From Candidatus Desulfofervidaceae bacterium (GTDB lineage: Bacteria; Desulfobacterota; Desulfofervidia; Desulfofervidales; Desulfofervidaceae), in assembly GCA_027038965.1 (NCBI GenBank), contig JALWFG010000006.1:1-36940 (forward strand): a stretch of DNA of 36,940 nucleotides, written 5' to 3'. How positions within the stretch are numbered: the first letter of the stretch is position 1; every line of letters starts with the position of its first letter. Made by a program: the position numbers and the translations under genes. The notes under the pieces were generated by a model. It made no database searches and was not told the DNA's origin. It worked only from the letters and a program-made list of their open reading frames with translations. Shown one piece after another: positions 1 through 36,940 of the stretch.

Positions 1-50
1 TCAGCAAGAATTTGTATAATTTTATCTGGTGGATATTTTGTTGGTTTCAT
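1..50 (-). CDS. Transposase OrfA, N-terminal fragment (runs off window)
   Basis: Sixteen complete codons from ATG at position 50, preceded by GGAGG seven bases upstream. The peptide begins MKPTKYPPDKIIQILAE, similar to the N-terminal helix-turn-helix of IS3-family OrfA proteins, which typically start with a basic residue cluster followed by an Ile-Ile-x-Ile-Leu helix. Only the extreme N-terminus is visible, so whether the element is intact cannot be judged. The right end of the window carries the same start in opposite orientation. Confidence 0.6.
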   Translation of the reverse strand, partial: MKPTKYPPDKIIQILA

Positions 51-126
51 AATAATACCTCCTTTTTCAAAAATTTTACACAAAATTACCCTTTTTGACA
101 TTCCAAAAAATGGGGGGCAGGTCAGA
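1..126 (-). mobile_element. Insertion-sequence end, left copy
   Basis: This stretch is the exact reverse complement of 36814-36939 (126 of 126 positions by reading). The outer tip, read leftward from about position 124, begins TGACCTGCCCCCCATTTT, which looks like the terminal inverted repeat of an IS3-type element. Inside it is a strong ribosome-binding site (GGAGG) and the start of a transposase that runs off the window. The other end of the element and any target duplication lie outside. Family assignment is inference from the tip and the transposase N-terminus. Confidence 0.8.
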
Positions 127-419
127 TGCATTTTAAAAAAACGGATGTTCAGGTTCAAATTAGGTTGATTATTCGTGTAAATAATGCCATAAAAGTTGAG
201 AACTTATCTTTGAAAAAGGCAAATTCGGATGCGGATTATAATCAAGTGGATAAAAGATGGGTTGAGTTTTATAAAAAAATGTGGCACTTTGATGATGGAA
301 TTGCCTTAGCTTTAAAATTATTTACTGGCGAAGTGAATCCATCAAACCATCCAGAAATGTTGCAAGTTAGTTTATTTCAGTTAAGAGATACCCGACGAGT
401 ATTTGTCCTGCACCCCTAG
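126..419 (+). pseudogene. Truncated ORF, possibly a type II restriction endonuclease remnant
   Basis: An open frame of 97 codons starting exactly where the IS tip ends, so its real 5' part has probably been lost to the insertion. Its last five codons fall inside a 28-bp palindrome, whose TAG ends the frame. The middle contains a charged stretch with spaced Glu and Lys-Lys (ENLSLKK, about residues 25-31), then NQVDKRWVEFYKKMW and LFTGEVNP. These blocks remind me of the PD-(D/E)XK core and following helices of some type II restriction enzymes, but this is recollection, not a match I can verify. There is no good ribosome-binding site at the ATG. It may be non-functional on both sides. Confidence 0.35.
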
Positions 420-431
420 GGGTGCAGGACA
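404..431. repeat. 28-bp perfect palindrome, copy 1
   Basis: A perfect, loop-free palindrome with half-site TGTCCTGCACCCCT. An identical 28-bp copy lies at 35807-35834. The flanks of the two copies do not match, so only the palindrome is shared. As RNA it would form a 12-13-bp stem and could act as a transcription terminator or processing site; here it is followed by TATTATT. It could also be a dispersed genomic repeat or a protein-binding site. Confidence 0.85.
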
Positions 432-594
432 TATTATTGTAGGAATAGTAATACATCTCATCTGGAAATGATAACATTTTTCCACCGACTTTTCAAATTG
501 TTTCGCAATATTCATCCTGCCAGATGCTGTATAAAATTCCAAACATCGTTGAAAATTTGTAATGGCTCATCCAGAAAAGAAAAGGGTAGATAAT

Positions 595-2049
595 ATGAAC
601 ACAAGAATTTCAAAAGCTGCAAACCCATGGTGGTTTTTTGCTCTTGCTCTTGGTATTTCATGGTTTTTCTGGATGTGGGTTATATTGTTAGATTGGAATG
701 TTTTTACATTTCCTGCAATACTTTTCGGTGCTTTTGGTTTGTTTGGCCCTGCAATTGCAGAAATCATACTAATTTCTCGCGCTCACGATAAAGAACAATG
801 GCGGGATTACTGGCAACGTGTATTTGACATCAGACGGATTGGTAAAAGATGGCATTTAGTAATTTGGATTACCTTTCCTGTATTGAACGCTCTTGCCCTT
901 CTGTTAAGCGTTCTTGCAGGCTCATCTTTACCTGTATTTGAAACTGCCAAAAATTTGTTATCCGAACCCTGGAGAATTTTTCCATTTGCAATTTTCATCT
1001 TGCTTTATGGTCCATTACCGGAAGAGCTGGGCTGGCGTGGTTATGCTCTGGATGGGCTGCAAGCGAAGTATAATGCACTTCTCTCAAGTCTTATTCTTGG
1101 CGTGGTATGGGCATTGTGGCATGTTCCTCTTTTCTTTATGAAAGGACAATGGCAGCATGATGTGTTAAAATTTGGCACAATGGATTTTTGGACATTCATT
1201 TTTAGTCCAATCATTCTTTCAATCTTGTTCACATGGATTTACAACAACACCAACCGCAGCACTTTATCAGCAATCCTCTTCCATTTCATGATTAATTTTA
1301 GTGGGAATCTTATTCCATTAACTGAACAAGGTAGACTCTATACCTTAATACTAACTGCTATTTTATCAGTGATAGTAATAGCCGTTTTTGGACCGAAAAC
1401 TTTGGCCCGGCAGAATAGGAAAAGATGCAAAAATTCTATGGAATATAAGGGAACCATAAAGCGTTTTTTTGGCAAGGGGACTTACCCACCTCTGCTGTCG
1501 TTTTGGTTAGATTTCCCTTTACGCAGGCTCATTATTTCCCCCGAAAAGCTGTCAAATCGCCTTCATCTAAAAAAAGATTCACGGGTGCTTGAAATAGGTC
1601 CGGGTTCTGGTTACTTTAGTGTTGAAGTTGCACGGCGCATCCCGCAAGGACATTTAGAATTGTTTGACCTGCAAAAAGAGATGCTTAAAGAAGTACGTCT
1701 AAAGTTTGAAAAAGCGAGATTGCATAATGTGGGATTTATCCAAGGAGATGCCACAAATCTTCCCTTCGGGGAGAATGCGTTTGATGTTGTCTTTCTTGTT
1801 GCAGTTTTAGGTGAGGTGATAGATCCAGAAGTATGCCTTCAGAGCATTTATAAAGTCCTCAGACCCTCAGGTCTTCTCTCTATTACTGAGCAACCAGGAG
1901 ACCCTGACTTCTTACCTTTGCCGGTTGTCCGTTTGTTGGCTGAAAAACAGGGGTTTGAATTCGTCGAGAGCTATGGCAAGAAAAAGAATTATACTGCGAA
2001 CTTTAGAAAGCCTAATCAAATGAGCAAGAGTAAATTTACAGAGGGATAG
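595..2049 (+). CDS. CPBP-family membrane protease fused to a SAM-dependent methyltransferase
   Basis: One continuous frame encodes two normally separate proteins. Residues 1-275 (from the ATG at 595) are a multi-pass membrane domain of the CPBP/ABI (CAAX-protease-like) family: EELGWR at 143-148 gives the conserved glutamates and arginine, WHVP follows at about 175-178 and the C-terminal histidine motif FHFMIN at 229-234. After a basic linker, residues from about 282 form a class I methyltransferase: LEIGPGSGY (332-340) is the SAM-binding motif I, followed by an acidic loop and the LRPSG motif. Met282 looks like the native start of a stand-alone methyltransferase. I chose 595 over 562 because AAAGGG lies about 8 bases upstream and the next residues match a typical N-terminus. 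No substrate can be inferred. An attC-like site follows, so this may be an integron cassette. Confidence 0.8.
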   Translation: MNTRISKAANPWWFFALALGISWFFWMWVILLDWNVFTFPAILFGAFGLFGPAIAEIILISRAHDKEQWRDYWQRVFDIRRIGKRWHLVIWITFPVLNALALLLSVLAGSSLPVFETAKNLLSEPWRIFPFAIFILLYGPLPEELGWRGYALDGLQAKYNALLSSLILGVVWALWHVPLFFMKGQWQHDVLKFGTMDFWTFIFSPIILSILFTWIYNNTNRSTLSAILFHFMINFSGNLIPLTEQGRLYTLILTAILSVIVIAVFGPKTLARQNRKRCKNSMEYKGTIKRFFGKGTYPPLLSFWLDFPLRRLIISPEKLSNRLHLKKDSRVLEIGPGSGYFSVEVARRIPQGHLELFDLQKEMLKEVRLKFEKARLHNVGFIQGDATNLPFGENAFDVVFLVAVLGEVIDPEVCLQSIYKVLRPSGLLSITEQPGDPDFLPLPVVRLLAEKQGFEFVESYGKKKNYTANFRKPNQMSKSKFTEG

Positions 2050-2067
2050 ATATGAGTAAAGAATCTT

Positions 2068-2202
2068 TTGGCGGGGTTCGGAACTCTGCGGTTGCTTCGC
2101 AATCTTGCCCTTCGGGTCATATAACTGCGGATAAAAGGCTTCGCTACGCTTCGCCTAAATCCTCTTGCTCGGACTTCAGATACCCGCCAACCGTTATATG
2201 AC
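2068..2202 (+). repeat. Integron attC-like recombination site
   Basis: A nested imperfect inverted repeat just downstream of the protease/methyltransferase gene. Outer arms GTCATATAAC (2116-2125) and GTTATATGAC (2193-2202) are exact inverted copies, resembling the R''/R' boxes of VCR-type attC sites; next to them GCGG and CCGC pair as L boxes. TTGGCGGG (2068-2075) also pairs with CCCGCCAA (2183-2190). Between them lie small hairpins rich in TTCG. Folded single-stranded attC substrates have this architecture. No integrase gene or second complete site is visible in the window, so this is a structural inference. Confidence 0.55.
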
Positions 2203-2247
2203 ATAGCTGCCTTGCTTGGAGAAAGTTTTTTAAACAATTAAAACTGC

Positions 2248-2829
2248 ATGATGACTATGAAAGACAAAAACTTATTATTTGAATGTTTGGTAATGGGGCT
2301 TGTTTTGGTTAGTGGGTTGTGGATCTTGATTTACCCAATTTATTCCCAAACCCAGGAAGTAAGCCCTGTTAGAACCAAAACTATAAGTTTAAAAGAAGCC
2401 TGCGTTAAGGCTGCTATTCGTGGAATTGAGTTGGATATGGAAAGACTCCAAAAGTGGCTTGAGATACCAAAGGGAAAGTTGACCGAAGGCGCTGCACCAA
2501 GGAAAAGAATTAAATCCCGGCTAAATCAATTGAAAGTAGAGTTAGAGAAGTATAAAAGCATCCGATTACAAGACTATGAGCTTCCTGATAAAAGAGAGGT
2601 TATAGGGTGGATTAATCAGCCCTGCACAGAGAATACAATATTGCAGATAGAAGGCATGAGCAGGTCAGGGCCTTTTTATCATATTGTGGGCATCAAAGGA
2701 GGAAATTATAGCGTTATCAAACCCCAAATTAAGTATAGAATGGCTATTTATTTGGTATATCCGAGATATTATCCATTTCCCAGTTACTATATCTACCTGG
2801 CCGCTTTCTGCCCTTTAACCAGCACATAA
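2248..2829 (+). CDS. Hypothetical secreted or membrane-anchored protein
   Basis: 193 codons. After a short charged start the protein has a hydrophobic segment (about residues 11-31), consistent with a signal peptide or single anchor, followed by a basic helical stretch (about 45-105) and a more beta-like C-terminal part rich in Tyr and Pro. I do not recognise the family. No clear ribosome-binding site precedes any of the three clustered Met codons (2248, 2251, 2257). The last 37 bases overlap, in opposite orientation, the 3' end of the RND pump gene. The gene may have been fused or extended at its end when foreign DNA joined the chromosome, since the terminal residues derive from antisense pump sequence. 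Confidence 0.5.
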   Translation: MMTMKDKNLLFECLVMGLVLVSGLWILIYPIYSQTQEVSPVRTKTISLKEACVKAAIRGIELDMERLQKWLEIPKGKLTEGAAPRKRIKSRLNQLKVELEKYKSIRLQDYELPDKREVIGWINQPCTENTILQIEGMSRSGPFYHIVGIKGGNYSVIKPQIKYRMAIYLVYPRYYPFPSYYIYLAAFCPLTST

Positions 2830-5800
2830 AAGGAGGGCATAAAAAGGAGTGACATCAGAATGGCAAAGCCCAGTCCTCCCATGACGGCAATGGCCAGTCC
2901 TTGAATGATTTCAGTGCCGGTGCCAATGGCCAGGGCAATGGGGAGAAATCCCCAAAAGTCGGCCATCATGGTCATCAAGATGGGCCTCATCCGAACCGCA
3001 CAGGCCTTAAACAGCACCTGGGCCTCAGTGCCCTTCCCTTTCAACCCCTTTTGAAACTGGGAAAATATGAGGATACCATTGTTTAGCACAATGCTTAAAA
3101 CGATAAGCATGCCCATAAATGAGGTAACATCCAAAGGGCGGCGGGTAAGCATAAGGGCAAGAAAGACGCCGAAGAGGGAAAGGGCCGTGCCGGTAATTAC
3201 TGCCAAGGCAATCCTCAGGCTGGAGAATTGCAAGATAAGCATGATTAATACAATAAGCACGGCGGCAACGATGATAAAGGTTAATGTTTTAAAGGATTTT
3301 TGCTGTTCTTTGTAAAATCCTGTAATTTGAACGCCAATGTTTGGAGGTAATTGCATTTGAGAAAGGACATTTTTTATATCCTTTACCGCCCCAGTTAGGT
3401 CATTTCCTGGAATTCTAGCGGTGACCAAGGCCATTGGAACAAGGTTTTCGTGGGTCACTTCAGGGGTATGCCTCCTTAGTTTGACATCGGCTACATAGGA
3501 AATGGGGATATACTCACCTGTTTTTGGGGCATAGATCAAAAGTTTGTGCGTGAGATAATCAATGGGATCACTTAAATCCCTTTGGGTGATGAGCCTGAGT
3601 TTAATGATCTGCTCCCCCTGAATAACATTGCCCACCACCTTCCCCCAGAAGGCAGTCTTTATGGTCTCGCTTACCTGTTTTGGAGTTATTCCATAAATGG
3701 CCTCGGCTTCTGGTTTTGCCCTTACCACCAATTGAGGTCCGGCAAAGGTGGTTTTTAAATTGACCTCCACTAGGCTGGGGACATGACGGAGTTTATGGCA
3801 CAATTTTTGTCCCCAGGCAATGAGTGCCTTGGGGCCTGCCCCAAAGAGCTGGACCTTTATAGGGGCCTCTTCTCCCATAATATCTCCTAGCCTGTCTTCC
3901 AATACCTGAGATAGGTCAAATTCTTCCAGATTGGGCACCTTTTCATTTACCCGCTTTCTCACCTCTTCCATGACTTGAAAGACGCTCCTTTTGCGGTGCT
4001 TCTTCAATGTAACCAAAAAGTCACCCACGTTATCCGCTGTCCGCGGATGGGCCAAACTGTTCCCAATCCTTAAAGAGTAATGGTCAACTTCAGGGATGGA
4101 ATTGAGTATTCTTTCTATGATTTGGGTCTCCTTTATGGTTTGCCTTAAAGAAGTGCCTACAGGGGTAACAAAATCCAAGACAAAGCTACCCTCATCCCAT
4201 TTGGGGAGCAAGGTAGAGGGCAGACTGCGATACATCACAATGCTTGAGCCCCCCAAGATCAACATCGCTGGAATAGTCCACCAAGAATGTTTAAATCCCC
4301 ATCGCAGCAGGTGAAGGTAGCTGTGTTTAAATCGTTTGTATATTTTGCCTTCAGGCCGTGCCTTTTCTTTGGCCGAAAATGCCAAATAGGCCAAGACTGG
4401 AGTAAGGGTAATGGCCAAAAGCTGAGAGGCAATAATGGCCACGGCCAAGGTAATGGCCAACTGCCTGAAGAATATGCCTACAATGCCAGATAATAACACC
4501 AAGGGGACAAATACCATAACTGAGGTCAGAGTGGCCAAGGTCATGGGCAACATCAAGTCCTTTGAGGCCTCAATGATGGCGCTCTTTTTATCCTTCTCAT
4601 GTCGCAAATACCGCTCTATGTTTTCTATTACCACCACTGCATGGTCCACAATGGCAGCAACTGAGGCGGCCATCCCTCCTAGGCTGAAGATGTTAAAATC
4701 CATATGCAACAGCTTCATGATGATTACTGCCATGAGCAGGGCCACAGGAATGACCAAAATGGTAAGAAAGGATATCTTGGCCTGTCTTAAAAACAAATAG
4801 ATAATACTCAAGGTGATTAATGCGCCCAAAATAATGGCATCGCGAATGCTATGCACAGACATCTTGACAAAGTCAGAAAGGTCATACCACTTGACAATCC
4901 TTACTCCTTGAGGCAGGGTCTTTTGCAATCCCCTTATTTCACGGTCCACTAGGGTGGCTACCTTTACGGCATTGGCCTTGGGCTGCCTGAGTAAGTTGAA
5001 TAAAACGGCATTTTTATAATGGTCAACGGCCACATATTTAAGAATAGGGGCATGTGATTCAACCACGGTGGCAAGACTGCCTAGAGGCACAAATCCGCCA
5101 TTTTGTAAGGGGATTTTTATGTTTAATATGCCTTCTAAGTCCTTTGGCCTTTGGAGGAACAAGATTAAATATTCCTTTTTGTGGTCATACACCAAACCAG
5201 GGGATTCAACGATGTTTTGCCTTTGAAGGGTCTGTTTGATGCGGGTCAAAGAAAGGTGATAGGCATTGAGTTTATCTGCTGCCACCACGATGTGATATTC
5301 CCTCCACCTGCCTCCCCGCATTTCGGCATCGTAAACCCCATCTATACCCAGAATCACCGGTCTTATCTTGTAATAAAACAGCTCTGTCAATTTCTCTTTG
5401 GAGATTTTGTTTGAGGCCAGGGCATAGCCGGCAATGGGATAGGCACTTGGGGTAATCTGTTTCACCACTACTTGAGCAGAAGGGGGCAAGGCATTTCTCA
5501 CCTCGGCGATGCGAGACTGCACTAATTGATAGCCGCGATAGGGATTTACATTCCAATTGAAAAAGACATCTATGTCGGTGCTACCCACCCCGGTAGATGA
5601 GACTACCTTACGCACCCCCTGAACGGATTTGGCGGCCTCTTCTATGGGTTTGGTCACTTGAATAAGCATTTGCTTGGTAGGCAAATAGCCGCAGGAGACG
5701 CTGATAAATACCCTGGGAAAAGAAACATTGGGGAACACGGCTTCAGGCATTGTGGAAAGAAGATAACCGCCTGTCAGGGCAGCAATGATGGCCAACAGGA

Positions 5801-5906
5801 TAAATCCCAAGGTATTATGGAGGACATACCGATAAAATCCCTTTATTTGAGAATATTCACCCTCGTCTTGTCTGTTAATAAATACGCCCCTTCTGTCACC
5901 ACCCAT
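2793..5906 (-). CDS. RND-family efflux pump, inner-membrane subunit (pump 1)
   Basis: 1037 residues, full length for the AcrB/CusA superfamily: an N-terminal transmembrane helix (about 32-52), a large periplasmic loop, a helix block (about 355-510), a second periplasmic loop (from about 560) and a final helix block. The TM4 signature reads IVDHAVVVIENI (419-430), so the usual Asp-Asp pair of hydrophobe exporters is Asp421-His422. The TM10 region has LNNGIL where AcrB has its proton-relay lysine. With the adaptor and TolC-like genes upstream this forms a complete tripartite exporter. The ATG at 5906 makes a 64-base overlap with the adaptor gene; no in-frame ATG, GTG or TTG is closer, so a later ATT or ATA start is possible. 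Substrate unknown. Confidence 0.93.
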   Translation of the reverse strand: MGGDRRGVFINRQDEGEYSQIKGFYRYVLHNTLGFILLAIIAALTGGYLLSTMPEAVFPNVSFPRVFISVSCGYLPTKQMLIQVTKPIEEAAKSVQGVRKVVSSTGVGSTDIDVFFNWNVNPYRGYQLVQSRIAEVRNALPPSAQVVVKQITPSAYPIAGYALASNKISKEKLTELFYYKIRPVILGIDGVYDAEMRGGRWREYHIVVAADKLNAYHLSLTRIKQTLQRQNIVESPGLVYDHKKEYLILFLQRPKDLEGILNIKIPLQNGGFVPLGSLATVVESHAPILKYVAVDHYKNAVLFNLLRQPKANAVKVATLVDREIRGLQKTLPQGVRIVKWYDLSDFVKMSVHSIRDAIILGALITLSIIYLFLRQAKISFLTILVIPVALLMAVIIMKLLHMDFNIFSLGGMAASVAAIVDHAVVVIENIERYLRHEKDKKSAIIEASKDLMLPMTLATLTSVMVFVPLVLLSGIVGIFFRQLAITLAVAIIASQLLAITLTPVLAYLAFSAKEKARPEGKIYKRFKHSYLHLLRWGFKHSWWTIPAMLILGGSSIVMYRSLPSTLLPKWDEGSFVLDFVTPVGTSLRQTIKETQIIERILNSIPEVDHYSLRIGNSLAHPRTADNVGDFLVTLKKHRKRSVFQVMEEVRKRVNEKVPNLEEFDLSQVLEDRLGDIMGEEAPIKVQLFGAGPKALIAWGQKLCHKLRHVPSLVEVNLKTTFAGPQLVVRAKPEAEAIYGITPKQVSETIKTAFWGKVVGNVIQGEQIIKLRLITQRDLSDPIDYLTHKLLIYAPKTGEYIPISYVADVKLRRHTPEVTHENLVPMALVTARIPGNDLTGAVKDIKNVLSQMQLPPNIGVQITGFYKEQQKSFKTLTFIIVAAVLIVLIMLILQFSSLRIALAVITGTALSLFGVFLALMLTRRPLDVTSFMGMLIVLSIVLNNGILIFSQFQKGLKGKGTEAQVLFKACAVRMRPILMTMMADFWGFLPIALAIGTGTEIIQGLAIAVMGGLGFAILMSLLFMPSFYVLVKGQKAAR

Positions 5907-6868
5907 TCGCCACCCTTTATGCCAGAAGATATGATTATATCTTGACCATTATCATATAGGATGGAAACATGCCTAGCCTCGGCCTGGTGTCTTTTAACAA
6001 TAAACACCGTGGGCGCACCTCGTGTCATAATCAATGCCTGTTTAGGCAGTTTGATACCCTTTACGATGCCCTTGATGATCTCTACCCTCACCCTTTCTCC
6101 AGGGGCAAGCTGGGATTTAGGAACGACGATGGCCTTTTTGAAACCTGATTGATTGCTTTGATAGATGACCGTTTTTACTTCTCCCAGAATAAGGCCCTCT
6201 TGGGCCCAAATCTTGGCCTTGTCCCCCTTCTTTAATTTGACACTTAAAGGGATAAAGGCCTCAACATAGCCATTTTGAGGGCTTACGACTTCACATACGG
6301 CCTTGGAGGCATCTACGTATGTGCCTATACTAACCAGTTTATCTACATAACCCGCTACCGGTGATTTTATTTTCATATAGGCCAGCCTTTGGATCATGCC
6401 CTGACGCTTGACCTTCAAAACCGCTATATCGGCCTTGAGCCTCTGGTATGCCGCTTGAGCCTTTAACCGCTCTAGGCGAGAAATGATCCCTAGACGATAG
6501 AGCTTCTTGTTTATCTCCCATTGGGCCTTGGTCTGATTGAGCAGGGTTTGCAATGCCCTTATTTGGGCCTCAAGCTGTCTTAATTTGCTTCTTAAAAGGG
6601 TGTCATCTAATTGGGCGATGACTTGGTTTATCCTTACATACGCACCCGTTTTTACCTCTAAACGCTTGATAATTCCTGAAATGAGGGGGTGAATAACCAC
6701 ACTCTTGGGACTTACTACTTGGCCAAAGGTGGTAAATGACACTGGGATGGCAGAAAACTCCGCCTTTACTACCTTTACATCAACCATGGCCTGCCCTGCG
6801 GCAATGGCCTTTTGGTAAAAGGCAAGGGCAAAGAAAAAGGTTAATCCTAAAATGATTGTGCGTTTCAT
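5843..6868 (-). CDS. RND periplasmic adaptor (membrane fusion protein), pump 1
   Basis: 341 residues with a cleavable-type signal peptide (basic MKR, hydrophobic core, cleavage probably near AIAAGQA). The order barrel-sandwich half (about 45-85), alpha-helical hairpin with Gln/Leu-rich heptads (about 90-165), second lipoyl half (SPVAGYVDKLVSIGTYV, about 170-187) and beta-barrel is that of HlyD/AcrA-type adaptors. It links the inner-membrane pump to the outer-membrane channel. Its ATG overlaps the stop of the TolC-like gene (ATGA), and its own 3' end overlaps the pump gene, so the three proteins are probably translationally coupled. Confidence 0.9.
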   Translation of the reverse strand: MKRTIILGLTFFFALAFYQKAIAAGQAMVDVKVVKAEFSAIPVSFTTFGQVVSPKSVVIHPLISGIIKRLEVKTGAYVRINQVIAQLDDTLLRSKLRQLEAQIRALQTLLNQTKAQWEINKKLYRLGIISRLERLKAQAAYQRLKADIAVLKVKRQGMIQRLAYMKIKSPVAGYVDKLVSIGTYVDASKAVCEVVSPQNGYVEAFIPLSVKLKKGDKAKIWAQEGLILGEVKTVIYQSNQSGFKKAIVVPKSQLAPGERVRVEIIKGIVKGIKLPKQALIMTRGAPTVFIVKRHQAEARHVSILYDNGQDIIISSGIKGGEWVVTEGAYLLTDKTRVNILK

Positions 6869-8106
6869 GGTTGCACCTCGGCGTATAACCTAGGAGAAGA
6901 AATGGCCTGAAGCACGGTGAGATAGTAATGGGTATAACTTAGGGCAGAAAAATATGCCTTTTTAAGCTGAAGTAGATTTTGGTGGGTAAGAAGCAGGGTA
7001 TTTAAATCCACTCCGCCTGTTTCATATCCCTGATGAAGACGATTAACGACGTCTTCCAAATCTTTAAGGGCGTTTTTGTAAGTAAGTAGCTTTTGTTTAG
7101 CCGCTATGTAGTTGTAATAATTGCGACGCACAAAATCCCTTAATGCCAGTTCCTGTGCCCTGGCCTGGGCCAAAAGGCTCAAATATTTCTCCTGATGAGA
7201 AAGCAACTTCTTTTTCCGACCTGGGTCAAATAGGTGAGAAGAAAGCCCCACCATAAAATCCCATTGGTTACCATTACCTGCTGGGTCTTGATTGATTTGA
7301 TAACCCACTCCCAGGGTAAGGGTAGGTATCCATTCCCTCTTTATGGCCTGAAGCATAGACATTTCTGCCCTGGCCTTTAAACGCCAGGCCTTTATTTCTG
7401 GGGCAAGGTGTAGGGTCTGATTTTCCAACTCCTTTAAGTTTAACTCTGGAAATGTCAGCGTTTCCTTCAAGCTGGCCTTTATTCTGGGACTGAACCCGCA
7501 GATGAGTTTGAGCCTGCTGGCCGCAATGCTCCTCTGGGCCTGAGCGGCCAAAAAACAGCTCTGTGCCTTGGCCAGGGTGCCTTTCAGCCTGAGCACATCT
7601 ACATAGGCCCCACCACCTGCCTTATATCTCTGCTTGGCAACGGTCAACTCCTTTTGGGCCCAAACAAAGTCCTCTTGGGCAATAAGGACCAATTGGTTGG
7701 CATAAAGGTAGTCGAAATATGCCCTGGCCAGCTTTAGAAATAACCCCCTTTTACCCCTTTCAACCAAAAGGGCACTGGCCTTGGCCTCCTGTCTAAGGCC
7801 CTTGATGCGATAACGGTCTTTGCCAAAAATATCAATGGCATCGGTAAGCCCAAAATCCGTAAAATTGTATTCATTGACCAGCGTAGGTGATATGCGCTGA
7901 TAATTGGTGGTCAGGGTGAGTTGGGTCCATCTGCTTCTTTTGGCAGCCAGATAGTCATCTGCTTTCGCCTTATACCTGTGCGTCAAGACCCTCATTTCTG
8001 GACTAGTGCTTAAACTCTTTGTATAGAGCTTCCACAGTTCATCGGCTGCCGCTACTTGAGATAAACAGAACAGTATCATGGTCGTAAAAAGTAATCTAAG
8101 CGTCAT
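6865..8106 (-). CDS. TolC-like outer-membrane efflux protein, pump 1
   Basis: 413 residues, start MTLRLLFTTMILFCLSQVAAA giving a signal peptide. The rest shows two similar halves of long amphipathic helices with regularly spaced Ala/Leu, typical of the outer membrane efflux protein family, which trimerise into a channel spanning outer membrane and periplasm. It starts 13 bases after the lipoprotein gene stop and overlaps the adaptor gene by four bases, placing it in the four-gene leftward operon. Specific substrate cannot be deduced. Confidence 0.9.
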   Translation of the reverse strand: MTLRLLFTTMILFCLSQVAAADELWKLYTKSLSTSPEMRVLTHRYKAKADDYLAAKRSRWTQLTLTTNYQRISPTLVNEYNFTDFGLTDAIDIFGKDRYRIKGLRQEAKASALLVERGKRGLFLKLARAYFDYLYANQLVLIAQEDFVWAQKELTVAKQRYKAGGGAYVDVLRLKGTLAKAQSCFLAAQAQRSIAASRLKLICGFSPRIKASLKETLTFPELNLKELENQTLHLAPEIKAWRLKARAEMSMLQAIKREWIPTLTLGVGYQINQDPAGNGNQWDFMVGLSSHLFDPGRKKKLLSHQEKYLSLLAQARAQELALRDFVRRNYYNYIAAKQKLLTYKNALKDLEDVVNRLHQGYETGGVDLNTLLLTHQNLLQLKKAYFSALSYTHYYLTVLQAISSPRLYAEVQP

Positions 8107-8119
8107 TTATCCAACCTTA

Positions 8120-8680
8120 TTAAAACCTACCAATGTCATAAATGGCCAATATTTCCTGAAGCCGTACGGTAATTTCTTGAGAAATGGCAGGTTCACCAGT
8201 AATCGGCCTGATATTTCCTGAATTTGTAAGCAATTCTGGCAAAGACTTCCCTATAAATTGATTTAAAAAGGCATCTGTAACGAGGGGCTTATGGTCTTTT
8301 AGGACGTTTTTAACCACGGTAATTTTATCAATGTCGTCACCATCAATCCAAACAAGCATTTGTAGCCTACCGCAGGGTGTTTGTTGGGAAATAGGGAAAA
8401 CCTCTGCCCTTTCTCCCAGGTTTATTTTGACCCTACCTACCTTTTTTGTCTCGGCCTGATAAAAATAACTAAGCCCTTGGGGATAATACTTTAGGGGATG
8501 CCCCAAGAGGTCTTTAACCCTTGCCCTTTGGGCTGGAGTAAGGGCCAAATATCCCTTTTGATAACCCTGCAATTCATTTAACCCACCCCCCTTTTGAGAG
8601 GGTTTAAAGGTAGCACAACTGGTCAAGGCTATGATTAACAAACACCCTACAGATTTAAAAAAAACGCTCTTTTTACTCAT
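8120..8680 (-). CDS. Lipoprotein with FMN-binding-like C-terminal region
   Basis: 186 residues. The N-terminus has a lipoprotein signal with lipobox LTSC (Cys22), so the mature protein is probably anchored to a membrane facing the periplasm. Residues about 110-180 resemble the FMN-binding domain of RnfG/NqrC-type proteins: a variable beta-strand, a DHKPL-like segment, FLNQFIGKS, then PITGEPAIS followed by a terminal helix. In classical members a S/T-G-A-T motif carries the covalent flavin on Thr; here that position does not offer the same Thr, so covalent FMN is doubtful. It is the first gene of the pump 1 operon, directly behind a sigma-54 promoter. Its role with the pump is unknown. Confidence 0.75.
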   Translation of the reverse strand: MSKKSVFFKSVGCLLIIALTSCATFKPSQKGGGLNELQGYQKGYLALTPAQRARVKDLLGHPLKYYPQGLSYFYQAETKKVGRVKINLGERAEVFPISQQTPCGRLQMLVWIDGDDIDKITVVKNVLKDHKPLVTDAFLNQFIGKSLPELLTNSGNIRPITGEPAISQEITVRLQEILAIYDIGRF

Positions 8681-8728
8681 TGTTAACCTCCTAAAATTCC
8701 TCTTATCTCCTGCTGCCTTTTTTAGTAA

Positions 8729-8744
8729 GGCAATAATTGTGCCA
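8729..8744 (-). promoter_or_regulatory. Sigma-54 (-24/-12) promoter of the pump 1 operon
   Basis: Read on the minus strand the sequence is TGGCACAATTATTGCC, matching the consensus TGGCACR-N4-TTGCW except for the final base, with the required 10-base spacing between the GG and GC elements. Transcription would start near 8717, about 37 bases before the lipoprotein ATG. A sigma-54-dependent regulator is encoded in the divergent operon. Confidence 0.82.
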
Positions 8745-8756
8745 CTTCAAAAATGA

Positions 8757-8833
8757 CCAGATACTCTGGATTTAAAGCAAGGGGGATAGACTTTATGTCT
8801 ACAACTCTTGCGTGGGTATGCAAAAAATTGCAT
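8757..8833. promoter_or_regulatory. Three inverted repeats between divergent sigma-54 promoters
   Basis: Three perfect small dyads: CCAGA-tac-TCTGG (8757-8769), TAGAC-tttat-GTCTA (8787-8801) and ATGCAA-aaaa-TTGCAT (8818-8833). They lie between the two sigma-54 promoters, at distances where enhancer-binding regulators of the NtrC type normally bind. Their sequences differ from one another, so at most some are sites for the same protein. Binding by the nearby response regulator is inference. Confidence 0.5.
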
Positions 8834-8890
8834 GGTTGGGTAGGTGAGATGGTGAGTGGTTAAGGAGATTTATGGTATTATCTGGACCAA

Positions 8891-8906
8891 TGGCATATTT
8901 ATTGCT
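8891..8906 (+). promoter_or_regulatory. Sigma-54 (-24/-12) promoter of the PAP2/kinase/regulator/pump 2 operon
   Basis: TGGCATATTTATTGCT has the TGGCA and TTGCT elements of a -24/-12 promoter with exact 10-base spacing between GG and GC. The start point would be near 8917, with a GGAG ribosome-binding site before the ATG at 8945. It faces away from the other sigma-54 promoter in the same intergenic region. Confidence 0.8.
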
Positions 8907-8944
8907 TGAATAAATACCAGACCTCAAAATAAGGAGAGCTTGTT

Positions 8945-9715
8945 ATGCACTTTAAGAAACAAACGTGGAGTTTCACAGTTATCATTGTTGTTTTGGTTTG
9001 TGGGATTTCCCAGCCGGCCTGGACATTTGAATATAAGGACACCGTGGAATCAGACCTTCACCAAACTAAAACTATTCTTACAAAAGATAATTTATTAAAG
9101 GCAGGACTCTTTACCGGACTCTTTTTATCCAGTATGGCCTTAGATAGACCAATAAAAAATGTGGTTAAACACAACCAAAGTGCCTCTCTAAAACAGATTA
9201 CAGATGTAACCAATCAGTTTGGTAATGGCTGGTGGACATTCCCCTTTGTTACGGGTCTTCATCTGATTGGACGGGCTACAAAAAATGAAAAATTGGCAGA
9301 GGCATCCTTTACAGCCATGGAGTCATTCTTTGTGGCAGGGGCATTTTGTAGCCTTGGCAAATTGGCCTTTGGACGGGCTCGCCCTTCAGTAAACGATTCA
9401 CCTTTTCATTTTAAGCCCTTTCAGGGGTATAAGGCCGGTTGGAGCAGCCTTCCTTCAGAACATGTTACTGTGGCCTGGGCAGTGGTAACTCCTTATGCCG
9501 TTTATTATCATCAGCCGTGGCTTTATTTGTTGCCAATTTCAACAGCGGCTGCTAGAATTTATAAAAATGCCCATTGGTTCTCAGACACAGTTTTGGCAAG
9601 CGGAATCGGATTTGGCACCGCCTATTTGTTAAGCAAGTGGCACATAAACGCAAAGAATAGCCGGGTTGCCGTTATCCCCTTGCCTCAAGGCATCTGTTTA
9701 AATATTAAATTTTAA
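8945..9715 (+). CDS. PAP2-family membrane or periplasmic phosphatase
   Basis: 256 residues with an N-terminal signal or anchor helix (about 8-27). The three catalytic motifs of the type 2 phosphatidic acid phosphatase superfamily are present: KLAFGRARP (139-147, KX6RP), LPSEHV (169-174, the PSGH motif with Glu replacing Gly) and RIYKNAHWFSD (204-214), giving the catalytic His173 and His210 and Asp214. Such enzymes remove phosphate from lipids such as undecaprenyl diphosphate, phosphatidylglycerol phosphate or lipid A. It is the first gene of a sigma-54-driven operon, eight bases before the sensor kinase gene, suggesting an envelope-stress or envelope-modification role. The substrate is not evident. 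Confidence 0.85.
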   Translation: MHFKKQTWSFTVIIVVLVCGISQPAWTFEYKDTVESDLHQTKTILTKDNLLKAGLFTGLFLSSMALDRPIKNVVKHNQSASLKQITDVTNQFGNGWWTFPFVTGLHLIGRATKNEKLAEASFTAMESFFVAGAFCSLGKLAFGRARPSVNDSPFHFKPFQGYKAGWSSLPSEHVTVAWAVVTPYAVYYHQPWLYLLPISTAAARIYKNAHWFSDTVLASGIGFGTAYLLSKWHINAKNSRVAVIPLPQGICLNIKF

Positions 9716-9723
9716 TATAAACC

Positions 9724-11001
9724 ATGAAAAAAACACATTTTTCTCTCATTGCCAAATTTAGCCTGATTATCTTGCTGATATTGGGCCTGGCCATTTCCTT
9801 TTTTTATTATCGTGAAGAAAAAAGGGAAGAAATGGCCTATCAGCGACACATGGAAAAAGAGATTCAGTTAATGGTGAGTTTGCTTACAAAAAACAGCTCT
9901 CCTGCCCAAATGCAGTCTTTATTGGACGAAGTGCACAAATGCTGGGGTAAAGTCCTGCACATTCAAGTAATAGATAGCCATAGAAGGATTGTTGCCTCTA
10001 CGCAAAGAGGAGAAATAGGACAATCGGTTAAAACAGACCCTAAACAGGTATTGTCCTTTAAATTGCAGTCTCAGGACTTGAATGAACAGGTGTTTTCTTT
10101 TCCCATAAAGACGCCATCCTTTGAAGGCACTATAAGGGCATACATCGTCCCAGCGGATGTTTATGAGGAATATTTAAAAGACAAGGCCGAACGGCGCAAT
10201 GAGGCCATTTTGACCTTTATTGTTGCTTTAGCCGTGCTTATGGCCCTTACTTATGTTGTTGTGACCAGATATGAGAATACCTTTATAGCCAAAACGGCTG
10301 AAAGGCTTAGAGCAGAGAATGAAGTGATGACAGAAAAGATAAAACAAAGTGAACGCCTAGCAGTGTTGGGACGCATGGCCGCCAGTCTCGCCCATGAAAT
10401 TCGCACCCCTCTGACTTCCATTAAAAATCTGGCCCAGTTGTTAGAAGAAGAACATAACGACCCGGTGTTCAGAAGGGAGTTTCAAGAGCTCGTTATAAGC
10501 GAAGTAGAAAGGATAAACCACATTATCAGGGCCCTTTTGTCCTATGCCAAGCCCCTTAAATTGCAAAAAAACAAGATAAGGCTGGACAACCTTATAGAAG
10601 AGGCCCTGGATGGTTTGAAAGAGACGGGGCAAATGGGAAAGGCCAAGGTGGAAAAGGTGTTAAGGCCCATAGAAATACAGGCCGACAAGGACCTGATCAA
10701 GCAAGTACTGGAAAACATCATTCTTAATGCCTGTCAGGCCATGAAGGGAGAAGGGTTCCTAAATATTCGCCTCAATCAAGAGGGACAAAATGCGGTCATT
10801 GCGATCAAAGATAGCGGAGGAGGCATTCAAGAAAAGGATAAACCGCATATCTTCACACCCTTTTTCACCACCAAGGCAAAAGGCACTGGTTTGGGGCTGG
10901 CCTTGTGTGAAAAGATTATCACGGCCCATGGAGGAAAGATTGAGTTTGATTCCCAAACAGGGGTGGGAACAACCTTTTATATTTATCTGCCAAAGGGGTA
11001 G
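9724..11001 (+). CDS. Membrane sensor histidine kinase
   Basis: 425 residues. Two transmembrane helices (about 10-28 and 161-181) enclose a periplasmic sensing region of about 130 residues. Then come a coiled segment, the dimerisation/phosphoacceptor box LAHEIRTPLTSIKN (His224), the N box with Asn331 and Asn335 (ENIILNACQAM), DSGGGIQ (G1, from Asp363), FTPFFTTK (F box) and GTGLGLAL (G2). This is the standard layout of NtrB/ZraS-like kinases that pair with sigma-54 regulators. The partner regulator starts three bases downstream. The signal is unknown; an envelope signal is likely given the periplasmic domain and the operon contents. Confidence 0.92.
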   Translation: MKKTHFSLIAKFSLIILLILGLAISFFYYREEKREEMAYQRHMEKEIQLMVSLLTKNSSPAQMQSLLDEVHKCWGKVLHIQVIDSHRRIVASTQRGEIGQSVKTDPKQVLSFKLQSQDLNEQVFSFPIKTPSFEGTIRAYIVPADVYEEYLKDKAERRNEAILTFIVALAVLMALTYVVVTRYENTFIAKTAERLRAENEVMTEKIKQSERLAVLGRMAASLAHEIRTPLTSIKNLAQLLEEEHNDPVFRREFQELVISEVERINHIIRALLSYAKPLKLQKNKIRLDNLIEEALDGLKETGQMGKAKVEKVLRPIEIQADKDLIKQVLENIILNACQAMKGEGFLNIRLNQEGQNAVIAIKDSGGGIQEKDKPHIFTPFFTTKAKGTGLGLALCEKIITAHGGKIEFDSQTGVGTTFYIYLPKG

Positions 11002-11004
11002 CAC

Positions 11005-12336
11005 ATGAGGACTTTATTAATTGTGGATGACGATGAGGCCATTCGGCGCTCCTTGGCCATTTCCTTTCGGAGGGAGTTTCAAATTTTAGAGGCCGCCGAG
11101 GGAAATGAGGCATTGGAGATAATTAGAGAAACCCCGATAGATATAGTGCTTTTGGACCAAAGACTGCCCGATGCAGATGGGACAGAGGTGTTAAAAGAGA
11201 TAAAAAGGCTGTCTCCAGAGGTGCCAGTCATCATGCTCACTGCCTATGGCACGGTAAAATCCTCGGTAAAGGCCATGAAATTGGGTGCCTTTGATTATAT
11301 TGAAAAGCCTTATGACATTGAGGAAGTAAAGCTTACCATAGCCAATGCCTTAAAACTGCGGATGCTAGAGGAAGAAATAAACCATCTGAGATTGGAGCTT
11401 AAAGAGAAATATGCCTTAAGCGGCATTATTGGTAAAAGTAAGGCCATGCAAGATGTATTTCGCCTGATTAAAGACATTGCCCCTTTAGATATTACCGTGC
11501 TTATTACCGGTGAGACCGGCACCGGGAAGGAATTGGTTGCTAGGGCCATTCATTACAACAGCTCACGCGCAAACGGGCCCTTTGTAGCCGTAAATTGTGC
11601 CGCCATTCCAGAGAACCTTTTAGAGAGCGAGCTCTTTGGCTATGAAAAGGGGGCCTTTACCGGGGCGGTCAAAAGAAAGAAGGGGAAAATAGAACTGGCT
11701 GAAAGGGGCACCCTTTTCTTGGATGAAATTGGGGACATGCCGTCTGAGCTTCAGGCCAAGCTTCTGCGCTTTTTAGAAGATAGAACATTTGAACGCTTGG
11801 GCGGAGAAGAAAATATCAAGGCCAATGTCCGGATTGTAGCAGCCACAAATCAGGACTTAACCTTGGCCATTAAAGAAAGGAGATTTCGGGAAGATTTGTA
11901 TTTTAGGCTAAACACCGTTACCATTTATCTTCCCCCATTAAGGAAACGTCTAGAAGACATTCCTCTTTTAGCAGAACACTTTGTTCAGCAATACAATCAA
12001 AACTTCAAGAAGGATGTTAAGGGTATTTCACCAGAGGCCCTTTCTCTTCTCATGCAATACGATTGGCCAGGAAATGTGAGAGAGCTAAAACATGTGATTG
12101 AGCGGGCCGTGGCCCTATGCCGAGGAGAAATGGTTACACCAAAAGACCTGGCCTTAGAACCAAAAGAAGAATTAGGAGAGGAGATTTACGACCTAAACCG
12201 CATTCTAGAAAGGCATGAAAAGGCCGCTATTAAAAAGGCCCTTATGCAAACCGGGTATAACAAAACAAAGGCGGCTCAGCTTCTGGGTATTAGCCTGCGC
12301 TCTTTGCAATACAAGGTGAAAAAGTATGGATTGTAA
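11005..12336 (+). CDS. Sigma-54-dependent response regulator, NtrC/ZraR type
   Basis: 443 residues in the order receiver, AAA+ and Fis-type helix-turn-helix. The receiver has the acidic pocket at DDD 8-10, phosphoacceptor Asp51 and Lys101. The AAA+ domain has Walker A GETGTGKE (169-176), the sigma-54 contact loop GAFTGA (216-221) intact, and Walker B GTLFLDEIGD (235-244). The C-terminal HTH (about 412-440) contains NKTKAAQLLGISLRSLQYKV. With the intact loop it should open sigma-54 promoters, and two such promoters lie 2-2.3 kb upstream. Most likely it activates both the divergent pump 1 operon and its own operon. Confidence 0.95.
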   Translation: MRTLLIVDDDEAIRRSLAISFRREFQILEAAEGNEALEIIRETPIDIVLLDQRLPDADGTEVLKEIKRLSPEVPVIMLTAYGTVKSSVKAMKLGAFDYIEKPYDIEEVKLTIANALKLRMLEEEINHLRLELKEKYALSGIIGKSKAMQDVFRLIKDIAPLDITVLITGETGTGKELVARAIHYNSSRANGPFVAVNCAAIPENLLESELFGYEKGAFTGAVKRKKGKIELAERGTLFLDEIGDMPSELQAKLLRFLEDRTFERLGGEENIKANVRIVAATNQDLTLAIKERRFREDLYFRLNTVTIYLPPLRKRLEDIPLLAEHFVQQYNQNFKKDVKGISPEALSLLMQYDWPGNVRELKHVIERAVALCRGEMVTPKDLALEPKEELGEEIYDLNRILERHEKAAIKKALMQTGYNKTKAAQLLGISLRSLQYKVKKYGL

Positions 12337-12392
12337 AATGCCTAGATTAGATAATTGGGTTAGAAAGTGAGGAAGAAGGAGATAAATTTTAA

Positions 12393-13742
12393 ATGAAAAA
12401 TCTTTTTTGGTGGGGCCTTCTGTTTTTTTGTTGTGCCTGTGCTGTGTACCACCCTGCCCCTTTGACAGAAACGAGGGTTAACCAGGCCCTGAAGTTGCCC
12501 CCTAAAAGGGTACTTAGTCTTAAGGCCAGTTTGATTAAACACCCTTTGCTTAAACCCGTAAAAATAGATTTTAACCAAGGCCTTACCCCTCAAGGAATAG
12601 CGGTTTTGGCAGTCATTCTTAATCCCCAATTGAGAAGGCAGAGGGATAGGCTGGGTATTGCTTATGCCCAATCGATTGAGGCAGGGCTTTTGCCCAATCC
12701 AGAATTTTCTCTGGATATGGAATTTCCTACTGGAGGAGAAACTCAAAATGTGGTGAATGGCTATAATGCGGGAATTAGTTTTGGCCTTAGAAGGCTTTTA
12801 ACTAGACACCTTTATAGAAAGGCTGAAGGATTAAGGTATAAGGCAATTCAACTTGATATTGCTTGGAAGGAATGGCAGGTGGCCGAGGCGGCCAAGTGTC
12901 TTGCTTACAGACTTATCTTTTTGAGAAGGCAACTTGGTCTTTTAATAGGCCATTTAAAAGTGTATAAAAAATTTCTTTCAGGGCTTAAAAACGGCCTTGA
13001 AGGTGGTTTTGTTACTTATAATCAATATCTCGCCGAGATAAATCAATTTAATGATTTAATTAAAAGGCAAGAGGACTTAAAAAAGAAAATTTCTGAAAGT
13101 GAGCTTAGGTTAAAAGCCCTTATAGGATTGCCCCCTGATTTTAGACTAAAACTGGTATGTCATCCTGAAAATCTTAAGCCAGATGTCAAACAAGTTATCA
13201 CTTCGAAGTATCACTTAGAAAACAGGCTTGATTTGGTGGGGTTAAAACGACTCTACGAGGCCCACGAAGCCCTTTTAAAGGCCACTATAGAAGGACAGTT
13301 TCCTTCGGTTTCCCTTAACTTTGCTCAAGCAAGAGATGTTGAAAATGTCTATGCAGTAATTCCAGGGATTTCTGTCAGTCTGCCCATTTTTAACCGCAAT
13401 CAGGCCCAAATTGCCCTAAAAAAGGCTGAGAGAAAGGCCGTTTTTGATGAATATCTAAATCGATTATATAAGGCTCAGATGGACATTAAACGGCTTACTG
13501 CCAATATTGCCTGGATTGCTAGGGCCATAGAGACCGAACAAGCTATCCTTGCCAAGCTTAAACCTGTCCACAATGCCGTTTTAAAGGGCCTAAGCACTGG
13601 CAGATGTAATGAGATGGAACTTATATCCATAAAGGGTCAAATTTTTAGAGAAAAGATGAGGGTTTTGTCCCTAAAGGCTGCCTTAATGGAAAATTTGGTG
13701 GGCCTTGAACTTGAAAGTGGGCATCCCTTAGGAAATATATAG
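12393..13742 (+). CDS. TolC-like outer-membrane efflux protein, pump 2
   Basis: 449 residues. A hydrophobic N-terminus ends in a cysteine cluster (FFCCACAVYHP), so it may be a lipoprotein attached at Cys16, as in NodT/CusC-type channels, though the lipobox is not canonical. The body has the two helical repeats of the outer membrane efflux family, including NPQLRRQRDRLGIA and LLPNPEFSLD motifs usual for the first half. Begins 56 bases after the regulator gene with an AGGAG site, and no separate promoter is visible, so it is probably in the same operon. The adaptor and pump genes follow. Confidence 0.9.
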   Translation: MKNLFWWGLLFFCCACAVYHPAPLTETRVNQALKLPPKRVLSLKASLIKHPLLKPVKIDFNQGLTPQGIAVLAVILNPQLRRQRDRLGIAYAQSIEAGLLPNPEFSLDMEFPTGGETQNVVNGYNAGISFGLRRLLTRHLYRKAEGLRYKAIQLDIAWKEWQVAEAAKCLAYRLIFLRRQLGLLIGHLKVYKKFLSGLKNGLEGGFVTYNQYLAEINQFNDLIKRQEDLKKKISESELRLKALIGLPPDFRLKLVCHPENLKPDVKQVITSKYHLENRLDLVGLKRLYEAHEALLKATIEGQFPSVSLNFAQARDVENVYAVIPGISVSLPIFNRNQAQIALKKAERKAVFDEYLNRLYKAQMDIKRLTANIAWIARAIETEQAILAKLKPVHNAVLKGLSTGRCNEMELISIKGQIFREKMRVLSLKAALMENLVGLELESGHPLGNI

Positions 13743-13751
13743 GAGGCCTAG

Positions 13752-14843
13752 ATGAAACACCAAACAAAAGCCATTCTGCTTATCATAGGCCTTGTGGCAG
13801 TTGTGGGAATGGCAACATGGTTGTCATTAAGCCCTTCCATCCAAATTCAAACTGGCCATTTATCAACCCCGGCAATCCCCAAAGGCTTTATTCAATTCGG
13901 ACATCCTGTTCGTAAGTCTTTTACCAAAACCATTACCGTCTGGGGCCGTGTGGAATCCATAAATGCCGTATCTGTCGTTGCCCTTGAGGCGGGAGAAATT
14001 ACCCGTATTTATCATGAAGTTGGAGATAGGGTCAAAAGGGGCACTCCCCTTTTTAAGATAGGTGGCAGGAGACTGGAAAAGAGGATTTCGTCCTTGAGCC
14101 AACAAGTAGGCTTGCTCAGAGAGGCCCTCCAAACAGCCAAGGCAAATCTCATTTCCCAAAAAGAGGCCTACAAAAGGCACTTAGTAAAGATAGACCAGAT
14201 CTTTGGTCTCAAAGAAAAGATAAACCGCCTCCAGAAACAGCTTATGGAACTTAAGACCAATTTAGAGATGCTGAAGGCGGCTCAAACAATCACATCTCCA
14301 TTAGATGGCATGTTGACCCAAAGAAAGGTAGGTCTGGGGCAAATGGTGAGTCAGGGAATGCCCTTGGCCCAAATAACCGATGTGACCCATTTGAGGATCA
14401 GGGCTTGCCTTTTTGGATTACCCCTTTCAGACCTCCAAAGACTTCACCACAAAAGGGTAATAATAGAGGGAAAACTTTTAGGCCGAGTAGATAGGGTCTT
14501 GCCAGAAAGGACATCCGACGGGGGCACTCTCATCTGGATTACGGCCCCAGGGCTTGAAAGGCAGTTTTGCCTGGGAGAAATCGTAGGCTGCCAGATTACC
14601 TTGAGCAGTAAAAAAGGCCTTTTTGTCCCTGAGACTGCTGTTATCTTTACCGACCACCACGCCTTTGTATTTGTAAGAGATAAGATGGGTGTCCACCGGC
14701 TTGAGGTTAAAACTGGTGAGGAGCAAAACGGCCTGATAGAAGTTACTTCTGCCAACCTCAGGCCTCAAAATGAAATTATGACTCAGGGGGCCTATGAATG
14801 TTTTTATCGTTATTTTTCTAGGGCCTTTAAGGTGGCCGACTAG
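13752..14843 (+). CDS. RND periplasmic adaptor (membrane fusion protein), pump 2
   Basis: 363 residues with an N-terminal signal or anchor helix (about 7-26). The barrel-sandwich half ALEAGEITRIYHEVGDRVKRG is followed by a shorter helical hairpin (about 105-175), the second half SPLDGMLTQRKVGLGQMV and beta-barrel segments, as in HlyD/CusB-like adaptors. Nine bases separate it from the TolC-like gene. It shows little visible resemblance to the pump 1 adaptor beyond the family plan, so the two pumps are not a recent duplication. Confidence 0.9.
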   Translation: MKHQTKAILLIIGLVAVVGMATWLSLSPSIQIQTGHLSTPAIPKGFIQFGHPVRKSFTKTITVWGRVESINAVSVVALEAGEITRIYHEVGDRVKRGTPLFKIGGRRLEKRISSLSQQVGLLREALQTAKANLISQKEAYKRHLVKIDQIFGLKEKINRLQKQLMELKTNLEMLKAAQTITSPLDGMLTQRKVGLGQMVSQGMPLAQITDVTHLRIRACLFGLPLSDLQRLHHKRVIIEGKLLGRVDRVLPERTSDGGTLIWITAPGLERQFCLGEIVGCQITLSSKKGLFVPETAVIFTDHHAFVFVRDKMGVHRLEVKTGEEQNGLIEVTSANLRPQNEIMTQGAYECFYRYFSRAFKVAD

Positions 14844-14860
14844 ACTCAAGGAGGAAGGTT

Positions 14861-17800
14861 TTGAAGAAGACACTTCGTTTTTTAATAGACAATTCCATAG
14901 CCATAGTGATTGTAGTTGTTATTTTTATAGGCCTTGGTCTGCTGTCTATAAACCACATGCCGGTTGATCTTTTCCCAAAGATGGATATTCCAGTGGTAAA
15001 TATTATCACCCATTACCCCGGGGCCTCGGCCAAGGATATGGAAGTGATGATTTCAACACCCGTAGAAACAAAAATGATGAGCCTTCCCAATGTCAAACGA
15101 GTATCCTCTAGTTCGGCCCAGGGGCTTTCTATGGTTACGGTTGAGTTCAATTGGGGCACTTCAGTGCTTGCGGCCCGACAGTTAGTTCAATCAAAACTCG
15201 GGGAATTGGCAGGTATTTTGCCCCAAGGCGCTATTCCAAGAATCGATAACATAGGTACCAGACTTCAAGATGTTTATGGCTTCGTTGTCTATGGAAGTGA
15301 TTTGGACAAACTTTATAACATCACCAGATATCAACTAGCAGGAAGGCTTATGAAGATAGATGGTGTGGCCTCGGTGGCCATCATCGGCGGAGATAGAGAG
15401 GCGATCAATGTCAATATATCTTCTAAAAAGTTAAAGACCTTTCATGTGAACCTTAAAGAGATCATAAATGCCCTTAAAAGTTGCAATAAAACAGTGGTTA
15501 TCGGATATATAGATAGGGCTTCAAGGGAATATGTCATCAGAGGAAATGGTGCTTTAAGAGATATTAAAGATATTGGTGACATTCCCATAAAGTCAAATGG
15601 AATTTCTCCCATTTTTCTTAAAGATGTAGCCATCATAAAGAAGGGCATTGCCCCTAAGCATTACACCATCCATGGCGATGGACAGAAGGTCCTAGCAGTT
15701 ATGGTCAGGAAACAACCGGGGGCAAGTTCTATTAAGGTAGTAGAAGCCGTTAAGTCTAAACTGAAGGCCTTAAAGGCATTGTATCCGGCCTCTACCCGCA
15801 TCAAGACCTATTATGACCAGTCGGAAATCATTACTGAATCGAGAAGGGAGATTACCAACGACTTGATTATAGGTTCCTTATTGGTGTTTTTGGTCTTGTA
15901 TTTATTTTTGGGCAACCTGAAACCAACCCTCATTGTGGCTGGCACCATACCCATCACCTTTATTACTAGCCTTTATTTAATGCACCTTTTAGGGTTGAGC
16001 CTTAATGTTATTACCATGACAGCCTTGGTGTTGGCTATCGGCATGATTGTAGATGACGCCATTGTGGTTACCGAAAACATTTACCGGCACAGCCTTATGG
16101 GAGAAGATACCAGGGTAGCTAGTATAGAAGGCACCTTAGAAATTGCTGGCCCCGATGCCTCGGGTACATTCACTACCATCGCCGCCTTTTTACCCTTATT
16201 GGTCGTAAGTGGCATTATCTCTATTTTTATAAGACCCTTTGGCTTGACTATCAGTCTTTCCCTATTGGTTTCTTTAATCCTTTCCTTAAGCTTGGTGCCA
16301 GTCTTATTTTCAAGGGCTAAAATCAGCCCTTTAGATAATAACTACTTGGGCCTTAAAATGATTACCCACCTCCAAAATCTTTTAAAAAGGGTTCTTAAAT
16401 GGTCTTTTAAACATAAATATATCGTGGTATTCTTGGCCGCGCTTTCTCTGATAACATCTGGATTGGCGTTTTTCTCAGGCAGGGTTTCCTTGTTGCCACC
16501 GATAGATGAAGGGGCCATTTTGATAGAATACATCATGCCTCCAGGCACCTCCCTGAAGGAAAGTGACCGAATAGGAAATCTTCTTGAAAGACTGGCCATG
16601 AAAAATCCCAATGTGTTGACGGTTTACCGAAGAACGGGCTCTCCGAAGCAAAGCTATATGATAGAAGGTGTTAATCGGGGTGAGCTGATGATAAAGCTCA
16701 AACCCAAAACCGCTCGTAGCGAGGATGTAACCAAAATTATAAATGAATTAAAAAAGGCCTATTCTCAAATCAAAGGTGTAGTCTTTTTATACCACCAACC
16801 CACTCAAGAAAATATAGACGAGAGCTTTTCTGGATTGCCGGCCCTTTTTGGGGTAACGATTTATGGAGATGACTATCAAAAGCTAATTGCCCTTTCGCAA
16901 AAGATAGAAAAGACGATGAATAAGATGCCGCAGTTAAATAATATTGTCAACAATATCAAATTTAAGGTCCCCCAATTAACCGTTAGGCCTGATTACACGA
17001 GGCTTTCATTTTATCACTTGAGCCCGGCCGAGCTATTCAACACCTTGAAGGCTGCCAATTGGGGGCTGAAAGTTACAAGTATTATTAAACACAACAGAGA
17101 AATTCCCGTATTTGTAAAAATACCCGTTTCAAGCCATTCCCTGAGAAATCTTAAAAATCTTTTCATTGTAGGTGTCCAAGGACAAGAGATACCTCTTTTT
17201 GAGGTGGCGGGAATTAAAAAGGAATTTCTGCCCCCGGTTATTACTCACATAGATGGTCAAAGGGAAGTAACGATTATCGCTGAAGTAGAGGGGAACATCT
17301 TGTCTGTAGCCAAGGCCTTAAGAAACCACCTGGCCCGGATAAATCTTCCCCCAGGCTATAGCATTGACTTGAGTGGCCAATACCACGTCCTTATAAAGAC
17401 CTTTATGGAAATGGGGCTTTCGGCCCTGCTGGCCCTGATATTGATCTATCTCATCATGGTGATGCAATTCCGCTCCTTTGTTGAACCGCTCATTATCCTT
17501 TTCACCATTCCACTTTCTGTTGTTGGGGCTAGCTTAGCCTTATTTATCACCAAACAGGGCCTAAATATCTCGGTGGCCATGGGAATGATTACCTTAATGG
17601 GCATCGCCGTTAACAATGCCATCGTTTTGGTAGATTACAAAAATAAAATGGTCAAAACCGGGCAAGGCATCAAAACCGCCCTTATTGAAGCCGCCTGCAT
17701 CAGACTAAGGCCAATCATTTTGACCTCTCTTACGACCATTTCGGCCCTCATCCCCACGGCCATAGGCACCACTGTCTCTTCTCACATCTTCCAACCCTTT

Positions 17801-17890
17801 GCCATTACAGTTATCGGCGGCCTGCTTTCAGCTACCCTGGCTACCCTTATAGTTGTTCCCAATTTAATCTTGATCAGGCATAAAAAATAA
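14861..17890 (+). CDS. RND-family efflux pump, inner-membrane subunit (pump 2)
   Basis: 1009 residues starting at a TTG codon placed well behind an AAGGAGGAAGG ribosome-binding site; no ATG fits as well. It has an N-terminal helix (about 12-30), two periplasmic loops and two helix blocks. TM4 carries the full Asp-Asp signature MIVDDAIVVTENIYRHS (Asp398-Asp399), unlike pump 1. TM10 reads GIAVNNAIVLVDY, common in RND exporters outside the AcrB subgroup. Together with the two genes before it, it forms a second complete tripartite exporter. The 3' end converges with jag; the stop codon lies inside the jag terminator region. Confidence 0.93.
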   Translation: MKKTLRFLIDNSIAIVIVVVIFIGLGLLSINHMPVDLFPKMDIPVVNIITHYPGASAKDMEVMISTPVETKMMSLPNVKRVSSSSAQGLSMVTVEFNWGTSVLAARQLVQSKLGELAGILPQGAIPRIDNIGTRLQDVYGFVVYGSDLDKLYNITRYQLAGRLMKIDGVASVAIIGGDREAINVNISSKKLKTFHVNLKEIINALKSCNKTVVIGYIDRASREYVIRGNGALRDIKDIGDIPIKSNGISPIFLKDVAIIKKGIAPKHYTIHGDGQKVLAVMVRKQPGASSIKVVEAVKSKLKALKALYPASTRIKTYYDQSEIITESRREITNDLIIGSLLVFLVLYLFLGNLKPTLIVAGTIPITFITSLYLMHLLGLSLNVITMTALVLAIGMIVDDAIVVTENIYRHSLMGEDTRVASIEGTLEIAGPDASGTFTTIAAFLPLLVVSGIISIFIRPFGLTISLSLLVSLILSLSLVPVLFSRAKISPLDNNYLGLKMITHLQNLLKRVLKWSFKHKYIVVFLAALSLITSGLAFFSGRVSLLPPIDEGAILIEYIMPPGTSLKESDRIGNLLERLAMKNPNVLTVYRRTGSPKQSYMIEGVNRGELMIKLKPKTARSEDVTKIINELKKAYSQIKGVVFLYHQPTQENIDESFSGLPALFGVTIYGDDYQKLIALSQKIEKTMNKMPQLNNIVNNIKFKVPQLTVRPDYTRLSFYHLSPAELFNTLKAANWGLKVTSIIKHNREIPVFVKIPVSSHSLRNLKNLFIVGVQGQEIPLFEVAGIKKEFLPPVITHIDGQREVTIIAEVEGNILSVAKALRNHLARINLPPGYSIDLSGQYHVLIKTFMEMGLSALLALILIYLIMVMQFRSFVEPLIILFTIPLSVVGASLALFITKQGLNISVAMGMITLMGIAVNNAIVLVDYKNKMVKTGQGIKTALIEAACIRLRPIILTSLTTISALIPTAIGTTVSSHIFQPFAITVIGGLLSATLATLIVVPNLILIRHKK

Positions 17891-17923
17891 ATAGCAAAGG
17901 GTATACCTTAAGTATCACCCTTT
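17882..17923 (-). terminator. Intrinsic terminator for the jag operon
   Basis: AAAGGGTATAC (17896-17906) pairs with GTATcACCCTTT (17912-17923) with one bulged base. On the minus strand the stem is followed by GCTATTTATTTTTTA, a T-rich tract. The stem includes the last codons and stop of jag, and the T tract covers the 3' end of the pump 2 gene, so the two convergent genes share this short spacer. Confidence 0.6.
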
Positions 17924-18594
17924 ATCCCGTTTAGATTTGTTCTTTTCCTACCACTACGCCTTTTCAGGGGAATAATGTTTACCCGTTTCAGGTTTCCTTC
18001 TCCTACACTTTGAGTTTTTACCTGTTTGTCGTTTTGTAAAGTCAAATGAATAATTTTTCTTTCTTTGGCTGGCAAAGGCAGGGTAGAAAGAATCTTGCCC
18101 GTCTTTTTAACCTTAGCGGCCAGCTTTTTGGCAAGCTCAGCCAGAGAATTTGCCCTTCTTTGCCTGTAACCTTCAGCATCCAAAACAATCTTTACCGGTA
18201 AGAGCCCTTTCCATTGCTTTTGCACCATCTTTTGAAAAAGATGTTCCAATTCAGCCAGGGTTTGACCACCTTTACCAATTAAAACTCCTGATCCATCTCC
18301 AAGGATGTTAAATCTAACTTCGGTTTCGCTAATCTCAGTTTCTATCTTTGTGGACATGGGAAAATAGGAAAGCAATTTCTCAAGCATTTCTTGAGCCAAT
18401 TTGATGGCCTCTTCTTTTCCCTTTTTAAGAGACACTCGAATTTTGGCCTTTTTAACCCCCACTAAGCCAAAGATACCACCTCCACCTTCAGAAATAACCT
18501 CAATGTTTAAATCTTCTTTTGAGACATTTAAGGACTCGCAGGCCTTCTGAATGGCCTCTTCTACAGTTTTGCCTTCAAATTCATAGGTTTCCAT
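17908..18594 (-). CDS. jag: Jag (SpoIIIJ-associated) RNA-binding protein
   Basis: 228 residues from the ATG at 18594, chosen over the ATG at 18600 because AGGAGG directly abuts the latter but sits six bases before the former. The Jag N-terminal domain (1-50, with the SEGGGGIFGLVG turn) is followed by a linker, a KH domain with GKGGQ (RNA-binding loop) near 105, and an R3H domain (about 145-205, ERKIIHLTL). It is an RNA-binding protein (KhpB/EloR homologue) usually encoded beside yidC, as here. It begins just after the yidC stop. Confidence 0.93.
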   Translation of the reverse strand: METYEFEGKTVEEAIQKACESLNVSKEDLNIEVISEGGGGIFGLVGVKKAKIRVSLKKGKEEAIKLAQEMLEKLLSYFPMSTKIETEISETEVRFNILGDGSGVLIGKGGQTLAELEHLFQKMVQKQWKGLLPVKIVLDAEGYRQRRANSLAELAKKLAAKVKKTGKILSTLPLPAKERKIIHLTLQNDKQVKTQSVGEGNLKRVNIIPLKRRSGRKRTNLNGIKGDT

Positions 18595-18596
18595 TC

Positions 18597-20228
18597 TCAT
18601 CCTCCTAGTTTGCGGTTAACATAGGCCTGTTGCACAATGGATAATAGATTGTTGACAAACCAATAAAGGACAAGTCCTGAGGGAAAGTTCAAAAAAAGGA
18701 AGGTAAAAATAATGGGCATAAAGTGCATAAATTTTGCCTGAGAAGGGTCCATCGTGCTTGGCGTCATTTTTTGCTGAACAAACATAGATATACCCATCAA
18801 AATGGGGGTAATGTAATATGGGTCTTTGGCTGAAAGGTCGGCCAGCCAAAGTTTGTGAGTAAATGGCAAGTACATAATAAAAGGCGCATGGCGTAGCTCT
18901 ATGGCATAGGCCAGAGCCATGTAAAGAGCGAAAAATACTGGAATTTGCAAAATCATGGGCAAGCATCCACCCATAGGATTAACCTTATAGGTTTTATAAA
19001 GCTTCATCAACTCCCGATTAAGGGCTTCTTTATCATCTTTGTATTTTTCTTTAAGCCGTTGAATGTGAGGTTGAAGTTTTTGCATTCGCTGCATAGATTC
19101 ATAACTCATATGAGTTAATGGCCAGAAAAGAATCTTAATTACAAGGGTCAAAATAATTATGGCAATGCCGTAATTATGCGTATATTTGTAAAACCATTTT
19201 AAGACATAAAGAAGCCATTTGGCAATAGTATCAAAAAAGCCAAAGTGCACTGCCTTATCCAAATGATATCCAATTTTCTTCAATCTATCCAATTCTTTGG
19301 GGCCGAAATATAAAAGGTAATTTAAATTCGCTACTTGGTTGGGTTTTAACTCAAGCGGTGGCGTCAACCACTCTCCTACCAGGGCTTCTCCAGAATCTGA
19401 AGGGCGAGATTCAGATAGGCGATAGACAATAAAGGAAGACCTTTTAGGTTGAGTATTTGTTATGACAGTCATAAAATATTTATCTGTTAATCCAGCCCAT
19501 ACAAACTTGCCTGCCTTGACTATTTCTCCCTTTATTTTTTCCCATTTCAATTCCGAAAATTTGTTATCGGCGTAATAAATGGCCCCTCTAAACCCATAGC
19601 GATCTTTTTTCTTTGGCCACTTATTGGCTAAAAAGACAATCAAATTGTCAGAAAAGGCTTGAAGACCTTGATTTGATATTTGAATTTTCATATCTATTCG
19701 GTAATCATCAGAATGAAAGGTAAAGGACTTTTTGATTACCAAACCCGATACCGAGGCTGTAAAGGTAATCGTCTGTGGGGCACCGCCCTTACTCAGGTTT
19801 AAAACTGGCTTATCAACTTGATAATTAATGTTATCGATGGGAATTTGCCTGTGTAAAAAGCGAATTGCTAATGGCAAAATGCCATTATTTCTAATGAGGT
19901 GGACAGGGGGAGAATGAGGATCTACAGTTTGACGATATCTTTTTAACAAAAAATCCTTGATTTTGGCCCCATTTGTGCAAAAAACCGCCTTGTATAAAGG
20001 GGTAGAAACAATCACCTCTTTGCCTAAATCCTGCGTTGGTTTTACCTTTAATGGTTTTATAGGAACAATTTTGGGTGTTGCGGGCTGAAATACCTTTTTT
20101 TGCTCTTGAGAGACTGCTTTTTCAGATTGCACCTTTTGAGGAATGTGTCCTTTGGGAACAAAAAACACATCGTAAACAATGATTACCAACATAGATAATA
20201 CAAACGCCAATATTGCTCTAAATGCCAT
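18597..20228 (-). CDS. yidC: Membrane protein insertase YidC
   Basis: 543 residues, the long Gram-negative form: an N-terminal signal anchor (about 4-24), a large periplasmic beta domain (about 60-320), and five C-terminal helices of the 60-kDa inner-membrane protein family starting near 345 (NYGIAIIILTLVIKILFWPLT). The cytoplasmic hairpin with basic and acidic residues (MQKLQPHIQRLKEKYKDD) and the following MGGCLPMILQIPVFFALY are well conserved. It inserts and folds inner-membrane proteins alone or with SecYEG. Twenty bases separate it from yidD. Confidence 0.97.
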   Translation of the reverse strand: MAFRAILAFVLSMLVIIVYDVFFVPKGHIPQKVQSEKAVSQEQKKVFQPATPKIVPIKPLKVKPTQDLGKEVIVSTPLYKAVFCTNGAKIKDFLLKRYRQTVDPHSPPVHLIRNNGILPLAIRFLHRQIPIDNINYQVDKPVLNLSKGGAPQTITFTASVSGLVIKKSFTFHSDDYRIDMKIQISNQGLQAFSDNLIVFLANKWPKKKDRYGFRGAIYYADNKFSELKWEKIKGEIVKAGKFVWAGLTDKYFMTVITNTQPKRSSFIVYRLSESRPSDSGEALVGEWLTPPLELKPNQVANLNYLLYFGPKELDRLKKIGYHLDKAVHFGFFDTIAKWLLYVLKWFYKYTHNYGIAIIILTLVIKILFWPLTHMSYESMQRMQKLQPHIQRLKEKYKDDKEALNRELMKLYKTYKVNPMGGCLPMILQIPVFFALYMALAYAIELRHAPFIMYLPFTHKLWLADLSAKDPYYITPILMGISMFVQQKMTPSTMDPSQAKFMHFMPIIFTFLFLNFPSGLVLYWFVNNLLSIVQQAYVNRKLGG

Positions 20229-20248
20229 TTTGAAACTCCCAAATTTTG

Positions 20249-20458
20249 TTATTTTACAGGGTCATATCCGCCAGGATGGAAAGGATGACACTTACTCAGC
20301 CGTTTCAGGGCCATAAGGCCCCCTTTTAGCACTCCATACCTTTCAATGGCCTCAATAGCATATTGAGAACAGGTAGGGTAAAAACGACAAGAGGGGAGAA
20401 AAAGCGGAGATATCACTTTTTGATAAAGCCTTATTAAAAAAATGGCCCATGTCTTCAT
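20249..20458 (-). CDS. yidD: Membrane protein insertion efficiency factor YidD
   Basis: 69 residues with the diagnostic family block [20 protein letters not shown] (about 22-41, Cys-rich) and the HPGGYDPV end. A short N-terminal amphipathic helix ([14 protein letters not shown]) probably lies on the inner membrane. It assists YidC-dependent insertion. Its ATG overlaps the rnpA stop codon by four bases (ATGA). Confidence 0.96.
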
Positions 20459-20796
20459 CTGCTTTTACATAATACTTGGCTCAGTTCCTTTTTTACTTGA
20501 TGGTAATCCAAATTGCCTGCTTGAGGTTTAGCAATAATAACCACGTCATATCCTTGAGGTAGCAAGTGTTTATGAAGCCGAAAAAACTCTCGCAATAATC
20601 TCTTCACCCTGTTTCTCTTTACGGCCTTTCCTACCCGACGACTGACCGTTACCCCTAAACGAGTTTTTCCTTCAGGACTTTCTGTTAAAAAAACAATAAA
20701 ATGAGTCGTATGAATCTTCTGTCCATTACGGGTAACATTAACAAATTCGCTATGCTTACGAAGGCGCTCGCCTTTGGAAAATCCAAAACATTTCAT
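20455..20796 (-). CDS. rnpA: Ribonuclease P protein component
   Basis: 113 residues, normal length. The RNA-binding signature [14 protein letters not shown] (about 59-72) and the N-terminal LRKHSEF block identify the basic protein subunit that works with the catalytic RNase P RNA in tRNA 5' maturation. Its ATG shares the final A of the rpmH stop (TAATG), so translation is probably coupled. The RNA subunit gene is not in this window. Confidence 0.96.
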
Positions 20797-20936
20797 TAAC
20801 TAAAAACAGTAAGTCTCTTTCTACCTTTGGCCCGCCTTCTTTTTAAGATGCGTCTTCCGGCCTTGGTCCTCATGCGAGCCCGAAACCCATGAACCCTCTT
20901 GCCTCTTTTGATGTGTGGCTGGTAAGTCCTTTTCAT
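20796..20936 (-). CDS. rpmH: 50S ribosomal protein L34
   Basis: 46 residues beginning [20 protein letters not shown] and ending KRLTVF-S, a textbook L34 sequence rich in Arg and Lys. It lies directly upstream of rnpA, the conserved bacterial order. No dnaA gene or cluster of DnaA boxes is seen upstream, so this is apparently not at the replication origin. Confidence 0.97.
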
Positions 20937-20968
20937 CCTGACTCCCTTTGTTCAAATTTTTTCCGATT

Positions 20969-21091
20969 TTATTTGCCTGTTTGTTCCGGGGGTGGCAAAA
21001 TCCCCTTCTTCCTCAATTTAAGTCGTTTTAAACGTCTCCTCCTGCGTCTTTCAATCTCTCTTTGGCGTTCCTGTTTTTTGTGTCTTCCCAT
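20969..21091 (-). CDS. Small highly basic protein upstream of rpmH
   Basis: 40 residues: MGRHKKQERQREIERRRRRR, then LKRLKLRKKGILPPPEQTGK. ATG at 21091 has a strong GGAGGA site eight bases upstream, and a promoter is visible beyond it. Nearly half of the residues are Arg or Lys, so it probably binds RNA or the ribosome, but I do not recognise a named family. It appears to be the first gene of the rpmH-rnpA-yidD-yidC-jag operon, 32 bases before rpmH. Confidence 0.75.
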   Translation of the reverse strand: MGRHKKQERQREIERRRRRRLKRLKLRKKGILPPPEQTGK

Positions 21092-21120
21092 AGAACAGTC
21101 CTCCTAAAGCAGTGGTGCAT

Positions 21121-21149
21121 TTGATACCAAAAATATTTCGCTTCGTCAA
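21121..21149 (-). promoter_or_regulatory. Sigma-70-type promoter for the rpmH operon
   Basis: On the minus strand TTGACG (21144-21149), a 17-base spacer and TATCAA (21121-21126). It would start transcription about 20 bases before the small basic gene. An isolated DnaA-box-like TTATACACA lies just upstream. Confidence 0.55.
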
Positions 21150-21321
21150 CTGTGTATAAGCTCATTGGCGAAAGTTTCTTGCTTCGCTTTGAATGGTTGA
21201 GCAGTTGAAAAAGTGAGAGATGATAATGGAATGTCTGCCTGTTTTTTGGAGTTTACTTTCTTTTCTATTTGTAATAAAATAAATTTGATTAGGATGTCTA
21301 AACTTCGCTTTACAACCGCAA

Positions 21322-21339
21322 AGTTGATCTTGATCAACT
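21322..21339. promoter_or_regulatory. Perfect 18-bp inverted repeat upstream of the HD-GYP gene
   Basis: AGTTGATC-tt-GATCAACT, perfect over both eight-base arms, about 100 bases before the HD-GYP start. It is the most striking element in the 349-base gap between 21092 and 21440; no convincing promoter for the rightward gene is evident there. It is probably an operator for a dimeric regulator, or part of a hairpin. Confidence 0.45.
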
Positions 21340-21440
21340 GGGGAAATGGTTACCGTCATCTTCTCTATTACAATTCAAAAAACAAAAAAAAATTTATACA
21401 AACGTCCGATAAAGGTATTAAAGTAATATAGGAGATGGCA

Positions 21441-22958
21441 ATGGTTTCTAGACGACCCAAAATCCTTTGTGTTGATGATGAAGTAATAAACTTAGAGCTT
21501 CTTGAAGCCCTACTTGTTCCTAATGGCTATGAAGTTATCAAGGCCGCTAATGGAGAAGAGGCCCTTAAAAAGATAAAAAATTTTTCTATTGACCTCGTCC
21601 TTCTGGACATATTGATGCCTGGTATGGATGGTTTTGAGGTATGCCGAAGGATAAAAAACGATAGAAGATATAGCCATATTCCTGTGGTTATGATTACCGG
21701 TCTTCAGTCCATAGAAGATAGAATTGAGGCCATTAAGGCAGGGGCTGAGGATTTTATTTCTAAACCCTTTGACTTCGGGGAAGTCTCTGCCCGAATAAAA
21801 ATGCTTCTTAAAGTTAAAGATTTGAACGACAAATTAAGATATGCCTATCAAAGCATTGTAGACCTAACCTCTTATGGAGAGGTTATCATGGAGGGATTTG
21901 CCCCCCTTCGCTTTGAGTTTATTTCAGGTCTTGATGCTATTGTTAAACAAATTATTAGAAAAGATGTGAAAAACCTAGAAAAACCAGAGAGTGTAATTAT
22001 TGGTTTTCAAGGCAAGGAAGGGAAATGGCAGTGTTATAAATACCAATTTGCGGCTGGGACGTTGGAGAGACAGAGACTTGATTCTAAACTAAGGCATTTT
22101 ATTGCCATAGAAGGACAGCAATCAAAGATTGTTTTCTATAATGAGGAAGAATTTACCGAAGAACAAGGTTATACCTTGCTCAAAGAGCTTAAAGACCATG
22201 ATATAAATCCCTTGAATTTAGTGGGTTATCTAAGTCCTCAACTCTGCGTTTTGGCCATTAATTATGGTAAGGAAGTAAGTCACTATGATGCAGCGGTACT
22301 GCAAAGCATTGTCATGCAGACCATGTTTTTAAAATCCCTTGCAGACCAAATAAAGGAAACTCAAAGCGCCTTTAATTATACCGTTTATGCCCTGGCTCGA
22401 GCCGCTGAAGCCAATGATGAAGATACAGGGAATCACATCCTAAGAGTAGGAGAATATGCCGCAGTTATTGCCCAGAAATTGGGTTTTGATGACAAGTTTA
22501 TAAACATTATTAAGAATCAAGCTGCGCTTCATGACGTAGGTAAGGTTTATGTCCATCCAGATATTTTAAGAAAACCAAAGGAACTTGACCAAGAAGAGTG
22601 GGAGATTATAAAAAAACATCCCTTTTATGGGGCCAGAATAATTGGGACTCACCCTAGGCTTAGGGCTGGGTACAATATTGCCCTTACCCATCATGAAAGA
22701 TGGGATGGAACTGGATATCCCAAAGGGCTTATGAAAGATAAAATCCCTATTGAAGGAAGGATTATGGCCATTGCAGATGTTTATGATGCCTTGAGAAACT
22801 CCCGCCCCTATAAACCTGCCTTTGACCATGAGACTGCCTCTAAGATCATCCTTGAAGGGGATGAAAGGACAATGCCATCCCATTTTGATCCTCAAGTGCT
22901 CAAAACCTTTAGAGAAAACGCTGGTTACTTTGAGGAAATCTATGAAAAATTAGCATGA
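21441..22958 (+). CDS. Response regulator with HD-GYP c-di-GMP phosphodiesterase domain
   Basis: 505 residues from the ATG at 21441; the ATG at 21435 directly abuts the GGAG site and is less likely. Residues 5-125 are a receiver domain with acidic pocket DDE at 12-14, phosphoacceptor Asp56 and Lys108. A middle region (about 150-300) of unclear fold may be GAF-like. The C-terminal HD-GYP domain has HD at 364-365 (LHDVGK) and HHERWDGTGYP at 417-427, with the metal ligands and the GYP triad intact, so it should degrade cyclic di-GMP. No kinase lies next to it. It is probably monocistronic. Confidence 0.93.
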   Translation: MVSRRPKILCVDDEVINLELLEALLVPNGYEVIKAANGEEALKKIKNFSIDLVLLDILMPGMDGFEVCRRIKNDRRYSHIPVVMITGLQSIEDRIEAIKAGAEDFISKPFDFGEVSARIKMLLKVKDLNDKLRYAYQSIVDLTSYGEVIMEGFAPLRFEFISGLDAIVKQIIRKDVKNLEKPESVIIGFQGKEGKWQCYKYQFAAGTLERQRLDSKLRHFIAIEGQQSKIVFYNEEEFTEEQGYTLLKELKDHDINPLNLVGYLSPQLCVLAINYGKEVSHYDAAVLQSIVMQTMFLKSLADQIKETQSAFNYTVYALARAAEANDEDTGNHILRVGEYAAVIAQKLGFDDKFINIIKNQAALHDVGKVYVHPDILRKPKELDQEEWEIIKKHPFYGARIIGTHPRLRAGYNIALTHHERWDGTGYPKGLMKDKIPIEGRIMAIADVYDALRNSRPYKPAFDHETASKIILEGDERTMPSHFDPQVLKTFRENAGYFEEIYEKLA

Positions 22959-23021
22959 TTTGGTTTGGGTTGCTCTGATAACCAGCGCATCCTAGGTAAG
23001 GAAAAATCTTCTCACGACATC

Positions 23022-23050
23022 TTGACGGCCAATGAAATTATTTTTAGGAT
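23022..23050 (+). promoter_or_regulatory. Sigma-70-type promoter for gltX
   Basis: TTGACG (23022-23027), a 17-base spacer and TAGGAT (23045-23050) lie 34 bases before the gltX start, in the short gap after the HD-GYP gene. An AGAGG ribosome-binding site follows. Confidence 0.5.
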
Positions 23051-23083
23051 TAGCAAACTTTTGCGTCAGTTCTAGAGGTAGAA

Positions 23084-24496
23084 ATGAAGGTTAGAGTTCG
23101 TTTTGCACCAAGCCCTACTGGTAAGTTGCATTTGGGCAATGCCCGCACCGCTATTTTTAATTGGCTTTTTGCTCGTCACTCTCAAGGCAGTTTTGTTTTG
23201 AGAATTGAAGATACAGATAAAGAACGGTCAAAACCAGAGTATGAAGCCCAGCTTATAGAAACCCTTAGATGGCTTGGAATTGATTGGGATGAAGGACCAA
23301 ACAAAAAGGGAAACTTTGGACCTTATCGGCAATCAGAAAGGCTCCACATTTATCAAGAATACATTCAAAGGTTACTTCGGGAAGAAAAGGCTTATTATTG
23401 CTATTGTACTGAAGAGGAGCTTGAGACAGAACGCCAATTATGCCTCAAAAAGGGTCTTCCCCCAAGATACTCCGGCAAGTGCCGTTATTTAACCGAAGCC
23501 CAAAAAAGGGAATATGAAAAACAGGGACGTCAGCCCGTTATTCGGTTTAAGGTCCCTGAAGACGAAGTTGTTATATTTGAGGACCTTATTAAGGGTAAAA
23601 TGCGTTTTTTTTCTAATGATATTGGTGACTTCGTCATTGTGCGTTCCAATGGAATTCCGGCCTATAACTTTGCGGTGGTAATAGATGATATTCTTATGCA
23701 AATCACGCATGTCGTTAGGGGAGAAGATCACTTAAGCAATACGGCCTCACAATATCTGCTTTATAAGGCCCTGGGATTTACTCCACCCCAGTTTGCTCAT
23801 CATTCCTTGCTTCTGGCCCCTGACCGCACCAAACTGAGCAAACGGCACGGAGCGGTATCTGTAGAAGAATATCGAAAAGAGGGTTTTTTACCTCAGGCCC
23901 TATTTTTTTATTTGGCCACCTTGGGACGCGGGGCTCAAAAGGAAATTTGGGATCGGAAACAACTTGTTAAAAGGTTTGATTTAAAGATGGCAGGCAAAGG
24001 GAATGCCATCTTTGATAAAAAACAGCTCTTGTGGGTTAATAAACAACTTTTGCGGGCCTTGCCCTTAGAAGATGTTTCATCCTATGCCCAGCCCTTTTTA
24101 CCTGAGGCAGATAAGGGTCTATTGAAGAAATTTGTAGCCCTGGTTAGAGAGAATGTTTCTACCCTTAAAGAAATGGCTGATTTATGGCCAATTTTCAATA
24201 CCTCTAAAATCGCCCTTTCAAAGCAGGCCATAGAAGCTTTAAAAAATCCTGAGGCCCAAATGGTGCTGTCATTGTTTTATGAGGCCTTAAAGACAGGACA
24301 AAACGACTATGAGGCAATTCTGCATGAGATTTACCAAAAAACACAGTTTAAAGGGAAAAATCTTATGCTTCCTTTAAGAATTGCATTAACTGGGGTAAAC
24401 AACGGGCCGCAATTACATGCAATTTTTGAATATTTACCCCACGAATGGCTTGTCTCAAGATTGAAGGCGGCCCTTAATCTTGTGCGCCAGTCTTAA
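23084..24496 (+). CDS. gltX: Glutamyl-tRNA synthetase
   Basis: 470 residues, normal length. The class I signatures are HLGNA (16-20, HIGH motif) and KLSKR (250-254, KMSKS motif). A Cys cluster (YCYCTEEEL and GKCR) in the insertion about residue 105-135 fits the zinc site of many bacterial GluRS. It charges tRNA-Glu, and in species lacking GlnRS also tRNA-Gln; which applies cannot be told here. The last 42 bases overlap the 3' end of the convergent deaminase gene. Confidence 0.97.
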   Translation: MKVRVRFAPSPTGKLHLGNARTAIFNWLFARHSQGSFVLRIEDTDKERSKPEYEAQLIETLRWLGIDWDEGPNKKGNFGPYRQSERLHIYQEYIQRLLREEKAYYCYCTEEELETERQLCLKKGLPPRYSGKCRYLTEAQKREYEKQGRQPVIRFKVPEDEVVIFEDLIKGKMRFFSNDIGDFVIVRSNGIPAYNFAVVIDDILMQITHVVRGEDHLSNTASQYLLYKALGFTPPQFAHHSLLLAPDRTKLSKRHGAVSVEEYRKEGFLPQALFFYLATLGRGAQKEIWDRKQLVKRFDLKMAGKGNAIFDKKQLLWVNKQLLRALPLEDVSSYAQPFLPEADKGLLKKFVALVRENVSTLKEMADLWPIFNTSKIALSKQAIEALKNPEAQMVLSLFYEALKTGQNDYEAILHEIYQKTQFKGKNLMLPLRIALTGVNNGPQLHAIFEYLPHEWLVSRLKAALNLVRQS

Positions 24497-25771
24497 AATC
24501 TCTTTTTTTATCTCCTGGGTGTCAACAGTTAAGAGCTTACCCCCTTGAACTATTATTTGGCCGTTTACGATAACCGTCTCCACATCTCCCCCTTTGGCAC
24601 TATAGACCACGTGTGAATAGGGGTCATAAATGGGGACAAGATGGGGAGACTTTAGGTTGACAATGACCAAATCTGCTAAGTATCCTTTCTCTAGGCGTCC
24701 AGTCTTTAGGCCCAAAACGCGACCACCTATGGAGGTTGCCATTCTTAGGACATCCATGGCCGACATTACTGTAGGGTCAAGACAAATGCCTTTATGGATT
24801 TTGGCTGCCGTGCCCATCTCCTGAAACATATCTAGATTGTTGTTGCTGGCTGGCCCATCGGTGCCCAAGGCTACAGGGATCCCTGCTTTGAAGAGTTTAG
24901 TTACAGGACAGATTCCAGAGGCCAGTTTGAGGTTGCTTTCTGGATTATGGACTACAGGGCTACCTGTGTCTCTCAGAATTGTTATGTCTTCATCTGTTAG
25001 CCAATTGGCATGAATAACAATAGTATTATGGTCTAAAATTCCAAGTTTGTTTAGATAGGCTACTGGCGTAAGCCCATGCTCTTTTTTTACCCTTTCAAAT
25101 TCCCACTTGGTTTCTGCTACATGAATAAAGAGTAAAGTTTGATAATCGTTGGCCAAGATCTTGGCCCTCTTAAGGGTGCTTTCAGAACAGGTATAAGGGG
25201 CATGAGCAAATATAGCCGGAAGAATTAATGGAGAGCAACCTTGCCATTTTTTTAGAAAGGTCTCAGCATGGATAATATTTTTCTTAGGGTCAGATATTCC
25301 AGGAGCGGGGAAATCAATGATTCCCTGGGCCAGGATTGCCCTGATCCCCAGTTTTTTACAGGCCCATACAGCCCCATCCTCACAAAAATAACCATCGGCG
25401 AAGCAGGTAGTTCCTGAACAAAGCATCTCCCAACCCGCTAGCATCGTTCCCCAATACACAAATTCCTCATCTACTATAGCTGTTTCGGCTGGGAAGATAT
25501 AGTCATGAAGCCATTTATCCAAAGGTAAATCATCAGCCAATCCCCTAAACAGGCTCATAGCTGCGTGGTTATGGGCATTGATAAGCCCTGGTATAACCAA
25601 ATTCCCTTGGGCATCGATTATCTCCTTGGTATCCTCAAGGCAAACTGGTGGAGGAACCCCCTCGCCCACTCTCTCTATAAGGTTATCTTTTATGAAAACA
25701 AATCCCCTCTCAATCCAAGCCCTAGTTTCATCCGGGGTCAAAAGCATGGCATTATGAATAAGGAGGCTCAT
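24455..25771 (-). CDS. mtaD: 5'-methylthioadenosine/S-adenosylhomocysteine deaminase-type amidohydrolase
   Basis: 438 residues from the ATG at 25771, the usual length for the family; longer starts exist at 25786 (ATG) and 25819 (TTG). The protein has the metal-binding INAHNHAAMSLFRGLADD block, HAPYTCS, the VHVAETKWEFE-like motif (FIHVAETKWE), VIHANWLTDEDI and the second metal Asp in LGTDGPASNNNLDMFQEM, all typical of MTA/SAH and related deaminases. It converts S-adenosylhomocysteine or methylthioadenosine to the inosine derivative in methyl-cycle recycling. Because the promoter puts the RNA start near 25792, the 25771 start with a GAGG site nine bases upstream is preferred. Confidence 0.85.
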   Translation of the reverse strand: MSLLIHNAMLLTPDETRAWIERGFVFIKDNLIERVGEGVPPPVCLEDTKEIIDAQGNLVIPGLINAHNHAAMSLFRGLADDLPLDKWLHDYIFPAETAIVDEEFVYWGTMLAGWEMLCSGTTCFADGYFCEDGAVWACKKLGIRAILAQGIIDFPAPGISDPKKNIIHAETFLKKWQGCSPLILPAIFAHAPYTCSESTLKRAKILANDYQTLLFIHVAETKWEFERVKKEHGLTPVAYLNKLGILDHNTIVIHANWLTDEDITILRDTGSPVVHNPESNLKLASGICPVTKLFKAGIPVALGTDGPASNNNLDMFQEMGTAAKIHKGICLDPTVMSAMDVLRMATSIGGRVLGLKTGRLEKGYLADLVIVNLKSPHLVPIYDPYSHVVYSAKGGDVETVIVNGQIIVQGGKLLTVDTQEIKKEILRLAHKIKGRLQS

Positions 25772-25798
25772 AAGACTAATCCTCATTTTTTTGGTTCC

Positions 25799-25827
25799 TT
25801 TATATTTTAGGAATGTCAAATCGTCAA
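25799..25827 (-). promoter_or_regulatory. Sigma-70-type promoter for the MTA/SAH deaminase gene
   Basis: Minus strand TTGACG (25822-25827), a 17-base spacer and TATAAA (25799-25804): strong boxes with ideal spacing. Transcription would start near 25792. It lies back to back with the nadK promoter. Confidence 0.65.
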
Positions 25828-25900
25828 CAGATAAGGCTTAATGCCCTGTTTCAGTTGGAATTAGGTTGAGGCTGGCTGGGGCCTTTCAACCTTTCTTCCA

Positions 25901-25929
25901 TTGACTTTCTATCTTGTTGTGTTTATCAT
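25901..25929 (+). promoter_or_regulatory. Promoter of nadK, predicted to give a leaderless mRNA
   Basis: TTGACT (25901-25906), a 17-base spacer and TATCAT (25924-25929), each box matching consensus at five of six positions. The ATG of nadK begins six bases after the -10 box, where the RNA 5' end is expected, and no Shine-Dalgarno sequence precedes it. Confidence 0.65.
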
Positions 25930-25935
25930 CATTCC

Positions 25936-26754
25936 ATGCTTAAGGGGAACAAAATCAAAAATATAGGAATTTATCATCGCAAGGACCCTGAGACTCAAAA
26001 AGAAGCTCAAGAAATCATTGCTTGGTTGAAAGACAAAGGGTATAGGGTATTTCAACCACCATTTTCTTACAATATAGATCTCCTTATTGTCTTAGGAGGG
26101 GACGGCTCTTTGCTTAAGGCCGCACGTATGGTTTGGCCAATGTCTGTTCCCATCTTGGGAATCAATTTTGGACAGCTTGGCTTTCTTACTGCAGTGGACA
26201 AAAGAGATGCCAAAACCCTGATAGAGCAGATACTTAAAGGAGATATTACCGACAAAATAGATAAGAGGATGGTTGTGGAAGGGAAAGTCGTTGGCAGGAA
26301 TGGGCAACAAGGCCCTTATATGGCTCTAAATGAAGTGACAATTGAAAGAGGGGCCTGGACCCACTTAATGACACTTTCTATCAATGTCAATAAGGAAAAG
26401 GCAACTAGATTAAGGGCTGATGGTATTATCGTGGCCACTCCTACAGGTTCTACCGCATATTCATTATCAGCCGGGGGGCCTATTGTACATCCCAAGTTGG
26501 ACGCTATAATCCTTACTTCTATTTGTCCCTTTCACCTCGTCCACCGCTCTCTGGTTCTGCATCCTGAATCCATAATAGAAATTGGAATTGATAAGGGAGG
26601 AGACGGGATAAGGGTGGTCTTTGATGGTCAGATTTTCGTTTCCCTTAAGACAGGAGATAAAGTAGAAATAAGAAAGTCACCCAGGCCAGTTTATCTCATA
26701 ACCCATGAATTTTATTTTAATGTATTAAGGCAGAAATTAAACTGGGGATGCTAG
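25936..26754 (+). CDS. nadK: NAD kinase
   Basis: 272 residues. The GGDG catalytic motif (54-57, VLGGDGSLLKAAR), the LGINFGQLGFLT block, NEVTIERG and the glycine-rich ATPTGSTAYSLSAGGPIV loop identify the ATP/polyphosphate-dependent kinase that makes NADP from NAD. The start has no ribosome-binding site and sits at the predicted transcription start. Its stop overlaps the rarA ATG by seven bases. It heads a rightward run of genes ending with other NAD-related ones (nadE, ligA). Confidence 0.95.
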   Translation: MLKGNKIKNIGIYHRKDPETQKEAQEIIAWLKDKGYRVFQPPFSYNIDLLIVLGGDGSLLKAARMVWPMSVPILGINFGQLGFLTAVDKRDAKTLIEQILKGDITDKIDKRMVVEGKVVGRNGQQGPYMALNEVTIERGAWTHLMTLSINVNKEKATRLRADGIIVATPTGSTAYSLSAGGPIVHPKLDAIILTSICPFHLVHRSLVLHPESIIEIGIDKGGDGIRVVFDGQIFVSLKTGDKVEIRKSPRPVYLITHEFYFNVLRQKLNWGC

Positions 26755-28037
26755 ATTTTCAAAAAGATAAAGTTCGAGTTTCAACACCCTTAGCAGAAAG
26801 AATGAGGCCTAAGGTTCTGTCTGAATTTGTGGGCCAAACTCACCTTACAGGGCCTACGGGACTTGTCCGTAAAATCATTGAAAGTTCTAAACTGCCATCT
26901 CTTGTCCTCTGGGGCCCCCCAGGGAGTGGGAAAACAACCTTGGCCTTGATTCTTCAAAGATACTTTAACTATCCTAAGGCCAGTTTTTCTGCCGTTACCA
27001 CTAGTATTAAGGAAGTTAAGGTCTTTATGCATCAGGCAGGTGAAAGATGGCAAACTCAGAAGATACCCACTATTGTCTTTATGGATGAAATTCATCGTTT
27101 CAATCGGGCCCAACAAGAGGCCTTCCTGCCGTATTTAGAATCCGGTGCTGTTATTCTTTTGGGCACCACGACCGAAAATCCATCCTTTTATCTCGTAGCC
27201 CCCCTTCTTTCACGGTGCAAGGTATTAAAACTCGATCCTCTTAGTCCAAAAGAAATTAAAATCTTACTCAAAAAGGCCCTGATTCAAGGCTTTGAGAATC
27301 CAATTAAATTTGAAGACAAACTTCTTGATATTATTGCCCAAAGTGCTCAAGGGGATGCCAGAATTGCCCTTAATTTGTTAGAAATAGTTCTTGAAACCAC
27401 AAAAGGAAAGATTTCAGGAGAAGATATCAAAGAAATCCTTGGAGAAATGAGCCTTAGGTATGATAAAAGCAGGGAAGAGCATTACAATCTTATTTCTGCC
27501 TTTATCAAAAGCATGCGAGGAAGTGATCCCGATGCTGCTATTTATTGGCTTGAAAGAATGCTTACTGCTGGGGAAGATCCCCTTTTCATTTTAAGAAGGA
27601 TGCTTATCTTTGCCTCTGAAGATATTGGCAATGCCGATCCCCAAGCCTTACAGGTAGCGGTGGCAGCATTTCATGCCTTTCAGGCCGTAGGAATGCCGGA
27701 AGGGGTGCTTAATTTGGTTCAGGCAGCCATTTATTTGGCCTGTGCCCCTAAAAGTAATGCCGTATTAAAGGCACATAAATTGGTCCAAGAAGACATAAAG
27801 AAATTTGGAAGTTTACCCGTTCCTCTTCATCTATGTAACGCTCCTACCAAGTTGATGGCCAGTTTAGGTTATGGCAAGGGTTATAAATACCCTCATAATT
27901 ACCCAGATGGATATGTAAAGCAGCAATACATGCCAGGACAATTGAAGCAGAAACAATATTATTTCCCTACCCAAAGGGGTATGGAAAAACAAATCAGATT
28001 ATGGTTAAAAAGAATAAAGCAAGGAGGGGATAAGTAG
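26748..28037 (+). CDS. rarA: Replication-associated recombination protein A (MgsA/RarA AAA+ ATPase)
   Basis: 429 residues. Walker A GPPGSGKT (56-63), Walker [24 protein letters not shown] and the sensor-like [13 protein letters not shown] are the signature order of RarA/Mgs1/WRNIP1 proteins, clamp-loader-related ATPases that act at stalled replication forks. The C-terminal MgsA tetramerisation region is present ([17 protein letters not shown] and the [15 protein letters not shown] end). Translation is probably coupled to nadK by the overlap. Confidence 0.95.
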
Positions 28038-28399
28038 TGAAGGTAGTCATTTGGGTAATAGGTATTTTGCTTATGTTTTTAGGAATAAGGGGCATTCTCT
28101 GGCCTCAGGCCCTGAAGTCAAATTTAGAGCATTTATTACACAAGGAAAAACATTATTTTTTGATACCAATTCTGCTTTTTATAGGACTTTTGTTAATTAT
28201 CGCCTCGGTAAAGTCCCAAGCGAAATGGCTCGTATTTTTGTTAGGGTCAGTTTTTTGTTTGAAGGGAATATGTCTATTCGTAAAACCTGAACTCATGGAA
28301 AGAGTAGCACAATGGTGGGTAGAAAGAACAGAAAGGGCTTATCAAATTTGGGGGATAGTGGTATATACTTTAGGAGTGTTATTAATTATATGGAGTTAG
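28037..28399 (+). CDS. Small four-helix inner-membrane protein of unknown function
   Basis: 120 residues starting with GTG, whose G overlaps the rarA TAG stop; AAGGAGGGG lies eight bases upstream and makes the start convincing. Four hydrophobic helices are visible (about 3-22, 40-60, 64-84, 103-120) with short charged loops. I do not recognise the family. It is inside the nadK-rarA-hisH run with four bases between it and hisH, so it is co-transcribed; its position says little about function. Confidence 0.7.
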   Translation: MKVVIWVIGILLMFLGIRGILWPQALKSNLEHLLHKEKHYFLIPILLFIGLLLIIASVKSQAKWLVFLLGSVFCLKGICLFVKPELMERVAQWWVERTERAYQIWGIVVYTLGVLLIIWS

Positions 28400-28403
28400 G
28401 CCA

Positions 28404-29045
28404 ATGATTGCTATTATTGATTACAAGGCAGGGAATCTGACAAGTGTAAAGAGGGCCCTTGATCATTTGGGTTATGAATCGGTAATTACCTCTGACCCTC
28501 AAGAGGTTCTAGGGGCCGATAGGGTAATTTTCCCAGGCGTAGGGGCAGCGGCCTCTGCTATGGCGGATCTTAAAAATACCGGCATGGCTGAAGTTTTAAA
28601 AGAGGTTTATAAACGTAATATTCCCCTTTTAGGCATTTGTCTAGGCACTCAAATTATCTTTGAAAGGAGCGAAGAGGGGGATACCGAATGTTTAGGTATT
28701 CTTCCGGGCACGGTAAAGGCCTTTCCTCGTCCCCTCATTGACCCGCAGACACAGGATACGTTAAAGGTGCCCCATATGGGCTGGAATAGGGTAAAATTGA
28801 TAAAAAAACATCCAGTATTTTCAGATATTGATCCTCAAGCAGAATTTTATTTCGTGCACAGTTATCACCCGGTACCTGAGTACACTGAGCTTATATATGG
28901 AATTACTGAGTATGGAATTAAGTTTGTCTCAGTGGTAGCCCATCGAGGAGTAGTAGCTACTCAATTTCATCCCGAAAAAAGTGGACGTCCGGGACTAAAA
29001 ATTCTCGAAAATTTCTGTCAGTGGAGGCCATATAATGTTAAGTAA
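28404..29045 (+). CDS. hisH: Imidazole glycerol phosphate synthase, glutamine amidotransferase subunit HisH
   Basis: 213 residues. Class I amidotransferase features: PGVGAA oxyanion region (45-50), nucleophile Cys79 in LLGICLGTQ, and the His/Glu pair in [13 protein letters not shown] near the end. It releases ammonia from glutamine for HisF in histidine (and AICAR) formation. The next gene, hisF, starts 11 bases before the hisH stop, so the two subunits are translated together. Other his genes are not in this window. Confidence 0.96.
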
Positions 29046-29814
29046 ACGTATTGTTGTTTGTCTTGATGTTAAAAATGGGCGCACCACAAAGGGAATCAAG
29101 TTTAAAAATAATGTGGATGTGGGCGATCCTGTAGAAATGGCCAAGGTATATTATGAGGAAGGGGCCGATGAGATTGTCTTCTACGATATTACAGCCTCAG
29201 CCGAGTACAGAAACATCATGATTGATGTCGTAGAAAGGGTTGCTCAACAAATCTTTATTCCCTTTTCGGTAGGTGGGGGTATTCGGACCCTAGATGATAT
29301 GCGACAAGTGCTTTTGGCAGGGGCTGAAAAGGTAAGTGTTAATACGGCTGCCGTGTTAAATCCTAAAATTATAGAAGAAGGGGCTAAGGCTTTTGGCAGT
29401 CAGTGTGTCGTCCTAGGGATGGATGTCAAAAGGGTAGAAGTATCAGATAAAATTCCTTCTGGATATGAAATTGTCATTCATGGGGGAAGGACATATACTG
29501 GTATAGATGCCTTGTGGTGGGCCAAAGAGGCCGAAAACTTAGGAGCCGGTGAAATTTGTCTTAATTCTATTGATGCCGACGGAACTAGGGAGGGATATGA
29601 GTTAAGTTTAACAAAGATGATTTCTGAAAATGTATCCATTCCAGTAATTGCCTCTGGTGGAGCAGGGGTGCCAGAACATCTTTATGATGTTCTTACAAAG
29701 GCCAAGGCAGATGCAGCCCTGATTGCTTCTATGGTTCATTACGGGACATACAGCATCGGTGAAATAAAAAGGTATTTGCATGACAAGGGTGTAAAGGTAA
29801 GAATGGTGTGGTAA
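29035..29814 (+). CDS. hisF: Imidazole glycerol phosphate synthase, cyclase subunit HisF
   Basis: 259 residues, a (beta/alpha)8 barrel. The catalytic aspartates are in [10 protein letters not shown] (Asp11 equivalent) and VLGMDVKR (Asp130 equivalent); the phosphate loops SVGGGIRT and ASGGAG and the NSIDADGT strand are present. The small variant residues ([11 protein letters not shown] instead of RVVKG, and NSID instead of TSMD) match a HisF subgroup I remember from Desulfobacterota. nadE starts on the base after its stop codon. Confidence 0.95.
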
Positions 29815-31470
29815 ATGAAAATTGCCATTGCCCAAACAAACCCAATTATCGGGGCTTTGGATTATAATTTGGAAAAGGTTGCTTGTTTCATTGCCCAGGC
29901 TAAGCAAAAACAGGTTGATTTAATCATCTTTCCCGAGTTGACCCTTACTGGTTATCCCCCCAAAGACCTGCTTGAAAGAGAGGCATTTATTAATCATAGT
30001 TTGGAAGTCCTAGATAAATTGATTGGCCAGACCAAAGATATTGCGGTTATATGTGGTTGCGTCGAAAGGAACTTTGACCACGATAAGCCCTTATTTAATG
30101 CGGCGATTTTTTTTCATAATGGCCAGGTCTTATTGCGGGCTCACAAAATGCTTCTTCCCAGTTATGATGTCTTTGATGAAACCAGATATTTTGCTCCTGG
30201 GAAAAGTCCAGCTTGGATTGATTGGCGAGGACTTAGGTGGGGTGTTACCATTTGTGAAGATATTTGGAATGACAAAGATCTTTTTCCGCGGCAGCTTTAT
30301 AAATGTGATCCTCTGGCTCAACTGGCTCAAGCCAATTTGGATGTGCTTATCAACATTTCGGCCTCTCCTTACCACATTGGAAAACCTCATTTCCGTCAAT
30401 ATATGCTTAGTTATCTCTCTCAAAAATATGGCTTTCCCATCATCTATGCCAATCAAGTAGGAGGAAATGATGATGTAGTCTATGATGGCAACAGCTTGAT
30501 TGCCTTGCCTGACAAAACCTTTTTGATTAAGGCTACAGGATTTGAAGAAGATTTGGCCATTACTGAATTCAAAAAGGGAAGGGGAATAAAGATTGATACC
30601 TCCTTAGAAGAAGAAAGAGAAGTTCTAGATGCCCTTATTCTGGGCACCAGGGATTATGCCTTTAAATCAGGGTTTAAAAAGGCCGTTATCGGACTCAGTG
30701 GTGGGGTAGACAGTTCTTTAGTAGCCTACATTGCCTCTCAGGCACTGGGGAAGGAAAATGTCCTGGGTGTAGCCATGCCCTCCCCTTATACCTCAAAGGA
30801 AAGCCTTGAAGACGCAGCTCAACTGGCCCAAAATTTGGATATTCAATATCAAGTCATTCCTATCACAGACATTTTTGAAGCCTTTTTAAAATCCTTGAAG
30901 CCCTTTTTTGATGAATTACCCTGGAGCACGGCTGAGGAGAACATTCAGGCGAGAATTAGAGGAAATATCCTTATGGCCTTAAGCAATAAATTTGGTTACT
31001 TAGTGCTTTCTACGGGAAATAAGTCCGAAATGGCCGTTGGTTATTGCACCCTTTATGGCGACCTTACCGGTGGATTGGCCGTTATCTCAGATGTGCCCAA
31101 AACCCTGGTTTATAAACTGGCGCGATACATAAACCGGGAAAGAGAAATTATTCCCTTCAGGGTATTAACAAAACCCCCTTCGGCAGAGCTCAGACCCAAT
31201 CAAAGGGATGAAGACGACCTTCCTCCTTATTCTGTCCTTGATGTCATCTTGCAGGAATACATTGAAAATCGCCGCAGTGTCAAAGATATTATTGAAATGG
31301 GATTTCCTGCTCACATTGTCAAGGAAGTAGTCCGCCGAGTAGATAAAAATGAATACAAACGCAAACAGGCTCCACCTGGAATCAAGATTACTTCCAAAGC
31401 CTTTGGTTATGGTCGCCGTTATCCAATTGTGCAAAAATATACAGATTTTCTTTTGAAATCTCTAGGATAA
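29815..31470 (+). CDS. nadE: Glutamine-hydrolysing NAD+ synthetase
   Basis: 551 residues in two domains. The N-terminal nitrilase-like glutaminase has the Glu-Lys-Cys triad: Glu41 (FPELTLTGYPP), Lys111 (RAHKMLLP) and Cys147 (VTICEDIW). The C-terminal synthetase (from about 280) has the PP-loop GLSGGVDSS (293-301), STGNKSEMAVGY and the YGDLTGG motif. It adenylates and amidates nicotinate adenine dinucleotide to NAD using glutamine. Its ATG directly follows the hisF TAA. Confidence 0.96.
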   Translation: MKIAIAQTNPIIGALDYNLEKVACFIAQAKQKQVDLIIFPELTLTGYPPKDLLEREAFINHSLEVLDKLIGQTKDIAVICGCVERNFDHDKPLFNAAIFFHNGQVLLRAHKMLLPSYDVFDETRYFAPGKSPAWIDWRGLRWGVTICEDIWNDKDLFPRQLYKCDPLAQLAQANLDVLINISASPYHIGKPHFRQYMLSYLSQKYGFPIIYANQVGGNDDVVYDGNSLIALPDKTFLIKATGFEEDLAITEFKKGRGIKIDTSLEEEREVLDALILGTRDYAFKSGFKKAVIGLSGGVDSSLVAYIASQALGKENVLGVAMPSPYTSKESLEDAAQLAQNLDIQYQVIPITDIFEAFLKSLKPFFDELPWSTAEENIQARIRGNILMALSNKFGYLVLSTGNKSEMAVGYCTLYGDLTGGLAVISDVPKTLVYKLARYINREREIIPFRVLTKPPSAELRPNQRDEDDLPPYSVLDVILQEYIENRRSVKDIIEMGFPAHIVKEVVRRVDKNEYKRKQAPPGIKITSKAFGYGRRYPIVQKYTDFLLKSLG

Positions 31471-31473
31471 AGG

Positions 31474-33165
31474 ATGAAACGCACTAAAATTGTAGCCACC
31501 TTAGGACCAGCCGTAGAATCTGTAGTCCAAATGAAGGCCCTTATCAATGCAGGATGCGATATCGCTCGAATTAATGTAGCTCATGGAGACATATCCTATC
31601 ACCAAAAACTCATAAATAATTTTAAGAAGGCGGCCAAAGACCTTAATAAAAATATAGCCATTTTGTTGGACATCAAAGGGCCAGAAATTAGAACTGGCGA
31701 GGTTGAAAATGGTGAAATAATGCTTTTACCAGGCAGTTTGGTGGTGCTCACTACCCAAAGGGTTATAGGTAATCCAAATCGGTTATCTGTCAATTTTCCG
31801 CTGGGGCCCCATCTTCATCCCGAGGACATCATTCTGCTTGATGATGGCAAAATAAAACTAAAGGTAGTGAAGATAGAAAATGAAGATGTTACAGCCAAAG
31901 TTATCTGTGGTGGAAAGATAAAGAGCAGGAGAGGGGTGAATGTTCCTAAAAGGCATATTCCCTGCCCTTATCTAACTCAGAATGACCGTCTTTATTTGCA
32001 ACTTGCGGCTCAAGAAAAAGTGGATTTGATTGCGGCCTCTTTTGTGAGAAATGCAGAGGACGTTTATACCGTCAAAAAATTCTTGGCTGAGCTTAATGCC
32101 GATATTTCTATTATTGCCAAGATAGAAACCCATAGTGCCGTAAGAAATATTGAGGACATCTTGCTGATTAGCGATGGTATCATGGTAGCTAGGGGCGACC
32201 TTGGAGTAGAAATGCCTGTAGAAGACCTACCAGAAGTTCAAAAGTATTTGCTCAAAAAGGCTACAGAACACGCTAAACCTGCTATTTTGGCTACCCAAAT
32301 TCTGGAAAGCATGATAAAAGAACCGGTTCCTACACGGGCCGAGGTTTCAGACATTGCAAACGGCATCCTTGATGGCGCCGATGCCTTAATGCTTTCGGCT
32401 GAAACAGCCGTAGGGAAATATCCAATAGAAACAGTGCGGGTGCTTAAAAAGGTAGCTCAAAGGGCAGAGAAGTTGCTTTTTAGACTGAAATCCCCGGAGT
32501 TAAAAGGCGGTATTTCTCACAATGTAAGCAATGCCGCTGTCCTTTTGGCCACGGAGATGGAGGCAAGCGCCATTGTTTGCATTACCAGATCAGGAAAAAC
32601 GGCCCGGCTTGTCTCTAAGCATCGGCCTAAAATGCCTATTATTGCTGCCACTTATAATCCTAAAGTGCTTCAGCAAATGTGCCTGCTTTGGGGTACCAAG
32701 CCACTACTTATTCAAAAGGATAATTCCACTGATAAAGTAATTCAAAATGCAATCCAAAGGGCCATTTCCTCAAATTTTATCAAAAAAACAGACATTTTGG
32801 TTATTACGGCTGGGGAACCCAAGGGAATTTCAGGGACCACCAATATTATCAGGGTCCAAATTGTGGGAGACATTTTGGGGCGAGGGGTTGCCTTTGGTAA
32901 AAAGGCCGTAAAAGGCCATGTATCAAAGTATCCCCTGAACAGGCCAAAATATGAAATTTTGGTAAGCAAAACCCAGCCCGATAGGGAAGCCATATTTTCT
33001 TCTAGGGCAGTGATTATGGAAACCTGGACGGTAAACCCTGAAGTTATAAAGGAAGCTGTTAAAGAAGGTATCGTCATTATGATTGGTGTTAAAGATATCT
33101 TTCAAAGGCTCAATGAGGGTGATTTTATTTATATCGACCCTCAAAGGGGATTAATCTGGAAATAA
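31474..33165 (+). CDS. pyk: Pyruvate kinase with C-terminal swivel-like extension
   Basis: 563 residues, about 90 longer than the simple form. Residues 1-470 carry the standard pyruvate kinase blocks: TKIVATLGPA at the start, NVAHGD, ILLDIKGPEIRTG, the active-site IIAKIETHSAV strand, MVARGDLGVE, and the C-terminal domain with ITRSGKTARLVSKHRP. After about residue 475 follows a region resembling the phosphohistidine swivel domain of PEP-utilising enzymes (GRGVAFGKKAVKGHV and the ending LNEGDFIYIDPQRGLIW), but the GG-x-SHAA segment with its histidine is replaced by unrelated sequence. The extension probably has a structural role. Three bases after nadE. Confidence 0.93.
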   Translation: MKRTKIVATLGPAVESVVQMKALINAGCDIARINVAHGDISYHQKLINNFKKAAKDLNKNIAILLDIKGPEIRTGEVENGEIMLLPGSLVVLTTQRVIGNPNRLSVNFPLGPHLHPEDIILLDDGKIKLKVVKIENEDVTAKVICGGKIKSRRGVNVPKRHIPCPYLTQNDRLYLQLAAQEKVDLIAASFVRNAEDVYTVKKFLAELNADISIIAKIETHSAVRNIEDILLISDGIMVARGDLGVEMPVEDLPEVQKYLLKKATEHAKPAILATQILESMIKEPVPTRAEVSDIANGILDGADALMLSAETAVGKYPIETVRVLKKVAQRAEKLLFRLKSPELKGGISHNVSNAAVLLATEMEASAIVCITRSGKTARLVSKHRPKMPIIAATYNPKVLQQMCLLWGTKPLLIQKDNSTDKVIQNAIQRAISSNFIKKTDILVITAGEPKGISGTTNIIRVQIVGDILGRGVAFGKKAVKGHVSKYPLNRPKYEILVSKTQPDREAIFSSRAVIMETWTVNPEVIKEAVKEGIVIMIGVKDIFQRLNEGDFIYIDPQRGLIWK

Positions 33166-33259
33166 CTCAGTCCTAAGGACATCATCCAACCTTGCTTTTT
33201 TTCTTGTGAGTGTTTAAATATCCTTTTAGAAAACTAAATTTTTCCAGTGAGGCGTTTTG

Positions 33260-35407
33260 ATGTATTCTGAGCAAAATCAAGCTCGCCTGTTAGAAGAGAC
33301 CCGAAAGTTGCTTCAGCTAATCAAAAATCAGCCTATCAGTGAGATTTGTTTGGATATTGCCCGAGATATTGTCCCTAAGCTTAGAGAGGTAGTTGTATAT
33401 CATGATTGGCGGTATTATGTCTTAAACGACCCTGTTATTTCTGATTTTGAATATGACAGGCTTTTTAGGTATTTAAGAGATATAGAACACAAGTTTCCAG
33501 AACTGATTACCCCAGATTCCCCAACTCAAAGGGTAGCCAGTGATGTTACTAAAGTTTTCCCTGAAGTTCCTCATCTTTCCAGGATGCTCTCTTTGGATAA
33601 TGCCTATTCCGCTGAGGAATTGCGGGACTTCCATCGGCGTGTAATTCAAGGGTTAGGAGGAGTAAATGAAATAGAGTATACCTGTGAACCCAAGTTTGAT
33701 GGGGCAGGCATTGCCCTAGTTTACGAAGATGATTTTCTTGTCAGAGGTGCGACTAGAGGTGATGGAGCCAGGGGCGAGGACATCACGCCCAATATCAAAA
33801 CCATTCGGGCCATTCCCTTAAAGGCCCCTCTGTCTCAATTTGGCATTAAGCGGATAGAAATCAGAGGAGAGGTTTTAATAGATAAAGAAACCTTCCGTAA
33901 ACTCAACCAGCAAAGACTAGAAGAGGGACTTACCCCCTTTGCTAATCCCCGCAATGCCGCTGCTGGTTCGTTGCGTTTACAGGACCCTAGGGAGGTAGCC
34001 AGAAAACGCCTTGACGCCTTTGTTTACCAAATTACCTTTGCTGAGGGTTCGGGGGGAAAGAATCTCTTAGGAGCAGATATCCGAACCCACCTACAAGCTA
34101 TGGAAATTTTGAAAGCATGTGGTTTTAAAACTAGTTGGGGCGCAGGGCTTTGTAAGGGAATAGAAGAAGTTATTAGATTTTGCCAAAGCTGGGAGCAAAA
34201 AAGAGAAGAGTTTCCCTATGAAATAGATGGCATTGTTGTTAAGGTAAACAGTATCATTTTTCAACAGACCTTAGGGGAGACTACCCATCACCCGCGCTGG
34301 GCCATTGCCTTTAAGTTTAAGCCCAAACAGGCCACGACAAAGTTAAGAAGGGTTATTTTTCAAGTCGGGCGAGTGGGAACTATTACACCGGTAGGGGAAT
34401 TGGACCCTGTAGAAGTAGGGGGAGTGACCATTAGTCGGGTTTCCTTGTTTAATGAAGATTTTATCAAAGAAAAGGATATTCGGATAGGCGATATGGTTTT
34501 AGTAGAAAGGGCGGGAGAGGTTATCCCTTATGTGGTCAAGGTTATCAAAGAAGCCAGGGAAGGAACCGAACAGCCTATAAAATTTCCCAAGGTATGTCCC
34601 TCTTGTGGCAGTAAATTGGTGCGTTTGCCAGGAGAGGCTGCTTGGCGGTGTCTCAATATGCGTTGCCCTACCCAGCTAAAAGAACGGCTTAAACATTTTG
34701 CCTCACGAAGGGCTATGGATATAGAAGGGCTGGGAGAGAGGACGGCTCGGGCCCTTGTAATGAGTAGACTTGTAGAAGATGTAGCCGATATCTATTACCT
34801 AACAGAAGAAAAACTCCTTAAAGAACTTCCTTTAAGAATGCAGCAAATGGGAGAACCCCGTCCCACTTATATTGGAGAACTTAATGCCAAAAAACTTCTT
34901 AAAAACATAGAAGCTAGCAAAAATCGTCCTTTCCATCGAGTAATTTATGCCTTGGGAATTCGTTATGTAGGTTATGCTACCGCTACGCTTTTGGCAGAGA
35001 TGGTTAACTCTATTGATGAACTGATTGAAATTCCGCCAGTCAAATTAGAACAAGCCCCAGGAATTGGTCCCAAAATTGCTCATAGCATTAAGGAGTTTTT
35101 CTCTCTGCCTGAGAATCTAAAGGTGATTGAAAAACTCCGCCAGGCAGGGGTCAAAATGAGTAAGGCCGAAATGAAAGGCCCACTTGAAGGGAAGGTCTTT
35201 GTTTTCACGGGGGCCCTTTCTTCTATGACCAGAGAAGAGGCCAAAAGGAGAGTAGAAGAACTTGGTGGCAAGACATCCGATTCGGTGAGCAAAAAGGTTA
35301 CCCACGTTGTTGTGGGAGAAAACCCAGGTTCTAAGCTTCAAAAGGCCCAACGCTTGGGAATTACTATTATTAACGAAGAGGAATTTTTGAAAATGATTGC
35401 AAGGTAG
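33260..35407 (+). CDS. ligA: NAD+-dependent DNA ligase
   Basis: 715 residues from the ATG at 33260, with a GTGAGG site seven bases upstream (a TTG three bases earlier is in frame but less likely). Domains in order: Ia (NAD-binding, HDWRYYVLND), the adenylation domain with catalytic Lys145 in KFDG (145-148), OB fold, zinc finger (CPSCGS and CLNMRCP), helix-hairpin-helix repeats (EGLGERTA; GIRYVGYATA; PGIGPKIA) and a C-terminal BRCT domain (about the last 75 residues). It seals nicks in replication and repair. It stands 91 bases from pyk and could have its own promoter, though none was convincingly seen. Confidence 0.97.
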   Translation: MYSEQNQARLLEETRKLLQLIKNQPISEICLDIARDIVPKLREVVVYHDWRYYVLNDPVISDFEYDRLFRYLRDIEHKFPELITPDSPTQRVASDVTKVFPEVPHLSRMLSLDNAYSAEELRDFHRRVIQGLGGVNEIEYTCEPKFDGAGIALVYEDDFLVRGATRGDGARGEDITPNIKTIRAIPLKAPLSQFGIKRIEIRGEVLIDKETFRKLNQQRLEEGLTPFANPRNAAAGSLRLQDPREVARKRLDAFVYQITFAEGSGGKNLLGADIRTHLQAMEILKACGFKTSWGAGLCKGIEEVIRFCQSWEQKREEFPYEIDGIVVKVNSIIFQQTLGETTHHPRWAIAFKFKPKQATTKLRRVIFQVGRVGTITPVGELDPVEVGGVTISRVSLFNEDFIKEKDIRIGDMVLVERAGEVIPYVVKVIKEAREGTEQPIKFPKVCPSCGSKLVRLPGEAAWRCLNMRCPTQLKERLKHFASRRAMDIEGLGERTARALVMSRLVEDVADIYYLTEEKLLKELPLRMQQMGEPRPTYIGELNAKKLLKNIEASKNRPFHRVIYALGIRYVGYATATLLAEMVNSIDELIEIPPVKLEQAPGIGPKIAHSIKEFFSLPENLKVIEKLRQAGVKMSKAEMKGPLEGKVFVFTGALSSMTREEAKRRVEELGGKTSDSVSKKVTHVVVGENPGSKLQKAQRLGITIINEEEFLKMIAR

Positions 35408-35592
35408 TCTGTTCCTTCCTAGTTCCCAGTGCTTAGTTATTAAGTGTTAAGTTTTAAGTGAGCTCAGCTTTCGCCTTTAGCCTTTAGCCTTTTGCCTTAA
35501 TCCAAAATCCAACTGGTGCTTTAGTCCCTAGTCCTTAGTTCCTAGTTATTAACTGACCTTACGCAGATTTAAAAAAAGTGCTAATATCAAAT
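35408..35592. repeat. Degenerate short direct repeats downstream of ligA
   Basis: The spacer after ligA is made of imperfect iterations of short words: variants of AGTTCCTAG/AGTCCTTAG/AGTGCTTAG (35417-35435 and 35522-35550), TTAAGTG/TTAAGTT (about 35437-35460) and GCCTTTAGCCTTTAGCCTT (about 35471-35490). No gene is seen in this stretch. Such slippage-type repeats mark non-coding DNA and here sit at the border between chromosome core and the AT-rich flank. Confidence 0.6.
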
Positions 35593-35634
35593 TATGGAAA
35601 GGCATAAAGAATTAAAGGAATTAGTTGAGCTATA

Positions 35635-35802
35635 TACGGGCTACCTTATAGCAGTAAACGGGTGCTCTACACCGTTCCTCCGTTTCTAACCATACCTGCC
35701 CGTAATTAACCAAATAGGCATGGCACGAAGGATCACACCTGCGGAAATCAGCAGGTGGCCTACTCTGGAGTGGAGTCCAAACGACAAAGCACCCTATTGG
35801 TG
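35635..35802 (+). other. Hairpin-rich patch, possible structured RNA or mobile-element remnant
   Basis: A more GC-rich island inside an AT-rich flank. TACGGGC (35635-35641) pairs with GCCCGTA (35698-35704), enclosing AAACGG/CCGTTT (35656-35661 with 35680-35685) and GGTG/CACC (35661-35664 with 35670-35673). Downstream are CACCTGC/GCAGGTG (35736-35742 with 35751-35757, 8-base loop) and CACC/GGTG (35790-35793 with 35799-35802). On the plus strand the next element is the 28-bp palindrome followed by a long T tract, which would make a good intrinsic terminator. No protein family was recognised in any frame. It could equally be the end of a degraded transposon. Confidence 0.4.
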
Positions 35803-35806
35803 GCCG

Positions 35807-35834
35807 TGTCCTGCACCCCTAGGGGTGCAGGACA
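35807..35834. repeat. 28-bp perfect palindrome, copy 2
   Basis: Identical to 404-431. Here the plus strand continues with TTTATTTTTTTTT, so it could serve as a rho-independent terminator for rightward transcription. The stop codon of the leftward 56-aa ORF lies one base beyond its right edge. Confidence 0.85.
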
Positions 35835-35835
35835 T

Positions 35836-36006
35836 TTATTTTTTTTTAAATTTTTCAAGAGCGGTAGCTTTTTCCTTTATTTCTTCCACTTTATTGTATT
35901 CTCCTTTCTGAAAGGCAGTTGCTCCTACATTTTTAATCTCACTAATAACCATCTCTATTTCTTCAAGCAAAATTTCAAAGGCAGCGAACACTTCGTTCTT
36001 GATCAT
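35836..36006 (-). CDS. Small helical protein, possibly a truncated gene
   Basis: 56 residues: MIKNEVFAAFEILLEEIEMV, then ISEIKNVGATAFQKGEYNKV, then EEIKEKATALEKFKKK. ATG at 36006 has AAGGAG six bases upstream and overlaps the TGA stop of the preceding frame (ATGA), so translation is probably coupled. The sequence is nearly all amphipathic helix with a turn at KGEYNK, like a helical hairpin. From memory it resembles the N-terminal helical part of longer proteins found near restriction genes; if so, it has lost its C-terminal domain, ending next to the 28-bp palindrome. That comparison is uncertain. Confidence 0.55.
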   Translation of the reverse strand: MIKNEVFAAFEILLEEIEMVISEIKNVGATAFQKGEYNKVEEIKEKATALEKFKKK

Positions 36007-36312
36007 GTTGGCTCCTTATAATTTTGTTTCTGATAAAATATAACTCCCATGTATTGCTTTACGTTTGTGATTGTTAAATCGGGATACTTCTTTTTAAATG
36101 CCTTAGTAAGGCGATAATCTTGCACAATTTACAATACACATCTTTATTTTTAAACCTTATATTACGCAGAGTACAAATTGCGCACCCCAAATTAAAGCTT
36201 TATCTATAGATATTTTGATGCTTTTTATTTGCAAAGCAAATTTGAAATGCCCAGAAAGATTATTTTGATGGCAGAAATTCAAGAAGTATTGAAGCTCATC
36301 TGGCCAAATCAT
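36003..36312 (-). pseudogene. Frameshifted zinc-ribbon protein gene
   Basis: Three frames read in sequence give one sensible protein. From ATG 36312: MIWPDELQYFLNFCHQNNLS to about LIWG; then in a second frame CAICTLRNIRFKNKDVYCKLC, with two CxxC pairs 14 residues apart, typical of a zinc ribbon; then in a third frame DYRLTKAFKKKYPDLTITNV to a TGA at 36003. Both joins are at short runs (GGGG and AA) where one extra base would restore the frame. This is either a decayed gene or sequence errors in homopolymers. The last frame ends in ATGA overlap with the 56-aa gene. Function unknown. Confidence 0.45.
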
Positions 36313-36347
36313 ATCCTTTCTTTGCGTAAGATCAGTTATTCATTTTT

Positions 36348-36814
36348 TTAAGCTGTCTGTTTCAATTCAAACAACATTTCCCTTAACTTTGAAAAAAAAG
36401 ATGGTATTGATTTTAAATCAAACTTTGAACGCAATTTATTCATAGCCGACATTCTTTCCATATCAGGTGTTCTTAAAGCTTTTGGTGAAATGTCATCAAT
36501 TCCACCGATTTGATACTTTTCCAACAATCGCAAAACAATAAACCTTATATCCTCACCGTATTTATCTATTTTATTTAAATGCTTGTTAACAAAATAATTA
36601 ACTCTTTCGTCCTTTGTAATTAAAGGTGCCTTAAAGACAATTCTTGCAATTATATCAAAACCGTCAACATTATTGAGCTTGTTTAATTCCTTTACAAATT
36701 CAATATCAATATATTTTTCTTTTAAATGTTCAAGGAATTCATTTCTTTTTTTGTCATTAAGCCAGATTGTTCGTAACTCTTCAAGTGTATGAACTTCCTT
36801 TTTTAAATTATCTT
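36348..36814 (-). pseudogene. hsdR: Type I restriction enzyme R subunit (HsdR), C-terminal remnant
   Basis: About 155 residues of the C-terminal EcoEI_R_C-type domain: GFDIIARIVFKAPLITKDER, then KIDKYGEDIRFIVLRLLEKY, GGIDDISPKALRTPDM and SIPSFFSKLREMLFEL follow the order seen in HsdR C-termini. The nuclease and helicase-motor domains that should precede it are absent: the frame is cut by the insertion-sequence tip at 36815, and the apparent ATG at 36845 is inside the element. It is therefore a dead fragment. The window contains no hsdM or hsdS on this side. Confidence 0.72.
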
Positions 36815-36940
36815 CTGACCTGCCCCCCATTTTTTGGAATGTCAAAAAGGGTAATTTTGTGTAAAATTTTTGAAAAAGGAGGTATTATTATGAAACCAAC
36901 AAAATATCCACCAGATAAAATTATACAAATTCTTGCTGAA
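36814..36940 (+). mobile_element. Insertion-sequence end, right copy
   Basis: Exact inverted copy of 1-126, with the tip TGACCTGCCCCCCATTTT starting at 36816 and the transposase start at 36890. It has interrupted hsdR. The rest of the element lies outside the window. The window being bounded by two copies of one element is what an assembly break at a multicopy IS would produce. Confidence 0.8.
36890..36940 (+). CDS. Transposase OrfA, N-terminal fragment (runs off window)
   Basis: Seventeen codons, MKPTKYPPDKIIQILAE, behind a GGAGG site seven bases upstream; identical to the start at position 50 on the other strand. Probably the N-terminal HTH of an IS3-type OrfA. Confidence 0.6.
   Translation, partial: MKPTKYPPDKIIQILAE

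Follow-up and report, generated by a model that had tools for sequence, protein, structure and literature searches.

Divergent predicted sigma-54 promoters between two RND efflux operons in a Candidatus Desulfofervidaceae bacterium

Genes and operons of the locus

The window (the whole stretch of 36,940 nucleotides that was analysed) belongs to a genome of 2.19 Mb in 21 contigs. It holds two divergent operons, separated by an AT-rich intergenic gap of 264 bp between their start codons (8681-8944): a leftward operon (8680 down to 2793) in the order lipoprotein-OEP1-MFP1-RND1, and a rightward operon (8945 to 17890) in the order PAP2-kinase-regulator-OEP2-MFP2-RND2 (Table 1). In both operons, successive genes overlap or are at most 17 bp apart, the exception being the 56 bp before OEP2. 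Shine-Dalgarno-like sequences (AGGAGG and AAGGAG) mark the two operon starts. Each operon encodes a permease, a periplasmic adaptor (MFP) and an outer-membrane efflux protein (OEP), which together define a tripartite pump of the HAE-RND type; the two permeases are 27% identical. The preliminary description had recognised two RND efflux operons with distinct tripartite pumps and, in one of them, an intact NtrC-type activator with the GAFTGA motif; our analysis bears out both points. The lipoprotein-like protein that opens the leftward operon gave no family match in profile searches.

Table 1. Features of the divergent pump operons and of the gap between them (positions refer to the window unless a locus is named)
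Feature	Position	Strand	Remarks
RND permease 1 (RND1)	2793..5906	-	PF00873; TM4 from alignment
MFP1, periplasmic adaptor	5843..6868	-	TIGR01730 above cut-off
OEP1, outer-membrane efflux protein	6865..8106	-	TolC-like; PF02321
Putative lipoprotein (186 aa), left operon gene 1	8120..8680	-	lipobox-like LTSC
Predicted sigma-54 promoter (-24/-12), left operon, TGGCACAATTATTGC	8730..8744 (8744..8730)	-	exact TGGCAC-N5-TTGC, 10/10 specified bases
Dyad 1, CCAGA-tac-TCTGG	8757..8769, centre 8763		about -45 from left, -154 from right predicted start
Dyad 2, TAGAC-n5-GTCTA, candidate activator site	8787..8801, centre 8794		about -76 (left), -123 (right)
Dyad 3, ATGCAA-n4-TTGCAT, candidate activator site	8818..8833, centre 8825.5		about -107 (left), -92 (right)
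Predicted sigma-54 promoter, right operon, TGGCATATTTATTGC	8891..8905	+	TGGCAT-N5-TTGC, 9/10 specified bases
PAP2-superfamily lipid phosphatase-like protein, right operon gene 1	8945..9715	+	PF01569
Membrane sensor histidine kinase	9724..11001	+	C-terminal part closest to AtoS/ZraS models; His224
NtrC-type response regulator	11005..12336	+	receiver, AAA+ with GAFTGA (11650-11667), Fis-type HTH
OEP2, outer-membrane efflux protein	12393..13742	+	PF02321
MFP2, periplasmic adaptor	13752..14843	+	TIGR01730 above cut-off
RND permease 2 (RND2)	14861..17890	+	PF00873; TM4 DD pair
Lipid-enzyme loci near pumps	window 8945-9715; L117 9904-10908, 5492-6859; L118 10866-12251; L120 1642-4197

The regulator has an intact receiver, a Walker A motif, GAFTGA at residues 216-221 and a Fis-type helix-turn-helix (HTH_8), the domain content of an NtrC-type enhancer-binding response regulator. 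The kinase, as read from its sequence, has two apparent membrane segments flanking a segment of about 130 residues, and its phospho-acceptor is His224. The closest models to the two proteins are AtoS, ZraS, AtoC, PEP-CTERM-type, NtrC and ZraR, all scoring below the equivalog cut-offs (NCBIfam: ZraS 214 bits vs 479, ZraR 406 vs 760), and the named plasmid matches for the kinase are ZraS proteins at 28-31% identity. Strict membership in ZraSR was rejected because of these scores and because a zraP-type divergent gene is lacking: the divergent gene encodes the 186-aa lipoprotein-like protein, not a zinc-binding periplasmic protein of the ZraP type. By analogy, the pair would nevertheless work like a ZraSR-type pair. 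The regulator has about a dozen close paralogues in the genome (13 matches including itself).

Predicted promoters and dyads in the intergenic gap

Two sigma-54 promoter elements are predicted in the gap, both facing outwards, at 50 bp (left, start codon 8680) and 40 bp (right) from the start codons. The GG and GC of the elements are 10 bp apart, and the right element ends in TTGCT, with the T that follows most sites in this genome. Chance would rarely produce such an arrangement: first-order Markov shuffles of the gap contain a mean of 0.0015 TGGCAY-N5-TTGC sites, and none of 20,000 shuffled gaps had one on each strand. A consensus scan of the gap found no sigma-70-like promoter, and no IHF site was found there with up to one mismatch to the E. 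coli consensus; three genes of the HU/IHF family are present in the genome.

The genome encodes a single rpoN (PF04552 match, E 7e-64). The stringent motif TGGCAY-N5-TTGC occurs 39 times genome-wide against 4 times for the reversed control, about a tenfold enrichment, from which it also follows that roughly one match in ten may be due to chance. When context was judged with a simple gene caller applied to the retrieved loci, 22 of the 39 sites were scored as intergenic with a downstream gene start within 400 bp, and some of the matches fall inside genes. Genes with a site directly before them include a glnA-like (L075), a urease gamma-like (L089), a pilin-like (L103) and a NifV-like one (L085), names that were read from the sequences without a search. 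Among all sites of the genome, TGGCAT is as common as TGGCAC.

Three dyads, with arms of 5, 5 and 6 bp, lie between the two promoter elements. As evidence, their number by itself is modest to weak (P 0.016 if only short spacers are allowed, 0.1 if spacers may reach 12), and their phasing is more unusual: from centre to centre the distances are 31.0 and 31.5 bp, three helical turns. In a post-hoc test, in-phase triples of this kind turned up in 3 of 20,000 sequences drawn from the model and in about 0.1-0.2% of tiles from the same genome. The NtrC sites at glnAp2 are likewise three helical turns apart. A single operator sequence common to all three dyads was ruled out: with arms that differ, they do not represent one operator present three times. 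The second and third dyads, phased and unlike in sequence, stand, with respect to both promoters, at the distances (70-150 bp upstream) expected of enhancers; dyad 1 has an uncertain role, being nearer to the left promoter than enhancers usually are. For D. vulgaris, distances of up to 100 nt between a sigma-54 promoter and its closest activator site form the most frequent class (PMC4641369). The arm pattern of dyad 3 is found in the gap only, genome-wide; that of dyad 2 has one other exact copy in the genome (two matches per strand, against six in the reversed control). We infer that the dyads may serve as operators of the resident regulator.

Relatives of the two pumps

Relatives of RND2, at 49-56% identity, are present in 12 other genomes of a phylum sample of 395, none of them in the same genus or family, and no orthologous locus was found in the about 395 genomes of this sample with the kinase, the PAP2 protein and the RND2 pump as queries. 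In four of these relatives (G034, L057; G308, L117; G382, L118; G117, L121) permeases of the RND1 and RND2 types, about 33% and 52-55% identical to those of the window, share one operon in the order OEP-MFP-RND1-MFP2-RND2, and there is a single OEP in those cases where the complete operon is visible. The tree agrees with these assignments: RND1 of the window groups with the RND1s of the relatives (7 rows, support 100/99, on long branches) and RND2 with their RND2s (13 rows, support 100/100). In G034 the RND1-type gene (L057 14256-17308) is split into two overlapping frames, by a frameshift or a sequencing error.

The recurrence of the pair in one operon suggests that co-expression of the two permeases is ancestral or was repeatedly selected, and it supports a joint pump function independently of the promoters. 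The locus in the window looks like the same functional pump pair, split and put under a sigma-54 system; as to direction, the comparison is compatible with a split as well as with a fusion. Two-component systems adjoining RND2-type pumps had OmpR-type regulators in all three cases checked (G131, G089 and G034). If the control proposed below is real, the locus also suggests the replacement of an OmpR-type by an NtrC-type regulator around a related pump pair.

The proton-relay acidic residues of TM4 are DD in RND2. RND1 (VDHAVVVIEN) keeps the first Asp and has His as the second, whereas in the alignment every relative compared shows DD, DN or a different pair that starts with D. The proton relay of RND1 may thus be altered. 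The idea that RND1 is a dead pump for want of the DD pair was rejected, since one Asp is kept and DN is found in many relatives.

Lipid-phosphate or lipid-modifying enzymes recur near these pumps (PAP2, metallophosphatase, PMT-type glycosyltransferase, LPG-synthase-like; Table 1), which may hint that the substrate or the signal is lipid-linked. A more far-reaching proposal would make of the two permeases one functional, possibly lipid-related export system that recurs in the phylum, with an ancestral single operon that was split in this lineage and exchanged its vegetative or OmpR-type control for a sigma-54 switch with positive autoregulation, and with RND1 (DH for DD/DN) dependent on RND2. 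In this complete form we hold the proposal to be speculative and doubtful.

Proposed control of both pumps, and known systems

We propose, with a probability of about 0.8, that the gap serves as a sigma-54 control region for both directions, through which the resident kinase-regulator pair turns on both pump operons together. Sigma-54 promoters need an activator for any transcription. Since such a regulator is required and one of the two operons carries one, both pumps are probably induced by a single envelope signal. The membrane kinase would sense a periplasmic or envelope signal and phosphorylate the NtrC-type regulator, which would oligomerise between the promoters, most likely at sites around the phased dyads at 8787-8833; its GAFTGA loops would then open the sigma-54 RNA polymerase poised at both outward promoters. 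Both operons would be induced together and, with the sensor pair encoded in one of them, the pair would be positively autoregulated. As the activator is obligatory, control of two pumps by one resident activator would amount to a tight on/off efflux switch. The preliminary description had taken the back-to-back sigma-54 elements of correct spacing, the three dyads between them, the resident activator and the two pumps as one self-contained circuit. Elements and dyads are present as it said, and its circuit reading is very probably correct, being supported by the quality of the sites, the genome-wide control, rpoN, the intact activator motifs and the operon layout. Judged from its sequence, the locus appears biologically coherent.

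The two promoters could be real and one or both of them driven by another enhancer-binding protein, the resident regulator acting elsewhere also or instead. Strong paralogues of the regulator, about a dozen in this genome, could play such a role, and the dissimilarity of the dyads means that more than one protein may bind there. Against this stand the position of the regulator gene inside one of the two operons, the near-uniqueness to this gap of both dyad patterns at enhancer distances, and the closest precedents, in which the divergent sigma-54 operons answer to the activator encoded among them (PMC3897727, PMC4641369). Control by another activator seems unlikely to us.

Doubts about the promoters themselves carry less weight. 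The right site has a T at the sixth -24 position, and sigma-54 is described as binding inside genes too (PMC4591121), so that one site only, most likely the exact left one, might be a working promoter, with a vegetative promoter that escaped recognition ahead of the other operon and a chance origin for the second match. TGGCAT is, however, no rarer than TGGCAC among the sites of this genome, the right site has the typical ending and stands 40 bp before a start codon with a Shine-Dalgarno sequence, and the shuffled gaps leave little room for a chance match; we regard a single working promoter as quite improbable. That neither site functions, both being a chance pattern in an AT-rich gap, is scarcely credible. 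Window-wide, the loose motif with up to two mismatches shows no excess (36 found against 32 expected), which would agree with chance, and for the same reason it is the stringent motif that counts; the latter is enriched in the genome, and the gap holds two such sites, in the position and orientation that promoters require.

The wiring of the proposed circuit is already known, both as divergent sigma-54 operons with a resident activator and as an RND-like pump controlled by an enhancer-binding protein. The orp1/orp2 operons of Desulfovibrio vulgaris with their activator DVU2106 are likewise divergent, with a sigma-54 promoter each, palindromic sites between the promoters (there for the activator) and the activator gene in the cluster, and both are activated together (PMC3897727). 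In contrast to our locus, where neither consensus was found, the activator gene there is transcribed from a sigma-70 promoter of its own and IHF sites play a part, and the cargo consists of ORP proteins instead of pumps (PMC3897727). The type III secretion operons of plasmid pDV1 of D. vulgaris are also divergent and sigma-54-dependent, with a shared upstream region and the activator gene (DVUA0100) inside one of them; their cargo is different, and DVUA0100 is classed as a one-component activator (PMC4641369). In E. coli, zraP and zraSR are divergent, with a sensor kinase and NtrC-type regulator that resemble those of our locus in general type, and an RpoN holoenzyme binding peak lies between them (PMC8743547), but zraP encodes one small periplasmic protein and the identity of the kinases is only about 28-31%. 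The RND-like pump operon PP2810-PP2813 of Pseudomonas putida is activated by the NtrC-type CbrB with sigma-54; it encodes a single pump, and CbrB is a global carbon regulator, not a resident local pair (PMC6296734). The paired pumps of the four relatives differ from our locus in forming one operon, and no sigma-54 site was seen upstream of them.

Two pumps combined with divergent sigma-54 promoters and a resident activator were not found in the literature searched, which was limited in scope. What is new is the pump cargo of the circuit and the recurring pairing of both pump types in relatives. If the proposal is true, a recurring pair of RND pumps is tied to one signal, in a small region that can be tested. 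Outward-facing pairs of sigma-54 sites also occur at two more places, G000:C4:23433(-)/23771(+) and G000:C5:34213(-)/34414(+) (L111, L112), the former between exosortase-like and secreted-protein genes, as read from the sequences.
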